Source of the DNA: Calditrichota bacterium
GTDB lineage: Bacteria > Zhuqueibacterota > Zhuqueibacteria > Zhuqueibacterales > Geothermadaptataceae
Direction of reading: 5' to 3'
NCBI GenBank assembly: GCA_008501765.1
Contig: QQUE01000008.1
Location: forward strand, 186,001-250,000
DNA length: 64,000 nucleotides
Below are positions 1-64,000 of this stretch, piece after piece (positions within the stretch are counted from its first letter, which is position 1; every line of letters begins with the position of its first letter). The notes beneath the pieces are model-generated. The model ran no database searches, was not told the DNA's origin, and saw nothing but the letters and a program-made list of their open reading frames with translations. A program made the position numbers and the translations under genes.

Positions 1-2
1 AG

Positions 3-569
3 ATTAACCAGATTCTTGAGGACGTGCTTTCTGTTGCCAACACGAATTTTCGTGGCAAATATATTTTTGCCGGACTTTATACGAATACGCGTCCGTATGT
101 TGAAACAAAGAACGCAGAAGGCAAAATCGAAAGTTTCGGCGCTGCCAATGATTCAAGTGGCAGCATCAGCCGCGCAATTGATGAGGGTATCAATGTACAA
201 ATTAATGTGCCGGGGCAAAGTGTTTTTAATCTGACTGATGGCCCGTTAGCGACCTTAATGACATTGCGCGATTCTTTATACAACAATGATGTCGATGGAA
301 TCCAGGAATCTCTCGATTCACTTGACGCGGCGCTGGAATTGTCGCTCACTTCGAGAACGGAGTTGGGTTCAAGAATGCAACGCATGGAAACGACTCAGTT
401 TTTTCAAGAGTCGATGGAAGTAAACTATACCTCGTTAATATCAGAAATTGAAGATGCGGACTATGCAGAACTTTCAATTCGTTTGGCAACAAGCGAAGCA
501 GGATACCGTGCAGCGATTGCAACTTCAGCACGAATTGTACAAACAAGCCTGGTAGATTTGTTGACCTAG
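3..569 (+). CDS. flgL: Flagellar hook-associated protein 3 (FlgL), C-terminal part
   Basis: This is the hook-filament junction protein, a flagellin-like structural subunit exported by the flagellar type III apparatus. The frame is open to the left edge, so only the last ~189 residues are visible. The GTG at 24 used by the ORF track is internal. The stretch NTNFRGKYIFAGLYTNTRPY resembles the FlgL core, where a G-x-Y-x-F-(A/G)-G motif is typical. The last ~60 residues form the amphipathic flagellin C-terminal helix (ISEIEDADYAELSIRLATSE). The stop lies 12 bases before fliW, so the two are probably co-transcribed. A plain flagellin is the alternative, but gene order flgL-fliW-csrA favours FlgL. 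Confidence 0.88.
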   Translation: MNQILEDVLSVANTNFRGKYIFAGLYTNTRPYVETKNAEGKIESFGAANDSSGSISRAIDEGINVQINVPGQSVFNLTDGPLATLMTLRDSLYNNDVDGIQESLDSLDAALELSLTSRTELGSRMQRMETTQFFQESMEVNYTSLISEIEDADYAELSIRLATSEAGYRAAIATSARIVQTSLVDLLT

Positions 570-581
570 GAGAAATAAACT

Positions 582-1058
582 ATGGTTCCAAAAGTGAGTG
601 TTAAGGAAGGCATTGCAGATAATCAAGAACATACACTCGAACATAAGCGACTTGGTGAAATTACATACCGGGATGAAGATATCATAACTTTGCCCCAGGG
701 ATTGCTTGGCTTTGAGAAAAGGAAGAACTATGTCGTAATTGATCGTGAAGATTATTATCCATTCGTCTGGATGATTAACACAGATGATCCAAATACCAGC
801 TTTGTCATGGTGAATCCCCTGTTATTTCACCAGGAGTATAATCCCAATGTTACAAAGCGTGATTTGAATGAAATTGAAATTGACAATCCGCAAAGCTTGT
901 TAATGTATGTTATTATAACGTTGAAACCTGATGCTTCACAATCAACCGCAAATTTGCGCGCTCCAATACTGATTAACATCGCAAAAAAACTTGGTAAACA
1001 GTTAGTATTACTCGATGATCAATACTCTACTAAACACCGGATTCTCAATCCTAAATAA
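582..1058 (+). CDS. fliW: Flagellar assembly factor FliW
   Basis: FliW is a cytoplasmic protein that binds flagellin and also binds CsrA as a non-competitive antagonist, which links filament assembly to translation of flagellin mRNA (established in Bacillus and Campylobacter). The 158-residue product has the family hallmarks: an early LPQGLLGFE motif, then YVVIDREDYYPFVWMINTDD and a LLMYVIITL strand. The start ATG follows an AGGAGA ribosome site. It sits between flgL and csrA, the classic order. An N-terminal extension of ~20 polar residues precedes the conserved domain. Identification is secure. Confidence 0.95.
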   Translation: MVPKVSVKEGIADNQEHTLEHKRLGEITYRDEDIITLPQGLLGFEKRKNYVVIDREDYYPFVWMINTDDPNTSFVMVNPLLFHQEYNPNVTKRDLNEIEIDNPQSLLMYVIITLKPDASQSTANLRAPILINIAKKLGKQLVLLDDQYSTKHRILNPK

Positions 1059-1082
1059 ACCGTCTTTCCAAAAGGAGTTTGT

Positions 1083-1346
1083 ATGCTAGTCCTGACACGG
1101 AGGTTGGGAGAAACAATTGTCATCGGCGACGATATAACAATCAAAATTGTTGATATACACGGAAAACAAATTCGGATTGGAATCGAGGCTCCAAAAGAAG
1201 TTAGTGTCTACCGTGGTGAAATATATGAACGAATTATGCAAGAAAATAAAGCAGCCGCTGAAGCAGCCAATGTCCAAAATGAAGATGTCACAGATAATAT
1301 GAGAAAACTTCTGCAGCAAAAAACCATTCCTGCAAAAGATGAATGA
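1083..1346 (+). CDS. csrA: Carbon storage/translational regulator CsrA
   Basis: CsrA is a dimeric RNA-binding protein that recognises GGA-containing hairpins in mRNA leaders and represses translation. The 87-residue product begins [18 protein letters not shown] and continues with [19 protein letters not shown], which contains the RNA-contacting beta-strands and the conserved Arg of the VYR motif. A tail of ~25 residues beyond the core (rich in Ala and Asn) is longer than in enterobacterial CsrA; long tails are common in species with FliW. A strong AAGGAG site precedes the ATG. It is probably the last gene of the flgL-fliW-csrA unit, since a terminator follows directly. Confidence 0.96.
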
Positions 1347-1351
1347 TCTCC

Positions 1352-1375
1352 GGGAACTTTGAAGTTCCCTTTTCT
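1352..1375 (+). terminator. Intrinsic terminator after csrA
   Basis: GGGAACTTTGAAGTTCCC forms a 7-8 bp perfect stem with a tiny loop, followed by TTTTCTCTT. It begins 5 bases after the csrA stop and separates the flagellar operon from the glycosylation island. Confidence 0.7.
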
Positions 1376-1522
1376 CTTCCAGACCGGCCATCCCACAACT
1401 CAATTCTTTTTACTTTCCCTTTTAAAATCCCTTCTTATTTCTTGATTTTTACCTTTTGTTGAGGCTAAACAATGCAAACCCTATCTCTCTGTTTGTTGTG
1501 AGATTAAATCGGATTAACATGC

Positions 1523-1549
1523 TCAAGTTGTCAGTCCGCTCTCCGATAA
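1523..1549 (+). promoter_or_regulatory. Sigma-28 (FliA)-like promoter upstream of the glycosyltransferase gene
   Basis: TCAAGTTG, then 11 bases, then TCCGATAA. The enteric sigma-28 consensus is TAAAGTTT-N11-GCCGATAA, so spacing is exact, with 6/8 matches upstream and 7/8 in the -10. A transcript would start near 1557 and leave a ~48-base leader before the ATG at 1605. This would place the glycosylation island under late flagellar control. Confidence 0.6.
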
Positions 1550-1604
1550 TACTTCAGACATCGATGTATTACATCCCTTAATTTACTCATCCCCGAAGGT
1601 TCAA

Positions 1605-4600
1605 ATGGTTGTAACAAATCTGATTGCTGAAGCAGAAAAATTATTTTTAGATGGTGATGTTGAACGTGCCCGTACTCAGTTTGAAGAAGCACTTGACGAG
1701 TACCCTTTTCATGCGGAAATATTGAATAATCTCGGCGTTATTGCTCATAATTCGGGAGATCCGTATACGGCTGAAGCTTATTTTTTACGAGCCATTGAAA
1801 ATGATGCGGATTCCCCCGACGGTTACCTGAATTTGTTACCTGTTTTGTGTGAGATTGGCAGTGTCACCCGGGCTGTCCTGCTGTCTAATTCGATGCTCGC
1901 TCGGTTCCCCGAATCCGAAGACGTTTTGCAGCAAATCAAAGATGTTGAGAAGTTCATTGTTGAGGATTTTGCGACAAAAATCCCCAATTTGATGGCTACC
2001 TACTGGCACGATCGAAATATTCTCAACTACAGTGAATCGTTTCAACAAATGCTTTTGCCAATACATGATAACAGAACACCTGCTGCTTCCGGGAATCTGA
2101 TTGGCGCTCTGGCCCTGGCCGCAGAAAATGATGATTATATCGCTGCGTGCAAGCAAATTTTAGCTCAAGTTGCGGGTGAAAAACTATCGCAATTGGAAAA
2201 CCTGTTTTTCGCGTGCTTTTGGTATGCGGCTAACCGAATTTACGAGAGCCGATTGTACGCATCCTACATTTTGGATGATGAGAATTACGGCCATTTCGCC
2301 CGCGCACTTTTTGATGCCAGCCTATCAAAAGAAAACAGTCAAACGGTTGCTAAAGCCTATAAACATATCCTCGTAATAATGGATGAGGGAATCGGCAACA
2401 TGGTAATGCTGACACCAACTTTGCAAGCCATTCATCAGCGTTTTCCAATGAGCAAGATATCGGTTCTGTGTTCAAAAACTTCGGCGCAGATTATCGATGG
2501 CCTGTCGTTCGTCGACGCAACGATGCAAAAGTGGAGTGATGAAAAATTTGATCTCACCTTAGGCTCGATTTGGGCGCAGACATCGTTATCTAAATATGAT
2601 AAGAAATTAGAGAAACAATCGACATTTACATTTTCGAGCCAGTTGAAAATCGGCGTCGATCATGAGGTGGAAGCAAACCTGCGTTTGGCTAATTTTTTAG
2701 GGTATTCAGGCAATATTCCAATCCCGCAAGTGAGCACAGAATCCTGTGAAATTATTGATTTGGCAGATCGTGAATTGGCCATTCTGGCGAATACAACTGT
2801 AAATAATAACGGCTGGGAAAGGAAACGCTGGCCGCACTATCGCGAGCTCGCCGCGAAATTAATTGCGGATGGGTACCAGGTTGCTGTCATCGGTGGGGAT
2901 GATGAAGCGGGAAAATTTCCGGAAAACTATTGGCCCGCTGGCGTGCAGAATTTACAGGGAAAATTGAGCCTGCAGGAAACGGCTGGTGTGATTGAAAAAT
3001 CGACATTGGTTATTGGCAATGACAGCGGACCGGCACACATCGCAGCAGCTTTGGGCGTACCGACTTATGTTTTATTCGGGGCGTCAAATATTTCCAAGAA
3101 TAAGCCTATCGGTAAAAATGTCCATGTGCTCACGAAAGATCTCCCTTGCAGTCCATGTCAATATACGGATCGGTGGGAAAAATGTACGGACTGGCGATGT
3201 ATGGCTGCAATTTCTGCGAATTGGGTCTTCGACCGGATAAAAGGACGTTCAAATCCTGTTCAGTGCACGTTGGCAGGAAAGAATACAGAGAAATTATCTA
3301 TTATTCGAAAAGACAATAAATTATTCGTGAAAAATGAGCAGGTCGAAGAACCACTGCGCATTCATTTGGTCGGCAAGGGTGTGACAAATTTCCCCTGGGG
3401 AATGGAAACGGAAATGATGCGCGTTTTTGAAAAAATGGGATGCGAGGTCATTCAGACGGACTATGTCGCTCATGCCAACGATTTTGCTGCCCGGTTCTTT
3501 CGCCCTGCGCATCTGATGCTCGTGTTTCGCGGCAGTGGCATTCCGGGCGAACTGATCGAGCGTGTTCCGTGCAAAACCGTGCTCTGGTACCAGGATGATG
3601 TTTTCGCAGCCGGGCATGTGCCCCGCGATTTGGCCTTCAATGCACGCTATTTTGATCATGTTTACACATTCGATTTTAATGCCATCGAAGAATACAAAAA
3701 GTATGGTGTTCGTGAAATTGATTGGCTGCCGCTGGGTGCAACACCGGAAATTTATAACAAGCAATTTTTACCTAAAAAATACGATATCAGCTTTGTTGGC
3801 AATGTTTACCCCAACCGCAAAGCCCTATTCCAAAGACTGGAAAAGAAGTTCAATTTATTCGTCACGCAGGCGTTTGCCAAAGATGCGGCGAAGATTTACA
3901 ACGAATCCAAAATTGTGTTAAATCTGGGCATCGGCAAAACCGGAATTCAGCAACGGGTTTTCGAAGCACTTTGCTGTGGCAGCATGCTCTTCACTAACGA
4001 AATTCCAGAAGACGGGCAACTGTTCAAAGACATGCAACACCTTGTTTATTTTAATGATAATAATATAGAAGAGTTGCTGTCCTATTATCTGGAAAATGAG
4101 GATAAACGGGAAGAAATCGCCTTGGCGGGTTATCGCAAAGCAGTTTCTGAAAATACATTCGCCCATCGGGCTGAACAGATTTTACGCGATCATTTTAGAT
4201 TTGCGAATACAGCGAACCAGTCAAATCAATCCCTAAAAATAAACCGGGACCGTGTTGCCATCCCGGGATTTGTACCGGTAAAAGTTGACGAATTACAGTC
4301 AAAATTGCAGCAGCGAAAATTGCGCATATTCGCGGCTTTCCGCCAGTTTAACTGGGAAAATGAAAACTTACAACCGGCGCTGGAGAAATTCGGTGAGGTG
4401 ATCCGCTACGATTGGCATCCGCACTATTGCCAGTACAACCAAGATTGGCACCAGCGCGAAAAGCATGAAATGAACCAAAAGTTATTTAATCAGGTTCGGG
4501 AAGCGCACTTCAACGGTGGGGTGGATGTGTTTTTTGGTTATCTCTCCGGGCGGCTGGTTTTTCCGGGCACCATCCGCGCGATTCGAAAATTGGGCATCCC

Positions 4601-5300
4601 GGCAATCAATCTTTATCTCGATGACGTCAAAGGATTTTGGGGCAATTTTGAACCGACCGGTTTCAGCAGCATGATTGATATTGCCGGTGCATTTGATCTT
4701 GGCTGGACAAATTACCGGGAAGCCCAAAGTTGGTATGCTTCACAAGGGACGGACACCATTTTTCTACCCAGTGGCGCCAATCCGGAAATTTACAAACCAG
4801 TAAATCCGGAAACTGCGCGTGATATCGATGTCCTTTTCATTGGACAAAAATACGGCCGTCGACCGAAAATAATTCAATTTTTGCAGGACAACGAAGTCGA
4901 TGCGCAGGCCTACGGCAAAGGCTGGGAAAACGGCGAAGTTTCCATCGAAAAAATGATTTCTCTTTACAGCCGTGCTAAAATCGTTCTCGGCATGGGCGAA
5001 GCATCCATCGGCGGGGCAAAAAAGATGCAGATCAAAGGCCGTGATTTCGAGGTGCCGATGGCCGGGGCACTCTATTTAACACAGGCAAATGCTGAACTGC
5101 AGCCTTATTTTGAAATTGGCAAAGAAATCGATGTTTATGAAAATGATGGTGATTTGCTGAAAAAAGTAAAGCATTATTTGAGCAAACCGGCTGAGGCAGA
5201 GAAAATACGGCAAAATGCCCGGCGCCGCTGCATGGATGAGCATTCCTGGGAAGCCCGATTCGGGATGGCATTTGAAAAATTAGTTGAGGTGTTGGCCTGA
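1605..5300 (+). CDS. Giant multidomain protein: TPR + GT9 + two CgeB-like glycosyltransferases
   Basis: This 1231-residue cytoplasmic protein combines four parts. Residues ~1-130 form TPR-like helices (LFLDGDVERARTQFEEAL). Residues ~250-560 are a heptosyltransferase-like GT9 domain, starting ILVIMDEGIGNMVMLTPTL and containing the nucleotide-sugar motif GNDSGPAHIAAALGVPTYVL plus the typical CSPCQ cysteine segment. Residues ~583-880 are a CgeB-like GT-B unit (VFEALCCGSMLFTNE). Residues ~905-1225 are a second, divergent CgeB-like unit (LRIFAAFRQFNWEN). It is the first gene of the island and lies behind a sigma-28-like promoter; GAAGG precedes the ATG. TPR fusions are common among transferases that glycosylate flagellins, so a role in building the flagellar glycan is likely, but acceptor and sugars are unknown. 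Confidence 0.85.
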   Translation: MVVTNLIAEAEKLFLDGDVERARTQFEEALDEYPFHAEILNNLGVIAHNSGDPYTAEAYFLRAIENDADSPDGYLNLLPVLCEIGSVTRAVLLSNSMLARFPESEDVLQQIKDVEKFIVEDFATKIPNLMATYWHDRNILNYSESFQQMLLPIHDNRTPAASGNLIGALALAAENDDYIAACKQILAQVAGEKLSQLENLFFACFWYAANRIYESRLYASYILDDENYGHFARALFDASLSKENSQTVAKAYKHILVIMDEGIGNMVMLTPTLQAIHQRFPMSKISVLCSKTSAQIIDGLSFVDATMQKWSDEKFDLTLGSIWAQTSLSKYDKKLEKQSTFTFSSQLKIGVDHEVEANLRLANFLGYSGNIPIPQVSTESCEIIDLADRELAILANTTVNNNGWERKRWPHYRELAAKLIADGYQVAVIGGDDEAGKFPENYWPAGVQNLQGKLSLQETAGVIEKSTLVIGNDSGPAHIAAALGVPTYVLFGASNISKNKPIGKNVHVLTKDLPCSPCQYTDRWEKCTDWRCMAAISANWVFDRIKGRSNPVQCTLAGKNTEKLSIIRKDNKLFVKNEQVEEPLRIHLVGKGVTNFPWGMETEMMRVFEKMGCEVIQTDYVAHANDFAARFFRPAHLMLVFRGSGIPGELIERVPCKTVLWYQDDVFAAGHVPRDLAFNARYFDHVYTFDFNAIEEYKKYGVREIDWLPLGATPEIYNKQFLPKKYDISFVGNVYPNRKALFQRLEKKFNLFVTQAFAKDAAKIYNESKIVLNLGIGKTGIQQRVFEALCCGSMLFTNEIPEDGQLFKDMQHLVYFNDNNIEELLSYYLENEDKREEIALAGYRKAVSENTFAHRAEQILRDHFRFANTANQSNQSLKINRDRVAIPGFVPVKVDELQSKLQQRKLRIFAAFRQFNWENENLQPALEKFGEVIRYDWHPHYCQYNQDWHQREKHEMNQKLFNQVREAHFNGGVDVFFGYLSGRLVFPGTIRAIRKLGIPAINLYLDDVKGFWGNFEPTGFSSMIDIAGAFDLGWTNYREAQSWYASQGTDTIFLPSGANPEIYKPVNPETARDIDVLFIGQKYGRRPKIIQFLQDNEVDAQAYGKGWENGEVSIEKMISLYSRAKIVLGMGEASIGGAKKMQIKGRDFEVPMAGALYLTQANAELQPYFEIGKEIDVYENDGDLLKKVKHYLSKPAEAEKIRQNARRRCMDEHSWEARFGMAFEKLVEVLA

Positions 5301-5362
5301 AATGCAGCCGAGGAAATTTAACTATCCAATATTAGCAACGTACGATTTTATCCGAGAATAAA

Positions 5363-6493
5363 GTGGAAAAAAGTGAAATTAAGAAAGCCATAATCACCGG
5401 AATTACCGGGCAGGACGGCAGCTATCTTGCCGAACTTCTACTCGAGAAGGGCTATGAAGTCCACGGGTTGGTGCGACGCAGCAGCTCATTCAATACCCAC
5501 CGTATCGAGCATCTGTTTCAGGATCCCCACGAAAAAGATGTTCGCTTGCATTTGCACTACAGTGATTTATCCGACTCGAGTAATTTGGCGCGGTTGCTTT
5601 ACCACATCAAACCTGACGAAGTCTATAATCTCGGCGCGCAAAGCCATGTGCGCGTGAGTTTCGATATGCCCGAGTTTACAGCCAACGTGACAGCGATGGG
5701 CACGGTGCGCCTGCTTGAAGCCATCCGTGAAACCGGGATTGACACACGTTTTTATCAGGCATCCAGCAGCGAAATGTTCGGCCGCGTGCAGGAAGTTCCG
5801 CAAAAGGAAACGACCCCATTTTACCCCTGCAGCCCTTATGGTTGTTCAAAAGCATTTTCCCACTGGACGACGGTCAATTACCGCGAAAGTTACGGTCTCT
5901 TTGCTGTCAGCGGAATTTTATTCAACCACGAATCGCCGCGCCGGGGGCAGACATTTGTAACGCGCAAAATTACCCGGGCGGTCGCTAAAATTAAGGCTGG
6001 ATTGCAAAACGAACTTTTTCTCGGCAATCTCGAGGCGAAGCGGGATTGGGGATATGCGAAAGAATATATCGAGGCAATTTATTTGATGATGCAGCACGAT
6101 CAGCCGGATGATTTTATTCTCGCGACGGGGGAGACGCATACCGTAAAAGAATTTGTCGAACTGGCATTTGAAATCGCCGGGCTCGATTGGCAGAAATATG
6201 TGAAGATTGACAAGCGCTATTTTCGCCCCACCGAAGTTGATTTGCTCATCGGGGATGCGCGCAAAGCGAAAGAAAAACTGGGCTGGCAGGCCCGTACTAA
6301 ATTCGAAGATTTGGTGCGGCTCATGGTTACCTCTGATATTAAATTATTGCTGCAGCAGCTCGCAGGCGAACAAGACGTGCATGTCGTTGATACACCAGAA
6401 TTTATGAGCAACGATTTGGCCGTACAAACTATGCCTGTTTCAAGCGAAAATGGAATAAGCCGTGAAGATGCACTGGAAAGATTAACGAAATGA
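5363..6493 (+). CDS. gmd: GDP-mannose 4,6-dehydratase
   Basis: Gmd converts GDP-mannose to GDP-4-keto-6-deoxymannose, the branch point to GDP-fucose, perosamine, rhamnose and colitose. The 376-residue product is a short-chain (extended SDR) enzyme. The NADP motif is [20 protein letters not shown], the serine/glutamate loop is SSSEMFG, and the catalytic pair is Y159-x3-K163 (YGCSK). The family signature [17 protein letters not shown] is intact. The start is a GTG with only a weak upstream site. A ~30-residue tail after the fold is unlike typical Gmd. It overlaps the next gene by 4 bases, indicating coupled translation with the enzyme that probably uses its product. Confidence 0.95.
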
Positions 6494-7701
6494 TGCCTGA
6501 ATTTAAAACAGCACTATCGCGGAAGCAAATTGGTGTTGGCTGTTTGCAAATATCTGATTTGGCACGGCACTATATTGACGAAGCGCTTGATGCCAACCGG
6601 TTGTCGATCGGACCGTTTGTGCATCGCTTTGAAGATGAATTTGCACAGAGCCACGGCTGTCGATTTGGAATTATGGCGAACAGTGGCACTTCGGCATTGC
6701 AAATTGCGCTCGCAGCCTTAAAAGAAAAATACGGCTGGGATGATAACGACGAAGTCATAGTTCCCGCGATCACATTTATTGCAACGTCAAATGTGGTTAT
6801 TTATAATCAGCTTAAACCAGTTTTTGTCGATGTAGACCAGTTTACGTACAATATTGATCCCGAGGTGATTGAAAAAGCGATCACCCCGCGAACCCGGGCG
6901 GTAATTCCGGTGCATCTCTTTGGCCTGCCATGCGATATGCAGCCAATTATGGAAATTGCCCGCGCAAAAAATCTCGCTGTTCTCGAAGATTCCTGTGAAA
7001 CCATGTTTGCAAAATATCGTGGGCAGTCCGTCGGTTCATTCGGTGATGCAGCCTGTTTTTCGACATACGTTGCTCATATTCTCGTCACCGGCGTTGGTGG
7101 ATTGGTGACATGCAATAATCCGGAAATTGCAACGATGTGCCGCAGTTATCTTGCTCACGGCCGCGATGAAATTTACCTGGATATCGACGCTGATAAAAAT
7201 GCTGATGCAAATCTGGCGAATATCATCGATCGCCGATTTTCATTTGTACGGCTCGGCCACAGCTTCCGGCCAACAGAACTGGAAGGCGCTCTGGGATTGG
7301 CGCAATTGCAGGAAAGCGAAGACAATATCAACAGTCGGCGAATGAATGCCCAGTATTTAACCAGGAATCTCACGCCATTGATCGCAAAGATACAGCTCCC
7401 GGTAACGCCGTTCGAGCGTGAACATTCATTCATGATGTATCCGATTTCCGTTTATAAAAAAGGGGAGAGGGAAAAACTGTGCCTGCACCTGGAAAAAAAT
7501 GGCATTGAAACACGCTACGCTTTTCCGTTGCTCACCCAGCCGGTTTACAGAAAAATGTTTGATCAAAATATGGATGATTTTCCTGTCGCTAAAACTGTTG
7601 GGGAAAATACATTCTATATCGGTTGCCATCCGGAGCTGGAAACAAGTGATTTGGATTATATCGTTGAAAAATTTAATGAATTTTATCAAACCACAAATTG
7701 A
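6490..7701 (+). CDS. DegT/DnrJ-family PLP enzyme with His replacing the catalytic Lys (ColD-like 3-dehydratase)
   Basis: The 403-residue product has the sugar aminotransferase fold: [12 protein letters not shown] near residue 60, the [11 protein letters not shown] region, and the glycine loop [11 protein letters not shown]. Where aminotransferases have the PLP-linking lysine (S-F-x-x-x-K), this protein reads FSTYVAH, giving His196. A His at this site is the hallmark of GDP-4-keto-6-deoxy-D-mannose 3-dehydratase (ColD) and of the CDP-sugar enzyme E1; these remove the 3-hydroxyl instead of transaminating. It has no C-terminal iron-sulfur cysteines of the E1 type. Gmd directly upstream would supply ColD's substrate. 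Substrate assignment is inference; the His substitution is seen directly. Confidence 0.82.
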
Positions 7702-7733
7702 TCACAGACAATCGATCAAATTTAAGGATTAAA

Positions 7734-8765
7734 ATGAGTACAAAATCGCAAACAATAGCTGTATTAGGCGCAAACGGCTTTGCCGGCCGCCATATTTGTC
7801 AGTCATTATTGGAAAAAGGTGAAATCGTTCACGGTTATTCGCGTTCTTGCCCCGAAGCGCTGCTGCAAAATGGCAATTTTACTTATTATGAATGCGATAT
7901 ATCCAAAGCAAACTCACTGGAAGGCAGTTTGCAATATGACTGCCTGATCAACGCTACAGGACGGGTCGCGGGAGTGGGCTATAATTCGCACCATCATCGC
8001 GAAATGGAAACAGGCAATTTTCTTTTAATGATGAATGCTGCCGATTTAGCCTACGAACAAGCAAAATACTTTATTCAGATTTCATCGGCATGTGTTTATG
8101 CCAACGAAGTAAGCGAAGGCGCTGATGAAAGCCAGGGTTTTGTCGATTTACCTGATCCTGCGAATCGCGGCTACGGCATTGGCAAACGGAAAGGCGAAGA
8201 ATATACAAAGTTGCTTTTTGCAGGGCAATCCCGCGCTTTCACCATAATTCGGCCTTACAATCTCTATGGCCCGGGCGATGACTTTTCTGAAAAATCACAC
8301 GTCATTCCAGCATTGATTAACAAATTATTGTTTGAGGAAAATGTGGATGTCTGGGGGGACGGCACTCAGTTACGGGAGTTTGTTTACGTCAAAGATTTGG
8401 CCGGATGTATTTCACAAATTGCGGCGGAAAAACCGAATGGCGTGTTCAATATTTGCGGTGGAAAAGAAAATATCCTGTCAATCCGGGAGCTCGTCACCGA
8501 ATTGGAGAATATCATCCAATCGGGTAAAAATATATCTTTTGGCGACACAGGGCATACGGGCCAAATACGCAAGTATGGCAATAATAAAAAAATGCAGGAT
8601 TTAGGCTTACGATTGCAAACACCGATTGACATCGGACTTCGTGAAACTGTTTTGTGGCGCTTGCAAACATTGGAAAATCAACCCGAATTCGTCGATGCAA
8701 TTGTCGATAATTCTCCGCAGGCGCAAAATGAAAATCAAGCCAAAGGTGTTACATCCGAGTCTTAA
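7734..8765 (+). CDS. NAD(P)-dependent epimerase/reductase, GDP-fucose synthase/ColC-like
   Basis: This extended SDR protein (343 residues) has the nucleotide motif GANGFAGRHI, the serine strand ISSACVYA and a YGIGK catalytic pair. The stretch NLYGPGDDF...SHVIPALI and VWGDGTQLREFVYVKDLAG closely matches the GDP-L-fucose synthase (GMER) signature. In a pathway with Gmd and a ColD-like dehydratase, the expected role is ColC: epimerisation at C5 and reduction at C4 to give GDP-L-colitose. The ORF track starts at a TTG (7698), but the ATG at 7734 has an AAGGA site 6 bases upstream and is the better start. Telling ColC from GMER or a 4-reductase needs biochemistry. Confidence 0.8.
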   Translation: MSTKSQTIAVLGANGFAGRHICQSLLEKGEIVHGYSRSCPEALLQNGNFTYYECDISKANSLEGSLQYDCLINATGRVAGVGYNSHHHREMETGNFLLMMNAADLAYEQAKYFIQISSACVYANEVSEGADESQGFVDLPDPANRGYGIGKRKGEEYTKLLFAGQSRAFTIIRPYNLYGPGDDFSEKSHVIPALINKLLFEENVDVWGDGTQLREFVYVKDLAGCISQIAAEKPNGVFNICGGKENILSIRELVTELENIIQSGKNISFGDTGHTGQIRKYGNNKKMQDLGLRLQTPIDIGLRETVLWRLQTLENQPEFVDAIVDNSPQAQNENQAKGVTSES

Positions 8766-8842
8766 ATGTTAATTCGCTAAGATATTATTATTTATAGAAA
8801 TAAAGTTATTGTTATTTCTGTGTCTGCGCCTTCCGACCTACT

Positions 8843-8868
8843 TAAATATCAATCGATTTCGCCGATAA
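8843..8868 (+). promoter_or_regulatory. Possible second sigma-28-like promoter
   Basis: A perfect sigma-28 -10 element GCCGATAA is preceded by TAAA at a spacing of 14 bases (consensus 15). It lies in the 252-base gap before the Maf-like gene, ~150 bases upstream of its ATG. The -35 half is poor outside TAAA, so this is weaker than the promoter at 1523. Confidence 0.4.
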
Positions 8869-9017
8869 AAAAGAAGTCTGATTATGCTTTCGGGTAAATT
8901 AAAAATGAAGTTCTCGCAAGCACATCATACAGATTTAAAAATATAAGTTGTGCCAAAATCGTGCGTCAATTTAAAAGTTTTTCAAACTCTTTCTATAAAA
9001 ACAGGAAATTTTAACCC

Positions 9018-9704
9018 ATGAAAGTGGAAGTTGAAAACCAATACACAAATTTATTTTTTGAAGAGTATAAAGATATCCACTACGGTCAGTCGGCCATAAT
9101 TTTTGGCAGCGGACCGTCTCTGAATGAATGGGAAGACAACGAATACCCGGATGTTATCCGGGCGGGTGTAAATGAGTTGGTTTTTACGCCAATCCTACTC
9201 GATTATTATTTTTCTGGCGACAGTCAGGAAGTGCATCGACCGGGTACTTTCGCCAAAAATAAACAAGCTTATTATGACTATCTGCCGCGAATTCAGAAAT
9301 TTATTCGCAAGCAAACGTGGGGTGAACGTGGTGCGCTGCCGCGGGATATTTCAAATGCGGTCTATTATTGGTGCGATCTGACCAGCACACCGGTGAAAGA
9401 TATTTCCACTCAACCGGTCGGATGCTGTGCTTCGATCTCGTTTGAAGCTTTGCAATTCTTATTGTATGCCGGAATCAAGCGGGTTTACCTCGTGGGCCAG
9501 GATTGTAGCTATAATAAAGGCACTTTTCGTTCGGCAACCGCCAACGACCCATTCCACATAACCTGTGGCAATGATATGCTGGTTGACTGGCAAATGATCC
9601 ACGACCAGTGGCTGCCTGAAAATTACCCGGATGTTGAGATTTTTTCCATCCGTCCTGTCGCCTTAAAAACATTTCCAGAAGTATCCCAGAATGAAATCAG
9701 ATAA
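9018..9704 (+). CDS. Maf/DUF115-like protein, probable flagellin glycosylation factor
   Basis: This 228-residue cytoplasmic protein begins, after ~20 residues, with a Rossmann-like strand and loop (SAIIFGSGPSLNEWE) and has a second motif, VYLVGQDCSYNKGTF, near residue 155. Both patterns resemble the MptE-like/DUF115 domain found in Maf (motility-associated factor) proteins, which transfer nonulosonic acids or other sugars to flagellin, and in related sialyltransferase-like enzymes. It is shorter than full Maf proteins (usually ~600 residues), so it would be a stand-alone core domain. The family assignment is from motif memory. Its place between sugar-biosynthesis genes supports a glycan-transfer role. 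Confidence 0.6.
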   Translation: MKVEVENQYTNLFFEEYKDIHYGQSAIIFGSGPSLNEWEDNEYPDVIRAGVNELVFTPILLDYYFSGDSQEVHRPGTFAKNKQAYYDYLPRIQKFIRKQTWGERGALPRDISNAVYYWCDLTSTPVKDISTQPVGCCASISFEALQFLLYAGIKRVYLVGQDCSYNKGTFRSATANDPFHITCGNDMLVDWQMIHDQWLPENYPDVEIFSIRPVALKTFPEVSQNEIR

Positions 9705-9724
9705 TCGTGATTTCGGAGAGCATT

Positions 9725-10780
9725 ATGAGCTGTGAATTATGCCGCCCAAATTTGAACTTGAACAACGCTGATTTTAAGGCCATTCGCGGTATTTTGAATA
9801 GCAAATGGGTTAGCAACCGGGAACACGTAGCCGACCTTGAAACAATTTTTAGAATGCGGTTCAAAGTAAAACATGCCATCGCCTGTTCCAGCGCCACGAC
9901 CGGGCTGATGGCAGCCGTTAAAGCCACCTGGGCTCCGGGAACGCCTGTTGAACTGCCGGCATTCACCTGGCCAAGCACATTACTCGCAGCGCAATTTAAT
10001 GTTGGGAAAATCACGTATAAAGACATCGATTTGGACACATGGTTGATGCAAACCGATTCTTTGCCGGCCAATCAATGCCGGATTGTTGTGGATATTTTCG
10101 GCAATCAATTTGGCAAGGCCAAACCCGGGGAAAAAAATCGGACAATTTATGATGCAGCGCATGGGTTTGATTTGCCGAATCTCGGCCATCGTGGTATCGT
10201 TGAAGTGGTTTCACTTTCTGCGACAAAACCTGTCACGGCCACCGAAGGCGGCATGATTCTCACAAATAATGGCAATATCGCTGCGAAAGCCCGGCAAATT
10301 GTGCGCTACATCGGCCGCATGGAAGAAATCAATGCCTATCTCGGCAAACGATCCATCGAAAATTTTGACAGCCCGGAATACCGGCAACAAATGGATGATA
10401 TCCGGGAAAAATATGTGAATGGCCTCGATTTTGAATATGCGTTGCAAGCAATTCCAGAAGCCACCAACAAAAGCTCATTTCAATTTCTCGTGAAGAATCA
10501 ATTTATCCGCAACCGTATTTTTGCTGCCCTGGCTGAAAAAGAAATAGTTGCCCGGGCCTATTACGAACCTTTGGCCGCTCATCTCGAAAATACAAATGAG
10601 GTTTTCAATCGCATAATTTCATTGCCATTCCATCCATTTATGGCCGATGAGCAGAACGAAATTATCAAGCTGGCGAATATGGCAGCGATGGCTTCCAACG
10701 AAATTACAGGTGTTCGAGTTATTCAGCAACAACCCGCTATGGCATCGATTGTGCGAACTCAAAAAGAAAAAATTACATGA
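9725..10780 (+). CDS. DegT/DnrJ/EryC1/StrS-type sugar aminotransferase
   Basis: The 351-residue product is a PLP-dependent sugar aminotransferase that would install an amino group on a keto-sugar nucleotide. It keeps the internal aldimine lysine: SLSATKPVTATEGG places it at K168, unlike the His-variant at 6490. CSSATTGLMAAVKA (phosphate-binding loop) and PAFTWPSTLLAA are other family segments. The ATG at 9725 follows CGGAGAG by 5 bases and is preferred to the GTG at 9707. At ~350 residues it is slightly short for the family. It may use a 4-keto sugar from Gmd or from an enzyme elsewhere; the sugar cannot be read from sequence. Confidence 0.8.
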   Translation: MSCELCRPNLNLNNADFKAIRGILNSKWVSNREHVADLETIFRMRFKVKHAIACSSATTGLMAAVKATWAPGTPVELPAFTWPSTLLAAQFNVGKITYKDIDLDTWLMQTDSLPANQCRIVVDIFGNQFGKAKPGEKNRTIYDAAHGFDLPNLGHRGIVEVVSLSATKPVTATEGGMILTNNGNIAAKARQIVRYIGRMEEINAYLGKRSIENFDSPEYRQQMDDIREKYVNGLDFEYALQAIPEATNKSSFQFLVKNQFIRNRIFAALAEKEIVARAYYEPLAAHLENTNEVFNRIISLPFHPFMADEQNEIIKLANMAAMASNEITGVRVIQQQPAMASIVRTQKEKIT

Positions 10781-10852
10781 AGTTTATCGAAAATACCTGC
10801 TTTTTTATGTTCGTACTGGTCAGTGTTTTGAATGATTGTGTAGAGTTGCTTG

Positions 10853-10922
10853 TAGTCAGAGCACAGCTCTGATGTTCATTGCTCGAGTCAGCAGAGCATT
10901 GCTCTGAGTATAAGCAAAGCAT
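10853..10922. repeat. Cluster of short palindromes (CAGAGC...GCTCTG)
   Basis: The gap after the aminotransferase holds TCAGAGCACAGCTCTGA and, ~20 bases on, CAGAGCATTGCTCTG. Both are perfect inverted repeats with 3-base loops and the same CAGAGC/GCTCTG arms. The same arms recur in the palindromic element near 31.3 kb, which suggests a dispersed small repeat family. Confidence 0.5.
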
Positions 10923-11001
10923 CAGATTTTTCTATTCAATACATTACATGTAATTTCCAGGTGAAAACTACTTTGTGATTAAACGAAAAGGTTAATGGAA
11001 T

Positions 11002-12261
11002 ATGCGCGTTACATTTGTTCAGCCTTATTATGAAAATATCTGGGAATGCATTGGCCTCGGCTACATCATTTCCTACTGTAAAAAAAATTACAAAGGCGAT
11101 CTGGAAATTAACTTTTTTCAGGGCAATTTTGACTCAGATGCTGATATAATCTCCGGCTCGCAGGATTCGGATATTGTCGCGTTTTCGTGCACTTCGCCCT
11201 GTTTTCCGCCGGCGGTTCGGCTCGCTGCAGCCATCAAAGCTGTGAATCCCAAAGTACGAATAGTGGTTGGCGGCTGGCATGTCACAGCGCTGCAGGACAA
11301 ATCCGTCAATGAATGCATCGATCAAATTGTCGTCGGTGAAGGTGAGAAAGCGATGCTCGAAATATTGCAGGGTAATACGGACCGCATTGTCCGGGGACAA
11401 GCGCTGCCTCTGAATGAAATCCCCTGGCCGGACCGGGAAGCTATTAAAAATCACCGGACGATTGACCTCTGTGAGCAGATGAACGGCCAGCGTACAACCG
11501 GTTTTCAGGCAAACCGTGTGTGCCCGACCTCCTGTGTTTTTTGTGCAGAAAAAATAATGACTGGCAAATTTAACCGCCGCACCAATCCGATTCGCTCGCG
11601 GCCAGTTGAGGATGTCTGCGCTGAAATCAGCACCGTGGTTGAAAAATATGGCTTAACTTATTTTAAGTTCGTCGATGCCACTTTTGATATTTCACCACAG
11701 TACGTTATCGATTTCTGCCGGGAAAAAATCAAAAAGGGAATCGATACCGAATGGGAATGCCTGATTCACGCCAGTTTTTGCACCGAAGAAATGTTCCACT
11801 GGCTGAAGGAATCCAATTGCAATCAGATAAATGTCGGTTGTGAGAGCGGTAGCCCGAAAATTCTCAAACAGATTCACAAGGGCACCAAGGTCGAAACCAT
11901 CGAAAATGTTTTTCGCTGGGCTAAAAAATACCACATAAACCGGCGGGGATTTTTCATCCTCGGAATGCCGGAAGAAGACCGCAACGATTTGCGCTTGACC
12001 GAAGAACTCATCGACAGAATTGAACCAGACGTGGTTGGATTTACGATTCTTTGTCCGTATCCGGGTTCAAATCTTTATGACCACGAAAAATATGGCAATC
12101 AGGACTGGGAGCAGACGGACGAATATGCCAATGATTTCTGGCGCAACAAAGCCTTTTCCAATGAGGAATTGAAGGAATGGCAGGCTTATTTTATCGACAA
12201 ATATTCAGATAAATTATGTGAACGGCTCGAGGGGGAAGGGTTGCGAGCTGTTGAAGGTTAA
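11002..12261 (+). CDS. Radical SAM enzyme with N-terminal cobalamin-binding-like domain
   Basis: The 419-residue protein has an N-terminal B12-binding-type Rossmann region (residues ~1-130, with IVVGGWHVTALQ and IVVGEGEKAMLEIL), then a radical SAM barrel. The iron-sulfur motif is C-x3-C-x2-C, seen as RVCPTSCVFCAE near residue 172. CESGSPKILKQIHKGT and GFFILGMPEEDRND are typical later elements of the BchE/methylthiotransferase-like superfamily. The DxHxxG cobalamin motif is absent, so B12 may not be bound through His. Enzymes of this type methylate, rearrange or thiolate small molecules and sugars. Inside the glycan island it probably modifies a sugar or substituent; the substrate is unknown. 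Confidence 0.82.
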   Translation: MRVTFVQPYYENIWECIGLGYIISYCKKNYKGDLEINFFQGNFDSDADIISGSQDSDIVAFSCTSPCFPPAVRLAAAIKAVNPKVRIVVGGWHVTALQDKSVNECIDQIVVGEGEKAMLEILQGNTDRIVRGQALPLNEIPWPDREAIKNHRTIDLCEQMNGQRTTGFQANRVCPTSCVFCAEKIMTGKFNRRTNPIRSRPVEDVCAEISTVVEKYGLTYFKFVDATFDISPQYVIDFCREKIKKGIDTEWECLIHASFCTEEMFHWLKESNCNQINVGCESGSPKILKQIHKGTKVETIENVFRWAKKYHINRRGFFILGMPEEDRNDLRLTEELIDRIEPDVVGFTILCPYPGSNLYDHEKYGNQDWEQTDEYANDFWRNKAFSNEELKEWQAYFIDKYSDKLCERLEGEGLRAVEG

Positions 12262-12311
12262 TGGCTGGAAAGTTGGGATGGTTTAATGTTAAAATCTATG
12301 CGGAAAAATGA

Positions 12312-13016
12312 ATGGAAAAAAGATTAGTCGCCACGCGGTGCGATGAAAATATCGAAGAAATGACAAGTCTTACGCATCCCATCATCAAAAAATTTTGTCA
12401 GAAATGGCACGCTGATTTCGTCTGCTTAAGCGGTGATTTCAGCTTTGTGATGGATTATGAGGGTTGGATGAGTTACCGGATTTTCGAGGTGAACGATTAT
12501 TTTGATAAGTACGATCGTGTTTTGAGCCTTGATTCGGATGTCGTTTTGAGTCCACAATGCCCCAATATTTTCGAAATTGTGCCGCAGGGAAAAATTGGTT
12601 CAATTTACGAAGATGTCGGCTCTCGTCAAACAATGCGACATCAGTCCATCCGCAATGTACAGAAAAAATGGGGTGATGTTGGCTGGAAAACCGGATATAC
12701 CAATAGCGGTGTTATGGTTTTTGATAAAGCGCATCAAGAAATGTTGCGGCCGGTGAACGGCGAATATTGGCTCGGCTGGGAGAGTGATGATATTCATTTG
12801 GGATATCAAATCAATAAACTGGATTATGAAGTTTTTCAGTTGCCCTTTCAGTTCAATCACATGTGCATGTTTTCCGAGCCGTGGAACGGCAGCCCGAACA
12901 GGTTTCTTTCTTATGTCCTGCACTACGCAGGCGCTGCGACTTTTCCCGGTAGTGCGGGTAAAAAAGTTGAGAAAATAAGCAAAGATATTGATGTTTTATG
13001 GCAGGGAGCGTTTTGA
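12312..13016 (+). CDS. GT8-like nucleotide-sugar glycosyltransferase
   Basis: This 234-residue soluble protein resembles GT-A glycosyltransferases of the GT8/glycogenin type. It has the metal-binding D-x-D in VLSLDSDVVLS near residue 74 and the downstream NSGVMVFDKAHQEML motif that closes the acceptor site. Near the C-terminus, SYVLHYAGAATFPG supplies the late His expected to bind metal. It lies between the radical SAM gene and the GAPDH-like gene with short gaps, so it is likely part of the same transcript. Donor and acceptor are unknown. Confidence 0.72.
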   Translation: MEKRLVATRCDENIEEMTSLTHPIIKKFCQKWHADFVCLSGDFSFVMDYEGWMSYRIFEVNDYFDKYDRVLSLDSDVVLSPQCPNIFEIVPQGKIGSIYEDVGSRQTMRHQSIRNVQKKWGDVGWKTGYTNSGVMVFDKAHQEMLRPVNGEYWLGWESDDIHLGYQINKLDYEVFQLPFQFNHMCMFSEPWNGSPNRFLSYVLHYAGAATFPGSAGKKVEKISKDIDVLWQGAF

Positions 13017-13023
13017 TTTAGTT

Positions 13024-13079
13024 GAAAGTTTGAACCTTTAAACCTTTAAACCTTCCAACTTTTAAATGTTCAAACTTTC
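13024..13079. repeat. Perfect 12-bp inverted repeat between genes
   Basis: GAAAGTTTGAAC and GTTCAAACTTTC form a perfect 12-bp stem around a 32-base loop that itself holds direct CTTTAAAC repeats. It fills the gap before the GAPDH-like gene and could act as an attenuator or be a dispersed repeat. There is no T-run after it, so a standard terminator is unlikely. Confidence 0.55.
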
Positions 13080-13099
13080 AAACCTAACTTTGGAGTATT

Positions 13100-14152
13100 A
13101 TGCTGCGTATTGGAATGAACGGATTTGGGCGTATTGGCAGAGCAATTTTTCGAAATAATCTGGCAAAGGACGCGTTTAAAGTCGTCTCGATAAATGACAT
13201 CAACCCGGATATTAGCAATATCGCCTATCAGCTGAATTATGACACCCTCTATGGTCAGCTCGACGATAAATATTATGCGGTCAATGATCATCTTTGCAAT
13301 AATCAGGATAAAATAAAAATTTACAATCAGCCCCATGTGGATACAGTTCCCTGGGAGAACGAACAGGCAGATATAATTATCGATGCATCCGGTGTTTTGG
13401 ATAATGTTTTACGGGCACCGCAAACTCTTGTTAAACATAATCTTAAAAAAGTGATGATTACCCATTCACCAGATGAAGTTGATTTCTCGATGGTGCTTGG
13501 CGCCAATGAAACGGAACTCGATTTGACCCGGCATCATGTCATTTCGACGAGTATTTGTGACGCCACTGCCCTTGGCCCGGTGTTAAAAATTATTCATGAA
13601 AATATCGGCATTCGCAACGGCTACATCACAACGCTGCATCCATGGCTCAATTATCAAAATTTGATGGATGGGCCAGCCAGTTCGTGGTCGGTTCCCGGGA
13701 CGATTTACCATCATTACGCGCTCGGCCGCTCCGTTATCGGCAACATGATTCCCAAACCGACATCCGCGATAGCTGCAACGTGCAAGGTTGTCGATGGCGT
13801 CACCGAAGGGATGATAGGCTCGTTTTCCTACCGCACACCAACAGCCATCGTCGGCAGCGCGGATATTACTTTGAACCTGAAACAATTCTCTTCAAAAGAG
13901 CAGATTTTGTCGCTTTTTGTTGCTGCAGAGAAAAAACAACGCTGGAAAATCATCCGCAACAATTTTGTACCGCTCGCGTCTCTGGACTACAAAAGCAGCG
14001 ATTCGTCGGCCATTGTCGATCACCGTTGGACGGAGGTTTTGGGGGATGACATGTTGAAACTGGTTTTATGGTACGACAACGAATGGGGTTATTCTGCGCG
14101 GGTTATCGATCAGATTTTATACGTTGAAGAAAAAATGAAAGAACAATTATGA
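13100..14152 (+). CDS. GAPDH-like aldehyde dehydrogenase paralogue with altered active site
   Basis: The 350-residue protein has the complete GAPDH layout. It starts with the NAD motif MNGFGRIGRAIFRNN and continues with INDIN, IIIDASGV and a C-terminal WYDNEWGYSARVIDQI. The catalytic segment reads STSICDATALGP where GAPDH has SNASCTTNCLAP. The nucleophile is kept (Cys153) and so is the proton-relay His (TTLHPW), but the T-T-N of the phosphate site has become D-A-T. This points to an oxidoreductase for another aldehyde, perhaps a sugar-derived one. The gene overlaps the next by 4 bases (ATGA). It is unlikely to be the housekeeping enzyme because of its cluster position and changed motif. Confidence 0.85.
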   Translation: MLRIGMNGFGRIGRAIFRNNLAKDAFKVVSINDINPDISNIAYQLNYDTLYGQLDDKYYAVNDHLCNNQDKIKIYNQPHVDTVPWENEQADIIIDASGVLDNVLRAPQTLVKHNLKKVMITHSPDEVDFSMVLGANETELDLTRHHVISTSICDATALGPVLKIIHENIGIRNGYITTLHPWLNYQNLMDGPASSWSVPGTIYHHYALGRSVIGNMIPKPTSAIAATCKVVDGVTEGMIGSFSYRTPTAIVGSADITLNLKQFSSKEQILSLFVAAEKKQRWKIIRNNFVPLASLDYKSSDSSAIVDHRWTEVLGDDMLKLVLWYDNEWGYSARVIDQILYVEEKMKEQL

Positions 14153-14895
14153 ACGAAAAGTTAGCGGTCGTCATACCGGCGCGGCTGGGCAGCAAAAGGG
14201 TGAAAGCAAAAAATTTGCGTAAACTCAATGGTAAAACCCTGATCGTAAATATGATCGAAAAATTGCAGCAAACGCAGTATTTGCAGAATATTTATATCAA
14301 TTCCGATAGTGAATTGTTCGGCGCAATCGCGAATCAGAACAAGGTAAAATTTTACCAGCGACAGCCGGAACTGGCCACCAGCGAGTCGCTCATCGACGAT
14401 TATATTTTTGACTTTATTAGCCAAATTCAGCCAGAATTTTTGGCCGTGGTCAACTCGACATCGCCATTTATTTCGCCGGAAGCATTGGACAATGCGTGGC
14501 TTTCTTTTCAAAATAATAATTTTGATACACTGCTCTCGTGTGAAAAGATTCAAACCCACTGTTTTTATAAAGGCAAGCCGGTAAATTTTTCAATCGATGG
14601 CAAGCATCCGCGTTCGCAAGATTTGGAACCGGTGCGGGCGCTGAATTTTGCGATCACAATTTGGAATTGTCAGCGGTATATCGAAAATTATGAATCCAAA
14701 AATTATGGTGTGTACACAGGCAAACTTGGATTTTATGATATCGAAGGAATTGGCTGCATTGATATCGATTATGAGGACGATTTTCAGATGGCTGAATTTG
14801 TATCCCGTTACCTGCAAAATGAAAATAATATACCAGTTGTGTACGATGACGTTGCTGCACAGCTAATCGAGAAAAATGTTGATTTTGCAAATTAA
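14149..14895 (+). CDS. Acylneuraminate-type cytidylyltransferase (CMP-sugar synthetase)
   Basis: This 248-residue enzyme should activate a keto-acid sugar or similar acid with CTP. The N-terminal nucleotide-binding motif IPARLGSKRVKAKNLRKLNG is the signature of NeuA/PseF/LegF enzymes. The later segments LAVVNSTSPF and IDIDYEDDFQMAE carry the Asp residues that hold Mg and the sugar acid. It is translationally coupled to the GAPDH-like gene. No NeuB-type synthase for sialic, legionaminic or pseudaminic acid is visible here, so the substrate is either made elsewhere or is something else produced by neighbouring dehydrogenases. Confidence 0.85.
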   Translation: MNEKLAVVIPARLGSKRVKAKNLRKLNGKTLIVNMIEKLQQTQYLQNIYINSDSELFGAIANQNKVKFYQRQPELATSESLIDDYIFDFISQIQPEFLAVVNSTSPFISPEALDNAWLSFQNNNFDTLLSCEKIQTHCFYKGKPVNFSIDGKHPRSQDLEPVRALNFAITIWNCQRYIENYESKNYGVYTGKLGFYDIEGIGCIDIDYEDDFQMAEFVSRYLQNENNIPVVYDDVAAQLIEKNVDFAN

Positions 14896-14924
14896 AGTGA
14901 AATCATGAAAGAATAATTGGAAGA

Positions 14925-15533
14925 ATGACCAATTTACAGCCTAAAAATATACACTGCCTCGCATTGAATTATCAGGGAGTTGGCATCACAAAAATTGAAC
15001 CGCTGTATTTTGTGAAATCGGCGCACGCCCTGTGTTTCGATGGCGCCAGGATTGAATACCCTGAAAAATGTCTGAAATTATGGACTGAAGTGGAGCTTGC
15101 GCTGGTTGTAAAAAATAATTGTATAAATATATCCGCAGAGGAAGCGCCGGACTTTATTTCCGGATATACAGTAGCAGCGGATTTGACCTGTGAAAATATT
15201 GCAAACCGGGATCATCATTTGGCCTATTCCAAAAGCAGAAAAAACTTTTGCCCCGTGCAGCCCGATGTGGTCACTTTGCAGCAAATTGATTTATCGGAAC
15301 TTAGATTGACGACAGCAATAAATGGCAAAATAACCCAAACCGGTGATTTATCACAGATGCTTTTTAATCCCTTTAAATCACTAAGTTATATTTCGCAAAT
15401 TACAGAGTTATGTCAGGGAGATATCGTGCTTACAGGAACCCCGGCGGGTGTTGAAAATAATATTATCCGGAAGGGGGATCGTGTACTCCACTGGATTGAA
15501 AATATTGGCAATTTAGAATATGAAATCATCTAA
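14925..15533 (+). CDS. Fumarylacetoacetate hydrolase (FAH) family protein
   Basis: The 202-residue protein has the FAH fold used by acylpyruvate hydrolases, oxaloacetate decarboxylases and hydratase/isomerases. WTEVELALVV carries the E-x-E metal ligands and FISGYTVAADLTCENI the following Asp. The end has LTGTPAGVENNIIRKGD, the strong family signature. Such enzymes act on 2-keto or 2-enol acids. Its stop overlaps the next gene by 14 bases. Its occurrence inside a glycan island is unusual and suggests chemistry on a keto-acid intermediate shared with the adjacent cytidylyltransferase and hydroxyacid dehydrogenase. Confidence 0.82.
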   Translation: MTNLQPKNIHCLALNYQGVGITKIEPLYFVKSAHALCFDGARIEYPEKCLKLWTEVELALVVKNNCINISAEEAPDFISGYTVAADLTCENIANRDHHLAYSKSRKNFCPVQPDVVTLQQIDLSELRLTTAINGKITQTGDLSQMLFNPFKSLSYISQITELCQGDIVLTGTPAGVENNIIRKGDRVLHWIENIGNLEYEII

Positions 15534-16494
15534 AGTCTGGATTACGGATTACATAAAAAATCCGGATATCGAGAAGCGAATTCTGGGCGATTTTCTCAGT
15601 GCGGAGTCCCACGACGATATCGAAATAGTGCTGGTCTGGCATGAAATAATCGATGACCATTTTTTCGATAAATTCCCTCGCTTAAGGGCTGTTATTCGCT
15701 ATGGTGTAGGTTATGATAATATTGATCTTACGGTAGCAAATGAACGCCATATTTATGTCTGCAATACCCCGGATTACGGCACCGAAGAAGTCGCTGATAC
15801 CGCGCTCGCAATGATGGGAACCTTGACTCGGGGAATATTATACTACCAGGAATTGGCAAAAAGCCTTCCCCGGGATTGGCAGGAAAATACTATCGGTAGC
15901 TTGCGCCGGAGTTCTGAACTCAAACTTGGCATTATCGGCGCTGGCCGTATTGGCAGCTCGGTTATTCTTCGGGCCAATGCGATGAATTATAAATCCTGTT
16001 TTTATGACCCATACAAAGAAAGTGGTTATGAAAAAGTGTTGGGAGCACAACGCGTCGATTCAATTGATGCCCTTTTAAAATTGGCTGACATCGTCTCAAT
16101 TCATTGCCCATTAACAGAGGAGACGCGGCACATGGTTACCACCGATTTTGTCAATAAAATGAAATCCGGGAGCTATTTGATAAATACGGCGCGCGGTAAA
16201 ATAGTGCAGGATTTGGATGTACTTTATGCGCCATTGCAGGATAATAAACTGGCAGGAGTCGCACTCGATGTTTTGCCAAATGAACCTCCAAACAACGATT
16301 CATTATTGATTCGAGCGTGGCAGAATAATGAAAACTGGTTGTGCGGACGATTTATAATAAACCCGCACACTGCTTATTTCAGCCGGCAATCTTTTTCAGA
16401 AATGCGCGAAAAAGCCGCGAAAAATGCCCTGCGAGTCCTGCAGGATCAAAAACCTGTCAATGTCGTTTCTGAGTGCAGTACGTTAGCGATTTAA
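15520..16494 (+). CDS. D-isomer-specific 2-hydroxyacid dehydrogenase (SerA/CtBP-like)
   Basis: This 324-residue NAD-dependent enzyme interconverts a 2-hydroxyacid and a 2-keto acid. The dinucleotide motif is GIIGAGRIGSSVI. The substrate-binding Arg is in NTARGKIV, and the catalytic His is in NPHTAYFS, with a Glu upstream in LPNEPP. It lacks the ACT domain of biosynthetic SerA, so it is not simply serine synthesis. It overlaps the FAH gene by 14 bases and is the last enzyme of the small-molecule module. Together with the FAH-fold protein it implies a 2-keto acid or 2-hydroxyacid intermediate. Confidence 0.87.
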   Translation: MKSSKVWITDYIKNPDIEKRILGDFLSAESHDDIEIVLVWHEIIDDHFFDKFPRLRAVIRYGVGYDNIDLTVANERHIYVCNTPDYGTEEVADTALAMMGTLTRGILYYQELAKSLPRDWQENTIGSLRRSSELKLGIIGAGRIGSSVILRANAMNYKSCFYDPYKESGYEKVLGAQRVDSIDALLKLADIVSIHCPLTEETRHMVTTDFVNKMKSGSYLINTARGKIVQDLDVLYAPLQDNKLAGVALDVLPNEPPNNDSLLIRAWQNNENWLCGRFIINPHTAYFSRQSFSEMREKAAKNALRVLQDQKPVNVVSECSTLAI

Positions 16495-16545
16495 CCAAAA
16501 ATCAGCGCAGTAGAATTTTAAAAAATGGACTATAAAATCGGGTAG

Positions 16546-18387
16546 ATGATGAGTGAGAAAAAAATGAGTGAACGAAAACAGCAGCGCGTTTGCGCCATAG
16601 TCTCCGGGTATTTTGGAGCTGAAAAATTAAATCAATGCATCAGTAGTTTATTGCCTTCCGCCCATGAGATTGTTCTAATTGACAGTGAAGAAATTGCTGC
16701 TGATATTCTGAGTCATACGAGCGTAACCGACTACCGTAAAAAGTCGCTAAATGATGCGATTACAAAATTAATGCAACGCCCGGATTCCGAGCGAGCAGAT
16801 TGGTTGTTTTATCTCAATGCCAACGAGGAGTGCAGCGCAGATTTTGGAGAATTATTTAACTATTTAGCCAAACGACCAGCGCATATTGCCGCAGTTCAGC
16901 TGGCCGTGAGCTCAACCGGAAAGAATGGGAATATTGAATATGCCAATTTTGAAAACCGCTGTGTACGAATGAATGCACAGCCCGGAACTGGATTCCTGAA
17001 TCGGTTGCAGTTTGAAGGGGAGTCGCAGCAACACAAGTCAATTTTTATTAACCGCCACCTGGATCGGATTAACAAAGATGCATCCTCGCCTGTTTTTACA
17101 CGCATGCGCGACGATGCAGTGCGATATTGGGAACGGTGCCCTGAAGATCTGGCTGCGGTATTTTCATTTTACCAATTTCTTCATTGGATCGAAGATTACG
17201 ATGAAATTGTCAATAATTGCGTTAGTACAATTGCGAACCATCTGCAAAAAATCGAAGCAAATTCGGAATATTGGGGTTTCTTTACTATTTGGGCAGAAGC
17301 CTGTTACCAAAAAAAGGAGATCGAAAAATTTACAACAGTGTTTGATCTCGCTAAAAATACGCTTCCTGCGAAAAATCTCGATTTTATCTATATTTCTTGC
17401 CTGCAGGCAAAATTGGCAAATAATCCGGCGGCAGTGAATTCCAATTCCGAATTGTATATTTCAAAGCTCAAATCCGTTTTAAACAATAAATTCAATATAG
17501 CAAAAAACAGCTTGCACACCTTGAAATTTGAGGAAAATATTCGATCGATGCGAATTTCCAGCCTCGCTACGCTTGAGAAATGGCAGGCTGTTTACGCTGG
17601 TTTGCGCCAACTTGGTACTGTGCCTTCATTTGACGAATCAAAAGCAGGTGATCTTTTGCAGGAGATGCAGTTTATTCCAGGTGATAAATTGAGTACAATC
17701 CTCACCATCTTGTGGAAAAAATTCACCACACCAGGATTTGTCCTCGAAACATTAAAAGTTTTTCCTCTCGAATCATTAAATCAAAAAGGCCGGGATTTTC
17801 TCGAAGAGAAACTGGTGCCGGGTTTCAGAGAGCAGAAAGATTATGATGCCGGAATTTTATTCATGCAATTGGGTCTGTACCAGGACGCGCTCGATATATT
17901 TTTAACCTATCAAACTGATCCGGGTGTTGGGGAAGGAGCCATGTTTAATGCGGCACAAATGTTTCTTGAACTCGGCTATTTTGAAGATGCCATCAAGATT
18001 CTAAATGCCTTGCTGCAGGAATATCCAGCCAATTATGATGCACGTTTGTTGTTCGAAGGTCTGAAACCGGATGTCGGGGATGTTTCGGAATCAACGGCAG
18101 AGGCAGATGATGAAATCGAAGGAATTTTGCTCGAAGCGGTTGAGGCCATTGCCCACTATTCTGAAAAAAGGAAATACGATCCCATCTATTCCATCGTGAA
18201 ACAAGTGCACGACGTCCTGGCTCCCTATAGTGAACTTAAAGTTGAAATTTACGATGATTTGCCGGGAGCATTTATGCGCATCGAATCGCTGGCTATTTCC
18301 CATTGTTATCTCAAACTGGCAGACGAAGTGCAAAAGTTAAAATCTTCGATTAAAATCGATGAATCCGCCGGTAAAATAAAGCAGTAA
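16546..18387 (+). CDS. TPR protein with degenerate GT2 domain
   Basis: The 613-residue protein starts with a GT2-like segment (residues ~12-110). The metal-binding D-x-D-E found in its neighbour (DADERL) is replaced here by NANEECS. The N-terminal strand is present (VCAIVSGYFGAEKLNQCISS), but the nucleotide Asp pattern is weak (IVLIDSEEIA). Residues ~180-600 are helical repeats, with clear TPR units near 430-510 (DALDIFLTYQTDPGVGEGAM). It may be a pseudo-glycosyltransferase that binds flagellin or the partner enzyme downstream. Three ATG codons (16546, 16549, 16564) are possible starts. The next gene follows 23 bases later. Confidence 0.7.
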   Translation: MMSEKKMSERKQQRVCAIVSGYFGAEKLNQCISSLLPSAHEIVLIDSEEIAADILSHTSVTDYRKKSLNDAITKLMQRPDSERADWLFYLNANEECSADFGELFNYLAKRPAHIAAVQLAVSSTGKNGNIEYANFENRCVRMNAQPGTGFLNRLQFEGESQQHKSIFINRHLDRINKDASSPVFTRMRDDAVRYWERCPEDLAAVFSFYQFLHWIEDYDEIVNNCVSTIANHLQKIEANSEYWGFFTIWAEACYQKKEIEKFTTVFDLAKNTLPAKNLDFIYISCLQAKLANNPAAVNSNSELYISKLKSVLNNKFNIAKNSLHTLKFEENIRSMRISSLATLEKWQAVYAGLRQLGTVPSFDESKAGDLLQEMQFIPGDKLSTILTILWKKFTTPGFVLETLKVFPLESLNQKGRDFLEEKLVPGFREQKDYDAGILFMQLGLYQDALDIFLTYQTDPGVGEGAMFNAAQMFLELGYFEDAIKILNALLQEYPANYDARLLFEGLKPDVGDVSESTAEADDEIEGILLEAVEAIAHYSEKRKYDPIYSIVKQVHDVLAPYSELKVEIYDDLPGAFMRIESLAISHCYLKLADEVQKLKSSIKIDESAGKIKQ

Positions 18388-18410
18388 CTAAATTCGAAAA
18401 ATAATAAGTT

Positions 18411-20474
18411 ATGCCCAAAAAAAATAAAACTGAAAAAACGAAATCGATAAACACAAACTTCGCCAAAAAGGCGCCGGGAAACGCAAGATTATCCGTTTGC
18501 ATGATCGTTAAAGATGAAGAGAAAATGCTGCCGGAATGCTTAGAGAGTGTGCACGGATTGTTTGATGAACTGATCGTTGTCGATACAGGGTCGTCGGATA
18601 ACACAGTAGCAATAGCCGAGAAATTCGGAGCCGTTGTTTACCATCATCCATGGGAAAATAATTTCAGTTTGCATCGCAACCAAAGTATCGAATATGCCAC
18701 GGGCGACTGGATTTTGCAAATCGATGCGGATGAGAGACTCGACCTAAGAAGTGTTTCATTATTACGTGAAACCATCGAAAACGCACGCGATGATGTCGAA
18801 GGATTTTGTGTTGTAATTCAGGACTACAAAAAAGATGGTAAGCAATCTGTACGATTCAACTATCCGCGGATTTTCCGCAACAATGTGGGTGTGAAATACG
18901 AATCGGCCGTGCACAATCAGGTAATCATAAAAGGAAAAGTCGATTTTTCGGAAATCCGCATCAATCATTTTGGATATGATCTGGATCCAGAATCTATGCT
19001 GAAAAAATTCAAGCGTTCCGTGCGGCTCCTGCGCAAAGAAGCCCGGGAAAATCCGGATGATCCACGCGCCTTTTATTATCTCGCTAATGCGTATTCCCAG
19101 TATCAAAGATTTGACAAAGCGATTATTTATGCGAAGAAAACACTCGAAATACTGCGCAAGATGCCCAGTGCACCTCCTTATTATTTATCAATTTATCACG
19201 GTTTGATCGGTGGGCTCATCGCAAACAAAAATCTCGACGAAGCCAGGGAAGTTTGCAATGAAGCCTTGCAAGTGCGGCAGGACTATGTCGATGTTTATTT
19301 TCATTTGGCGCGCATAAATTACATGCAAAAAAAGTTTGATGCCACAATTGAAGCGGGCAAAAAATATCTGGAATTAGCGCAATTTTACAATGAAGATGCT
19401 TCGCGGTTAGAGATCATAAATTACTATACATTAGACCGCGTCTATCGCATTAATTTCTGGCTTGGAATTTCCTTTTTTGCTAAAAATGATTCAGTACGCG
19501 GCATGCAATTCATCGAAGCCGGGTTGGCGGAAAAAGAATCTGATCATGCCAATGTGCTGGAAATGATTCATAATTCATTTGCAGTCGCTCCTTATGAAAT
19601 TGTGAAAGAAATTGTTCAGAAAACTTTTGACCGCTACAAAGAATCGCCCGCCTTTTTCTATTTTCTCATTCAGGAATTAAGCAGCATTGATATGCTGATT
19701 TTACTGCCGCAACTCGTGGCCACTCTCGACGCCGATGCTGCGATCAGGAAGGATGCATTTGCGCACATAATTTATCATCTGAGCAAAGAACAAAGTGAGC
19801 ATGCATTAAAATGTGCGCAAGAATTTGATGCGTTTAGTGAGAAAAAAATACATGCGTCACTGTGCGAATTTGTACTACAGCACTCTGAAAATAAATTGAT
19901 GCCGGTGCCGAAAAAATTGCAAGATCAATTTCCATTGCTTGGTTTTATTCATTTGGTAAATGGGGTGATGTCAGATGAAATGAGCCAGATTGATATGAAT
20001 CAGGTTGATGCTCTCCAAACGAATGACAACCAAAGTCTTGAGTTGAAAATGATGGCAGCTCTGCTGCAATTATACAATTCGATCATCTTGAATGACGTTG
20101 ATAATCTCGTTAAAAATGTGGTTTCATTAATCCAGCTGGCAGACTTCAGCGAAGACCCCGTTTTAGAGGATATTGAAGACTTGAAGCGAATACTTGTGGA
20201 TTTTATCCAAAAAGCGGATCGACTTCTTTGCCCGGACGCGGGCGATCTCGCCATTAAAATTGCCGAGAATTTCTTCAGCGAGGATCCGGTTTTTATGAGT
20301 TTTAAATACCGGCGGGAGATTATTCGGGCAAAACGACGCGGGCCGTATGGTTTCTTTCTCCGCTTGTACTTCAAATATTTAATTCTGCCAAAAAGGGAGT
20401 GGTATTCGGACAAAGCGAGTCAAAACTTCCCGCATCCGAAATCTGATGCGCCAAACGCCTTGCTACAAAATTAG
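18411..20474 (+). CDS. GT2 glycosyltransferase with C-terminal TPR region
   Basis: The 687-residue protein has an intact GT2 domain (residues ~27-250): LSVCMIVKDEEKMLPECLES, VDTGSSDNT and the metal-binding IDADERLD near residue 104, with the acceptor segment WENNFSLHRNQ. Helical TPR repeats follow (FYYLANAYSQYQRFDKAI at ~220), then a long helical tail of no recognised family. This architecture is common in enzymes that glycosylate flagellin or pili, where TPRs present the polypeptide acceptor. It is the last gene of the island. The ATG has a poor ribosome site, so translational coupling to the gene above is possible. Confidence 0.85.
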   Translation: MPKKNKTEKTKSINTNFAKKAPGNARLSVCMIVKDEEKMLPECLESVHGLFDELIVVDTGSSDNTVAIAEKFGAVVYHHPWENNFSLHRNQSIEYATGDWILQIDADERLDLRSVSLLRETIENARDDVEGFCVVIQDYKKDGKQSVRFNYPRIFRNNVGVKYESAVHNQVIIKGKVDFSEIRINHFGYDLDPESMLKKFKRSVRLLRKEARENPDDPRAFYYLANAYSQYQRFDKAIIYAKKTLEILRKMPSAPPYYLSIYHGLIGGLIANKNLDEAREVCNEALQVRQDYVDVYFHLARINYMQKKFDATIEAGKKYLELAQFYNEDASRLEIINYYTLDRVYRINFWLGISFFAKNDSVRGMQFIEAGLAEKESDHANVLEMIHNSFAVAPYEIVKEIVQKTFDRYKESPAFFYFLIQELSSIDMLILLPQLVATLDADAAIRKDAFAHIIYHLSKEQSEHALKCAQEFDAFSEKKIHASLCEFVLQHSENKLMPVPKKLQDQFPLLGFIHLVNGVMSDEMSQIDMNQVDALQTNDNQSLELKMMAALLQLYNSIILNDVDNLVKNVVSLIQLADFSEDPVLEDIEDLKRILVDFIQKADRLLCPDAGDLAIKIAENFFSEDPVFMSFKYRREIIRAKRRGPYGFFLRLYFKYLILPKREWYSDKASQNFPHPKSDAPNALLQN

Positions 20475-20711
20475 CACGAAAGTGCAACCGGTAAAATATC
20501 AGCTTGCCGGTTTCCTGCAAATAAATCCATTCTGCCTGAATAATTCTCACGCAAAGGCACTAAGTCCGCAAAGATAATATTTAAACACTTATAAAACTTA
20601 ATTTTGTGGGCTCTGTTGCTTTGTGAGAGATAGTTTTAATAGAAAATTTAGTTTTTCTGAACGTTTTATCTCAGATATCGAATTATCAATAGGTTAAAAA
20701 TATTTTACTTC

Positions 20712-20922
20712 GGTTATCCAGTTAACTCAGCTTAGCACAAACCCACCCCTGTTGGCTGCTCATCGGCTTTGCCGTTCGCATCGTTCTGTCCCATCCAAGG
20801 ATGGGATTTAGCCTGAGACGGTTTTCAAATCCCATCCCGGGAGGGGACGATATGCGAAAAAGCGTAGCGTTTTGCAGCATATCAGGGGTGGGTTCGTATT
20901 TAGCTGAGTTAACTGGATAACC
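20712..20922. repeat. 211-bp palindromic element with ~40-bp terminal inverted repeats
   Basis: The left end (GGTTATCCAGTTAACTCAGC) is repeated inverted at the right end (GCTGAGTTAACTGGATAACC). The match resumes further in with ACCCACCCCTG / CAGGGGTGGGT. Inside is a second perfect pair, GATGGGATTT / AAATCCCATC. The whole unit can fold into one long hairpin and encodes no protein. It looks like a non-autonomous mobile element or structured repeat. No transposase is nearby. Confidence 0.7.
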
Positions 20923-20932
20923 AGGATATTTT

Positions 20933-21097
20933 AACGTGAGTTCGATGTAAGCTGTAACATTCTTTACCAAGCATAATTATAATAGAGCGAAGGCGTCTCG
21001 CCGAGCGTTTCGTGTGTTATCCTCGGCGGGACGCCTTCGGACTATATCCTATAATTTATCCGTTTTGTCCCAATTCTTCTTATATCGAACTCACGTT
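20933..21097 (+). mobile_element. MITE-like element, copy 1
   Basis: This 165-bp unit has terminal inverted repeats AACGTGAGTTCGAT(G/A)TA and an inner hairpin GAAGGCGTC...GACGCCTTC. A near-identical copy lies inverted at 35578-35741. Flanks are ATTTT and GTTTT, a possible 5-bp target duplication with one change. It starts 10 bases after the 211-bp palindrome, so the two are nested in an insertion hot spot. No coding capacity. Confidence 0.8.
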
Positions 21098-21261
21098 GTT
21101 TTAATAAATATTTATGAATAGAGCAGGCTAAATTCCCCATCATCGAAATACTTCTTTTTGTTTTCAAAACTTTTTTTTAAGGTGCCTGCAAAACCAAATT
21201 GCGTTCTGTTAATAACAGGAAGAAATAAAGCGGACCGAATTTAATCCCTCACGAGGAAAAT

Positions 21262-21897
21262 ATGCAGAAAATCGATATTGAAAATTGGCACCGCAAAGAT
21301 TATTTTGAATTTTTCCGCCACTATGATGACCCGTCTTTCAGCTTGACCGCAGATGTCGATGTAACAAAATTATATCAGTTAATTAAGGAACAAAACGCAA
21401 GTTTTTTTCTCGCATCATTGTATCTTTGCCAGAAAGCCGTGAATCAGATTGAGGCGTTCAAATATCGAATTCGCGGCAAAAAAATTATTTTACACGATAG
21501 AATTGATGTGGGCTCGACAGTTTTAAACGAGGATAATTCCTTTAGTTTTTGTTACTTCAAATACGTGGAGCCGTTCCGGGATTTTGCGGGGGCTGCCAAC
21601 TTGCAAATGCAACTTTTAAAGGAGAAACAACAGAAATTGAACCCGCAAGATGATCGGGATGATTTGATTCATTACACTATAATTCCCTGGTTTTCTTTCC
21701 GAAGTTTTAAACACCCGCGAAAAAATTTTCAGGCGAACTCTATCCCTAAAATCGCGTTTGGGAAGTTTACCCGCGAGACGAAAATGCAAATGCCCATTTC
21801 TATTGATGCGCACCACGGACTGATGGATGGCTGGCATGTTGGGCAGTTCTATCAAAAATTTCAACAATTACTCGATTCCCCCGCCAAACATCTGTAA
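21262..21897 (+). CDS. Chloramphenicol acetyltransferase-like acyltransferase
   Basis: The 211-residue protein matches the CAT fold and length. The catalytic motif HHGLMDGWHVGQF places the general-base His at H185 and the structural Asp at D189. FKYRIRGKKIILHDRIDVGS and FSFCYFKYVEPF resemble the CAT core strands. The enzyme would transfer an acetyl group from acetyl-CoA to a hydroxyl. CAT homologues in environmental bacteria often do not confer chloramphenicol resistance, so the natural acceptor is uncertain. An ACGAGGA site precedes the ATG. It appears to be a single gene with mobile repeats upstream. Confidence 0.85.
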   Translation: MQKIDIENWHRKDYFEFFRHYDDPSFSLTADVDVTKLYQLIKEQNASFFLASLYLCQKAVNQIEAFKYRIRGKKIILHDRIDVGSTVLNEDNSFSFCYFKYVEPFRDFAGAANLQMQLLKEKQQKLNPQDDRDDLIHYTIIPWFSFRSFKHPRKNFQANSIPKIAFGKFTRETKMQMPISIDAHHGLMDGWHVGQFYQKFQQLLDSPAKHL

Positions 21898-22010
21898 TCT
21901 GATGAAAAGTGGTTTTTACTGAATTCTGACAACTTTATGACAAAGCAGGATTCGGATTGGTTTATAATTCTCCTGTCAACGGTTTGTTAATCTTGAAAAG
22001 GAGAGATGCC

Positions 22011-22589
22011 ATGTCTACAAAAAGAATCACGCAGCTCATCATGTATTGTTTGCTAAGTATTGCAGCCTTACACGCCCAAGGCACGGTTACGACGTACCAT
22101 GATGCGCAACTTGAGGAAATCAATCTCGGCGGGCCCCGGCTTGGATTTACTTATCTGTTGGGAGATCATGATTATATTAAAAATTTCACCGATGAAAAAA
22201 TTGGCACCGTCATCAGTCATTTCGGGTGGCATTTTGAATATTTGATTAAACCCGACGGCTACGGCCCATCATTTGTCATCGAAGCCATCCCGCTCGTCTC
22301 TGGCGTTGAATATGGAATATTATTGCCGTCAGCAACCCTGGCATTTGGTGTGCGCTTCCCAAATGGAGTGGAAATGGGCATGGGGCCGAATATACAATTT
22401 TTGGGTGAAGATAAAAAAGGGGTGACACAAACACAAACAGCTCTCACGATTGCTTTTGGCAAATCCTTCACTTATGGCTTAGTGAACTTACCTGTAAATT
22501 TTGCCTTTACGACAAATCCGGAAGGCAATCGCCTGTCACTCGTTTTTGGTTATGCTATTAAAAAGAAGACGGTAAAACACATTAACTGA
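22011..22589 (+). CDS. Exported beta-rich protein of unknown function
   Basis: I do not recognise this 192-residue protein. Residues 1-22 form a signal peptide (RITQLIMYCLLSIAALHAQ). The rest alternates short hydrophobic and Gly/Asn-rich strands (GPRLGFTYLLGD, YGILLPSATLAFGVRFPNG, LSLVFGYAIKKK), as in a small outer-membrane beta-barrel. The start was moved from 21957 to the ATG at 22011 because AAAGGAGAG lies 7 bases before it and the signal peptide begins there. Confidence 0.65.
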   Translation: MSTKRITQLIMYCLLSIAALHAQGTVTTYHDAQLEEINLGGPRLGFTYLLGDHDYIKNFTDEKIGTVISHFGWHFEYLIKPDGYGPSFVIEAIPLVSGVEYGILLPSATLAFGVRFPNGVEMGMGPNIQFLGEDKKGVTQTQTALTIAFGKSFTYGLVNLPVNFAFTTNPEGNRLSLVFGYAIKKKTVKHIN

Positions 22590-22669
22590 GAAGAATCGAA
22601 GCGCTAAAAGGAATTGATTTTGCAGAATACACAACCCTGAAAGGACCAATGGAGTCAAAATATAGCTGG

Positions 22670-23047
22670 TCATTTCATTTTCTGAAATTTCTTCTCTTTT
22701 AAATCTTTCACAAACGGTTTATCACCAGAAGGGCTGAAAATCATATGCGGGTCAATAGACGGATCTGCCGGTAAAATCGGCATAAATGGAACAGATTCTG
22801 GCTTGATAATCATTTTCGGATCAATATGTGGCAACTTCGAGGGATTTTTGGGGTCCGGGTTGAGGGGATAAATAAAGTAATGACTGATGCTTGCAGAATC
22901 ATGGGGCGCGATTTTTCTTTCGTCCAATTGCTGGCTTGAATCAGATTGAACGCCATCGCTGCTTGAATCCTGTGTACTTTGTTGAAAGTTCTGTGCATTT
23001 ATACCTGAAGTCAAACAGAATAAATAAAAGCATAGCACGAATCGCAT
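22670..23047 (-). CDS. Small exported Pro/Ser-rich protein
   Basis: I do not recognise a family. The product (125 residues from the ATG at 23047) begins with a signal peptide (MRFVLCFYLFCLTSGINAQ). It continues with a Ser/Gln/Asp-rich linker and a Pro-rich C-terminal part containing repeated IDP/DPKM-like units (PHIDPKMIIKPE, PSIDPHMIFSP). A GGGAG site precedes this ATG, so I reject the TTG start at 23059. It is convergent with the exported protein at 22011. Confidence 0.55.
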   Translation of the reverse strand: MRFVLCFYLFCLTSGINAQNFQQSTQDSSSDGVQSDSSQQLDERKIAPHDSASISHYFIYPLNPDPKNPSKLPHIDPKMIIKPESVPFMPILPADPSIDPHMIFSPSGDKPFVKDLKEKKFQKMK

Positions 23048-23238
23048 GATTACTCCCAAATAAGTTCAACTATATGGTGGTATGATTTTGACGATTTCAT
23101 GCCAGGTATTGTTCTAGTTTACATGATATTTGTGCAAAAGAATTTATAGTGTGGAATCCAATAAAAGGAGAATCCGGGAGAGCCTGATGTATTATTTTCC
23201 GCAGATAATTTTTTACAGTAATTTTCAATTGGAGTGAA

Positions 23239-23874
23239 TTAGTCCAAAATAAATTCATCAAAACTGGAAATAATTCGTGCGGCCATTTTTAAATTCTGAT
23301 TGACATTAAACTCATGTTGAATGGCCACAACGTGACAACCGGCGTTTATACCAGCTTTAATCCCGGATTCTGAATCTTCAAAAATTAATGTGCGATCTGC
23401 CCGGGTTTTGAGTTTTTTTAATGCCAACAAATAAGCTTCGGGATGGGGTTTGTGCTCTTTAACATTTTCCTGGCTGATGATTACATCGAATTGATCTGTA
23501 AATCCGAGAGTTGCTATCGTCATGTCAACCATCCAGCGGTATGCGCTACTTACGAGTCCCAGTTTTTTATTTTCATATTTGAGTGAATGAATGATTTTCG
23601 TCGCGCCCGCGGTTGATTCCAAATCATTAATTAACAGATTTTTGTAAAAGACTTTAAATTCAGTATCAAATTTTTCCGGGGTCGGTGAAATGCCGTATGT
23701 GTCACAAAAATGCTGCCGGACGAATTCCCAACTGTGTCCCATCACTGACTTGTAAAGACTGCTGCTGGCCTCTGCCCCCAACGCGTTGCACGTTTTTGCC
23801 AGCGCTTCTCCTTTGAGGCGTTCGTTCGTGGCCAGGGTTCCATCCATATCAAATAAATAGGCGTCAAAATTCAT
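23239..23874 (-). CDS. HAD-superfamily phosphatase (phosphoglycolate phosphatase/beta-PGM type)
   Basis: The 211-residue protein contains all HAD motifs in order: the nucleophile loop FDMDGTL, motif II LVSSAYRW, the Lys of motif III in EHKPHPEAY, and motif IV FEDSESGIKAG. A helical cap follows motif I, as in subfamily IA. It would dephosphorylate a small phosphorylated sugar or glycolate in the cytoplasm. The substrate cannot be read from the sequence. It appears to be a single gene. Confidence 0.88.
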   Translation of the reverse strand: MNFDAYLFDMDGTLATNERLKGEALAKTCNALGAEASSSLYKSVMGHSWEFVRQHFCDTYGISPTPEKFDTEFKVFYKNLLINDLESTAGATKIIHSLKYENKKLGLVSSAYRWMVDMTIATLGFTDQFDVIISQENVKEHKPHPEAYLLALKKLKTRADRTLIFEDSESGIKAGINAGCHVVAIQHEFNVNQNLKMAARIISSFDEFILD

Positions 23875-24089
23875 CGATCATCTTTCGTTAATGTGTCTGT
23901 GTTGGAAATTTGAATCCATAAAATCGAAGGATCAACATATTGAAACGGGGGGTGAAAATCAAGAAGTAATACGGGTGGGTTCCATGTTTATTCTGTTAAT
24001 AATATTATGTTTAACTTTGTCCAATACACTGCTCGAATCAAGCTCCATTTTATTTTCAATTCGGTTCATGTTTTAAGTGGGTCCCATTG

Positions 24090-26117
24090 TTATAGAATAA
24101 CCGGCCCGGATGCACTATTGTTTTTCAATCTGCTTTTGGGTTTTCGATCAAGAACATTCCTTGTTGCTTGCCCGAGATCATCCAACGAGTAAGGTTTAGT
24201 AAGGTACGGAGCATTGGTTATCTGCTGTGCTTTTTTTGCCCGATGGGATTCGGCAAAGCCACTGGCGATGACAAATCGTTGTGCTGGTTTATAGTTTAAA
24301 ATGGATTCGATGGTATCAAGCCCATCAAGCCCATCTTCCAATACCATGTCCATGAGAATCAGATCAAAGTCATTATTGCGCACCACCTGAACTGCTTTAC
24401 GGCCACTTTCGATGCAAAAAACTTCGTATCCAAGATGCGATAATAATTTCTTTGCTAAAGCCCGTTGTTGTTGGTTATCATCGACGATTAAAATACGTTC
24501 ATCGCCTTTTCGTACTGGTTTTGTAAGATTTGTTTGCGTTGAATTAACATAATTTGTAGCTGGAAAATAGAGGCTGAATTCTGTTCCTTCCCCAAAAATT
24601 GATTTCAAATCGATGAATCCTTTCAAGTCGGAGACAATGCCGTAAACGATCGCCAACCCCAATCCGGTGCCACTTTTTCCCATCTGTTTTTTGGTGTAAA
24701 AAGGTTCAAAAATACATTCCGCGTCTTGCGGTTTTATTCCCTCACCCGTATCAATTATTTGCAGTTGTGTGTATCGCCCTTTGGGCATGGTGCCGGAATA
24801 GACTACGGTCGGTTTCTTTATCCAGCAGGCTTTGGATTTGATTGTTAAAGTACCCCCATCAGGCATGGCTTCCATGGCATTTATTGTTAGGTTCATCAAT
24901 ACTTGCCGCAAATGAACTTCAGATGCTTTTGCGCCGGGCGTATTGGGCGCAATATCCGTTATCAGATCAATCGAATTATGCACCATTTGTTTTTCGATAA
25001 ATTCGGGAGAAGTGAGGTAGGAATAGACGAGATCTTTTATTGAAATAACAGTTAATTGATAATTCCCGCGTCTTGCAAGTGCGAGTAAATCCTGAATGAC
25101 CGCTGCTGCCCGCAGGGCTGAACTGTGAATGGCTTCCAAATCGGGCCGAATGGGGGAGTCATCCGGCAGCTCCGACAAAATTAAATCGGGATAGCCAACA
25201 ACCGGGCCTAAAATGTTATTGAGATCATGGGCAACCCCTCCGGCCAAAATTCCCAGTGATTCCATGCGACGGGAACGATCGAGACGCTTTTGCAGGTCAT
25301 GCTCTCGTTTTTCTGCTTTTTTGCGCTGGGTTATTTCTTTCTTCAAATCTATGACGCGCGCCTGTATCTTTTCCTCCAATATCCGGACGATATTTTTCCG
25401 ATCGCTGTCATATTTTTCGATCTCGAGCAGCATTTCATTAAACTCGGAGGCCAGCACACCTATTTCATCATTTGTAGAGAGTTTGATGCGGGTATCAAAA
25501 TTTTTCTTTTTTGAAATTTGCTTCGCAGCTTGTCCCAGTTCGGTAAGAGGTTTTGCCATCGATCGTTGCAGGAACAAGGCAAGGATGATTGCCATCGAAA
25601 CGGGAAAGGGGATGATAATCATGAAAAGGGCAATATAATTAGCAACCTCTTTTTGAAAAACAGTGTTGTCAACACGGATATATTGCACACCGATAGTTTC
25701 CCGGACTCCGGTATTTTGAATTGGATGAAAAATATCAATCCATCCTTTGTTGAACGATGTGACTGCTTTATTTTGAAGATGGGGAAAGATGACCGACTCT
25801 GAATTGGCACGCGTATATCGTGAGAATATTGTGCCATCCGGCAGGTAAACGCAAGCGGCAATAACTTCCGGTTTGTGTTGCAAAATACGCTTCGTCTGTT
25901 CATCTATCGTGATTGTGGATTTTGTGGCTACGGCCTCCCGGTTGGTGCTCTCAAGAATTTTTGCCAATGTATTATAGTCATTTGCGATTTGAGTACGAAA
26001 GTTTAAATAATTATAAATTACCAGGCTTGCAAACGCCAGGAGCAAGGCGATTGCACAGTTCACTGCAGTACCTAAAATAATTTTTTGTTTAATTGTCCGG
26101 GTTCTGGCAAATAGCAC
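24090..26117 (-). CDS. Membrane hybrid sensor histidine kinase with receiver
   Basis: The 675-residue protein has TM1 at ~17-38 and an extracytoplasmic cache-like sensor to ~160. TM2 lies at ~165-190, a HAMP domain at ~188-240 (RSMAKPLTELGQAAKQI) and a coiled coil follows. The HisKA box places the phospho-acceptor at His297 (GGVAHDLNN). The HATPase G boxes are DTGEGI and GTGLGLAIVYG, and a receiver domain ends the protein (ILIVDDN, LILMDM, then TKPYS). Such kinases sense a periplasmic ligand and pass phosphate to the fused receiver and then to a partner. No separate response regulator is adjacent. A second hybrid kinase lies at 28277. Confidence 0.92.
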   Translation of the reverse strand: MLFARTRTIKQKIILGTAVNCAIALLLAFASLVIYNYLNFRTQIANDYNTLAKILESTNREAVATKSTITIDEQTKRILQHKPEVIAACVYLPDGTIFSRYTRANSESVIFPHLQNKAVTSFNKGWIDIFHPIQNTGVRETIGVQYIRVDNTVFQKEVANYIALFMIIIPFPVSMAIILALFLQRSMAKPLTELGQAAKQISKKKNFDTRIKLSTNDEIGVLASEFNEMLLEIEKYDSDRKNIVRILEEKIQARVIDLKKEITQRKKAEKREHDLQKRLDRSRRMESLGILAGGVAHDLNNILGPVVGYPDLILSELPDDSPIRPDLEAIHSSALRAAAVIQDLLALARRGNYQLTVISIKDLVYSYLTSPEFIEKQMVHNSIDLITDIAPNTPGAKASEVHLRQVLMNLTINAMEAMPDGGTLTIKSKACWIKKPTVVYSGTMPKGRYTQLQIIDTGEGIKPQDAECIFEPFYTKKQMGKSGTGLGLAIVYGIVSDLKGFIDLKSIFGEGTEFSLYFPATNYVNSTQTNLTKPVRKGDERILIVDDNQQQRALAKKLLSHLGYEVFCIESGRKAVQVVRNNDFDLILMDMVLEDGLDGLDTIESILNYKPAQRFVIASGFAESHRAKKAQQITNAPYLTKPYSLDDLGQATRNVLDRKPKSRLKNNSASGPVIL

Positions 26118-27136
26118 GGTTCAATTCTCCTGTATTTTAATGGATGTTCGTATTAAATACTGAGTGAGAATAATAGTGTTGCTGAAAGGAAGCAGAACAG
26201 GAGGCAATGCGGAATCGAGATCACCGGGATGAACCCATACGAGCGTGGGCAGATGAATATTTGGTATATACATTTATTCGTACGCCTGAACGTAAATTAA
26301 ATGAAGTTACCAAAGATGTAAGGCAAAGGATGGAAGGGGTGCGCAAAATTAATATGAATATATACTAACATAAACTTGGAAAAATTCAATGAATTTTACA
26401 GTTGCCGCAGAAATGTAATAATTAATTCAAGTTTAAAAATAGTTGCGGTTTTGAATGACTGCGTTCTATTTGGCTTATTTTTAAGGGTATTGCCTTCAGG
26501 AATTCAGCCTTGATACTATCATATGCAATGTGAAAATAGTGTAGTGTTTTGTCAAGTCAAAACCTGTGAATGGCTATCTGTTTTGAAAATATTTATTACA
26601 CAGTGCCTTTAATCCAATTCGGTGGGCTTGGAGTGCAATCCCTTCATGGATTGCTGTGCATTGCAAAAAGGCAATGCACAGCAAATCTACAAATTATCCC
26701 GCCATTTTATATTTTTGATTAGGACCTTAGCTCTGTTGATTAAACTTTAAGATTCTGATTATTAACGTTTTATGCATTTTCTTTTTTGCTTGATCAAAAA
26801 AGAAACAAAAAAATCAAGGCTGACGAAAAATTGGCTAAAATTTTGGACAATTTCCTGAATCATTTTGAACTCGCTTCGCTCAAACAAAAAAATGATTCTT
26901 AACGGAAATTATCCAAAATTTCTTAACGCCATTTTTCGAAGGCCACTTTTTAAGGAAAAATGCGGAGCTAAAGGCACAATCAATTATATTTATATGGCAA
27001 TCAGTCGTGATAATTGTTTAAAAGAACAATCAATTTTTGTAGATTTGCTGTGGATGTTGGAATCTTTATCCAACGAACTTAATTATCTGATATGCACCAC
27101 GCACTGCATTTATTTCGCATTTTTGAGGATAAGCCG
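26118..27136. other. 1-kb intergenic region with several hairpins, no convincing gene
   Basis: I see no credible coding sequence; the track ORF at 26865 spans a long inverted repeat. It contains GCAATCCCTTCATGGATTGC, then a perfect 12-bp hairpin GCTGTGCATTGC/GCAATGCACAGC at 26653-26682. A long near-perfect inverted repeat lies at 26838-26921. A CTTGATCAAAAAAG...AAATCAAGG stretch before it is also repeat-like. Confidence 0.6.
26838..26921. repeat. Long inverted repeat (~30-bp arms)
   Basis: The arm AAATTTTGGACAATTTCC, followed by GAATCATTTT, is mirrored by AAAATGATTC and GGAAATTATCCAAAATTT, with the loop GAACTCGCTTCGCTCAAACA between them. Only a few positions break the pairing. It could be a transcribed hairpin or a mobile remnant. 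Confidence 0.6.
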
Positions 27137-28270
27137 ATGAGAAAAGTTATTATCATTTTTGCTCTGGCGTGCTTCGCATCATTGCTTATAAGTTCGACGT
27201 TGAAAAATACACCTTATGAGGAAGAATTAATCAAAATCCAACTCAAGGAAAAGTTGGGCGAAAATGCAATTGGGCTAACCGAAAAACCAATCGAAATTCA
27301 GGCATTAATGTTGGATTATTCTGAAAATGAGATATTGTTTTTAAAGGCTAGAATTGCTTTGCTTAAATATCCGGATCTTGCAGAGAAAGTTTTTTCGTTA
27401 TATGGTGCTGAGCCGGATTTTCAGCATGTGCTTTCGGAATATGGGGAAATAGTTGTTCCGGTAGTGGATTTCTTTTATGAAAATGAAAGCGCTTTGCAGG
27501 AAGTTATTCGCCGTGCTCAGAATGAAGTTTTGAATTTTGCAGCATCATTAAAAAAGATGATATACGAGCCTGGTAAAAAAAATCCTGAGGTGGTGAACGA
27601 ACCACTTGAAAATTTGACACCGCTCGACAGAGGATGGAACGCCGTCCATTTTATTAAAAATGAAGGATATGATTTTCTTGGTCAATTTGCACTCGACAAA
27701 AATAATAATGTTCGCTGGATTCAAACAGAGCGGTTTTTGGAAAATATTAATGCGTTTTTTGTTGGGGGCATTCGAACTTTAGAAGTAAAATATGTTTTAG
27801 ATGAGAAAATCTCAGGCTATGACCTCTTATGGGGGGCGGTTGATATAGCTGTCATTGGTGGGACTTTAAAATTGCTGCGAGCGGGACGCGTGGCTGCCAA
27901 ATCAGGAAAGAAAGTAAGTTTTGCAGCCCGGACACGATTGTTTGCGCCACGACTTTTTGCAACTGGTGGATTTATTGTCCGAAGAATTGTGGTTGTGAGC
28001 GCGGCTGCGGCCACTATTTATATCGTTGCTGAGAACCCCCATGTATTGCATGGAATGATGGCCGAGATTGCTGGTATTGCAGGCATAAACCCCTATTTGT
28101 TCCAAACTGTTGGCTGGATACTGGTACTTTTTATTTTGAGCTATCCGGTGTTGTGGATTTTAAGATTTCTCATACACCCGGCTATTTGGATTTTAAACGG
28201 GATAGTATGGTTGTTCAAAAAAGTGGATTTTTTTCTTAATCCCCCAGTAGCAGTAGAAAATATACGATAG
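27137..28270 (+). CDS. Membrane protein of unknown function
   Basis: I do not recognise a family for this 377-residue protein. It has an N-terminal hydrophobic segment (VIIIFALACFASLLI), a largely helical soluble region to ~residue 225, and then several membrane segments. The last ones are near residues 280-300 (IVRRIVVVSAAAATIYI) and 315-360 (VGWILVLFILSYPVLW). The ATG at 27137 has GAGGATAAG upstream and begins the signal-like helix, so I prefer it to the ORF-track start at 27092. It lies between two hybrid kinase genes transcribed toward each side, without obvious coupling. Confidence 0.7.
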   Translation: MRKVIIIFALACFASLLISSTLKNTPYEEELIKIQLKEKLGENAIGLTEKPIEIQALMLDYSENEILFLKARIALLKYPDLAEKVFSLYGAEPDFQHVLSEYGEIVVPVVDFFYENESALQEVIRRAQNEVLNFAASLKKMIYEPGKKNPEVVNEPLENLTPLDRGWNAVHFIKNEGYDFLGQFALDKNNNVRWIQTERFLENINAFFVGGIRTLEVKYVLDEKISGYDLLWGAVDIAVIGGTLKLLRAGRVAAKSGKKVSFAARTRLFAPRLFATGGFIVRRIVVVSAAAATIYIVAENPHVLHGMMAEIAGIAGINPYLFQTVGWILVLFILSYPVLWILRFLIHPAIWILNGIVWLFKKVDFFLNPPVAVENIR

Positions 28271-28276
28271 AAGAGA

Positions 28277-30586
28277 TCAATTTTTCTGTGTTTGTTTATC
28301 GAGCGCCTGTCTTACATAAATGGCCAGTTTTTCGGCTTGAAATGGCTTTTGGAGAAATGAGACAGCGCCAGAGTTCAGGAGCGTTCTTGCTGTGTCATCC
28401 AATTCATACCCACTGCAAATAATCACTTTCATGTCGGGTTGCGCATCCCGGAGCAGGGGGAACGCATCCACACCACCTAAAATCGGCATTCCCAAATCCA
28501 GTATAGCCAGGTGAATTGCGCCAGAAAAACTTTTCGCAATATCAATAGCTTCCTGCCCATTGTGAGCCAGCAAAACCTGGTAGCCAAATTTTGTCAAAAT
28601 GCGATCACTGATATCAAGGATTAACGATTCATCATCAATTACCAGAATCGTTTCATCGCCACCTGGAATATTCAACGAACTCTCGTCCAGTTCCTCGGGC
28701 TCAGATTCAGTAGCAGGAATGTAAATTTTAAATATCGTCCCCTGGCCTGGTTCGCTTTCTGCAATAATATGCCCTTCATGGTTTTTGATTATTCCATACG
28801 CTGCCGCAAGTCCCAAACCCCGCCCTTTAAATTTAGTACTGAAGAAAGGCTCAAAGATTTTGACCAGGGTTTCGTTTCGCATACCTGAGCCCGAATCTTC
28901 GACGCTCAATAACAGGAAACGACCGGGTTTAATCCCATTTTGGCACAGTGCACTTTCTTCAGAAAGAAGAACATTTTTTGTTGTGATAGTAATGGTGCCA
29001 TGGTTTTCGATTGCTTCAACAGCATTAATGCACAAATTCATAACCACCTGGTTCATTTGATTTGAATCTGCATAAATGTTCCATAGGTGGGGATCGGATT
29101 TGTGACTAACACGAACGCGTGGTGGGAAAATATGTTTGTCTCGCTTAAATATTTGCTGCAATAAACTATTGAAATTCAGAATTTTAGGTTGGTATTTTCC
29201 CCCTCTGGCGAAAAACAGCAGTTGCTGTGCCAGTTCTCCAGCCTGTCGAGCGCTTTTTGCAATGGCATCTAACATTTCGTCAATTTCTGGCTCAGCTTCA
29301 AGTTGCATTTTAATCAGATCGGCATTGCCGAGCACACCAACCATCAAATTATTAAAATCATGTGCAATTCCAGCAGCCAAAGTGGAGGTCGCTTCCATGC
29401 GCGATGCTTTCAACATAATTTTCTCAGCCTGCTTCCGCTCGGTGACGTCCTGGCTGAAAAGCGAATAACCGATAATTTGATTTTCGGGCGTGTAAATTCC
29501 TGTTATTCTTGATTCAATAAATTGTTTGCCCGACGCCGTTTCCCGTTCATAATTGTATTTATATTCGCCATTTTCTTGTACTTGATCGATGGCTCTTTCA
29601 AGCCGTTCGGGAGCTACACATTCTTTCTCGTGTATCTCCTGCACAGTTTTGTTGATCACCTGGTCGGCCTTGTATGAAAAAAACTTTTCAGCTATTGGAT
29701 TATAATATTTAATACGAAAATCAAGATCGGTGGTGATTATGGCAATATCATTGGCGCTTCGCAGAATATTATCGAGCATCGTTGTTTTTTCTGCAAGGGA
29801 TTTTAAAGTTTGATTTCGCTCATTAACATCACGCGTTATACCGATGACGCTGGTTGGTTCTCCGAGTTCGTTTCGTAAAAATCGACACGTAATTTCTACG
29901 CTGACTTTTTGGCCATTTTTATGAAATTGCTCGATTTCCAGGGTTCTTGTACGGTCGGGATCACAATCGTTTTTCCGCTCGTTTTGGAGCTCTTCCTGGA
30001 GAATGTTTTTCACTCTAGCAAATGATTCCGGGGGCATTTTATTTTCGATATGTAATGCCAAAACTTCGTCAACAGTGTAGCCTAAAATTCTTTCAACAGC
30101 GGCGCTCACATAAGTCGTTCTCAATGTCTCAATATCGAAAACCCAGATTATGTCGCTTGCCTGTTCCGCAAGCATCCGGTACTTTTGTTCACTCTCGAAT
30201 AGAATATTCTTAAGTTCATGCTTGTAAAGCGCCATTTCAACGGCGATGGCTAATTTTCCAGGTTCAAACGGATGCAGAACATAAAAAAATGGATCCGTCT
30301 CTTTTGCCATTTTCAGGAGTTTATCGTCGGCGTAATTATTTAAAAATACCAGTGGGATATCGTGTTGACGGCCAGTGTGACAGAGATTGTCGAAGCCATT
30401 AAAATTATCTTGCAATTGAATATCGATTAAGGCCAAATCGGGTAAAAAATCCTGAATATATTTTTGAGCTTCCGTTGCATTTGCGGCAAGACCACAAATC
30501 TGATAGCCATTGGCAATTAAGCCATTTCTTATTTCATCCGTAGCAGAACTGTTTTCTTTGACGATCAGAATGCGTGCTTTTGGCAT
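28277..30586 (-). CDS. Soluble hybrid histidine kinase REC-PAS-PAS-HisKA-HATPase-REC
   Basis: The 769-residue protein has no membrane segment. Domains run as follows: an N-terminal receiver (residues ~3-120, phospho-Asp in LALIDIQLQ), a PAS/PAC domain (~140-260, WVFDIETLRTTYVS), a second PAS/PAC (~275-390), and HisKA with His409 (AAGIAHDFNN). HATPase follows with EDSGSGM and GLGLAAAYG, then a C-terminal receiver with ILDLGMP and a LQKPF lysine. It would integrate a cytoplasmic signal and a phosphorelay. Its stop is 6 bases from that of the membrane protein on the other strand. The output partner is not visible. Confidence 0.93.
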   Translation of the reverse strand: MPKARILIVKENSSATDEIRNGLIANGYQICGLAANATEAQKYIQDFLPDLALIDIQLQDNFNGFDNLCHTGRQHDIPLVFLNNYADDKLLKMAKETDPFFYVLHPFEPGKLAIAVEMALYKHELKNILFESEQKYRMLAEQASDIIWVFDIETLRTTYVSAAVERILGYTVDEVLALHIENKMPPESFARVKNILQEELQNERKNDCDPDRTRTLEIEQFHKNGQKVSVEITCRFLRNELGEPTSVIGITRDVNERNQTLKSLAEKTTMLDNILRSANDIAIITTDLDFRIKYYNPIAEKFFSYKADQVINKTVQEIHEKECVAPERLERAIDQVQENGEYKYNYERETASGKQFIESRITGIYTPENQIIGYSLFSQDVTERKQAEKIMLKASRMEATSTLAAGIAHDFNNLMVGVLGNADLIKMQLEAEPEIDEMLDAIAKSARQAGELAQQLLFFARGGKYQPKILNFNSLLQQIFKRDKHIFPPRVRVSHKSDPHLWNIYADSNQMNQVVMNLCINAVEAIENHGTITITTKNVLLSEESALCQNGIKPGRFLLLSVEDSGSGMRNETLVKIFEPFFSTKFKGRGLGLAAAYGIIKNHEGHIIAESEPGQGTIFKIYIPATESEPEELDESSLNIPGGDETILVIDDESLILDISDRILTKFGYQVLLAHNGQEAIDIAKSFSGAIHLAILDLGMPILGGVDAFPLLRDAQPDMKVIICSGYELDDTARTLLNSGAVSFLQKPFQAEKLAIYVRQALDKQTQKN

Positions 30587-31263
30587 AGCTGCTTACCTTT
30601 CATTCCGCAAACAGGAATTGTTGATTAATTGCGAGCATTCATACGAATCTGCTTCAAAAAGAACAATCACTGTTACATATTCTCAGCCACATTGATTCTG
30701 AGCTCCGGGACTGGATAAATCTGGAAATGCCGTGGGACATTGTCAGTTTATTTTTTTTGGATTTTGGATGTGAAGTGATTGGTCCTTTACTGCACTTTCG
30801 TTATTTTCGCTGAAGTGTAAAAAAATAGGTAAAAATTCCCGGTCAGAGATAAAAATTCAATGCAAGTTGACCGAGAAAACCGGGTTTATTTTTATTTGGA
30901 ATTATACTGTATTTACTGGTGAAAATAGTTTTAAGATGTGAATGATGAACTTATTAAAAATTAAACAATAAAGTCAAGATATGTTTTGGTTTATTAACAA
31001 GTTTTTTCGAGAAAATGTTACAGCTTTGAGGCATGTCAGACTTATTTGATCGTTGTTTAATTCAAATCTTTATGCAGGCTCCTGCAACAACAGTTTGTGA
31101 GAATTATATGGATGAAAATAAAATTAATCAGAACCATATTTTAAAACCGTTGATGAAGATTAAATGGAAAATTTGCTGTTTCGTCATTAATTGGTTGATT
31201 CTTCCACCGAACTGCTTTAATTATGAAATGAAAATTATTTGGAGTTGTAATCACCAACTAAAC
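30587..31263. other. Intergenic region without convincing gene
   Basis: This AT-rich stretch upstream of the kinase holds its promoter region presumably. The track ORF at 31033 (86 aa) has no ribosome site or recognisable family and I do not call it. I see no RNA gene here. Confidence 0.5.
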
Positions 31264-31417
31264 CTGATCGTTACCCATAAGTTTAACTTTTAGCTTAAAA
31301 AGTGCGCATGTTCGTAGTTCAGAGCTTGCTCTGAACTACAAACTAAAACCCAATTCTGTTCAGTGTGCACTTTTTTTAGAATAAACTTACACATCAAAAG
31401 ATGTGGGTAACGATCAG
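31264..31417. repeat. 154-bp palindromic MITE-like element
   Basis: The ends are CTGATCGTTACCCA and its inverse TGGGTAACGATCAG (14-bp perfect terminal repeats). Inside are a second pair, AAAAAGTGCGCA / TGTGCACTTTTT, and a central perfect palindrome GTAGTTCAGAGC-TT-GCTCTGAACTAC. The right end stops ~7 bases before the ribosome site of the M1 peptidase gene, so the element forms most of that gene's leader. Confidence 0.65.
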
Positions 31418-31436
31418 AACCAAACGGAGAAAAACG

Positions 31437-33083
31437 ATGAAAAAATTTCTCAAATGGCTGACTATATTTATCGGATCGATTGTTGTTTTGGTGTTAATTT
31501 ATGCTGCGGTCACGCTCGTTCGCCACAACCGATTCGGCTTGTATGCCTCCGGTGGTCCACTTTTGGCCAATCAAAGTGCTTTCGATGTAACCTTTTATGA
31601 TATTTCCCTGCATCCGGACGCGGAAAAGAAATTTTTATCTGGAAAAACAGGTATTGAGTTTAAAACACTGAAAAATGGCCTCACTGAAATTCAGCTGCAT
31701 CTCATCAACAATTTCACGGTTTCGGAAATAACTGATAAAAAAGGCAACTCGCTGGAGTTTACCCACGAGAATGGCCTGATATCGATTCCTTTGAAACACC
31801 CGCTCATGAAAAATGAAATGGCAGGACTGCAAATTGTGTATGCAGGCGAAGCTCCTGAAGCGATTCGACCTCCCTGGATTGGCGGAATTAACTGGTCGAA
31901 AGATGCGGACGGAAACGACTGGATCGGTCTTTCCTGTCAGGGAGAGGGTGGAAAAATTTGGTTCCCCTGCAAAGATCACCCGTCAGATGAGGCGGACAGT
32001 GTATTTCTTCATATCACCGTGCCTGAGCCTTATTTTTGCGCTGCAAACGGACTTCTCGACAAAGTTGAGTCTAATAAGGGTTCGTTGACTTATCATTGGA
32101 AAACACATTATCCAATTAACAATTACAATATTAATTTTGCAATTGGAATGTATGAGGCTGTAGAGAGTGAATATATCACAGAAACCGGGGCGACGATGCC
32201 GGTTGTATTTTATGTCTTGCCTCAAAGCCGGGAAGGTGCAGAAAAGCATGTGGCGATGGCGATCGATATGTTGCAAAGCTACCGGAAGTTTTATGGCGAA
32301 TATCCTTTTACTAAAGAGAAATTTGGTCTTGTGGAGACGGATTATCTCGGGATGGAACACCAGACAATAAATGCCTATGGCAATCATTATAAATATGAAA
32401 CCATATTTAACAGCAGCGAAGAATTTGATGGGCTAATGTTGCATGAAATGGGGCATGAGTGGTGGGGAAATAAAGTAACCGTGAAAGACTGGAGTCATTT
32501 CTGGATTCAAGAGGGAATCTGTTCTTATGGCGAAGCGCTCTATCAGCTCGACAAAAGTGGGGAGGATGCGTATCATAAAAAAATGGCACAAATTCGCCGC
32601 CGGATTCGAAATAAAAATCCGATTGTGATTCATGCGAATGCGACGACCACAGAATCGTACAATGGTGATATTTACAGTAAAGGCGCCTATTTGATGCATA
32701 CATTGCGCTATGTTTTGGGTGATTCCATTTTCTTTCCTGTTTTAAAACAATTTGCAACAGATTCTGCCTACACTTATCAAAATTTTGTGGATTCTGAAGA
32801 TTTAATTCAGCTGGTGAACCGAAACTCAGGTGAGGATTATCGGAAAATTATGGAATTGTATTTGAAAACTACCATATTGCCGGAAGTAAAGATAGATTCC
32901 GTAGGTATAAACCGATACAAAGTTAGTATTCCCAATATTGGTTTTTCTTTACCCATGGAAGTAACGATGGGTGAAAAGAAAAAACGCATGCAGTTAGGCA
33001 AAAAGGCAATAGAAATTATATCAGACGCCTGGCCTGTTGTCGATGAAAAGGGTTGGTATTTAAAAAACGGCGATCTGAGATAA
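31437..33083 (+). CDS. M1-family zinc metallopeptidase, membrane-anchored
   Basis: The 548-residue protein begins with a transmembrane/signal helix (FLKWLTIFIGSIVVLVLIYA), followed by an M1 aminopeptidase fold. The zinc site is HEMGH (His336, Glu337, His340) with the third ligand Glu359 exactly 18 residues on (FWIQEG). The substrate loop that is GAMEN in classic members reads YLGMEHQT here, as in many bacterial variants. The enzyme would remove N-terminal residues from peptides outside the cytoplasmic membrane. The ATG at 31437 follows ACGGAG; the ORF-track start at 31401 lies inside the palindromic repeat. It lacks the large C-terminal helical domain of PepN. Confidence 0.9.
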   Translation: MKKFLKWLTIFIGSIVVLVLIYAAVTLVRHNRFGLYASGGPLLANQSAFDVTFYDISLHPDAEKKFLSGKTGIEFKTLKNGLTEIQLHLINNFTVSEITDKKGNSLEFTHENGLISIPLKHPLMKNEMAGLQIVYAGEAPEAIRPPWIGGINWSKDADGNDWIGLSCQGEGGKIWFPCKDHPSDEADSVFLHITVPEPYFCAANGLLDKVESNKGSLTYHWKTHYPINNYNINFAIGMYEAVESEYITETGATMPVVFYVLPQSREGAEKHVAMAIDMLQSYRKFYGEYPFTKEKFGLVETDYLGMEHQTINAYGNHYKYETIFNSSEEFDGLMLHEMGHEWWGNKVTVKDWSHFWIQEGICSYGEALYQLDKSGEDAYHKKMAQIRRRIRNKNPIVIHANATTTESYNGDIYSKGAYLMHTLRYVLGDSIFFPVLKQFATDSAYTYQNFVDSEDLIQLVNRNSGEDYRKIMELYLKTTILPEVKIDSVGINRYKVSIPNIGFSLPMEVTMGEKKKRMQLGKKAIEIISDAWPVVDEKGWYLKNGDLR

Positions 33084-33111
33084 AGGACTGTTTTGGAAGG
33101 AATATCTGCGC

Positions 33112-33786
33112 ATGAATTTTCCAATCATTCAATATATTCGCAATGCCTTAAACGACGCGGCCGATTTTAATAAAGCAAAATCTATGGCTGCTTACATGAA
33201 AACATTGCAAAAATTTTACGGTGTTCAGGCGGCGCCACGACGTAAAATATGCCGGGAAGCTTTAAATGAATTCCCCATCAACTCGCCTGACGCGTGGAAC
33301 AAAATTGTTCTAATTCTATGGCGAGGTGAGAGCCGCGAAGAAATGTATCTGGCATTGGATATTGTAGAGCGCTACAAAAAATATCACGACGAAAACGCAT
33401 GGCCACTTTTCGAGTTATTAACGCGAACAGCAACAAACTGGGATACCCTCGATTGGATTGCCAGCCAGTTCGTTGGGGGATTAGTTGCGCAAAACCGTGC
33501 TTTCGAGGCAAAGATAATTTCCTGGCGGAGGGATTCCAATTTTTGGGTGCGGCGGGCGTCGCTGCTTGTCCATCTAAACCACAAAAAAGAAACCAACATC
33601 GCGCTTTTAAACGATACGATTCTTTGTCTCGCTGATGAAAGTGAGTTTTTTATTCGAAAAGCAATCGGTTGGGTTTTGCGTGAATACGCTAAAACAGATC
33701 CAGTTTGGGTGAAGAATTTCGTACAAAAAAATGAAGTAAAACTCTCCGGCCTCAGCAAAAGAGAGGCTTTGAAAAATCTGATTTAA
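33112..33786 (+). CDS. AlkD-like DNA alkylation repair protein
   Basis: The 224-residue, all-helical protein matches the HEAT-repeat DNA glycosylase family AlkD/AlkC. The signature elements are present: MKTLQKFYGVQAAPRRKI, the DNA-facing TNWDTLDWIA, the FWVRRASLL arginines, and the FFIRKAIGWVLREYAK helix. AlkD excises N3- and N7-alkylated purines without base flipping. It starts 28 bases after the M1 peptidase stop and could share its transcript, although no functional link is apparent. Confidence 0.88.
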   Translation: MNFPIIQYIRNALNDAADFNKAKSMAAYMKTLQKFYGVQAAPRRKICREALNEFPINSPDAWNKIVLILWRGESREEMYLALDIVERYKKYHDENAWPLFELLTRTATNWDTLDWIASQFVGGLVAQNRAFEAKIISWRRDSNFWVRRASLLVHLNHKKETNIALLNDTILCLADESEFFIRKAIGWVLREYAKTDPVWVKNFVQKNEVKLSGLSKREALKNLI

Positions 33787-34138
33787 CTTTCTTTTATTAC
33801 TATTGCTAATAAGCGAATGCTGTTACTCCGACGGCTGAATTTGTGGGAATCTATCCTGCAACGAGGAATTATTTGATTTTCGCTATTTCTGCGTTATCCC
33901 TAAAATTTAATTTGTACTCACTCCTTTTTACCAGAAGCGTCAAGCCTGATTGACGAATTCTCCAAAGTCAGCCGTCGTTTGTATTTAAAGTTAATCAAAT
34001 TTTTGCTTATTTTGATATTCATTTAATTAAACAATATTTTGGATTTCTCAATTAATTTTCTTTTCTTTGAACGATGAATATTTTTAAAAAATCTAATGGC
34101 AGGTTGTTGATTAATAAATATGTAAATGGAGAATTTTT
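33787..34138. other. Intergenic region upstream of the dehydrogenase gene
   Basis: It is AT-rich and carries one perfect small hairpin, CGTCAAGCCTGATTGACG, near 33940. I see no gene; it probably holds the promoter of the gene at 34139. Confidence 0.5.
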
Positions 34139-35449
34139 ATGGCTACTCTATTGCAAATGTCACCTGAAGCATTTATTCGGTTTTTAAAACAAAATAAGAT
34201 ACGTCGTTTCCATTTTGTTTTTAATTTCGCGGAAAATAAAGTGATTCCATCGCACAAGGTTTTGCAGCCGATTGCAGATTTTTTGATGGCAGATCAACGC
34301 GATTTTGACAAACATGAGGGGATTTTCTTTCAAATAACAAATAAGCATGATGCATTGCAGGCCGGATTTGTCCACAAAACCAACCGCGGTAATGCGGCTG
34401 GTGGCACGCGTTTCTGGCCCTACCGCTCGATGGAAGATTTTTTACGTGATGGATTACGCTTGTCCAAAGGCATGACACGCAAAAATGCGCTTGCCGGTCT
34501 CTGGTGGGGTGGGGGAAAAGGAGTCGTTGCGCAATCTGAAAATTTGGATATACACAATCAGGAACAGCGCCGGGATATATTTAAAGAATATGGCGAGTTG
34601 ATGAGCGCAATTCGTGGCGTTTATATTACGGCTGAAGATGTCGGCACGAATCCACAGGACATCGCTCATATTTTTAGCGAAACGCGATTTTCAACATGTA
34701 TTCCGCCCGCACTGGGGGGAAGTGGCAATCCATCCGAACCGACGGCCACCGGTGTTATTCGCGGCATGGAGGCAGCATTACGTTTCATGGACGGTGGAAC
34801 AATCGAAGGACGGACAATCGCAATTCAGGGTATGGGACATGTTGGTGAACCGCTTATTCGCATGCTGCTGGAAAAAGGCGCCAAAAAGATAATCGCCTGT
34901 GATATCAAACAGGAAAATATTGATTTTGTTTTGAAAAGTTGTGGATCCGATCGTTTGGAATCTTCATTGGTTGAAATAGGTGATAATTCCATTTTATTTA
35001 CAGAATGCGATGTCCTGGCACCCTGTGCCACCGGCGCGATCCTCAATCCCGATACAATTCCCCGGTTGAATACAAAGATCGTTTGCGGCGCTGCCAATAA
35101 TCAATTGGAAGATGGCTTGCGTGATGACGATGCCTTATTTGCACGTGGAATTTTATACGTGCCCGATTTTTTGGTTAATCGCATGGGCATTGTCAACTGT
35201 GCAAACGAGCAATATGGGTATATTCCAAACGATCCGTACAAACTCCGTCATTTGGAAACCGAGTGGGAGCATTCCATTTTTCATGTCACTTTTAAGATAT
35301 TGCAAATTTCCCGGGAACAGGGAGAACCACCTGCACATACCGCTATTCGGTTGGCCGATGTTCAGGCTGAACATGTGCATCCAATTTTTGGTCATCGTGG
35401 GTTGGATATCATTAAAAGTCTGGTAGAAGACAAATGGTTTGAAGAGTAA
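34139..35449 (+). CDS. Leucine/valine/phenylalanine dehydrogenase-type amino acid dehydrogenase
   Basis: This 436-residue enzyme belongs to the Glu/Leu/Phe/Val dehydrogenase superfamily. The substrate domain has GGTRFWPYRSMEDFLRDGLR, then KGMTRKNALAG and GGGKGVV, which carry the catalytic lysines; the W-P-Y pattern resembles leucine dehydrogenase more than glutamate dehydrogenase. The NAD domain has QGMGHVGEPL and ACDIKQENID. It would deaminate a branched-chain or aromatic amino acid to its 2-oxoacid. That product could feed the ferredoxin-dependent 2-oxoacid oxidoreductase at 57.6-60.4 kb, though the genes are not linked. GGAG precedes the ATG. The protein is ~70 residues longer than typical LeuDH. 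Confidence 0.85.
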   Translation: MATLLQMSPEAFIRFLKQNKIRRFHFVFNFAENKVIPSHKVLQPIADFLMADQRDFDKHEGIFFQITNKHDALQAGFVHKTNRGNAAGGTRFWPYRSMEDFLRDGLRLSKGMTRKNALAGLWWGGGKGVVAQSENLDIHNQEQRRDIFKEYGELMSAIRGVYITAEDVGTNPQDIAHIFSETRFSTCIPPALGGSGNPSEPTATGVIRGMEAALRFMDGGTIEGRTIAIQGMGHVGEPLIRMLLEKGAKKIIACDIKQENIDFVLKSCGSDRLESSLVEIGDNSILFTECDVLAPCATGAILNPDTIPRLNTKIVCGAANNQLEDGLRDDDALFARGILYVPDFLVNRMGIVNCANEQYGYIPNDPYKLRHLETEWEHSIFHVTFKILQISREQGEPPAHTAIRLADVQAEHVHPIFGHRGLDIIKSLVEDKWFEE

Positions 35450-35470
35450 AAGAAAATATGCCAAGAATAA

Positions 35471-35501
35471 AGCCGGATTCCATTGGAGCCGGCTTTTTTT
35501 T
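35471..35501 (+). terminator. Terminator after the amino acid dehydrogenase gene
   Basis: AGCCGG, a 12-base loop, CCGGCT and an eight-T run form a classic intrinsic terminator 22 bases after the stop. Confidence 0.85.
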
Positions 35502-35577
35502 ATTGAAAAATTGAGATTATAAGAACGTGACCTTATAGAAAGACGGGGATTCCATATTCAGCATTGAACAGTAAATT

Positions 35578-35741
35578 AATGTGACTTCGCTATAAGAAGA
35601 ATTGGGACAAAACGAATTAATTACAGGATCTAGTCCTAAGGCGTCCCGCCGAGGATAACGCACGAAACGCTCGGCGAGACGCCTTCGCTCTATTATATTA
35701 TGCTTGGTAAAGAATGTTACAGCTTACATCGAACTCACGTT
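35578..35741 (-). mobile_element. MITE-like element, copy 2 (inverted)
   Basis: This 164-bp unit is almost identical to the reverse complement of 20933-21097, including the GGCGTC...GACGCC hairpin. Its left terminus has drifted (AATGTGACTTCGC against AACGTGAGTTCGA). It is flanked on both sides by AAATT (35573-35577 and 35742-35746), a 5-bp target duplication. It sits between two convergent terminators, a neutral insertion site. Confidence 0.85.
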
Positions 35742-35768
35742 AAATTATGTCATGCACTCTAAAACAAG

Positions 35769-35798
35769 AAAAGCCGACTCCTTGCAGAGCCGGCTTTT
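35769..35798 (-). terminator. Terminator of the subtilase gene
   Basis: AAAAGCCG...CGGCTTTT forms an 8-bp stem, read on the minus strand and followed by CTTGTTTT. It lies ~50 bases after the subtilase stop. Its arms resemble those of the opposing terminator at 35471. Confidence 0.75.
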
Positions 35799-35845
35799 CG
35801 GTTCCCTATAGAAATTCACACATGAAGTGTGATGTCATCCTGAGC

Positions 35846-38431
35846 TTATTTCAGTAACAACATTGATTTTTTCATCACTTTGTTGCCGGTTTTCAGAACA
35901 TAGAAATACATACCGGTTGAAACTTTCATGCCAGATGTATTGTCACCGAGCCAAACGCTGTTATGAGTTCCGGAAGCCATTTCACTGTTAACAAGTGTTT
36001 TAACCAGTGCACCACGAATATCAAATATTTGCAGTTGCACATTCGCTGCTTCAGGCAGGCTGTAGCTAATGCTTGTTTCAGGATTAAATGGATTGGGATA
36101 GTTCTGCTCAAGACTAACTTCTGTTGGCATCAGTGTGGTTAGCATATCTTCAGCTTCTTTTGGACCAAGTTTCGCCAGAGCATCAAGATCAGCATACAAT
36201 GTGTAGGTTTCAAAATCATCCCATACCGTGAAACCGATCACCTGAACGATATATTGTCCGGCTGGCAGTGAAGGAATGGTCATTCTTTCCGGGGTATCCA
36301 GCGTCGCTGCAGATGCGAAAAAGATACCGCCATTGGTGATGTCCCAGATTACCACGTCAAGATCGTTTGTTGGATAAGAAGCCCAATCATGATCCCAAAC
36401 GAGGGCAAAATCTACATCGGTTTTTTCCTCGGGAACATTTACACCATAGAGATGTGACCAGCCCTGTGCAATTTCATCAGTCGCCAAGGGAGAAAGATTT
36501 GGATGCTGATTCAATTCCTCGATATAAATTTCAGCTTTTACACGGCCGGCATTGGTATAATCACCCATGAGAGTAACACGGACAATACCAAAATCGAGCA
36601 TGTCTTCCGTCAATGTAATACTTGTAGACGTTCCGACAAAACCAAATGCAAGGGTTTCCGCACGCGATGTTAACGCACTAACAACGGAAACTTCAAGATC
36701 GTCACCAAAGAGTTGGTTTTGATCAACCGGTGCATTTTCCTGCGTTACATTAATTGTAATGCTGTACCCTGCACTCTTGTAGCCAACATCGATGAAATAT
36801 TCTGTACGCTCACCAGGAATCATCCAGTCAGTTTCACGATAGAAATTATTGGACTGAACGAGTTTGATGTTGTTGTTACAAGCATATTTGATGTTATCAT
36901 GCAGGCTTGGTGAGGCCAATCCAACATCAGCAGGATTGACTGCGCCCCATGCCATTTCGGCTGCATAGAGATCGAGGAATCCGTATCCCTGGCTTTCCAT
37001 ACCGCTGTTGTCTTGAACCGCGTAAGGATTAGCACCGGCTAAAAGAGCTGCGCGCACTTCATTCTGCGTAGCACCTGGGTGTGCAGAAATCAAACATGCT
37101 GCAGCGCCGGCCACCATTGGTGATGAAAATGATGTACCACTACCAATCGTGATAAATCCATTCGGGCTTTGCATGAAAATCCAGTCACCAGGAGCGACAA
37201 TTTCAGGATCACAGCGGCCATCAGCATTCGGGCCACGTGAAGAAAATTCAGCTACCATATGCACATCATTAGCTCGCCACAGAGAACCGATTGGAGGGCC
37301 ATAAATAATGTCATAAGCAATTCGCTCGTATTCAGGAATAGAAGTAGCACCAACCGTCAAGTTGTTTTTACCTGCGCCGGGATCACCAATGGTCAAGCTG
37401 CTTGGGCCTTCGTTTCCTGCAGAAAAACAGGTGACGATACCGACATCTTGTAACATGGCAACCATTGCGCCGAAGAATGGATCATCGCCTGCGTTCAATG
37501 TCAAACCACCGAAAGATCCATTCAGAACCTGGAGGTTAATTCCACCTGGCTGACCATTGTTGTATTTTGTTTTTACATCGATAGCGTGATCAAATGCTGC
37601 GAGGATTATGCTATTCGAAGTAGAGCCAAATACATTGAAGATTTTTAAGGAATAAAACTCGGCAAACGGAGCCGTTCCGAGCATCGGAATTGCTGTTAAA
37701 CCACTGCCCAGATAATTTGGAATTGTCGATCCAGGAATATGTGTTTCAAATGCAACTGCCCAGTAATGACCATCAGGCAGAAAAATTAATGCATTTGCAC
37801 CAGCTGCAGTTGCGACATTGGTTCCGTGAGAAATATTACTTGGACTATTCGCATCATAACCATCACCGGTAAAATTTTCACCACCGAGGACGCGGCCGGC
37901 AATCGAAGATACTTCATTGACGCCTGTGTCCATGATACCAATGATAACGCCTTCGCCCAAATGGCCGGTTGCATCCCAAAAATCGGCTGCACGCGTCGTA
38001 ATAACATCTGTAACTAAACCTTCCTGAAGATCACGCAGATCAGCAAGATCAGACTTGGTTAATACCTGAGTTGTTGCACCAGTAAGTTCAACTTTATTAG
38101 GTACTTCACCATATCCTTCTTTGAATCGCTTGGATACCTCAGGCAATTTCATGGTCAAGTCTTTCGACAAATGCTTGATGCCTTCGTGGCGGTTCAATAC
38201 ATCAAATTCACGCCGAGGGATGCTAATGGCAATAGCGTCGATGTATTTGTATTCAAATTTTACTTCACCGCCCAATTTTTTGACATATGATACAACATCA
38301 GCATACGGTTTGTCAACAGAGACGATGATATCAACCATCTCATCTGCTGCGAATGCTGTTCCCGCACCTAGAAAAATTCCCAGAATCAAAGTGCAGGCCA
38401 AAAAGAATGTGGAATAACGTTCCTTTTTCAT
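35846..38431 (-). CDS. Secreted subtilisin-like serine peptidase (S8) with T9SS sorting tail
   Basis: The 861-residue exported protease has a signal peptide (residues 1-28), an I9-type propeptide (~30-100) and the S8 catalytic domain. The triad is Asp168 (GIMDTGVNE), His202 (SHGTNVA) and Ser434 (GSGTSFSSPMVAG). A beta-rich region follows, with a second jelly-roll-like domain near 640-750. The last ~85 residues are a type A type IX sorting domain (LEQNYPNPFNPETSISYSLP ending MKKSMLLLK), which should direct secretion and surface attachment or release. No T9SS genes are in the window. A ~270-base leader contains a tandem structured motif. An AAGAGGATTC site precedes the ATG. Confidence 0.94.
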   Translation of the reverse strand: MKKERYSTFFLACTLILGIFLGAGTAFAADEMVDIIVSVDKPYADVVSYVKKLGGEVKFEYKYIDAIAISIPRREFDVLNRHEGIKHLSKDLTMKLPEVSKRFKEGYGEVPNKVELTGATTQVLTKSDLADLRDLQEGLVTDVITTRAADFWDATGHLGEGVIIGIMDTGVNEVSSIAGRVLGGENFTGDGYDANSPSNISHGTNVATAAGANALIFLPDGHYWAVAFETHIPGSTIPNYLGSGLTAIPMLGTAPFAEFYSLKIFNVFGSTSNSIILAAFDHAIDVKTKYNNGQPGGINLQVLNGSFGGLTLNAGDDPFFGAMVAMLQDVGIVTCFSAGNEGPSSLTIGDPGAGKNNLTVGATSIPEYERIAYDIIYGPPIGSLWRANDVHMVAEFSSRGPNADGRCDPEIVAPGDWIFMQSPNGFITIGSGTSFSSPMVAGAAACLISAHPGATQNEVRAALLAGANPYAVQDNSGMESQGYGFLDLYAAEMAWGAVNPADVGLASPSLHDNIKYACNNNIKLVQSNNFYRETDWMIPGERTEYFIDVGYKSAGYSITINVTQENAPVDQNQLFGDDLEVSVVSALTSRAETLAFGFVGTSTSITLTEDMLDFGIVRVTLMGDYTNAGRVKAEIYIEELNQHPNLSPLATDEIAQGWSHLYGVNVPEEKTDVDFALVWDHDWASYPTNDLDVVIWDITNGGIFFASAATLDTPERMTIPSLPAGQYIVQVIGFTVWDDFETYTLYADLDALAKLGPKEAEDMLTTLMPTEVSLEQNYPNPFNPETSISYSLPEAANVQLQIFDIRGALVKTLVNSEMASGTHNSVWLGDNTSGMKVSTGMYFYVLKTGNKVMKKSMLLLK

Positions 38432-38567
38432 GTAGAATCCTCTTTTTTTTGATGTTTGTGGAACAGTTTTACACTAATAGGTAAAGGGTGATTATTTTTT
38501 TCGGGAAACCTCCTTTCTTTTACTTTACCGATCCATTCCCGGCCTGATTGACCTAAAGAAGATATGT

Positions 38568-38664
38568 GGCGACTTACTCCTCACCCACAGTGGACTGACT
38601 CAACGTCAAAATGCCAGAACGCTCTACTCCTCATTTTTCCATGGTCACAAAAATGGAGCGACTC
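38568..38664 (-). ncRNA. Candidate tandem structured RNA motif in the subtilase leader
   Basis: Read on the minus strand, two units share the same frame: GAGTC-NN-TCCA, a hairpin, then TGAGGAGTA followed by a C/G-rich end. Unit 1 (38664-38620) has the hairpin CATTTTT/AAAAATG. Unit 2 (38601-38568) has a shorter CAC/GTG hairpin. Shared sequence outside the hairpins with different, self-complementary insides suggests a conserved fold, as in tandem riboswitch aptamers. It matches no riboswitch class I can recall. Unit 2 ends ~135 bases before the start codon. Confidence 0.5.
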
Positions 38665-39146
38665 CCTTCCGCGACACCGGATAGCAGATCGAAAATCAAA
38701 TTTTAATTTGGTTTAAAATTTTGTTTAAATTTAAATTAAGTTAATGATGGCACGTTGCTCTCATCCGTATGAATTGTGTGCCGGAAATGTTGTTGAAGAA
38801 TTGGAGGTAGGATCAGTCCCTTGAGACTACCGCTGTTAATGTTATAATAATATATGCAGGTAGGATAAAATGCAGAAAATATTTAAGTAAGATAGGCGTT
38901 TTTTTTTATAATTTTAATTTGGCTTAAAATATAACGAAATATTGTGAAAAGCAGTATTAGAAATTACTGAAATAGAATGACTGATAAAATTGAACAGCGA
39001 TAACGTGTTATGCAAAATTGAAATTTAGACGGGTTTTAGTTAAAATTTTTAGTGCATTCATCATTTTCGTGATACCCACATGTTTTTAGTGGGAATTCAT
39101 GCAATCAAAATGGTGGATAAGCGACTACTTTCTCGCTTGGCGATTG

Positions 39147-39224
39147 CTGCGCCGAACTTCGTTTCGTCTAAAAGATTGTCGAGCCGAAAGGTCGACGAAG
39201 TAAAACAGTTTTTGTTAGGCGCAG
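39147..39224. repeat. Nested inverted repeat, possible structured RNA
   Basis: Three nested pairs are visible: CTGCGCC/GGCGCAG on the outside, ACTTCGT/ACGAAGT within, and GTCGA/TCGAC around a GCCGAAAGG loop. The segment lies ~80 bases past the stop codon of the minus-strand GT2 gene. It may be the end of that transcript or an independent element. Confidence 0.45.
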
Positions 39225-39306
39225 TAAAATGACATGGCAATTGCAACAAGCTTTGAAATCGACAGAACTAAACACAACGGATTAGCGATATTTTTTAGGC
39301 AACATT

Positions 39307-40431
39307 TCACAACTTATAGACTCTTCCCTTCCACACTACAGTTTTATGAAAGAGAACCATCGGTATGAGCAATAAACTGTAGCAAATACTGAAGAAGGGA
39401 TAGACCCATGCCTTGTTTTGCAGGGAATTCAGGTCTAATCTTGAGCTGAAATAGCGGATCAATGTGGTATCTATTAGAAGAATAAGGCATGCACTAATTA
39501 GCGCAGTAAAATGGCTCCCGGAAATCAACAAAATTGCAGGTAGTATTTTTCCAACAAATCCTAGAATAACGATGAATTTTGCTTTACGGGAAATATCTCG
39601 TCCGCCGAGAATCCAACGTTTTCTTTGTGTAAGAAAGCTGTTTAACGTACGTGCCGGAGCGCTGGATACAATTATCTTTTTATCTGCACAGAGTTTAATG
39701 ATTTTACCACACTCTTGAAATTGACGCATTAAAGTATAATCTTCAACGACGCTGAAACCTGCCTTCTCGAAGCCCCCAACCGCAAAATAGTCGTCCCGGC
39801 GGAAACTCATGTTGTTGCCGATTATGCTCAGCGGAAATCCCCATTCTGCTGCGGCGCTTCCGGTGCTGAGAATGTAGAGCCAATCCTGCGATTGCAAGCG
39901 GTAAAATAATCGGCCGTTTGCAGATTCGTTTGTAATGATTGTTACTCCACCTACCATTGCAGTATCGCGCTCATAGTGGTTTAAAAAGCCGCGAATCCAG
40001 GATTGGGGTAAAATACAATCGGCATCTGTGATGCAAATTATATCACCTCTGGCTATTTGCATTGCGTTATGCAATGCATTCGCCTTGCCATTGAGATTTG
40101 GGTATTTTACCTGAGGCGAAATGACCTCAAGATTTTGCATTTTCTGTTTTTGTGCATTTGCAATAGTTCGTGTCCGATCGGTGGATTCATCGTCGATAAA
40201 TATGATTTCGAATAAATTGACCGGATAATCCAGTTGTTCCAGGCTGGAGAAGAGAGGTGGCAGGTTTCGCTCTTCATTGCGGGCTGCGATGAGAATGCTG
40301 ACGAAAGGTAAATTTGATTCATTTATTTGCGACGGTTCTCTCTGCCGCCGAATTCCTGCGACAACTAAAATTGACAAAAGAAGATAATTAAGCAGTATAA
40401 TTGAGGAAATAACAATCCCAATTTCAGCCAT
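39307..40431 (-). CDS. Membrane GT2 glycosyltransferase (processive type)
   Basis: The 374-residue protein has an N-terminal membrane helix (IVISSIILLNYLLLSILVVAG), a GT2 domain and two or three C-terminal membrane helices. GT2 motifs are VSILIAARNEERN, the D-D-E segment FIDDESTDRT, the metal site ITDADCILP, and the processivity motif TQRKRWILGG, typical of cellulose/hyaluronan-synthase-like enzymes. It is the last gene of the eight-gene envelope operon and overlaps the gene upstream by 8 bases. The likely role is assembly of a polysaccharide or glycolipid at the inner membrane; the sugar is unknown. Confidence 0.88.
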   Translation of the reverse strand: MAEIGIVISSIILLNYLLLSILVVAGIRRQREPSQINESNLPFVSILIAARNEERNLPPLFSSLEQLDYPVNLFEIIFIDDESTDRTRTIANAQKQKMQNLEVISPQVKYPNLNGKANALHNAMQIARGDIICITDADCILPQSWIRGFLNHYERDTAMVGGVTIITNESANGRLFYRLQSQDWLYILSTGSAAAEWGFPLSIIGNNMSFRRDDYFAVGGFEKAGFSVVEDYTLMRQFQECGKIIKLCADKKIIVSSAPARTLNSFLTQRKRWILGGRDISRKAKFIVILGFVGKILPAILLISGSHFTALISACLILLIDTTLIRYFSSRLDLNSLQNKAWVYPFFSICYSLLLIPMVLFHKTVVWKGRVYKL

Positions 40432-41608
40432 GCGTGAGTTCCTCAGCCGTCACGCTGAATTGATCGCCACGCCAATCAAAGCGGCTAAATGTGCCCAAAA
40501 ACCCGAACAAAACTATATAAAATGGATGCAAAAAGGCGGTCGGGATAAAATATTTAAGCAAATCTGATTCCTGATAGGCTGTCGCTGCTTTTCTTAAAAA
40601 AATCCATTCAAAGATTGATTTTAAAATCCAGGCAGCAAGCGCAGCGATGCCGGTTTTTGTAAATCCTAAAAAAATTAATGGAAGGCAGATGGTCAGCATA
40701 AAATTAAAAAAATAGATCGCTACCAATGCTGTGACGAGGGGCCAGGCATAGTGTGCTCCCTTGCTCGCATAGCGAATTCGCTGATTCCAGAATGAACTCC
40801 ATGTGGCCGGGGCTGCCGCAGGCACAAAAGCTTTGGGATTCAATCCGTAGGAAAAACGGCCGATATTCTTTTCGCCAACTTTAAGAATGAACAGATCATC
40901 ATCCCCGGAAACCCAATGTTGAATTCCTTCGAAGCCTTTGGCTTGCAAATAGGTTTTCCGCCGATAACTCAAATTGCACCCGGCAGCTGTAGCAGGTTTT
41001 CCGAGCCCGGCTGTAGCTGCCGCAACGGCCGCGATGGAGAAAAATTCCAAGGCGAGCATCTTTTCAAGCAGTCTGGGAAGCGGTTTATCGAAGCGGTACG
41101 GTGAATAACCGATGACCCCGGCCGTGTCTTTTTTATAACAGGCTAAAGTAGCTTTTATCCAGGTTGGGGGAGGGGTGCAATCGGCGTCTGTTAGCATAAT
41201 AATTTCGCCTTTGGTTGCGCGAATGGCCATATCCAAAGCTCTTTTTTTAGGCGCAAATTCATGCAATAAATCTTTGATGTGTATCGCTTTCAGCGCGGGC
41301 ACGTCGTTCGATGCTGCATCCAATATTTCCGCTGTGCCATCCGTTGAACGGTCGTTGACAATGCAGATTTCAAGTTTTTCTCGCGGATAATCGAGTGTGC
41401 TCAAGTGGTGCAATAAAACGGGCAAATTATGTTCTTCGTTGCGTGCTGCTACAATCACTGTGACGGTGGGTAAGTTTTTAGATCCAAAAAACGGCAACTC
41501 ACTTTTTATGGTTTGTTGTAAAATGGCAAATCCCTTCCGCAAAAACAGCAGGGCAGCGCAATAGCCAAGAACCAGTAGACTGAGAAAGGTGATAAAAAAA
41601 TACAACAT
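40424..41608 (-). CDS. Membrane GT2 glycosyltransferase
   Basis: The 394-residue protein has an N-terminal helix (MLYFFITFLSLLVLGYCAAL), a GT2 domain (VTVIVAARNEEHNLP, VNDRSTDGT, MLTDADCTPPP) and C-terminal membrane segments from ~residue 285. The acceptor-side motif is NQRIRYASKG, a variant of QxxRW. Its closest relative in the window is the adjacent gene, so the pair probably arose by duplication and may add consecutive sugars. It is translationally coupled to its neighbour. Confidence 0.88.
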   Translation of the reverse strand: MLYFFITFLSLLVLGYCAALLFLRKGFAILQQTIKSELPFFGSKNLPTVTVIVAARNEEHNLPVLLHHLSTLDYPREKLEICIVNDRSTDGTAEILDAASNDVPALKAIHIKDLLHEFAPKKRALDMAIRATKGEIIMLTDADCTPPPTWIKATLACYKKDTAGVIGYSPYRFDKPLPRLLEKMLALEFFSIAAVAAATAGLGKPATAAGCNLSYRRKTYLQAKGFEGIQHWVSGDDDLFILKVGEKNIGRFSYGLNPKAFVPAAAPATWSSFWNQRIRYASKGAHYAWPLVTALVAIYFFNFMLTICLPLIFLGFTKTGIAALAAWILKSIFEWIFLRKAATAYQESDLLKYFIPTAFLHPFYIVLFGFLGTFSRFDWRGDQFSVTAEELTHG

Positions 41609-41697
41609 GAATGCTCCAAAACAGGAAATATAATTCGTCTGTAGATAGTTTTATTTTGCTATCAATTACGGCAACTTTTCCACCGTGAAATCTTGTC

Positions 41698-43263
41698 CTA
41701 ATAATTGAATCTCAGGTAAAATTGTCCAAATCGTTCCACCCCATTTCGATTTTTTTCCAAGGCATAATTGTGCCACTTGCGAAAAGTCAGATCAAATCCT
41801 AAAAAAAGATCGCGGATAAATTGCTGCCTCAATCCAAGACCAAATTCAGAATTTTTTTCGACTGTTCCGTGGAGAAATTTTTTGAAGCGGCCATCATCTT
41901 CGTAAGTATGCTGATCCGTAATCGTTCCCCGTCCTTTGCGAACAAAAGCGTAGCGCAATTCCCACCGGCTGTCACGATGCGGTTGATAATAAAGCCTGAA
42001 TCGGACCCGATCGGCGTTGGGACCCAGTTTTGAGCCGAGACTTTCTCCATAGTGGGAATATACATTGGCGCTGTCATTGTGGGTGTAAAACCAGGGATCG
42101 ATGCGGGTGTAAGTGCCCTTGACTTCAAATTCTGAGAAGTGAAAGGGCGCAGCCCAATGAAAGCCGCTGTGAATCGCTATTTTGTTCCCCCAGTGGGTTC
42201 CGAGAGCAAAATCGCTGGAAAAATCGTCGACAAAAATCTCGAGAAATGCGCGCAAACCCGGATGAAGAAACAGGCTGAGATCGCCGCCGAGCATGTTGTT
42301 GTCAAGGTCACCCAGCTGGTGCTCCATTACGTGGTAGGGCAAAATTGGATTAAGATAGCTCCATTCGCGGTCTCGATTTCCGTAGACCAGCGTTTCATAA
42401 AGTGCGAGCTGAACTCGTTTTGATAAGAGAAAATCAAGCCGATGGCCGATTAAGTACCGTTGTGTTGCAACACCGCTCAAATTTGCATGAAAGTAGGAAA
42501 ACCGAAGTTTACGAAAATCAAGATTCAGCCGAATTAAATCCATCGGCTGCGTGCTCAGGCCAAGCGCCAGGCGATCGTCGAGCCCGGAGCCCCAGCTTAA
42601 ATAATCCCGCCCGGCAAGAAAATGAAAGCGGCCAAATTTTCCCGCCAGATACCCTGTGGCCTGATCTGTAAATGCACTTTCCCCAACCTGAACACTTATT
42701 TTGCCGCTATTGACGTCAAATTGTTCCTGTGAATTAGCGCCTCGAATCATCGTATTAAATGCATGTGCGCCAAAACCAAGTCGTCGGCCAAACATACCAC
42801 GCAATTCCCCACCCATAGTTGTTTCGGAAATCTCGTTATCTTTCAAGCCAAAATCACTGCGACGGAACGCAAAGTTTTGATCCCCGAATAAATCGAAAAA
42901 AAACTGCGTTTCGCCCTCACTCAAGCGATAAATATGGCGATCGTGATCCCGCGTGAGCGCCACGTCTGGCTCAGGATCAGAAAATTCCTGCAGCATCTGA
43001 TGTGCTAGTTGCGCATCGGCAGGTGAAAGTTGATCTTTTTTCTCATTTATTTCCCAGAGAATTAAACGTATCTGAGAGCGGGAGAGGGGCAATAGCCGCA
43101 AGCTATAAGATGAAAAGAGTTGCAAGGTTTCTGCTTTTTGTAAAAGCGGGTAAACCTGGTGCTGCAGATTAACTGTTGCTACCTGCGCTGATGCTGAACA
43201 GGTTAAAAACAGGAAGATTAAAATGAAAATTGTGAAATTTATTTTTACGGTCTGTTTGAGCAT
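41698..43263 (-). CDS. Wzi/capsule-assembly-like outer membrane beta-barrel
   Basis: The 521-residue protein starts with a signal peptide (IFILIFLFLTCSASAQ), then a short helical segment (~residues 40-95). A long series of alternating amphipathic strands fills the rest, ending in FYLRFNY with the terminal aromatic expected for Bam-assembled barrels. The pattern, including FHFLAGRDYLSWGSG and FLEIFVDDFSSDF, resembles the capsule-assembly Wzi family common in Bacteroidota and related phyla. Wzi anchors surface polysaccharide, which fits the surrounding glycosyltransferases. The family call is by pattern only. Confidence 0.68.
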   Translation of the reverse strand: MLKQTVKINFTIFILIFLFLTCSASAQVATVNLQHQVYPLLQKAETLQLFSSYSLRLLPLSRSQIRLILWEINEKKDQLSPADAQLAHQMLQEFSDPEPDVALTRDHDRHIYRLSEGETQFFFDLFGDQNFAFRRSDFGLKDNEISETTMGGELRGMFGRRLGFGAHAFNTMIRGANSQEQFDVNSGKISVQVGESAFTDQATGYLAGKFGRFHFLAGRDYLSWGSGLDDRLALGLSTQPMDLIRLNLDFRKLRFSYFHANLSGVATQRYLIGHRLDFLLSKRVQLALYETLVYGNRDREWSYLNPILPYHVMEHQLGDLDNNMLGGDLSLFLHPGLRAFLEIFVDDFSSDFALGTHWGNKIAIHSGFHWAAPFHFSEFEVKGTYTRIDPWFYTHNDSANVYSHYGESLGSKLGPNADRVRFRLYYQPHRDSRWELRYAFVRKGRGTITDQHTYEDDGRFKKFLHGTVEKNSEFGLGLRQQFIRDLFLGFDLTFRKWHNYALEKNRNGVERFGQFYLRFNY

Positions 43264-43294
43264 TATAAATTTTATGAGCTATTCATTGGTGAAT

Positions 43295-43960
43295 TTATTT
43301 TTTCAATATCTCTGGAATGAGCCCAAAAGTTTTACCAGCCTCAAGCCAGTATTCAATTGCCATTTCCAGTGCGAATATCATGTTCGATGCCTGCGGCGCA
43401 CCATCGTGCAGCAGCACAATCTCTCCCGGCTTCACATATTGATTCAAGATTGCAGCGAGATTGTTTTTTTGCCAATAGTGATAATTATAATCGGCTGCAG
43501 AAAAAGACCACAAAACAACAGTGTAACCTAATTCTTGACACAGTTTCATTATTCGGGGATTCCATGCACCATACGGCGGTCGAAAAATATAGCGAAATCC
43601 CGACAATTCTGCAACACAATCATGGCCGCGCTTCAATTCGTCAGCAATGGCTGCACACTGTTTAAATCGTAAATTTAAATGCTGCCAGCCATGATTTCCG
43701 ACGATATGCCCACACTGACAGATTTCCTCAGCCAGCCCCGGATTCGAAATAACATTCTTCCCTGTGAGGAAAAACGTTGCTTTGACGTCGAATTTGTCGA
43801 GTAATTTAAGCAGTGCTGGCGTATTCTGCACGTGAGGGCCATCGTCAAAAGTGAGATAAATTTTTTTATCTCCATGTGGTGCTTTTGCAATTGTATTCCT
43901 GAAAAACAATGGCATCGGTTTATGAATCGAGCTATGTAAAAATACAGAGAGTCGGTTCAT
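43295..43960 (-). CDS. Polysaccharide deacetylase (NodB-type, CE4)
   Basis: The 221-residue enzyme has the CE4 motifs in order: TFDDGPHVQN (catalytic base and metal Asp), HGWQHLNL (metal-binding H-x3-H), RPPYGAWN, and a final LLHDGAP. It would remove N- or O-acetyl groups from a polysaccharide or lipid-linked sugar. No signal peptide is evident, so a cytoplasmic or membrane-face role on a lipid-linked precursor is plausible. It overlaps the upstream flippase-like gene by 4 bases. Confidence 0.9.
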   Translation of the reverse strand: MNRLSVFLHSSIHKPMPLFFRNTIAKAPHGDKKIYLTFDDGPHVQNTPALLKLLDKFDVKATFFLTGKNVISNPGLAEEICQCGHIVGNHGWQHLNLRFKQCAAIADELKRGHDCVAELSGFRYIFRPPYGAWNPRIMKLCQELGYTVVLWSFSAADYNYHYWQKNNLAAILNQYVKPGEIVLLHDGAPQASNMIFALEMAIEYWLEAGKTFGLIPEILKK

Positions 43961-44874
43961 TTCTTCAACAATTTCATCTTGAAAATGAATGGGATACCTA
44001 TGACAGCAGGAAGCACTACATTGATGAAAAATATAACCAATGCCGCCAAAACTCCGGCGTCCGGATTCGCGGCAACATGCTGCATTAAAGCTGCCGCAAT
44101 GCCTTCGCGCGTTCCCAAATCCCCAATTGTGAAGGGGAGTATGGATTTAAAAAAATGAACCAAAGCAGCAACGGAAAGAGCCGAGACAAAAGAAATATCA
44201 GTTAGAGAATTTAGAATTATTGCGGTTTGAATAATAAAAATCGCTACAAATAATAGAGAGATCGATAGCAAAACCAGAACGGATTTGATTTTTAAAAGGG
44301 AGCGAGATTTCGAAAAATAAAAATGCAATTTTTCCGTGAGTTTCGGATTCATTTTCATGAGAAGTATCAGAGCGAAAATTAATACGAAAACCGCGAGAAT
44401 TATGTAGGTTGAATCAGGAAAATAATCCCGAAATATTTGTGACTTGCTGTCCAGAAAAACAGCGGCAATTCCTGCCCAGAAAAGTAAGGAAAGCAGTGTG
44501 AAAAATCTTTCGATAATCGCGAGAAAGGAGACTTTCTTCCAGGAAATATTTTGAATAAAAAGAGCCCGCCCCAATTCACCGATTCGTCCGGGAGTAAATA
44601 AACCGAGTGTGGCTGATCCAAAAAATGAACGAACGGTGATGCCCAATTTAACCTCAGAATTGGCCGCGCGCAGAAGAAAATGCCACCGCAAAAGCTGCGT
44701 TCCGATGTTGGCAAACCACAGCGCAAAACAGTAAAAAATGGCCGCTGGTGAAATATCTCGCCAATTGAGTTCATCGATGTTGAAATATGAAAAAACAATC
44801 CAGATTATAAATACCGTAAATAGAATTTTCAAAAAGAATAGTGCGACGGATTTAATGCCCATCAGTATTCTCAA
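43957..44874 (-). CDS. Lysylphosphatidylglycerol synthase TM-region/AglD-like membrane protein
   Basis: The 305-residue integral membrane protein has about eight helices and the family-typical segment ILPFTIGDLGTREG near residue 240. The family includes the flippase half of MprF and proteins of unknown function that accompany glycosyltransferases, where they are suspected lipid or glycolipid flippases. It is coupled by 4-base overlaps to genes on both sides. I infer transport of a lipid-linked intermediate of this operon. Confidence 0.82.
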   Translation of the reverse strand: MRILMGIKSVALFFLKILFTVFIIWIVFSYFNIDELNWRDISPAAIFYCFALWFANIGTQLLRWHFLLRAANSEVKLGITVRSFFGSATLGLFTPGRIGELGRALFIQNISWKKVSFLAIIERFFTLLSLLFWAGIAAVFLDSKSQIFRDYFPDSTYIILAVFVLIFALILLMKMNPKLTEKLHFYFSKSRSLLKIKSVLVLLSISLLFVAIFIIQTAIILNSLTDISFVSALSVAALVHFFKSILPFTIGDLGTREGIAAALMQHVAANPDAGVLAALVIFFINVVLPAVIGIPFIFKMKLLKK

Positions 44875-45896
44875 TTTTTATCATTTATCCATATCCCCTT
44901 GCCTTGATGGCAGTTTTTACACATCGGCGCCATCTGCTCAGCAGTGAGAAATTCCTTACGAAAGCGCGTGTATTTGTCGTTCCGCCATAGTTTTGTGAAA
45001 TTCTCTTGATTTAGATCACCCATGACGTGGGTTGCGTTTTTATCGAAGCAACATGGAACGACACGCCCATCCCAATTTATGAGTGAAGTGGTCCAGGGTC
45101 GCGGGCAAAAAAATGTACCTGATTTCTTGTTTTCCAGCCGATTTTCTGCAATTTTATAGCGCTTGAAATTTTCATTTTTGGGTAGCCATTCCACTGCATC
45201 TTCAAATGAATTGACCTGAATATTTTTAAAAAGTACGCGATCAACTTCCATATCCTGCCCCTGTTTTCGAATTATGTCTCGTGTGTGTTCATTGTATTTG
45301 TGAATCAGACATTGTAATAAAATATAAGGTGTTTTACTGTTGAATCGCTTTTTGGCCTCGACTAAATTTTTCACCGACTGCCGCACTTTTTCCAAATTGC
45401 CGTTTTGCCGGTATTTTGCATAACTTTCCTGATTAATACCATCGTAAGAAAGTATTAGCGAATCGAGGCCGGAATGAACTGTTTCTGCAGCAACTTTTGC
45501 TGACATATAATGCCCATTGGTGTTTGTGTTTGTGTAAATGCCCAATTTATTGGCAGCCCGGACGGCCGCTAAAAAATCGGGTGAGATGAACGGCTCTCCC
45601 TGATGATAAAATAAAATGAGCCACACTTTTTTGCCAATTTCATCTAATATTTTTTTGAACAGGTGCAGATCAAAGTTCCCCTTTTTCCGTTTCATGGCAC
45701 CATTGCCGGAATCACAAAGTGGACATTTAAGATTGCAGGAATTGGTCGGTTCGATCTGCAGAACAGGGGGAATGCCAAATGAAATAGCCTCTCTTTTTGT
45801 TGTTGATAAAATAAGCCCGGTCGCAACTTGAGAGAGATTGATCAACCTGGAGAAAGTCGTCTTCTGTAGAATTTTATGCCAGATTATTTCACGCAT
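44871..45896 (-). CDS. Radical SAM protein with SPASM-type C-terminal cluster
   Basis: The 341-residue enzyme has the radical SAM motif C-x3-C-x2-C in PTNSCNLKCPLCDSG (near residue 55) and a C-terminal Cys-rich SPASM-like region. The latter includes FFCPRPWTTSLINWDGRVVP, CCFDKN and the final MCKNCHQGKG. SPASM enzymes carry extra iron-sulfur clusters and often modify peptides or small substrates. Relatives of this sort also occur in envelope glycan and lipid clusters. Overlaps with both neighbours show tight co-translation, so its substrate probably belongs to this pathway. Confidence 0.85.
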   Translation of the reverse strand: MREIIWHKILQKTTFSRLINLSQVATGLILSTTKREAISFGIPPVLQIEPTNSCNLKCPLCDSGNGAMKRKKGNFDLHLFKKILDEIGKKVWLILFYHQGEPFISPDFLAAVRAANKLGIYTNTNTNGHYMSAKVAAETVHSGLDSLILSYDGINQESYAKYRQNGNLEKVRQSVKNLVEAKKRFNSKTPYILLQCLIHKYNEHTRDIIRKQGQDMEVDRVLFKNIQVNSFEDAVEWLPKNENFKRYKIAENRLENKKSGTFFCPRPWTTSLINWDGRVVPCCFDKNATHVMGDLNQENFTKLWRNDKYTRFRKEFLTAEQMAPMCKNCHQGKGIWINDKN

Positions 45897-47041
45897 GCGT
45901 CGATTTCTGAATTGTTATTTATATCCACTGGCCATTTGTCACCAGCCCGGTAAAAGACGATAAGTGAGATGACAGATAATAGTGGCGATAGAAAGAGCCA
46001 TATTATAAAATTTAAAGGAGAAAAGGAAGCCTTAGATTGGCGCAGGAAAAAACGAATCAGCCCCGCTTCTGCAGCAATGCGCAAAAAAGTGAGCCCCATG
46101 AAAATCAGCAGCACTTCCTCGGTGATGCTAAAAATTGGAAGAATTAACAGAAGAAATCCAACTACTTGGTAGATTCCAAATCCCACTGCTACCCGGAAAT
46201 GAAAATTTTTGGCAACGGAAACGTGTCGTCCCCGGCGCATTAAATAGCTATAAAATGTGGACGGTGCAAAACTATGCACATGTCCCGAAGGCTCGAAACA
46301 AAACCTGGCATGCAGTGGTTTAAAATTGTTCAATTTTTGAACAAGCAAATCATCGTCCCCGGAAATTATGTGGTTGAGTTTGGGCAGTGCTCTGGATTCG
46401 AGATACAGTTCGCGTTTTATGGCTATATTTCTTCCATTGGCCATAAATGGAAATCCGAGCCCAACACCTGCGGCGGCTGCCAGATTGTTTATCACGGCAT
46501 CGAATTGCGCCACCTTTTCTACCAGATTCATTTTTGATGCTTTGAGCGGCGCAAAGGCAATTACAATTTCGGTATTCGCTGTGAAATGTTCTGCCAGGGT
46601 ACGAAGCCATTTGGATTGCGGGAAACAGTCGGCATCGGTAAAAACCAAAATGGGATTTCTGGCTAAATTTGCTCCATGCCATAGCGCCTGCTTTTTCGGG
46701 CTTATTGCATCATTGCCCGCGAGTGAAATTAATTGGTAGCGGAAAGTGACATCCTGAAGACTTTTGTTCGCCAGGATTTCTGTATTATCCAAACAATTAT
46801 TGAGGACAAGTATGAGTTCAAAATTCTCATGGGGATATTCCTGATTTTGTAAAGCTGAAATAAGTCGACAGATATTTTGACTTTCGTTCCGTGCAGCGAT
46901 GATTATCGAAAAAGCAGGATTTTTTTGATACGGAGCGGGACAAATTTTGGACTTTTTTACACCTTGATAAATGAGGAAAATTAGACTGAACCAGATGATT
47001 GACAGGGCTGGGATTAAAAAAGCCAGAATCAAGGGAACCAT
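45884..47041 (-). CDS. Membrane GT2 glycosyltransferase
   Basis: The 385-residue protein has an N-terminal helix (LILAFLIPALSIIWFSLIF), a GT2 domain and C-terminal membrane helices (~290-365). Motifs are FSIIIAARNESQN, LNNCLDNTE in place of the usual DDxS, the metal site FTDADCFPQS, and SGDDDLLVQK. The QxxRW motif is not conserved (RRGRHVSVA instead). It starts 7 bases after the PAP2 gene ends and overlaps the radical SAM gene by 13 bases. Confidence 0.86.
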   Translation of the reverse strand: MVPLILAFLIPALSIIWFSLIFLIYQGVKKSKICPAPYQKNPAFSIIIAARNESQNICRLISALQNQEYPHENFELILVLNNCLDNTEILANKSLQDVTFRYQLISLAGNDAISPKKQALWHGANLARNPILVFTDADCFPQSKWLRTLAEHFTANTEIVIAFAPLKASKMNLVEKVAQFDAVINNLAAAAGVGLGFPFMANGRNIAIKRELYLESRALPKLNHIISGDDDLLVQKLNNFKPLHARFCFEPSGHVHSFAPSTFYSYLMRRGRHVSVAKNFHFRVAVGFGIYQVVGFLLLILPIFSITEEVLLIFMGLTFLRIAAEAGLIRFFLRQSKASFSPLNFIIWLFLSPLLSVISLIVFYRAGDKWPVDINNNSEIDACVK

Positions 47042-47048
47042 ATGACAG

Positions 47049-47921
47049 CTAAATCTGAACTAAAATATTAAAACCCAGACTATTTTTTTCAAGGAGGGGA
47101 TAGATGAATACGGAATTACGCTTTTTGTTTTCTGCAGAGTTAAAATAACTCACGGTTGCTTTGCCCGCCAGATAGCCCAAAAGCGCACCACCGACAATAT
47201 CGGAAAAATAATGGCCTTCCCGTGCCATGCGCGAATAGCCGACTGCCGCACCAAAAATGTAGAATGGCACCGCGTATTTTTGTCCGTGTTGATGCGCGAT
47301 CACGCTTGCGATGCTAAAATTGCCGGCCGCATGCATGGAGGGGTAGGACGGTAGACGGGTGAATGGGGGGATTTTTACCTCAAGGTTCGAATTCTGAAAA
47401 GGCTTAAATGTGTGGTTATTGTCAGAGTATTGCGGTCGTTGCCGACCAATTGCATACCAGGCGATGGAACCGATTAAATTGGCACTCACTTCAGCGATGA
47501 TAATATTCCGGCCAGTACGAATGACTCCTTTGTTCCTCGAAATGAGGCCGGTTGAAAGCACGCCGAACCAGAGAAAATCATTGACTTGTTTGCCCAGTTT
47601 GTCAAGTTTTTCTGCTTGACTCGAGATCGGTTGCTCTCGAACAATGTATGAATCAATACGATTATCGAACGCATAGGCAATAGCCGTTCCGGCAACAATA
47701 GCTGCCTGCAAATTTTTGTTTGTGAGCGAAAACATCTTCTTTTCGGTCTGCCATATCCATTTAACCGGGCTGAAAAACCATGAGATTTTAGATGGACGAT
47801 GTTGAAAAGCTGAATCCGTTTCTTGTGCGCGAACTGCGTCAAGGCTGGCCAAGGTGGTCAGGAAAAATACAAGATATATTATGTGAATGGTTTGAAAATT
47901 CAATGGTTTAACCATGTTCAT
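47049..47921 (-). CDS. PAP2-family lipid phosphatase
   Basis: The 290-residue protein has a signal/TM start (IIYLVFFLTTLASLDAVRAQ) and a PAP2 domain in the C-terminal half. The three phosphatase motifs are visible: GRQRPQYSD, YPSMHAAGN (catalytic His) and SRMAREGHYFSDIVGG (second catalytic His). The active site should face the periplasm. In this setting it probably dephosphorylates undecaprenyl pyrophosphate or a lipid-linked sugar phosphate. It is the first gene of the eight-gene operon. Confidence 0.88.
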   Translation of the reverse strand: MNMVKPLNFQTIHIIYLVFFLTTLASLDAVRAQETDSAFQHRPSKISWFFSPVKWIWQTEKKMFSLTNKNLQAAIVAGTAIAYAFDNRIDSYIVREQPISSQAEKLDKLGKQVNDFLWFGVLSTGLISRNKGVIRTGRNIIIAEVSANLIGSIAWYAIGRQRPQYSDNNHTFKPFQNSNLEVKIPPFTRLPSYPSMHAAGNFSIASVIAHQHGQKYAVPFYIFGAAVGYSRMAREGHYFSDIVGGALLGYLAGKATVSYFNSAENKKRNSVFIYPLLEKNSLGFNILVQI

Positions 47922-47987
47922 TTAAGGATTCACAAGTTGTATATTTTCAATAAATAAAAATGGGTGAATAAAACAAGGATAAAAAAT

Positions 47988-48025
47988 AAAAGGGATATGG
48001 TGCGCGATCCATATCCCTTTTCTTT
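47988..48025. terminator. Strong bidirectional-looking hairpin
   Basis: AAAAGGGATATGG, an 8-base loop and CCATATCCCTTTT form a perfect 13-bp stem with T-rich sequence on both strands. It lies upstream of the PAP2 gene, so it does not end a called gene. It may end a short minus-strand transcript from the region to its right, or act in the leader. Confidence 0.6.
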
Positions 48026-48957
48026 GGGTAGGTGTCCTAAATTGGGGTTTAGGATGGAATGGAGTCTTTTAAAGCATCGGAAGGAGGATGCTTCTCACCC
48101 TATTCCCGTAAATCCCGCAAGTTGCAAATCAGGTTGAAAGGAATAACAGGTTAGGATAAAAATTTTGAAGAGTTGTAGTTCGTGTTGTTATGCTTAGAGA
48201 TAGATAAAGCCAAGGTGTGTGTGCTGGGAGAAAGTCAAAAGGCTCAATCAATCCTTGATTTTCATGTTGTGAAGCTAAGCCAATCCTTGGCTTAAGTTGT
48301 GTAATCTCTCGTTCTTCAAATCCTAAAAGTATCAGGATGAGAATTGCCTGATTATTAGCACTTACCATGCCAAAACAATATGTGCTAACCTGTTTGTATT
48401 TCTTGAGTTCAAAGTTTAATCATCATACTAAAGATAACTAAATTCAATGGTGAAAAATGTTAAATGAAAAATGTATTTTGTTGAGACAGTGTATCACGCA
48501 TGTACGATTTTTGACTACTTAAAATTGCAAGTGGTATATTTTAAATCAACCAGCCCGATTTCCCTTTTGGTGAACAAAAATAGTCACAATCTATAATCAC
48601 TTTAAATAATGGATTCTAATGTATTTCTTCTGTAAGCGACATAGTAAGACCGCGTTGCTGATATTTCATGGAATAATTAGATGCCGCCATCGTATTGTAC
48701 CTCAACATATTGTTTTTATTGAAAAATATTTTATAAAAGTTGAATTTATTATTTTTTATTTATACTCTTTATTGGCTTGTGTTTTGCAAACGAAACTTAG
48801 AATACAGGTTTTTTCAGGGTGCATCTTGATTTAATGGGCTGAGGATGATTCCCGAGTTAAATTGAACATTATTATGAGTTTGATCGTTCTATGGAATGAG
48901 ATTGCTTCTGAATTTCAATCTGCAGATGGTATGGGAAAAAGGTTTGAGGAGTATTTA
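48026..48957. other. 0.9-kb region with hairpins, no convincing gene
   Basis: A 10-bp inverted pair AACAGGTTAG (48145) / CTAACCTGTT (48385) bounds a 250-bp segment. Inside it are two look-alike hairpins, AATCAATCCTTGATT and AAGCCAATCCTTGGCTT. It could be a mobile remnant or a transcribed RNA ending at the 47988 hairpin. The track ORFs at 48129 (minus) and 48619 (plus) lack ribosome sites and families. Confidence 0.4.
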
Positions 48958-49581
48958 ATGCGCGATAAGTTTCGATTCAGGATGATGTTTCCGATTACAA
49001 TTTTAGCTGGTACCTTTATTTTACAAAGCTGTTTGCAACCAAAACCAAGCTACACAAATCATGAGCGCAAACTGAGCCGGGATTCTCACTCAATGGTAAA
49101 ATATAAGGATGGCGACCAGGGTGTGGTGGGGGCCTCCGGGCAAAGTGTTGGAGAAATTGAAGGGGATCAATATGCACTGAGCTCATCGATGGTGGCTCGA
49201 AACTTGGCGACGGAGTTGCGTCCTTTCCTCAATACCCCTTATAAATATGGCGGCGAATCACCGCAAGGGGCAGATTGTTCCGGGCTGGTTAAAAAAGTGT
49301 TTGAAAACGGCTTTGATATTTCTTTACCGCACAAGGCATCGTACCAATATGCGCTCGGACGCTCAATTGCTGCAAATCGACTTATCGCAGGCGATCTTGT
49401 CTTTTTCTACGAGAAGCGGAATCGAAATATTGGACATGTTGGCATTTATCTGGGCCAGCGACGATTTATCCATTCGATGTCAAAAAGAGGCGTCGTCATC
49501 TCGAATTTGCATGAAGGTTATTGGAAAAAATATTATGCCGGCGCCCGACGAATATTCGGCACAGTTAACACTAAAAATTAG
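48958..49581 (+). CDS. NlpC/P60 peptidoglycan endopeptidase lipoprotein
   Basis: The 207-residue protein is a likely lipoprotein (signal ending in TFILQSCLQ, lipobox Cys near residue 23) with a C-terminal NlpC/P60 domain. The catalytic Cys107 is in GADCSGLVKKV and the His160 in GHVGIYLGQRRFIHS. It would cut D-Glu-meso-DAP type bonds in the peptidoglycan stem during growth or turnover. The ATG at 48958 has GAGGAG 6 bases upstream and starts the signal peptide; the track start at 48862 adds 32 residues with no such features. Confidence 0.9.
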   Translation: MRDKFRFRMMFPITILAGTFILQSCLQPKPSYTNHERKLSRDSHSMVKYKDGDQGVVGASGQSVGEIEGDQYALSSSMVARNLATELRPFLNTPYKYGGESPQGADCSGLVKKVFENGFDISLPHKASYQYALGRSIAANRLIAGDLVFFYEKRNRNIGHVGIYLGQRRFIHSMSKRGVVISNLHEGYWKKYYAGARRIFGTVNTKN

Positions 49582-49714
49582 ACATTGGTGAAATAAGCCT
49601 ATTATTTCTCCGGAAATAAAGTGTTCCTTTAATATAAAATTTGTATTTTTACGAAAATAAATTCATCTGCAATAAAACGGCAGCTTATTTTCAGGTCCAA
49701 AATACAGGTTTGAA

Positions 49715-51139
49715 TTGAAAAAAGGAACAGAACTCGAGTTAGAAATAGAATCACTCGCCTTTGGGGCGGAGGGAGTTGCCCGCCATGAAGGCGTCGTTAT
49801 TTTTGTCCGCGGCGGGTTGCCAGGGCAGCGAATTCGCGCCCGGATTTTACGCAAAAGAAAAGGGCTGCATAGCGGGCAAATATTAGAGATTCTCAGGCCA
49901 TCCCCCGATCAAATTGAACCCCACTGTTCTCATTTTGGCGAATGCGGTGGTTGTGCCATACAAAATTATGACTACCAGGCACAACTTGCTCAAAAACGAC
50001 AGCAAGTTTTTGACACCCTCTCCCGTCTGGGAAAATTCACAGATATCAATATCCCACCCGTGATGCCTTCCCCGGATGTCTTTTTTTACCGCAATAAAAT
50101 GGAATTTACTTTTAGCCGGCTTCGCTGGTTTTCAAAACGGGAATTTGAAAACCCGGGCTTGAGTTTGCGCAAAGATTTTGCATTGGGCATGAACGTCAAA
50201 GGATTCTACAACAAAACGTTACAAATTGAGAATTGTGTCCTGCAAAGTGAATTTACCAACAATGTATGCCGAATCGCTTCGCAGTTTTGTCTCGATTCAA
50301 AATTACGACCCTACACAACGATAGATCACACGGGTTTTTGGCGATTTTTAGTCGTACGCGAAGGGAAAAATACCGGCGAAAGTCTTGTGAATTTAGTGAC
50401 AGCGGAAGGTGGTGAAGCAGGACGGAGGGAAGTTGATCGACTGGGTGAGAAATTGCGGGAGGAATTGCCCCAATTAACCACAGTCGTGCATTCGATTAAT
50501 AAAACCAAGGCACAAGTTGCTATCGGAGATGCGTATCGAATTGTGCACGGACCGGGTTATATTTACGACTGTTTGGGTAAATTTAATTACAGGATTTCCG
50601 CAAACTCCTTTTTTCAAACCAACACCCGCGGCGCAGAAAAACTCTACGAACAAGTTGAAAAATATGCTGATTTGACAGGAAATGAAACTGTCTGTGATTT
50701 TTATTGCGGCGCTGGCTCAATCGGGATTTATCTCAGTAAAAAAGCCAAAAAAGTGGTCGGAGTGGAAATCATCCCACAGGCGATTGAAGATGCGAAATCC
50801 AATGCTGAGTTAAATAATGTGAAAAATTGTGAATTTTATTGTGGCGATCTTAAAGATACGTTATTACAGCAAAAACAGCTCTTTTCAGATGCAGCACCTG
50901 ATGTCGTCATTTTGGATCCACCGCGCGTTGGATTGCATCACAAAGTTGTGGCTGAGGTCATCGCATTGAAGCCGAAACGCATCGTTTATGTTTCATGTAA
51001 TCCGGCTACATTCGCCCGCGATGCGCGTATTTTTTGTGAAAACGGTTATGTTCTCTCCCGAACACAGCCTGTGGATATGTTTCCACATACGGCGCACATT
51101 GAATTAGTGAACCGATTCGATTTAGTGGACCAGAATTAA
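49715..51139 (+). CDS. rlmD: 23S rRNA (uracil-C5)-methyltransferase RlmD/RumA family
   Basis: The 474-residue enzyme has an N-terminal TRAM domain (ELELEIESLAFGAEGVARHE), a 4Fe-4S cysteine set (CSHFGECGGCAIQNYDYQ) and a SAM methyltransferase domain. That domain has VCDFYCGAGSIGIYL, LDPPRVGLH and the catalytic nucleophile in VYVSCNPATFARD. It methylates C5 of a uridine in 23S rRNA, or in tRNA for paralogues. The TTG start at 49715 is the only reasonable one before the TRAM domain and has a weak AGG site. It forms a tight operon with the two small RNA-binding proteins below. Confidence 0.92.
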   Translation: MKKGTELELEIESLAFGAEGVARHEGVVIFVRGGLPGQRIRARILRKRKGLHSGQILEILRPSPDQIEPHCSHFGECGGCAIQNYDYQAQLAQKRQQVFDTLSRLGKFTDINIPPVMPSPDVFFYRNKMEFTFSRLRWFSKREFENPGLSLRKDFALGMNVKGFYNKTLQIENCVLQSEFTNNVCRIASQFCLDSKLRPYTTIDHTGFWRFLVVREGKNTGESLVNLVTAEGGEAGRREVDRLGEKLREELPQLTTVVHSINKTKAQVAIGDAYRIVHGPGYIYDCLGKFNYRISANSFFQTNTRGAEKLYEQVEKYADLTGNETVCDFYCGAGSIGIYLSKKAKKVVGVEIIPQAIEDAKSNAELNNVKNCEFYCGDLKDTLLQQKQLFSDAAPDVVILDPPRVGLHHKVVAEVIALKPKRIVYVSCNPATFARDARIFCENGYVLSRTQPVDMFPHTAHIELVNRFDLVDQN

Positions 51140-51140
51140 A

Positions 51141-51425
51141 ATGAGTCCACAAGTAGTAAAATCTCGCCATGTCCCGATGCGCACCTGTATTGGCTGCGGC
51201 CAAAAGCAGGAAAAAAAAGCGCTCTTGCGATTTGTACTCGACCCTGAAGAATCACTGGAACTCGATTTATCTCAGAAAAAATCCGGCCGTGGTGCCTATT
51301 TGTGTAAGCAGCTTTCCTGCGCGAATCAAGCAGTCAGGGGTAAAAAACTGCACCGGGCTTTTCGCAAAAATTTAAATTTGGCAGTTTACGAACAATTGTT
51401 GGGATATTTTAAATCTGATGAATGA
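51141..51425 (+). CDS. ylxR: YlxR family RNA-binding protein (RnpM-like)
   Basis: The 94-residue protein has the YlxR signature PMRTCIGCGQKQEKKALLRF followed by GRGAYLCKQ. Family members bind RNA; the Bacillus protein associates with RNase P. In most bacteria ylxR lies between nusA and infB; here it follows rlmD by a single base. It overlaps the next gene by 8 bases. Confidence 0.9.
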   Translation: MSPQVVKSRHVPMRTCIGCGQKQEKKALLRFVLDPEESLELDLSQKKSGRGAYLCKQLSCANQAVRGKKLHRAFRKNLNLAVYEQLLGYFKSDE

Positions 51426-51738
51426 AGCAAAAATTAAAACACTGCTCGGCCTGGCCATTCGTGCACGGAAATTGGCAATCGGCGCCTCTGCAGTGGATGC
51501 TAATTTACGCAAAAGAGCCGTGCATCTGATCCTTTTAGCCAATGATGCAGGGGCAAATACTGAACGGAAAGTGCGGGCTCTCCTCGAAACACTGCAGTTT
51601 AAGTGCCCAATTATTCAATATAAAACCAAAGATGAAATCGGCGCCATTTTAAATCGCACCGACGTTTCAGTTGTTGGAATTTTAGATGAGAATTTTGCTG
51701 CGGGGATCGCCATGCACGCGAAGGCAGATGAGAAGTAA
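51418..51738 (+). CDS. L7Ae/YlxQ-family ribosome-associated protein
   Basis: The 106-residue protein has the L7Ae/L30e-like fold typical of YlxQ: KTLLGLAIRARKLAIGASAV at the start, ILLANDAGANTERKV in the middle, and a VVGILDENFAAGI strand at the end. Such proteins bind kink-turn RNA. It is translationally coupled to ylxR, the usual partner, but both are detached from the nusA-infB operon. Confidence 0.85.
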   Translation: MNEAKIKTLLGLAIRARKLAIGASAVDANLRKRAVHLILLANDAGANTERKVRALLETLQFKCPIIQYKTKDEIGAILNRTDVSVVGILDENFAAGIAMHAKADEK

Positions 51739-51802
51739 TGAAACTGATAAGAACTAACCTATTGTGCAAAATTAAAGAAGTCCATTTAAAATTTCCAAAT
51801 TT

Positions 51803-51881
51803 TGTCATCCCCAAATGCGTTTATTGGGGATCCAGTGATTGTACAAATATGGATTCCCGCTAAATACTTGCGGGAATGACA
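51803..51881. repeat. REP-like palindromic repeat
   Basis: TGTCAT at the left and ATGACA at the right enclose two hairpins, CCCCAA...TTGGGG and ATTCCCGC...GCGGGAAT. The form tgtcat-CCCC...GGATTCCCGC...GCGGGAATGACA is a common style of dispersed bacterial palindrome. It lies in the convergent gap between the L7Ae gene and the redox operon. Confidence 0.6.
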
Positions 51882-51944
51882 GGACGAGGATACAAAAAGG
51901 GTAAATAAAATCAACGAGTAAAATTTAATATTTCTAATTATTTA

Positions 51945-53597
51945 TCAGGCTTTTTTCTTCAATAATATTTGATTATTCTTCGCCCGGCTCTCGCCGATGC
52001 TTTTCACCTGGATAGCAGGCTCAACCTGAATCGGGCAGGCATGTTCACAGGCGCCACAGCCGATACAACGCTCCGGATCCACAAACGGGCGTTGCACTTC
52101 CGCCATCTTCCCATTGCTGTCCACGACCAATTCTTTTTGCAAATATATTGCTTTTGGTGATGTCGGGCACCATTCTTCGCACACGATGCAGGGTTTGGCC
52201 ATCGCCCACGGCAGACAGCGGCCACGATCATAAAAGGCAGTCCCTAATTTGACCGGATCCGCAACAGACTTGCCAGCAGAATCGACCCCCATTTTTTCAT
52301 TTTGAGATATTTCCCAAATGGCGCCTGTCGGGCACACTTCACCACAGAGGACGCAACTGGGCTCGCAATAGCCAATTTGTGGAACCAAAATCGGGCTCCA
52401 AATTCCCTCCAAGCCAGCTTCCATAAAAGTTGGATGCAGGGCATTGTTGGGGCATACTTTCATGCATTCACCACAGCGGATGCAACGCTCAAGAAAATGT
52501 TTCTCATCCAATGAGCCGGGTGGGCGAATGAGGTTTTTATTTGGCGCTGCATTGAGACTTGTTGAACTGCGTAACAACGGCAACGTCAGTGCGCCGGCAG
52601 CGATGCTGGTCATTATTTTTCTACGCTTCAAGTCCGGTTTCACGACCGTCGTTTGCGTTTGTGGAAAGAATGTAAATATCATTTCGTTGTCAGGGCAGGA
52701 GGGAATGCAATTGAAGCACAGGTGGCATTCACTTTTTCGCCATTTCAAGCCAATTTTCGGATCATCACCACCCTGGCAGTGGAGCTGACAGATATTGCAA
52801 TCGCTGCATTTTGTCGATTTTTTTTCTAACCCAAGAATAGCCCAGCGCGAAAACACACCCAACAAGGCGCCGAGTGGACACAAAGCCCGGCACCAAAAAC
52901 GGGTTATTCGCAGGTTTAATACCATGATCGTCACAAAGATGAGTCCGATAAACACAGCTTGCTGAAAGTGCACTAATTTAAAACTCATTATTGAATTTTT
53001 GAGTACAAATTGCAGGCCGTTTCCTGCTGATTGCAACAATTTTATTTCTGAATTATGCAATGTCTGCAAAATTGCATTAAGCCCGAAATTGAGCGTCGGC
53101 AACACGGCGACTGAGAATGATCGCACCGTAAGTGAAATTGGATCGACAATTCCGGCAATCTGACTGCCAAACAAAGCGGCAAGCAAAACAGCGATGAGAA
53201 TATAATATTTTGTCGTTTGCCATTTTTTATAACGATTCGACTCGATTCTTTTTTTGCCGAGTTTGCTTTCCGATTTCAGGCTGCCGAAAAAGTGGTTTAA
53301 TGAACCCAATGGACAAATCCAGCCACAAAAAAATCGTCCTAAAAAAAATGTTGGGATGATTATAATTAAGCTGAAAATAAGGCTGCGATAAAGTGTGTGC
53401 GTTGAAATTGCATTGGCAAGCGCAATAAATGGATCAATTTCAAGAAAAATAGAAACAGGGAAGGGCAGGTTTATTTCGGTTTCCTTCGAGTCGAGTGCTC
53501 CCTGAAATTCTGTATTGATCAACAAAAACAGGAAGAGTACAAAAAAGAAAATCTGTGAAGCACGCCGGAGCTTGACAACCGTCTGTATTTTCATCAA
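51945..53597 (-). CDS. Membrane polyferredoxin (NapH/CcoG-like) with multiple 4Fe-4S clusters
   Basis: The 550-residue protein has about five membrane helices in its first 240 residues, with FFCGWICPLGS and CRALCPLGAL motifs typical of NapH-type quinol-interacting proteins. It then carries several 4Fe-4S sites, including CSDCNICQLHC, CHLCFNCIPSC, CIRCGECMKVC, CVLCGEVCP, CIVCEEWCP and CIGCGACEHAC. It should move electrons between the quinone pool and periplasmic or cytoplasmic partners. It is the last gene of a minus-strand operon, 9 bases after the DUF362 gene. Confidence 0.9.
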   Translation of the reverse strand: MMKIQTVVKLRRASQIFFFVLFLFLLINTEFQGALDSKETEINLPFPVSIFLEIDPFIALANAISTHTLYRSLIFSLIIIIPTFFLGRFFCGWICPLGSLNHFFGSLKSESKLGKKRIESNRYKKWQTTKYYILIAVLLAALFGSQIAGIVDPISLTVRSFSVAVLPTLNFGLNAILQTLHNSEIKLLQSAGNGLQFVLKNSIMSFKLVHFQQAVFIGLIFVTIMVLNLRITRFWCRALCPLGALLGVFSRWAILGLEKKSTKCSDCNICQLHCQGGDDPKIGLKWRKSECHLCFNCIPSCPDNEMIFTFFPQTQTTVVKPDLKRRKIMTSIAAGALTLPLLRSSTSLNAAPNKNLIRPPGSLDEKHFLERCIRCGECMKVCPNNALHPTFMEAGLEGIWSPILVPQIGYCEPSCVLCGEVCPTGAIWEISQNEKMGVDSAGKSVADPVKLGTAFYDRGRCLPWAMAKPCIVCEEWCPTSPKAIYLQKELVVDSNGKMAEVQRPFVDPERCIGCGACEHACPIQVEPAIQVKSIGESRAKNNQILLKKKA

Positions 53598-53606
53598 CCA
53601 AAACCC

Positions 53607-54590
53607 TCACACTTCCACTGATTTGCTGCGTACTTCATCAAAATACATGGTGCCTAATTTTCGCTCGTGGGCCATGCTAACGAACTTTACTTGCATCGGG
53701 TTGAGGCCAAAATAGGTGTTCGCAGCATAAGCATCCAAGGCCACGGGATCTGTGCTTGCAACAATTGTATTGTTGAGTCGGACATCGCCGAGATTCCCCC
53801 CGGTTGGCCCGTTGCGCTGCAAAATACGGTAAGCGTCGAGGATGGTTAATGTTGGCCGCATCAAAGCCGCGAGGTCGGTTATACTTTCATTTATTTTCTG
53901 GTGCAATTGATTCCGTTTGCCGCCGAGGACACCAAACCAGTTTTTCATTCCCAGGGTGACGCCGGTGAGATTGTGGTGCTTGACAACCGGCATGTTGATG
54001 ACTTTATCGGCATAGAGAAACGGCTCAAAAACTGGCCAGTCGTTGAGAACCTTTCCGCCGATTGCCAACTCTTTAAATCGGTGTTTTTCCGGATAAATAA
54101 TTTTGGCGCCGGCTGCGTTTGCAGCCTCTGCTATGCCGCTGCGCTGAAAACAGCGACGTGGTTCATGGCAGCTCACATCCGTTACAATAATTTCTGCAGC
54201 ACCTGCTTTTTTACATAAAGTGACAACGGCCGCTACCGCATCCGGATTGGTGTTCGCGGCTTGTTCCGGAGTGCGATCCCAGGCCATGTTTGGTTTTATT
54301 ACAACAATATCGCCGGGAGAAATGAAACGCGAAATGCCACCCAGTTCCGCAACAGCTTTAGCCACCAACGCCCACGGATCTCTGCCTTTCGCAATGACCA
54401 TTTCCGGTAAATTGGGATCAGGCGGGATGATTAGACGATCTTTCATCGTTGCGACAACTGTTTCCTGTGGTTTCGCGCTGCGATTTTTTAACCACAATCC
54501 CATTCCGAGGCTGGCTGCGCTCAGTCCGCCGAGTTTGGCTCCAGTTGTGATAAATTCTCTGCGATTCAGTTTTTTTCCTGTTCCGGCCAT
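53607..54590 (-). CDS. Tat-exported DUF362 protein
   Basis: The 327-residue protein begins with a twin-arginine signal (LNRREFITTGAKLGGLSAAS), so it is exported folded, probably with a cofactor. The rest is a DUF362 domain, with VVIKPNMAWDRTP, IVTDVSCHEPRRCF and INMPVVKHHNLTGVTLGMKN. DUF362 proteins are commonly found beside ferredoxins; their chemistry is not established. The polyferredoxin downstream is the obvious electron partner. Confidence 0.85.
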   Translation of the reverse strand: MAGTGKKLNRREFITTGAKLGGLSAASLGMGLWLKNRSAKPQETVVATMKDRLIIPPDPNLPEMVIAKGRDPWALVAKAVAELGGISRFISPGDIVVIKPNMAWDRTPEQAANTNPDAVAAVVTLCKKAGAAEIIVTDVSCHEPRRCFQRSGIAEAANAAGAKIIYPEKHRFKELAIGGKVLNDWPVFEPFLYADKVINMPVVKHHNLTGVTLGMKNWFGVLGGKRNQLHQKINESITDLAALMRPTLTILDAYRILQRNGPTGGNLGDVRLNNTIVASTDPVALDAYAANTYFGLNPMQVKFVSMAHERKLGTMYFDEVRSKSVEV

Positions 54591-54617
54591 TTTAATGTTC
54601 CTTTTGCGGCGATCGTA

Positions 54618-55517
54618 TTATTGGTTTTGAAGCGAAAGCAGATTGTTTTTTATCGTTGTGGCAACCTGTTCGCTAATTTCCAGTTGGTCTTTTGCTATAC
54701 TCCCGTAAAGCCAGTTCCCTTCAACTCCCGCCCAAACATGGCCGCTATATTTATGAAAAGATGAAAAATAAGTTCCCTGGTCCTGCAGTTCAGCCCCTTT
54801 AAATGCTTTTTGCGAGTCGCGATATCTTGTCAAAGAATTTTGCGCTTCATCTGGATTTTGGCATTTTATCGCAAATCCTCTTGCCTCTTTGCCGTCAATT
54901 GAATAAACGGCTTCCATTCCTCCCGGGAAATCACTTAATCCCAGAAATCCATCCGCGATATATTTAATTGAATGTGGAATCATATTTTCCTGTGGCAGCC
55001 AGGAAAAGTGCTCCGGTTTTTTACACGCAGGGAAATTTTCCGACAACGCTGCGGCTGCATCCTGCATGAGTTTTTCAGCGCCATCAAAAGGCGTCGGACA
55101 ATTGATTTCGACCTGATAGCTGTCCTGCCAAAATCGAACTTGCTGTTGCGAAAGAATAGATTCGCAGCCCGTATCGCCATAGTTATAATCGGGATGTGAC
55201 ATGGAAGAATAAACACCAAAAGCGCCCAAGCTGGATCCCATATCGTAAATATCGATGATAAGAGTCTGTTCGGAATTGGCTGAATTTTCATAACTTGTAC
55301 TGAGCAGCTTTTCGAATCCATACGGAAAATAGAGTTCGCAATTTCCATTTATATAATCGAAAAGTGTATCGTGGGTATAGGTGATTGGCGAATCTGCCAA
55401 CTGCCATCCGGAGATTTCCGGCAGTAAACTTGACAGGTTGGGATCATCTTTATTATCTGTTGTGCAACCGGCAATGAGAAATGCCATCGCAAAATAGAGA
55501 AAATGTCTTTTATTCAT
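54618..55517 (-). CDS. DUF6599-type lipoprotein
   Basis: The 299-residue protein has a lipoprotein signal (FLYFAMAFLIAGCTTD). The pattern DYINGNCELYFPYGFEKLLS is the hallmark I recall for the DUF6599 family. The ATG at 55517 is preceded by TTGAGG and starts the signal peptide, so I shorten the ORF-track start (55625), whose extra 36 residues would overlap the aldo/keto reductase gene. That gene ends 7 bases upstream. Function is unknown. Its place among Tat-exported redox proteins suggests a periplasmic accessory role. Confidence 0.72.
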   Translation of the reverse strand: MNKRHFLYFAMAFLIAGCTTDNKDDPNLSSLLPEISGWQLADSPITYTHDTLFDYINGNCELYFPYGFEKLLSTSYENSANSEQTLIIDIYDMGSSLGAFGVYSSMSHPDYNYGDTGCESILSQQQVRFWQDSYQVEINCPTPFDGAEKLMQDAAAALSENFPACKKPEHFSWLPQENMIPHSIKYIADGFLGLSDFPGGMEAVYSIDGKEARGFAIKCQNPDEAQNSLTRYRDSQKAFKGAELQDQGTYFSSFHKYSGHVWAGVEGNWLYGSIAKDQLEISEQVATTIKNNLLSLQNQ

Positions 55518-55524
55518 TTTTTCC

Positions 55525-56688
55525 TCAAGTAAGTACAGGATTAAATAATTCGCGTGCTTCTTGCAGGCGTCGCGGAATATTGAGCCCGGATTCACAATGA
55601 ACGATACAATTGCTGCAATCGACACAAGCCGTCACAGGGGAAACTGCATGAAGTTCCCGGTAGGTGTTGAGCGCCAAATCGAAATCACGGTATCCTTTGG
55701 CATACATCAGACAGCGGTTAATATCTTGAACCGGTACTTCGTTGGGGCAGAGTTTATCACAAGATCCGCAGAAATTGCAAATTTCCCCTTCGAATAATTG
55801 CCCGTATTGATCCAGCGCTTTTTGATCGGTGGCCCCAAATTTTTCGCGCATAGTGCCGACATTTTCGTCGACATGCGCGAAGGCGACCATGCTGGGAATC
55901 GTCGTCGCGATATTTTTATTCTGCAACACCCAGCGCAGCGCAGCCTGGTGAGGGCTCATCCCTTTAAATTTATCACTTTTGAATCCGCCTTGCTGCGTTT
56001 TCATGGCGATAATTCCAAGTCCGGCTTTTGCTGCCTTGTCGATCATTTTGGCAATATCATCGTTGGTTTTATAACTGTAGGTCACGAGAATTGTGTCGTA
56101 AAAGTTGGTTTCAAGTCCGGCAGCCATAACTTCAGCCTGATTTTTGTGGGTCGTGAAACCTAGAAAACGTACCAGACCTCGTTGCCGTAATTTGCTTAGT
56201 GCATTCATGGCTTCTTCATTTTGCGGGTGTTCCGCTTCTTTTAAGCTGTGAAGTTGGATAATATCAATTACATCCGTTTGCAGGTTTTTCAGGCTGCTTT
56301 CAACGGAGGCGATCATCTCCGTTTCAGAAGCAATATGGACTTTTGTGGCGATGATAACTTCTTTTCGGCGGGTTTTCAGTACGGTTCCGACGATGGGTTC
56401 GTTGTTGCCATTCATGTAGCAGTGAGCGGTATCGAAATAATTGATACCAGAGTCGATGGCATGATGAATAACCGCAGGATCGGATGTCCGCATCACACCC
56501 ATACCGATCGCTGAAACTTTCAAGTTAGTTTTGCCGAGTTTGCGGTACTCTATTTCGATGGGCTTGTTTTTTTCAGTTTTTTCCTGATTTAACCGGGGCA
56601 AAGTAACCGGCAAAACACCGATTGCACTTCCGGCCAAAGCTGTTTTCACAAATTCTCGCCGGTTAATTCCTGCTTTTTTTTTCATCAT
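55525..56688 (-). CDS. Tat-exported aldo/keto reductase with C-terminal 4Fe-4S region
   Basis: The 387-residue protein has a twin-arginine signal (GINRREFVKTALAGSAIGVL), an AKR barrel and a ferredoxin-like tail. AKR elements are IGMGVMRTSDP, YFDTAHCYMNG (Asp and Tyr), VIIATKVH (Lys) and IIQLHSL (His). The tail has CNFCGSCDKLC and CVDCSNCIVHC clusters. AKRs with iron-sulfur tails are thought to use electrons from ferredoxin rather than NADPH. GGAG precedes the ATG at 56688; the ORF-track start at 56757 is too far upstream. It is the first gene of the redox operon. Confidence 0.85.
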   Translation of the reverse strand: MMKKKAGINRREFVKTALAGSAIGVLPVTLPRLNQEKTEKNKPIEIEYRKLGKTNLKVSAIGMGVMRTSDPAVIHHAIDSGINYFDTAHCYMNGNNEPIVGTVLKTRRKEVIIATKVHIASETEMIASVESSLKNLQTDVIDIIQLHSLKEAEHPQNEEAMNALSKLRQRGLVRFLGFTTHKNQAEVMAAGLETNFYDTILVTYSYKTNDDIAKMIDKAAKAGLGIIAMKTQQGGFKSDKFKGMSPHQAALRWVLQNKNIATTIPSMVAFAHVDENVGTMREKFGATDQKALDQYGQLFEGEICNFCGSCDKLCPNEVPVQDINRCLMYAKGYRDFDLALNTYRELHAVSPVTACVDCSNCIVHCESGLNIPRRLQEARELFNPVLT

Positions 56689-56757
56689 GATCTCCTGAAT
56701 TGGGAAAGTCAAGTGTTTACAGCCGCTTTTTATATGAATCCACATTGTGGCAATCAA

Positions 56758-57617
56758 GTTCCGCTTTACTAAATTATCGTGATTTTTCTTTATTGATGCC
56801 AGAAAAATCGTGCGAACTACTTAAATGCACTTAAAGATTAATTTTTTTTATTTGAATTTTTTTTCTTCATTTGAAAAAAATAAACGGTAATCAAAAATTT
56901 AAGTCACTGAAATGCTTCATTTAAATAAATTACGTTTGCAAATATCATCAAATTAATAAATAAGTGCTATTAAAAAAGTGAACAAGATTGGTGTCGTTCT
57001 GCCGGTGTGTGTTCATAAGCCCATTGTCGATTTGGGTTGTTTCTTTAGCATATTTATTGTAGTTTTGAGTTGAGTAGAAGAGGCAGATATTTCAAAACTT
57101 TACTTATACTTGACAATTTAATTTCAGGTTATCGCTGATTTATCGGAGAAATGAATGAGAAAAGCGCTAACAACTTGGCACTATGAATTGCTTGCTTTTT
57201 CGCGTCAAAATATAATGCAAGCGTGCATGTTGTATTCAGTTCGCTGGTGCCGTTTATTCTCCCTTGCATCACAAATTTTTATTCGACTTTTAATTTTCTC
57301 TCCCGAATTTTCCTTAAAAATAGTTCTATCTCCAATTATTTTCACCGATATAAAACAACCCATTGAAAGAAATAAGCATTCACTTAAATCATTTCGGCTA
57401 TTCTTCTTAAGAATTATGGTTTTTCGATAGATATTTTCAATAGGCGTTTTTCATATTAATATCCGACAGCAGCAGGGCTATTTCGATCATTCTCAATTTT
57501 CATGTTTAAATTGCTAAATAATTGCACTTTAAAATACATCCATTTTTGTGGATAAAATGTGCCTGGTTGGTGATTTTTTATTGGCACATGCTTCATTTGA
57601 TCAGGAGATTTAAAACT
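56758..57617. other. AT-rich intergenic region between divergent genes
   Basis: This should hold the promoters of the redox operon (minus) and the oxidoreductase genes (plus). The track ORF at 57155 has no recognisable family and a composition unlike the genes around it. I see no RNA gene or strong repeat. Confidence 0.5.
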
Positions 57618-59018
57618 ATGGGTAAAAAGAAAGAAAGACCAAAACCGATACTCGAGCAGGAGTATTGTAAAGGCTGCGGGCGTTGTGTTCTCGCCTGTCC
57701 AAAAGATGCCCTGCATATAAGTTCTGACATCAATCCTATCTCAGGAATTTTTCCGGTGGAACTCGATTATGAAGTATGCAATGGCTGTGGACTTTGCATT
57801 GCAGCCTGCCCGGAACCCTACGGACTTCGAGCCGGGCAATTGGAAGGCGAATTTCAGCTCGAGGATCCGGAAAAATTATTTGGGGAAAAACCAACAACAG
57901 CGCCCAAACCAGTTAATATTCCAGACGAATTTCTTGATTTACCGGTTGCAGAGCCGTTCGTAATTAAAGGCACTTACGCCGGCGCTATCGGCGCTCTGCT
58001 CGCCGGATGCCGTCACTTTTTTGGCTATCCCATCACCCCCTCAACCGAGGGGACTGAACTAATGGCGAAAGTTCTGCCGAAACTCGATGGTGCGTTCATT
58101 CAGGCAGTCAGTGAAGTTGCCGCTGTTAATATGATGTACGGCTGCGGCGGTGCCGGATTGCCCTGTATGACTTTTACTTCCTCTCCGGGTTTCAGTTTAA
58201 TGCTCGAAGGTGTTTCTTACATGATTAGCGCACAGGTACCCGGTGTTTTTATAAATATCATGCGCGGTGGCCCCGGGCTTGGTAATATTGGACCTTCGCA
58301 ATCCGATCTCAAACTCGTATGCCGCGGTTTGGGACACGGAAATACCCACGCCATCGCATTGGCGCCATCAACACCGCAGGAAATGCTCGATCTATCGATG
58401 CAGGCATTCCAACTGTCTTTTAAATACAGAAATCCCGTCGTTATTTTAGGTGACGGCTACCTGGGCCAAATGACAGGCCCGGTCAAACTGCCGGAAAAAA
58501 TGATCAAACCCGGATTGCCGGAATGGGCGGTTTATGGCGATGAGCAGCATCGTAAAAACCTTATCGCCTCGATAAAATTAAGCGAGCCTGACTTGGAACA
58601 GCATAATGTTATGCTGAACGAAAAATATGCAACAATCGGCAAAAATGAACAAAGATCGGCGAGCTTTCAGTGTGATGACGCTGATGTTTTGATTGTCGCA
58701 TGCAATACCCCCGCGCAGATGGCAAAAGGCGCTGTGCAGGGTTTACGCAGCCGCGGCATCAAAGCAGGACTCTTCCGGCCAATTACCGTATGGCCGTTCC
58801 CGATTGACGCGCTGAAATCACTGGTTACGAAAGCAAAAAAAATCGTTGTCGTCGAAGCGAGCAACGGCCAGCTGGAAGACGAAATGCGACTGGCTCTCAG
58901 CCATGCCGGAATTGAGAAACTGCCAATTATTGAGTCGATTCGCCATTTTGGTGGTGTGTTACCACAAATGAATGAAATTATCGAGAAAGTTAGTGCGGCC
59001 GAGGAGGTGCTATCATGA
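57618..59018 (+). CDS. 2-Oxoacid:ferredoxin oxidoreductase alpha subunit fused to a ferredoxin domain
   Basis: The 466-residue protein has an N-terminal 2x4Fe-4S ferredoxin (CKGCGRCVLACP, CNGCGLCIAACP, residues ~17-70) fused to the alpha (pyrimidine-side) domain of KorA/VorB enzymes. The latter starts with GCRHFFGYPITPSTEGTE, then IMRGGPGLGNIGPSQSD and GHGNTH. With the next gene it oxidises a 2-oxoacid to acyl-CoA, reducing ferredoxin. The substrate could be 2-oxoglutarate or a branched-chain 2-oxoacid; sequence alone does not decide. The ATG at 57618 follows AGGAG; the track start lies 96 bases upstream. It overlaps the next gene by 4 bases. Confidence 0.9.
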   Translation: MGKKKERPKPILEQEYCKGCGRCVLACPKDALHISSDINPISGIFPVELDYEVCNGCGLCIAACPEPYGLRAGQLEGEFQLEDPEKLFGEKPTTAPKPVNIPDEFLDLPVAEPFVIKGTYAGAIGALLAGCRHFFGYPITPSTEGTELMAKVLPKLDGAFIQAVSEVAAVNMMYGCGGAGLPCMTFTSSPGFSLMLEGVSYMISAQVPGVFINIMRGGPGLGNIGPSQSDLKLVCRGLGHGNTHAIALAPSTPQEMLDLSMQAFQLSFKYRNPVVILGDGYLGQMTGPVKLPEKMIKPGLPEWAVYGDEQHRKNLIASIKLSEPDLEQHNVMLNEKYATIGKNEQRSASFQCDDADVLIVACNTPAQMAKGAVQGLRSRGIKAGLFRPITVWPFPIDALKSLVTKAKKIVVVEASNGQLEDEMRLALSHAGIEKLPIIESIRHFGGVLPQMNEIIEKVSAAEEVLS

Positions 59019-60439
59019 ATGGAGTATTTTATGACCGGTTTGAACGCCATGCACACGGCGAAGGATTAAAAGGCCATACAACGCACTACTGCGCCGGTTG
59101 CGGCCACGGTTTGGCACACAGATATCTTGCAGACGCGATTGAAGAGCTTGAAATTCAAGATCGTACAATCGCAATTTCTCCAGTTGGATGCAGCGTTTTT
59201 CTCTATTATTATTTTGATGTCGGCAATTCGCAAGCCGCCCACGGCCGCGCGCCAGCGGTGGCACTGGGGCACAAAATGGCCAATCCAGAATCGATCGTCA
59301 TCAGCTATCAGGGCGATGGCGATTTGGCTTCAATTGGGCTGGCTGAAATTATGCAAGTCGCACAAATGGGTATTCCTATTTCCGTCATTTTTGTCAACAA
59401 CGCCATTTATGGAATGACTGGCGGGCAAATGGCACCAACGACACTGCATGGAACCCGGACGACAACCACGCCCGATGGCCGTAATCAAATGACCGGTGAG
59501 CCCTTGAAAATGGCCGAAGTTATTGCCGGCCTGGACGGTCCGGTTTATGTTGAACGGGTTGCGCTCTTTGATAATAAACAGCGCAACCGGGCGAAAAAAG
59601 CGATAAAAAAGGGATTGAAAATGCAGGTCGAAGGCCGTGGCTTTTCATTCGTTGAAGTCCTTGCTGAATGTCCCACGCATTTGAAAATGAATACTGAAGA
59701 AGCAGAGAAATGGGTAAAAGAAAAGATGGTTCCTGTTTTTCACCTCGGTGTTTTAAAAGATGTGGAAAAAGAGCCCTGGTTTGAATCAAAGCTACCCTCT
59801 TTTAATGCAGAAAAATTGATAAACTCCATCGGTGGCCTGCCGGAGAAAGCCAGCCGTTTTTGTGACGCCTTTCCGAGCCATATTGCCGCAGATGATATTT
59901 CTCTCAAGTTTGCCGGCGCCGGCGGGGATGGCGCGCAAACAGCCGCTTTGCTGGTGACGCGAGCGGCAATAAATGAGGGATTTGACTCCACACACATCCC
60001 AAGTTATGGCCCGGAATCACGGGGTGGTACTTCCTACGCAGATATCCACATTGCAGCAGAGGAAGTGCTTTCTCCAGCATCGCCGGATCCAAACATTCTC
60101 GTGGCTTTTAATGCCCCAAGTCTGGCTAAATTCAGTCCCCTTGTACAAGACGGCGGCACGATAATTTATGATAGTTCGGTTATTTCGAGCGTGCCGAAAT
60201 TAAAAGGGAATATCAAAGTCGTCGGTGTGCCGATGACGCTGATTGCGCGGGAACTGGGTAACGCCGTCGTTAAAAATATCGTTGCATTGGGCGCTTTGCA
60301 GGCCGCAACAGATATTTTGCCGGATGAAACCTTTCTTACGGCGATCCGCATTGCGCTGCACGATAAAGGTGACCTTATTCCGCTGAATGAGCAGGCATTC
60401 AAGCGTGGCAAGGCGGCAGCAGAATTATCGCGAGACTAA
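59015..60439 (+). CDS. 2-Oxoacid:ferredoxin oxidoreductase, beta-gamma fusion
   Basis: The 474-residue protein joins the TPP-binding beta subunit (~1-260, with HYCAGCGHGLAHRYL, SYQGDGDLASIG and FVNNAIYGMTGGQ) to the gamma subunit (~285-465, with KFAGAGGDGAQTAAL and IPSYGPESRGGTSYAD). Together with the alpha-ferredoxin gene upstream this reduces the usual four subunits to two chains. Overlap with the upstream gene ensures equal synthesis. A terminator follows. Confidence 0.92.
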   Translation: MNGVFYDRFERHAHGEGLKGHTTHYCAGCGHGLAHRYLADAIEELEIQDRTIAISPVGCSVFLYYYFDVGNSQAAHGRAPAVALGHKMANPESIVISYQGDGDLASIGLAEIMQVAQMGIPISVIFVNNAIYGMTGGQMAPTTLHGTRTTTTPDGRNQMTGEPLKMAEVIAGLDGPVYVERVALFDNKQRNRAKKAIKKGLKMQVEGRGFSFVEVLAECPTHLKMNTEEAEKWVKEKMVPVFHLGVLKDVEKEPWFESKLPSFNAEKLINSIGGLPEKASRFCDAFPSHIAADDISLKFAGAGGDGAQTAALLVTRAAINEGFDSTHIPSYGPESRGGTSYADIHIAAEEVLSPASPDPNILVAFNAPSLAKFSPLVQDGGTIIYDSSVISSVPKLKGNIKVVGVPMTLIARELGNAVVKNIVALGALQAATDILPDETFLTAIRIALHDKGDLIPLNEQAFKRGKAAAELSRD

Positions 60440-60465
60440 TATCTTTTTATGAGTTTTTGCACATT

Positions 60466-60497
60466 GGCACTATCATTTTATGGTAGTGCCTTTTTTT
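60466..60497 (+). terminator. Intrinsic terminator after the oxidoreductase operon
   Basis: GGCACTATCA, a TTTTA loop, TGGTAGTGCC and seven T residues form a classic terminator, 26 bases past the stop. Confidence 0.9.
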
Positions 60498-60515
60498 GTT
60501 CAAAAAGTAGATCAA

Positions 60516-61799
60516 TCAGACATCAGATATCGCAGCCGGATTTTTACCCGCTCCATTTTTGGTTTTTGATTTTTGTGGAATCGTAAAAACGAACGAACTA
60601 CCCTGTCCCTCCGGATTCCTTTCCGCCCAGATTTTTCCTTTGTGCGCAACGATTATTTCTTTACAGATTGAAAGACCCAAACCAGTGCCACCTGCGCCGG
60701 TTTTTGTTTTTCGACTCTGGATAAACTTCTCGAATATTACTTCGAGCTCATCATCGGGCAATCCGATTCCTTCATCTGTAACTCGAACTTGCAGAGCAGT
60801 GGAAGATTTTCCCGCATTTAATAATGGAAGTTCTTCGACAGAAATATAAATGGTTTTATAATCCGGGCTAAATTTAATTGCGTTGGAAACTAAATTGCTG
60901 ATGACTTGCGTTATGCGGTTTCGATCAAGTATTATAAGTGGCAGGGATTTCGGGATGCTCAATTGAAAATCCTGAGTTCGCTCACGCATTAAAGCAGCGA
61001 ATTCGAGTTCCACTGTCTTAATAATTGTGAACAAATCATGTTCTGCAAAATGATAGGTCATTTTACCGGCTTCCAATTTAGAAAGATCGAGCAAATCATT
61101 GAGAAAAGTCATTAAACGGGTGCCGCTGAGATTAATGTTCTTAAAATAATCGTGCAATTTTTCAGAGCTGGCCGTGTCAATTTTCCGAATCCCGAATCGC
61201 GAATAGCTGAGAATTGCATGCATCGGTGTGCGGATTTCGTGGGACATGTTCGCTAAAAATTCGCTTTTTGTACGGTTAGCTTCATCTGCTTCTTCTTTGG
61301 CTTTTCTCAAGCGAATGGCCGTTTCATTGCGAACTTGAATTTCTTTTTCCAGTGCACTGGTGCGTTCTTTGATTTTTTTTTCAAGCAAGGAATTTATTTC
61401 TGCGATCCGATTAAGATGCCATCTGATAAAAAACCAAACGAGGGCTGCAAAGAATAAAAATAAAGCAACATAAACCCACCAACGCTGCCAGAAGACCTTT
61501 TCAATTGTGAAAGTTGCCGGCATGCTTTCTGTCTTCAAAATGCCATCGCCATTTTGTGCATGCGCATGAAGAATAAACTTTCCAAGGGGTGCATTTCCAT
61601 ATTCTGCACAACACTGATTGGTCGTCAAATTCCATGAATTATCAAAACCTTCGAGATCTTTTTGGTATTTAATTTGTGGCTGGACGAGCGCGTCATCAAC
61701 GATGTAGTGCTCAAAATGAAATTTTTGCGGATAAACGGGAGCCGAAAAATGGTTTAGAAAAATGATAAAAAAGATAAAAAATCGCAGCAGCGTTTTCAT
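60516..61799 (-). CDS. Sensor histidine kinase with a Y_Y_Y domain but no propeller
   Basis: The 427-residue kinase has a signal-like helix (1-25), a Y_Y_Y-type beta domain (~40-100, KDLEGFDNSW, GKFILHAHAQNGDG), one TM segment (~112-130) and a coiled coil (~135-175). HisKA follows with His187 (MSHEIRTPMHAIL), then HATPase (TDEGIGLPDDE, GTGLGLSI). In the usual two-component architecture 14 or more propeller repeats precede Y_Y_Y. Here FHFEHYIVDD, which looks like a propeller's first motif, is joined straight to Y_Y_Y, as if most of the sensor was deleted in frame. No receiver domain is present. Confidence 0.85.
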   Translation of the reverse strand: MKTLLRFFIFFIIFLNHFSAPVYPQKFHFEHYIVDDALVQPQIKYQKDLEGFDNSWNLTTNQCCAEYGNAPLGKFILHAHAQNGDGILKTESMPATFTIEKVFWQRWWVYVALFLFFAALVWFFIRWHLNRIAEINSLLEKKIKERTSALEKEIQVRNETAIRLRKAKEEADEANRTKSEFLANMSHEIRTPMHAILSYSRFGIRKIDTASSEKLHDYFKNINLSGTRLMTFLNDLLDLSKLEAGKMTYHFAEHDLFTIIKTVELEFAALMRERTQDFQLSIPKSLPLIILDRNRITQVISNLVSNAIKFSPDYKTIYISVEELPLLNAGKSSTALQVRVTDEGIGLPDDELEVIFEKFIQSRKTKTGAGGTGLGLSICKEIIVAHKGKIWAERNPEGQGSSFVFTIPQKSKTKNGAGKNPAAISDV

Positions 61800-62546
61800 T
61801 TATATGTCGACTTTAATAGATGCTTTGAAACTGAATTGAACTCTCCTGAAAACAGAATATTTATTTATCGGAGCGGAAATTGTTCTCTGCAGTGAGGTTA
61901 AGCAATCTAAAAATTCAGTTTGGATTTTGGCTATCCTGAGATGGTTTATAACAGCAAATTTAAAAAAATAATCGTGTGTTTTGCAGGCAGTAGATGGCAT
62001 AAATTCTATAAATTAAGAATCTAAATTAACCTTTTCCTGTTATTATGAAATATAATTCGGATGTGGTCGATTTATGGTTACCTAAGTTCTTAAAAATCAA
62101 ACTCAGGCAGCAGCATTGCGCTTTGGCTTAATCCTTGCAAAATTACCGAATTATTTCAATTATTTTACTGGATTTGAAAGATAATTGTATGATTAGCATT
62201 CATTTTTTTTATTTTAAATTTCTTTCGATTTAAGGACTGTTTTTTCTGAATAAAAAGTGCAATTTGCAAGCATGATTTCCTTTCGATTTATAACAGCCTT
62301 AAGCGTTTATATTTCTTCTGTTTATAGACCTCAACTACCGGTTGATGATTTGAAAATCAGATTAATATTTCAACTGGAAAAGCAAATCTACGGATTACAG
62401 GCCTAAAATAGTTTTTAAAATATTCCATCTCGATAGCAATCTTGCTGAAATGTCAAATCTATTCTGCGCATTGACCGATATAAGTGATTATTCAATGTGC
62501 TGACTTTAGTTTTGAGCCAAATAAATAAATTTTAAGGAGATATAAT
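61800..62546. other. AT-rich intergenic region
   Basis: It separates the minus-strand kinase from the plus-strand epimerase and should contain both promoters. No coding sequence, repeat or RNA gene stands out. Confidence 0.5.
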
Positions 62547-62963
62547 ATGATTACACAAATAGATCATATCGGAATTGCAGTCAAATCTCACGATGCTCAT
62601 GTGCCGTTTTATCGTGACGTATTGGGCTTTGAGTTTCTCGGTTTTGAAAAGGTCGCCGAACAAAAAGTCAAAGTGGCGATGCTCAAAGTTGGTGAAGTGA
62701 AAATTGAATTGTTGCAACCAATTTCAGAAGGGAGCCCGATTGCCAAATTTATTGAAAAAAGGGGGGAAGGCATTCATCATATTGCCTATCGGACAGATGG
62801 AATATCGGGTCAAATTTCTGATTTGAAGAAAAATGGCATTCAAATGATCGACGAGATTCCGAAAATTGGCGCACATGAAACACAAATTGCTTTTATCCAT
62901 CCGAAATCTTCCGGGCGGGTTTTAACAGAATTGTGCCAGATGAAAGGAGCGCACAATGAGTAG
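62547..62963 (+). CDS. mce: Methylmalonyl-CoA epimerase
   Basis: The 138-residue glyoxalase-fold enzyme interconverts (2R)- and (2S)-methylmalonyl-CoA. IDHIGIAVKSHDAHVPFYRD gives the first metal His and HHIAYRTDGI the second, with the closing Glu in RVLTELCQ. Length and motifs match the family. AAGGAGATATA precedes the ATG. It overlaps the carboxylase gene by 8 bases, a common pairing in propionate and branched-chain amino acid catabolism. Confidence 0.93.
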   Translation: MITQIDHIGIAVKSHDAHVPFYRDVLGFEFLGFEKVAEQKVKVAMLKVGEVKIELLQPISEGSPIAKFIEKRGEGIHHIAYRTDGISGQISDLKKNGIQMIDEIPKIGAHETQIAFIHPKSSGRVLTELCQMKGAHNE

Positions 62964-64000
62964 AGAACGAAAAATCCTTGAATTAAAGGACAGACAGGAG
63001 TTGGCAAAACTCGGTGGTGGCGAGCAAGCAATTGATAAGCAGCATCAAAAAGGAAAATTGACTGCCCGGGAAAGGGTAACTCTTCTGCTTGATGAAAATA
63101 GTTTTGAAGAAATAGATATGTTTCGGACCAATACCAGCATTAATTTTGGCATAGGGGACAAACAAGTTTTCGGTGATGGAATTATTACCGGTTACGGGAC
63201 AATTTTTGGCCGGGCTGTCTTTGTTTATTCTTTTGATTTTACAGTTTTTGGCGGTTCGCTCTCGCAAGTTGTTGCCGAGAAAGTTGTTAAGGTGCAGGAG
63301 ATGGCAGCGAAAGTTGGCGCGCCCATAATTGGCATTAACGATTCCGGTGGTGCGCGTATTCAGGAAGGTGTGGATGCGCTATCTGGCTACACAAATATCT
63401 TTTTGCGCAATGTTCTTTATTCCGGGGTAATTCCGCAGATTAGCGCTGTCGTGGGGCCTGCTGCAGGAGGTGCCGTTTATTCACCTGCGTTGACAGATTT
63501 CATTTTTATGGTACGTAATTCATCTTTTATGTTTCTCACCGGCCCCAAAATTGTAAAAACGGTGACCCATGAGGATGTCACCGCAGACGAGTTGGGTGGT
63601 GCAGATATGCATGCGACGAAAAGTGGAATCACCCACTTTACCTATGACGATGAACATGCGCTCTTTGCAGGAATCCGTGATCTGGTGAAATACCTGCCGC
63701 AAAATAATATGGAAGAACCGTTGCTGCAGCCTAATGAAGATCCCATCGACAGGGTTGATGAAGAGCTCAATTACATCGTTCCTGAAAATGCCAACAAAGC
63801 CTACGATATGGCTGATATTATTCTCAAAATAGTGGATAATGGGACTTTTATGGAGGTTCAGCAGGCGTACGCACCAAATATTATGATTGGTTTTGGCACA
63901 CTTAACGGCCGCAGTGTTGGAATCGTCGCCAATCAGCCGAAGCACCTGGCCGGTGTTCTCGACAGCAATAGTTCGGTCAAAGCGGCGCGGTTCATTCGGT
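62956..64000 (+). CDS. Methylmalonyl-CoA/propionyl-CoA carboxylase carboxyltransferase subunit (partial)
   Basis: This gene is absent from the ORF track because it runs off the right edge; ~348 residues are visible. AAAGGAGCGCACA precedes the ATG. The carboxyltransferase signatures are GKLTARERVTLLLDENSF, IGINDSGGARIQEG and VVGPAAGGAVYSPALTDF, then GPKIVKTVTHEDVTADELGG and LNGRSVGIVANQPK. This is the acyl-CoA carboxyltransferase of propionyl-CoA carboxylase or sodium-pumping methylmalonyl-CoA decarboxylase (MmdA). Downstream genes, outside the window, would tell which. Confidence 0.93.
   Translation, partial: MSRERKILELKDRQELAKLGGGEQAIDKQHQKGKLTARERVTLLLDENSFEEIDMFRTNTSINFGIGDKQVFGDGIITGYGTIFGRAVFVYSFDFTVFGGSLSQVVAEKVVKVQEMAAKVGAPIIGINDSGGARIQEGVDALSGYTNIFLRNVLYSGVIPQISAVVGPAAGGAVYSPALTDFIFMVRNSSFMFLTGPKIVKTVTHEDVTADELGGADMHATKSGITHFTYDDEHALFAGIRDLVKYLPQNNMEEPLLQPNEDPIDRVDEELNYIVPENANKAYDMADIILKIVDNGTFMEVQQAYAPNIMIGFGTLNGRSVGIVANQPKHLAGVLDSNSSVKAARFIR

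Follow-up and report, generated by a model that had tools for sequence, protein, structure and literature searches.

The 64,000-nucleotide stretch of DNA analyzed here (hereafter, the window) harbors, beside flagellar genes, a four-gene module whose products probably oxidize a sugar, yielding an acid that they attach to CMP without the usual synthase. The module may make an unrecognized kind of acidic surface sugar. In the CMP-activated sugars known to us (sialic acids, other nonulosonic acids, and Kdo), the keto acid arises through condensation by NeuB or KdsA. Our leading interpretation, a tentative one to which we give a little less than an even chance, is that the module represents one variant of a widespread, apparently undescribed system specifying an oxidative route, similar to that of Epd and PdxB, by which a CMP-activated acid of the ulosonic type is made without NeuB or KdsA. 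The four genes are as follows.

13100..14152, + strand: GAPDHL, a GAPDH-like dehydrogenase of a distinct subfamily, 350 aa (Pfam: Gp_dh_N, 9.8e-25; Gp_dh_C, 1.1e-21)
14149..14895, + strand: CMPS (clade A), a CMP-sugar-synthetase-like cytidylyltransferase, 248 aa (PF02348, CTP_transf_3, 3.4e-21; structure-profile matches; tree)
14925..15533, + strand: FAH-fold enzyme, 202 aa (PF01557, FAA_hydrolase, 3.6e-43; alignment)
15520..16494, + strand: HADH, a D-2-hydroxyacid dehydrogenase, SerA/PdxB/CtBP-like, 324 aa (PF02826/PF00389, 2-Hacid_dh_C, 4e-42; PDB matches)

The GAPDHL and CMPS reading frames overlap by 4 bp (ATGA), a 29-bp gap separates CMPS from FAH, and the FAH and HADH frames overlap by 14 bp. 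A preliminary description of this DNA had treated the genes as one unit, and the shared strand, the overlaps or gaps of <30 bp, and the coordinates all agree with this; the family it had named for each gene is likewise the one found with Pfam. None of GAPDHL, CMPS, FAH, or HADH meets an NCBIfam equivalog cut-off. By sequence, the GAPDHL proteins are one subfamily, in which every aligned sequence retains the catalytic Cys (n = 37) and His (n = 38), as in phosphorylating type I GAPDHs, but the flanking Ser/Thr hallmarks are not: in all 37 sequences covering the phosphate site, the Ser preceding the Cys is Ile and the Thr following it is Asp (I-C-D). The S-loop is enlarged, and a canonical housekeeping GAPDH is encoded elsewhere in the genome. 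HADH possesses the catalytic Arg/Glu/His. GAPDHL cannot be regarded as Epd proper (162.6 bits versus a cut-off of 530.55), nor HADH as PdxB proper (73.7 versus 434 bits).

The window CMPS fulfills the criteria of the PF02348 superfamily (an N-terminal nucleotide-binding motif and a C-terminal DID metal motif), and its profile matches the NeuA/CSS structures 1eyr and 1qwj, with which it shares the PRSQD and DID motifs; these NeuA-type motifs suit a 2-keto acid substrate. In a phylogenetic tree, module CMPSs form three clades (A, B, and C), all apart from KdsB, which the window genome encodes separately, and from NeuB-linked synthetases. The best NCBIfam match of the window CMPS is PseF, the cut-off of which is not reached (68 versus 205.7 bits). 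The window FAH enzyme retains the metal-ligand motif E-x-E...D and lacks the His-Glu lid dyad of FAHD1, as judged from an alignment with one FAHD1 comparison sequence, and the module FAH family carries an RD[HW]HLxxSK motif.

To collect related loci, we scanned genomes with motifs of GAPDHL alone, leaving the I-C-D signature out of the search patterns, and recovered 39 loci, distributed over more than 12 phyla. A core of GAPDHL, CMPS, and HADH is found within 7 kb of GAPDHL in 32 of the 38 usable loci (window counted), and a CMPS homologue lies near GAPDHL in 33 of the 38 (p about 4e-51, assuming a 2% chance rate and ignoring relatedness). Conservation of the module is thus well supported, and the search for conserved neighborhoods that the preliminary description had proposed shows the gene set to recur across phyla, far outside the window genome. 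As a fixed set of four, however, the grouping it had put forward holds only for these three core genes, since FAH is just one of at least two alternatives, the other being an HpcH/HpaI aldolase. Thirteen loci have FAH only, 11 HpcH only, one both, and seven neither (p = 0.003), and the two largely substitute for one another. HpcH proteins retain the conserved residues His, Arg, Glu, and Asp, and every clade B synthetase is accompanied by HpcH. In two loci (L059 and L062), GAPDHL (64 and 62%) and HADH (52 and 54%) are shared with the window, yet they come with HpcH and a CMPS of another clade. In some loci (L068, L071, L074, and L075), GAPDHL, CMPS, and HADH occur without FAH or HpcH in the available DNA; the contig of L074 measures just 5.5 kb, and such loci may carry the missing gene elsewhere. 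L075 belongs to Cyanobium sp. ATX 6A2, a named strain rather than a MAG. Three loci combine GAPDHL instead with a cytidylyltransferase of the IspD type and a protein resembling TagF, an arrangement that we count against the oxidative route. Searches with GAPDHL gave no plasmid match at 1e-50, and phage matches did not exceed about 32% identity, as would be anticipated for ordinary GAPDHs; the L074 module DNA found no match in E. coli genomes.

The surroundings of the module in the window contain the following genes.

582..1346, + strand: fliW (582-1058) and csrA (1083-1346), flagellar context
5363..8765, + strand: GDP-mannose 4,6-dehydratase (GMD), DegT aminotransferase, and epimerase/reductase
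9018..9704, + strand: small protein with a GSGPSL motif, subthreshold match to PF01973 (Maf/MptE-like)
12312..13016, + strand: GT8-type glycosyltransferase (PF01501), directly upstream of GAPDHL
16546..18387, + strand: 613-aa protein carrying TPRs at its C terminus, 51 bp downstream of HADH
18411..20474, + strand: GT2 glycosyltransferase with TPRs

The flagellar setting claimed in the preliminary description is correct by position, with flgL, fliW, and csrA directly upstream, but the flagellin gene lies on another contig, and homologous loci are mostly general surface-glycan loci rather than flagellar ones. The genes at 5363..8765 are probably GDP-amino-sugar genes of the module's own locus. 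No clear CMP-sugar transferase was identified in the window, nor does an HAD phosphatase adjoin the four genes there, and both absences are counted against the oxidative route; such a phosphatase is common beside the module in relatives. The small protein at 9018..9704 is a possible but weak candidate for the transferase, as its PF01973 match (4e-7, 30.4 bits) falls below the cut-off of 34.6 and was not recovered in a genome-wide search. The 613-aa protein is an unproven candidate glycosyltransferase; proteins of ≈600 aa downstream of HADH in several loci were set aside as evidence because the model is poor (pLDDT 62) and its GT-B matches unspecific. In Bacteroidota, a protein of unknown function adjoining the module (c17) gave a better model (pLDDT 86.5), the predicted fold of which best matches a polysialyltransferase and other sialyltransferases, while its profile found no match among PDB sequences.

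The absence of NeuB noted for the window extends to the whole 98.9% complete genome, the single PF03102 match of which proved on inspection to be a DAHP synthase. The PF03102 match of a congener (G104) is also of DAHP type only, and no NeuB match was obtained in G086, G089, G090, G097, or G108, assemblies that may be incomplete. NeuB does occur somewhere in about 24 of the 30 module genomes and within 10 kb of about 10 module loci, and a link to nonulosonic acids in general is not excluded. Loci with NULO genes usually give the module its own, phylogenetically separate cytidylyltransferase; in six (L039, L048, L054, L068, L071, and L077), a module CMPS and a NeuB-linked synthetase are both present. 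The earlier suggestion that the CMP-linked product may not be a standard nonulosonic acid is supported by the missing NeuB and the conserved gene set, neither of the two outcomes named in advance as refuting it having been observed, with activities and product inferred.

The sequences themselves show the family of each gene, the catalytic residues, how widely the module is conserved, which parts are exchanged, and that NeuB is absent; each reaction that we propose, including CTP-dependent activation of a 2-keto acid, is inferred, as are reaction order, substrate, product, and acceptor. GAPDHL would oxidize the aldehyde of an aldose phosphate to an aldonate, probably without phosphorylation, and HADH would convert the C2 hydroxyl to a ketone, comparable to Epd and PdxB in vitamin B6 synthesis. 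An HAD phosphatase, adjoining the module in many relatives, would remove the phosphate, the metal-dependent FAH enzyme (an HpcH/HpaI aldolase in other loci) may tailor or extend the 2-keto acid, and CMPS would load CMP onto it. A CMP-sugar-dependent glycosyltransferase would then transfer the sugar to a surface glycan, here probably that of flagellin. A CMP-acid is the likely product, although there are no activity, substrate, or product data. In loci with the three core genes and neither FAH nor HpcH in the available DNA, GAPDHL is the sole possible source of the carboxylate, and HADH that of the 2-keto group. More broadly, and with less assurance, we consider it possible that these loci define a modular class of CMP-sugars in which the 2-keto acid derives from aldose phosphate oxidation by the GAPDH subfamily and HADH rather than from phosphoenolpyruvate condensation, and in which synthetase-FAH or synthetase-HpcH pairs are swapped behind a constant dehydrogenase pair to give different acidic surface sugars.

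That most loci contain FAH or HpcH may point instead to aldol chemistry as the source of the keto acid. Here, these two interchangeable, metal-dependent pyruvate-enolate enzymes would replace NeuB/KdsA and join pyruvate, or hydroxypyruvate made by HADH, to an aldehyde that GAPDHL supplies or removes, with CMPS activating the resulting 2-keto acid. The near mutual exclusion of FAH and HpcH, the retained HpcH residues, the metal motif without a hydrolase lid dyad in FAH, the constancy of HpcH beside clade B synthetases, and the exchange seen in L059 and L062 all speak for this; we nonetheless hold it to be rather unlikely, as several core loci have neither enzyme, this reading does not explain why GAPDHL and HADH are constant, and we know of no FAH-fold aldolase.

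Alternatively, GAPDHL and HADH might yield a small hydroxy acid of the glyceric or tetronic type as a substituent of perosamine or another amino sugar, with CMPS either activating the acid in a new way or serving a separate step. Bacterial amino sugars can bear hydroxy-acid acyl groups, and GMD and DegT in the window suggest a GDP-4-amino sugar; we still judge this improbable, given that NeuA-family enzymes are known to activate 2-keto acids, that module CMPSs retain the NeuA motifs, that no CoA ligase or N-acyltransferase adjoins the four genes, and that the best-modeled neighboring transferase, c17, is predicted to be sialyltransferase-like. Smaller still is the weight we can give to an ordinary pathway in which CMPS activates a legionaminic- or pseudaminic-type acid and the other genes merely decorate it: the PseF match and the frequency of NeuB among module genomes favor it, but NeuB clusters usually have their own synthetase, and the lack of NeuB makes such a pathway unlikely for the window genome. 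Finally, unrelated metabolic genes might have come together by chance next to a glycan locus. That each protein comes from a large and versatile superfamily would fit this, but recurrence of the identical core across phyla refutes this, and we attach virtually no credence to it.

The preliminary description knew of no pathway with this gene set in a flagellar glycan locus, and our searches of the open literature for the set, for CMP-ulosonate routes, and for related flagellin glycan genes likewise found no description. A conserved non-condensation route to a CMP-acid, as the module seems to be, would be a new branch of sugar-nucleotide biochemistry, would explain what an overlooked subfamily of GAPDHs does, and would predict that many uncultured bacteria, Prochlorococcus and SAR86 among them, bear unrecognized acidic sugars.

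Among known systems, nonulosonic acid pathways (NeuB/LegI/PseI with NeuA/LegF/PseF, and Maf) resemble the module in PF02348 CMP activation and glycan-locus setting, and sialyltransferase-like transferases also lie near the module in some relatives; they differ in that the window genome lacks NeuB, GAPDHL and HADH are constant in the module, and module CMPS clades are separate. The CMP-Kdo pathway (KdsA, KdsC, and KdsB) shares the logic of an acid, an HAD phosphatase, and a PF02348 synthetase, whereas the module has no KdsA-type step and its CMPS falls outside the KdsB clade. The ArsJ-associated GAPDH is, like GAPDHL, a paralogue that a specialized pathway has recruited and whose gene lies next to those of its partners, although GAPDHL scores only 200 bits against its cut-off of 450 and has other partners and another active site. 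With Epd and PdxB of DXP-dependent vitamin B6 synthesis, the module shares the pairing of a GAPDH-family dehydrogenase for aldose phosphates, inferred as such in the module, with a 2-hydroxyacid dehydrogenase from the PdxB/SerA superfamily for the next step; it differs from them in that GAPDHL and HADH score far below their models, phosphate-site residues are changed, and its genes are found in glycan loci together with a CMP synthetase.

Four plus-strand ORFs of the families named in the preliminary description lie tightly packed in the window, which bears out the proposed four-gene unit:

13100-14152, + strand, GAPDH-like protein (GAPDHL)
14149-14895, + strand, PF02348 cytidylyltransferase (CMPS)
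14925-15533, + strand, FAH-fold protein (FAH)
15520-16494, + strand, D-2-hydroxyacid dehydrogenase (HADH)

The successive junctions are a 4 bp overlap, a 29 bp gap, and a 14 bp overlap. None of the four proteins reaches a curated NCBIfam equivalog cut-off, and a simple scan of the region for promoters and terminators gave nothing persuasive; the spacer upstream of the GAPDHL gene (13017-13099) is A/T-rich, with repeated 'aaccttt/tttaaacct' words. The genes flgL, fliW, and csrA directly precede this glycan locus, which also encodes a GDP-mannose 4,6-dehydratase, DegT aminotransferases, an epimerase/reductase, a B12-radical-SAM protein, and glycosyltransferase-type proteins (GT8, GT9-like, and GT2-TPR). 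Judged from position, the locus likely decorates flagellin, which is not shown; the flagellin gene sits on a different contig, and no glycan genes are recognised beside it. Two short flagellin fragments adjoin that intact gene (contig C6, L086:5909-7816) and resemble a broken second copy.

We searched the collected genomes using nothing but a segment of GAPDHL (patterns GYITTLHP and WL[SN]YQNL[VM]), so that neighbours played no part in the search, and then detected neighbours by profile searches of six-frame ORFs. The scan returned 39 loci from KSB1, Chloroflexota, Omnitrophota, Verrucomicrobiota, Pseudomonadota including SAR86, Chlamydiota, Bdellovibrionota (Oligoflexia), Myxococcota, Actinomycetota, Bacteroidota, Elusimicrobiota, Lentisphaerota, Deferribacterota, Bacillota, and Cyanobacteriota. 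The same families recur together across phyla, with CMPS and HADH both within 7 kb of GAPDHL in 32 of 38 usable loci (window counted). CMPS alone is nearby in 33 of 38 (p ~4e-51 if the chance rate is 2%, a rate that we assumed; the 38 loci are not all independent). The six remaining loci are L046 and L067, each missing one partner, L060, and L043, L047, and L052, which are without CMPS or HADH. In L047, checked against Pfam, the neighbours of GAPDHL are an IspD-type cytidylyltransferase together with a TagF-like protein (PF04464), and homologues of both are present in L043 and L052, which hints at a CDP-linked variant. These three loci are from Verrucomicrobiales and Acidimicrobiia; the IspD-type enzyme and the TagF-like protein, the latter of the CDP-glycerol glycerophosphotransferase type, take the place of CMPS and HADH. 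Within the phylum, strong GAPDHL relatives occur in only 4 of 82 genomes: that of the window, its congener (same locus, 83%), and two distant members of the same class, in which the order is GAPDHL, HAD phosphatase, FAH, CMPS, HADH. This patchy distribution suggests, by inference, horizontal transfer. We found no description of this gene set in the open-access literature searched (subscription papers and preprints lay outside the search), and we take the module to be a form of CMP-sugar biosynthesis, with a fair chance that its route is new.

Several parts of the module are exchangeable. FAH is found in 14 loci, not counting L045 with its divergent PF01557 protein, and the HpcH/HpaI aldolase in 12, with both only in L070 (p = 0.003). 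The HAD phosphatases are of two types, HAD5 and HAD7, which also tend towards mutual exclusion (p = 0.02). In a quick tree supported by SH-aLRT only, module CMPSs form three well-supported clades of module members alone, A (n = 9, window included), B (n = 5), and C (n = 19), with KdsB and NeuB-linked synthetases outside them. HpcH always accompanies clade B. L059 and L062, with GAPDHL 64 and 62% and HADH 52 and 54% identical to those of the window, carry HpcH and a clade B CMPS of only 27 and 25% identity. From these counts we infer a constant pair, GAPDHL plus HADH, around which synthetase and third enzyme are swapped jointly. Three Prochlorococcus single-cell loci (L061, L065, and L070) have closely related GAPDHL genes and CMPSs of clades A, B, and C; this is cassette exchange inside one lineage. 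In the module of an Oligoflexia locus (L056:9554-15889), the usual FAH/HpcH position holds a B12-radical-SAM protein together with a homologue of ketol-acid reductoisomerase, and an HMGL-like PF00682 protein, from another pyruvate-aldolase type family, adjoins the module in two unrelated bacteria (L076:4068-5720 and L077:12996-14603). Elsewhere in the phylum (G013, L028:2-2185), a CMPS 40% identical to that of the window, with a partial cupin domain, neighbours a 3-dehydroquinate-synthase-like protein and an SDR without a GAPDH-like gene; this set may yield a CMP-activated cyclitol or some other acid.

The reported absence of a NeuB-type synthase holds genome-wide. In the 5.92 Mb genome (98.9% complete), the sole PF03102 match is a 337-residue DAHP synthase adjoining trpA-like and prephenate-dehydrogenase-like genes, and a functional tie of the module to nonulosonic acids is excluded here. 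The genome separately encodes a KdsB-type synthetase, a canonical GAPDH (PF02800, 238 bits versus 79 for GAPDHL), one HpcH/HpaI protein on another contig, and two further FAH-fold proteins. NeuB exceeds threshold in 25 of 30 module genomes, or ~24 once the DAHP-type match of the congener is set aside; some of these genes lie within 10 kb of the module, mostly with a separate synthetase close to NeuB. Since no second synthetase was seen in the locus DNA of L062, L065, and L072, and given the frequency of NeuB, such a tie is not excluded in some organisms.

Support for a CMP-activated donor comes from c17, a protein family without a Pfam match that adjoins HADH in four Bacteroidota loci (L063, L066, L068, and L071). 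Its AlphaFold model (pLDDT 86.5, pTM 0.86) best matches a bacterial polysialyltransferase (5wcn; E 8.4e-10, TM 0.60), and its top hits also include other sialyltransferases and unrelated GT-B enzymes; this predicted resemblance supports such a donor at those loci. No c17-like protein was found in the window, where 9018-9704 gives a weak PF01973 match not recovered by the genome search. Maf flagellin glycosyltransferases, whose central domain is PF01973, accept CMP-nonulosonic acids and, in two cases, CMP-Kdo as well (PMC11339370).

In the GAPDHL alignment, the catalytic Cys (37/37) and His (38/38) are invariant, and the Cys is always preceded by Ile and followed by Asp; the corresponding residues of GapA are Ser and Thr, which belong to the inorganic-phosphate site of GAPDH. 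This alteration suggests, from sequence, a non-phosphorylating reaction. The search patterns partly account for the invariance of HPWL[SN]YQNL but not for that of I-C-D. The GapA and FAHD1 comparison sequences were entered by hand. Clade A CMPSs keep the PRSQD and IDID motifs, which align with NeuA/CSS structures. CMP synthetases of this family are known to use 2-keto acids, one of which the module would, on the preferred reading, supply by oxidation. The main rival gives the leading role to FAH or HpcH as putative pyruvate-enolate enzymes. In module HpcH the aldolase-family residues His, Arg, Glu, and Asp are conserved, and module FAH keeps its metal motif and lacks the His-Glu lid dyad of FAHD1. 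Neither protein was seen in the locus DNA of L068, L071, L074, and L075, so that there the carboxylate could come only from GAPDHL and the 2-keto group only from HADH, a pattern that speaks for aldose-phosphate oxidation. Both routes are inferred, as is the order of their steps. In the oxidative route, FAH or HpcH would tailor or extend the keto acid, and dephosphorylation and then CMP transfer would follow the oxidation of an aldose phosphate by GAPDHL and HADH, by analogy with Epd and PdxB.
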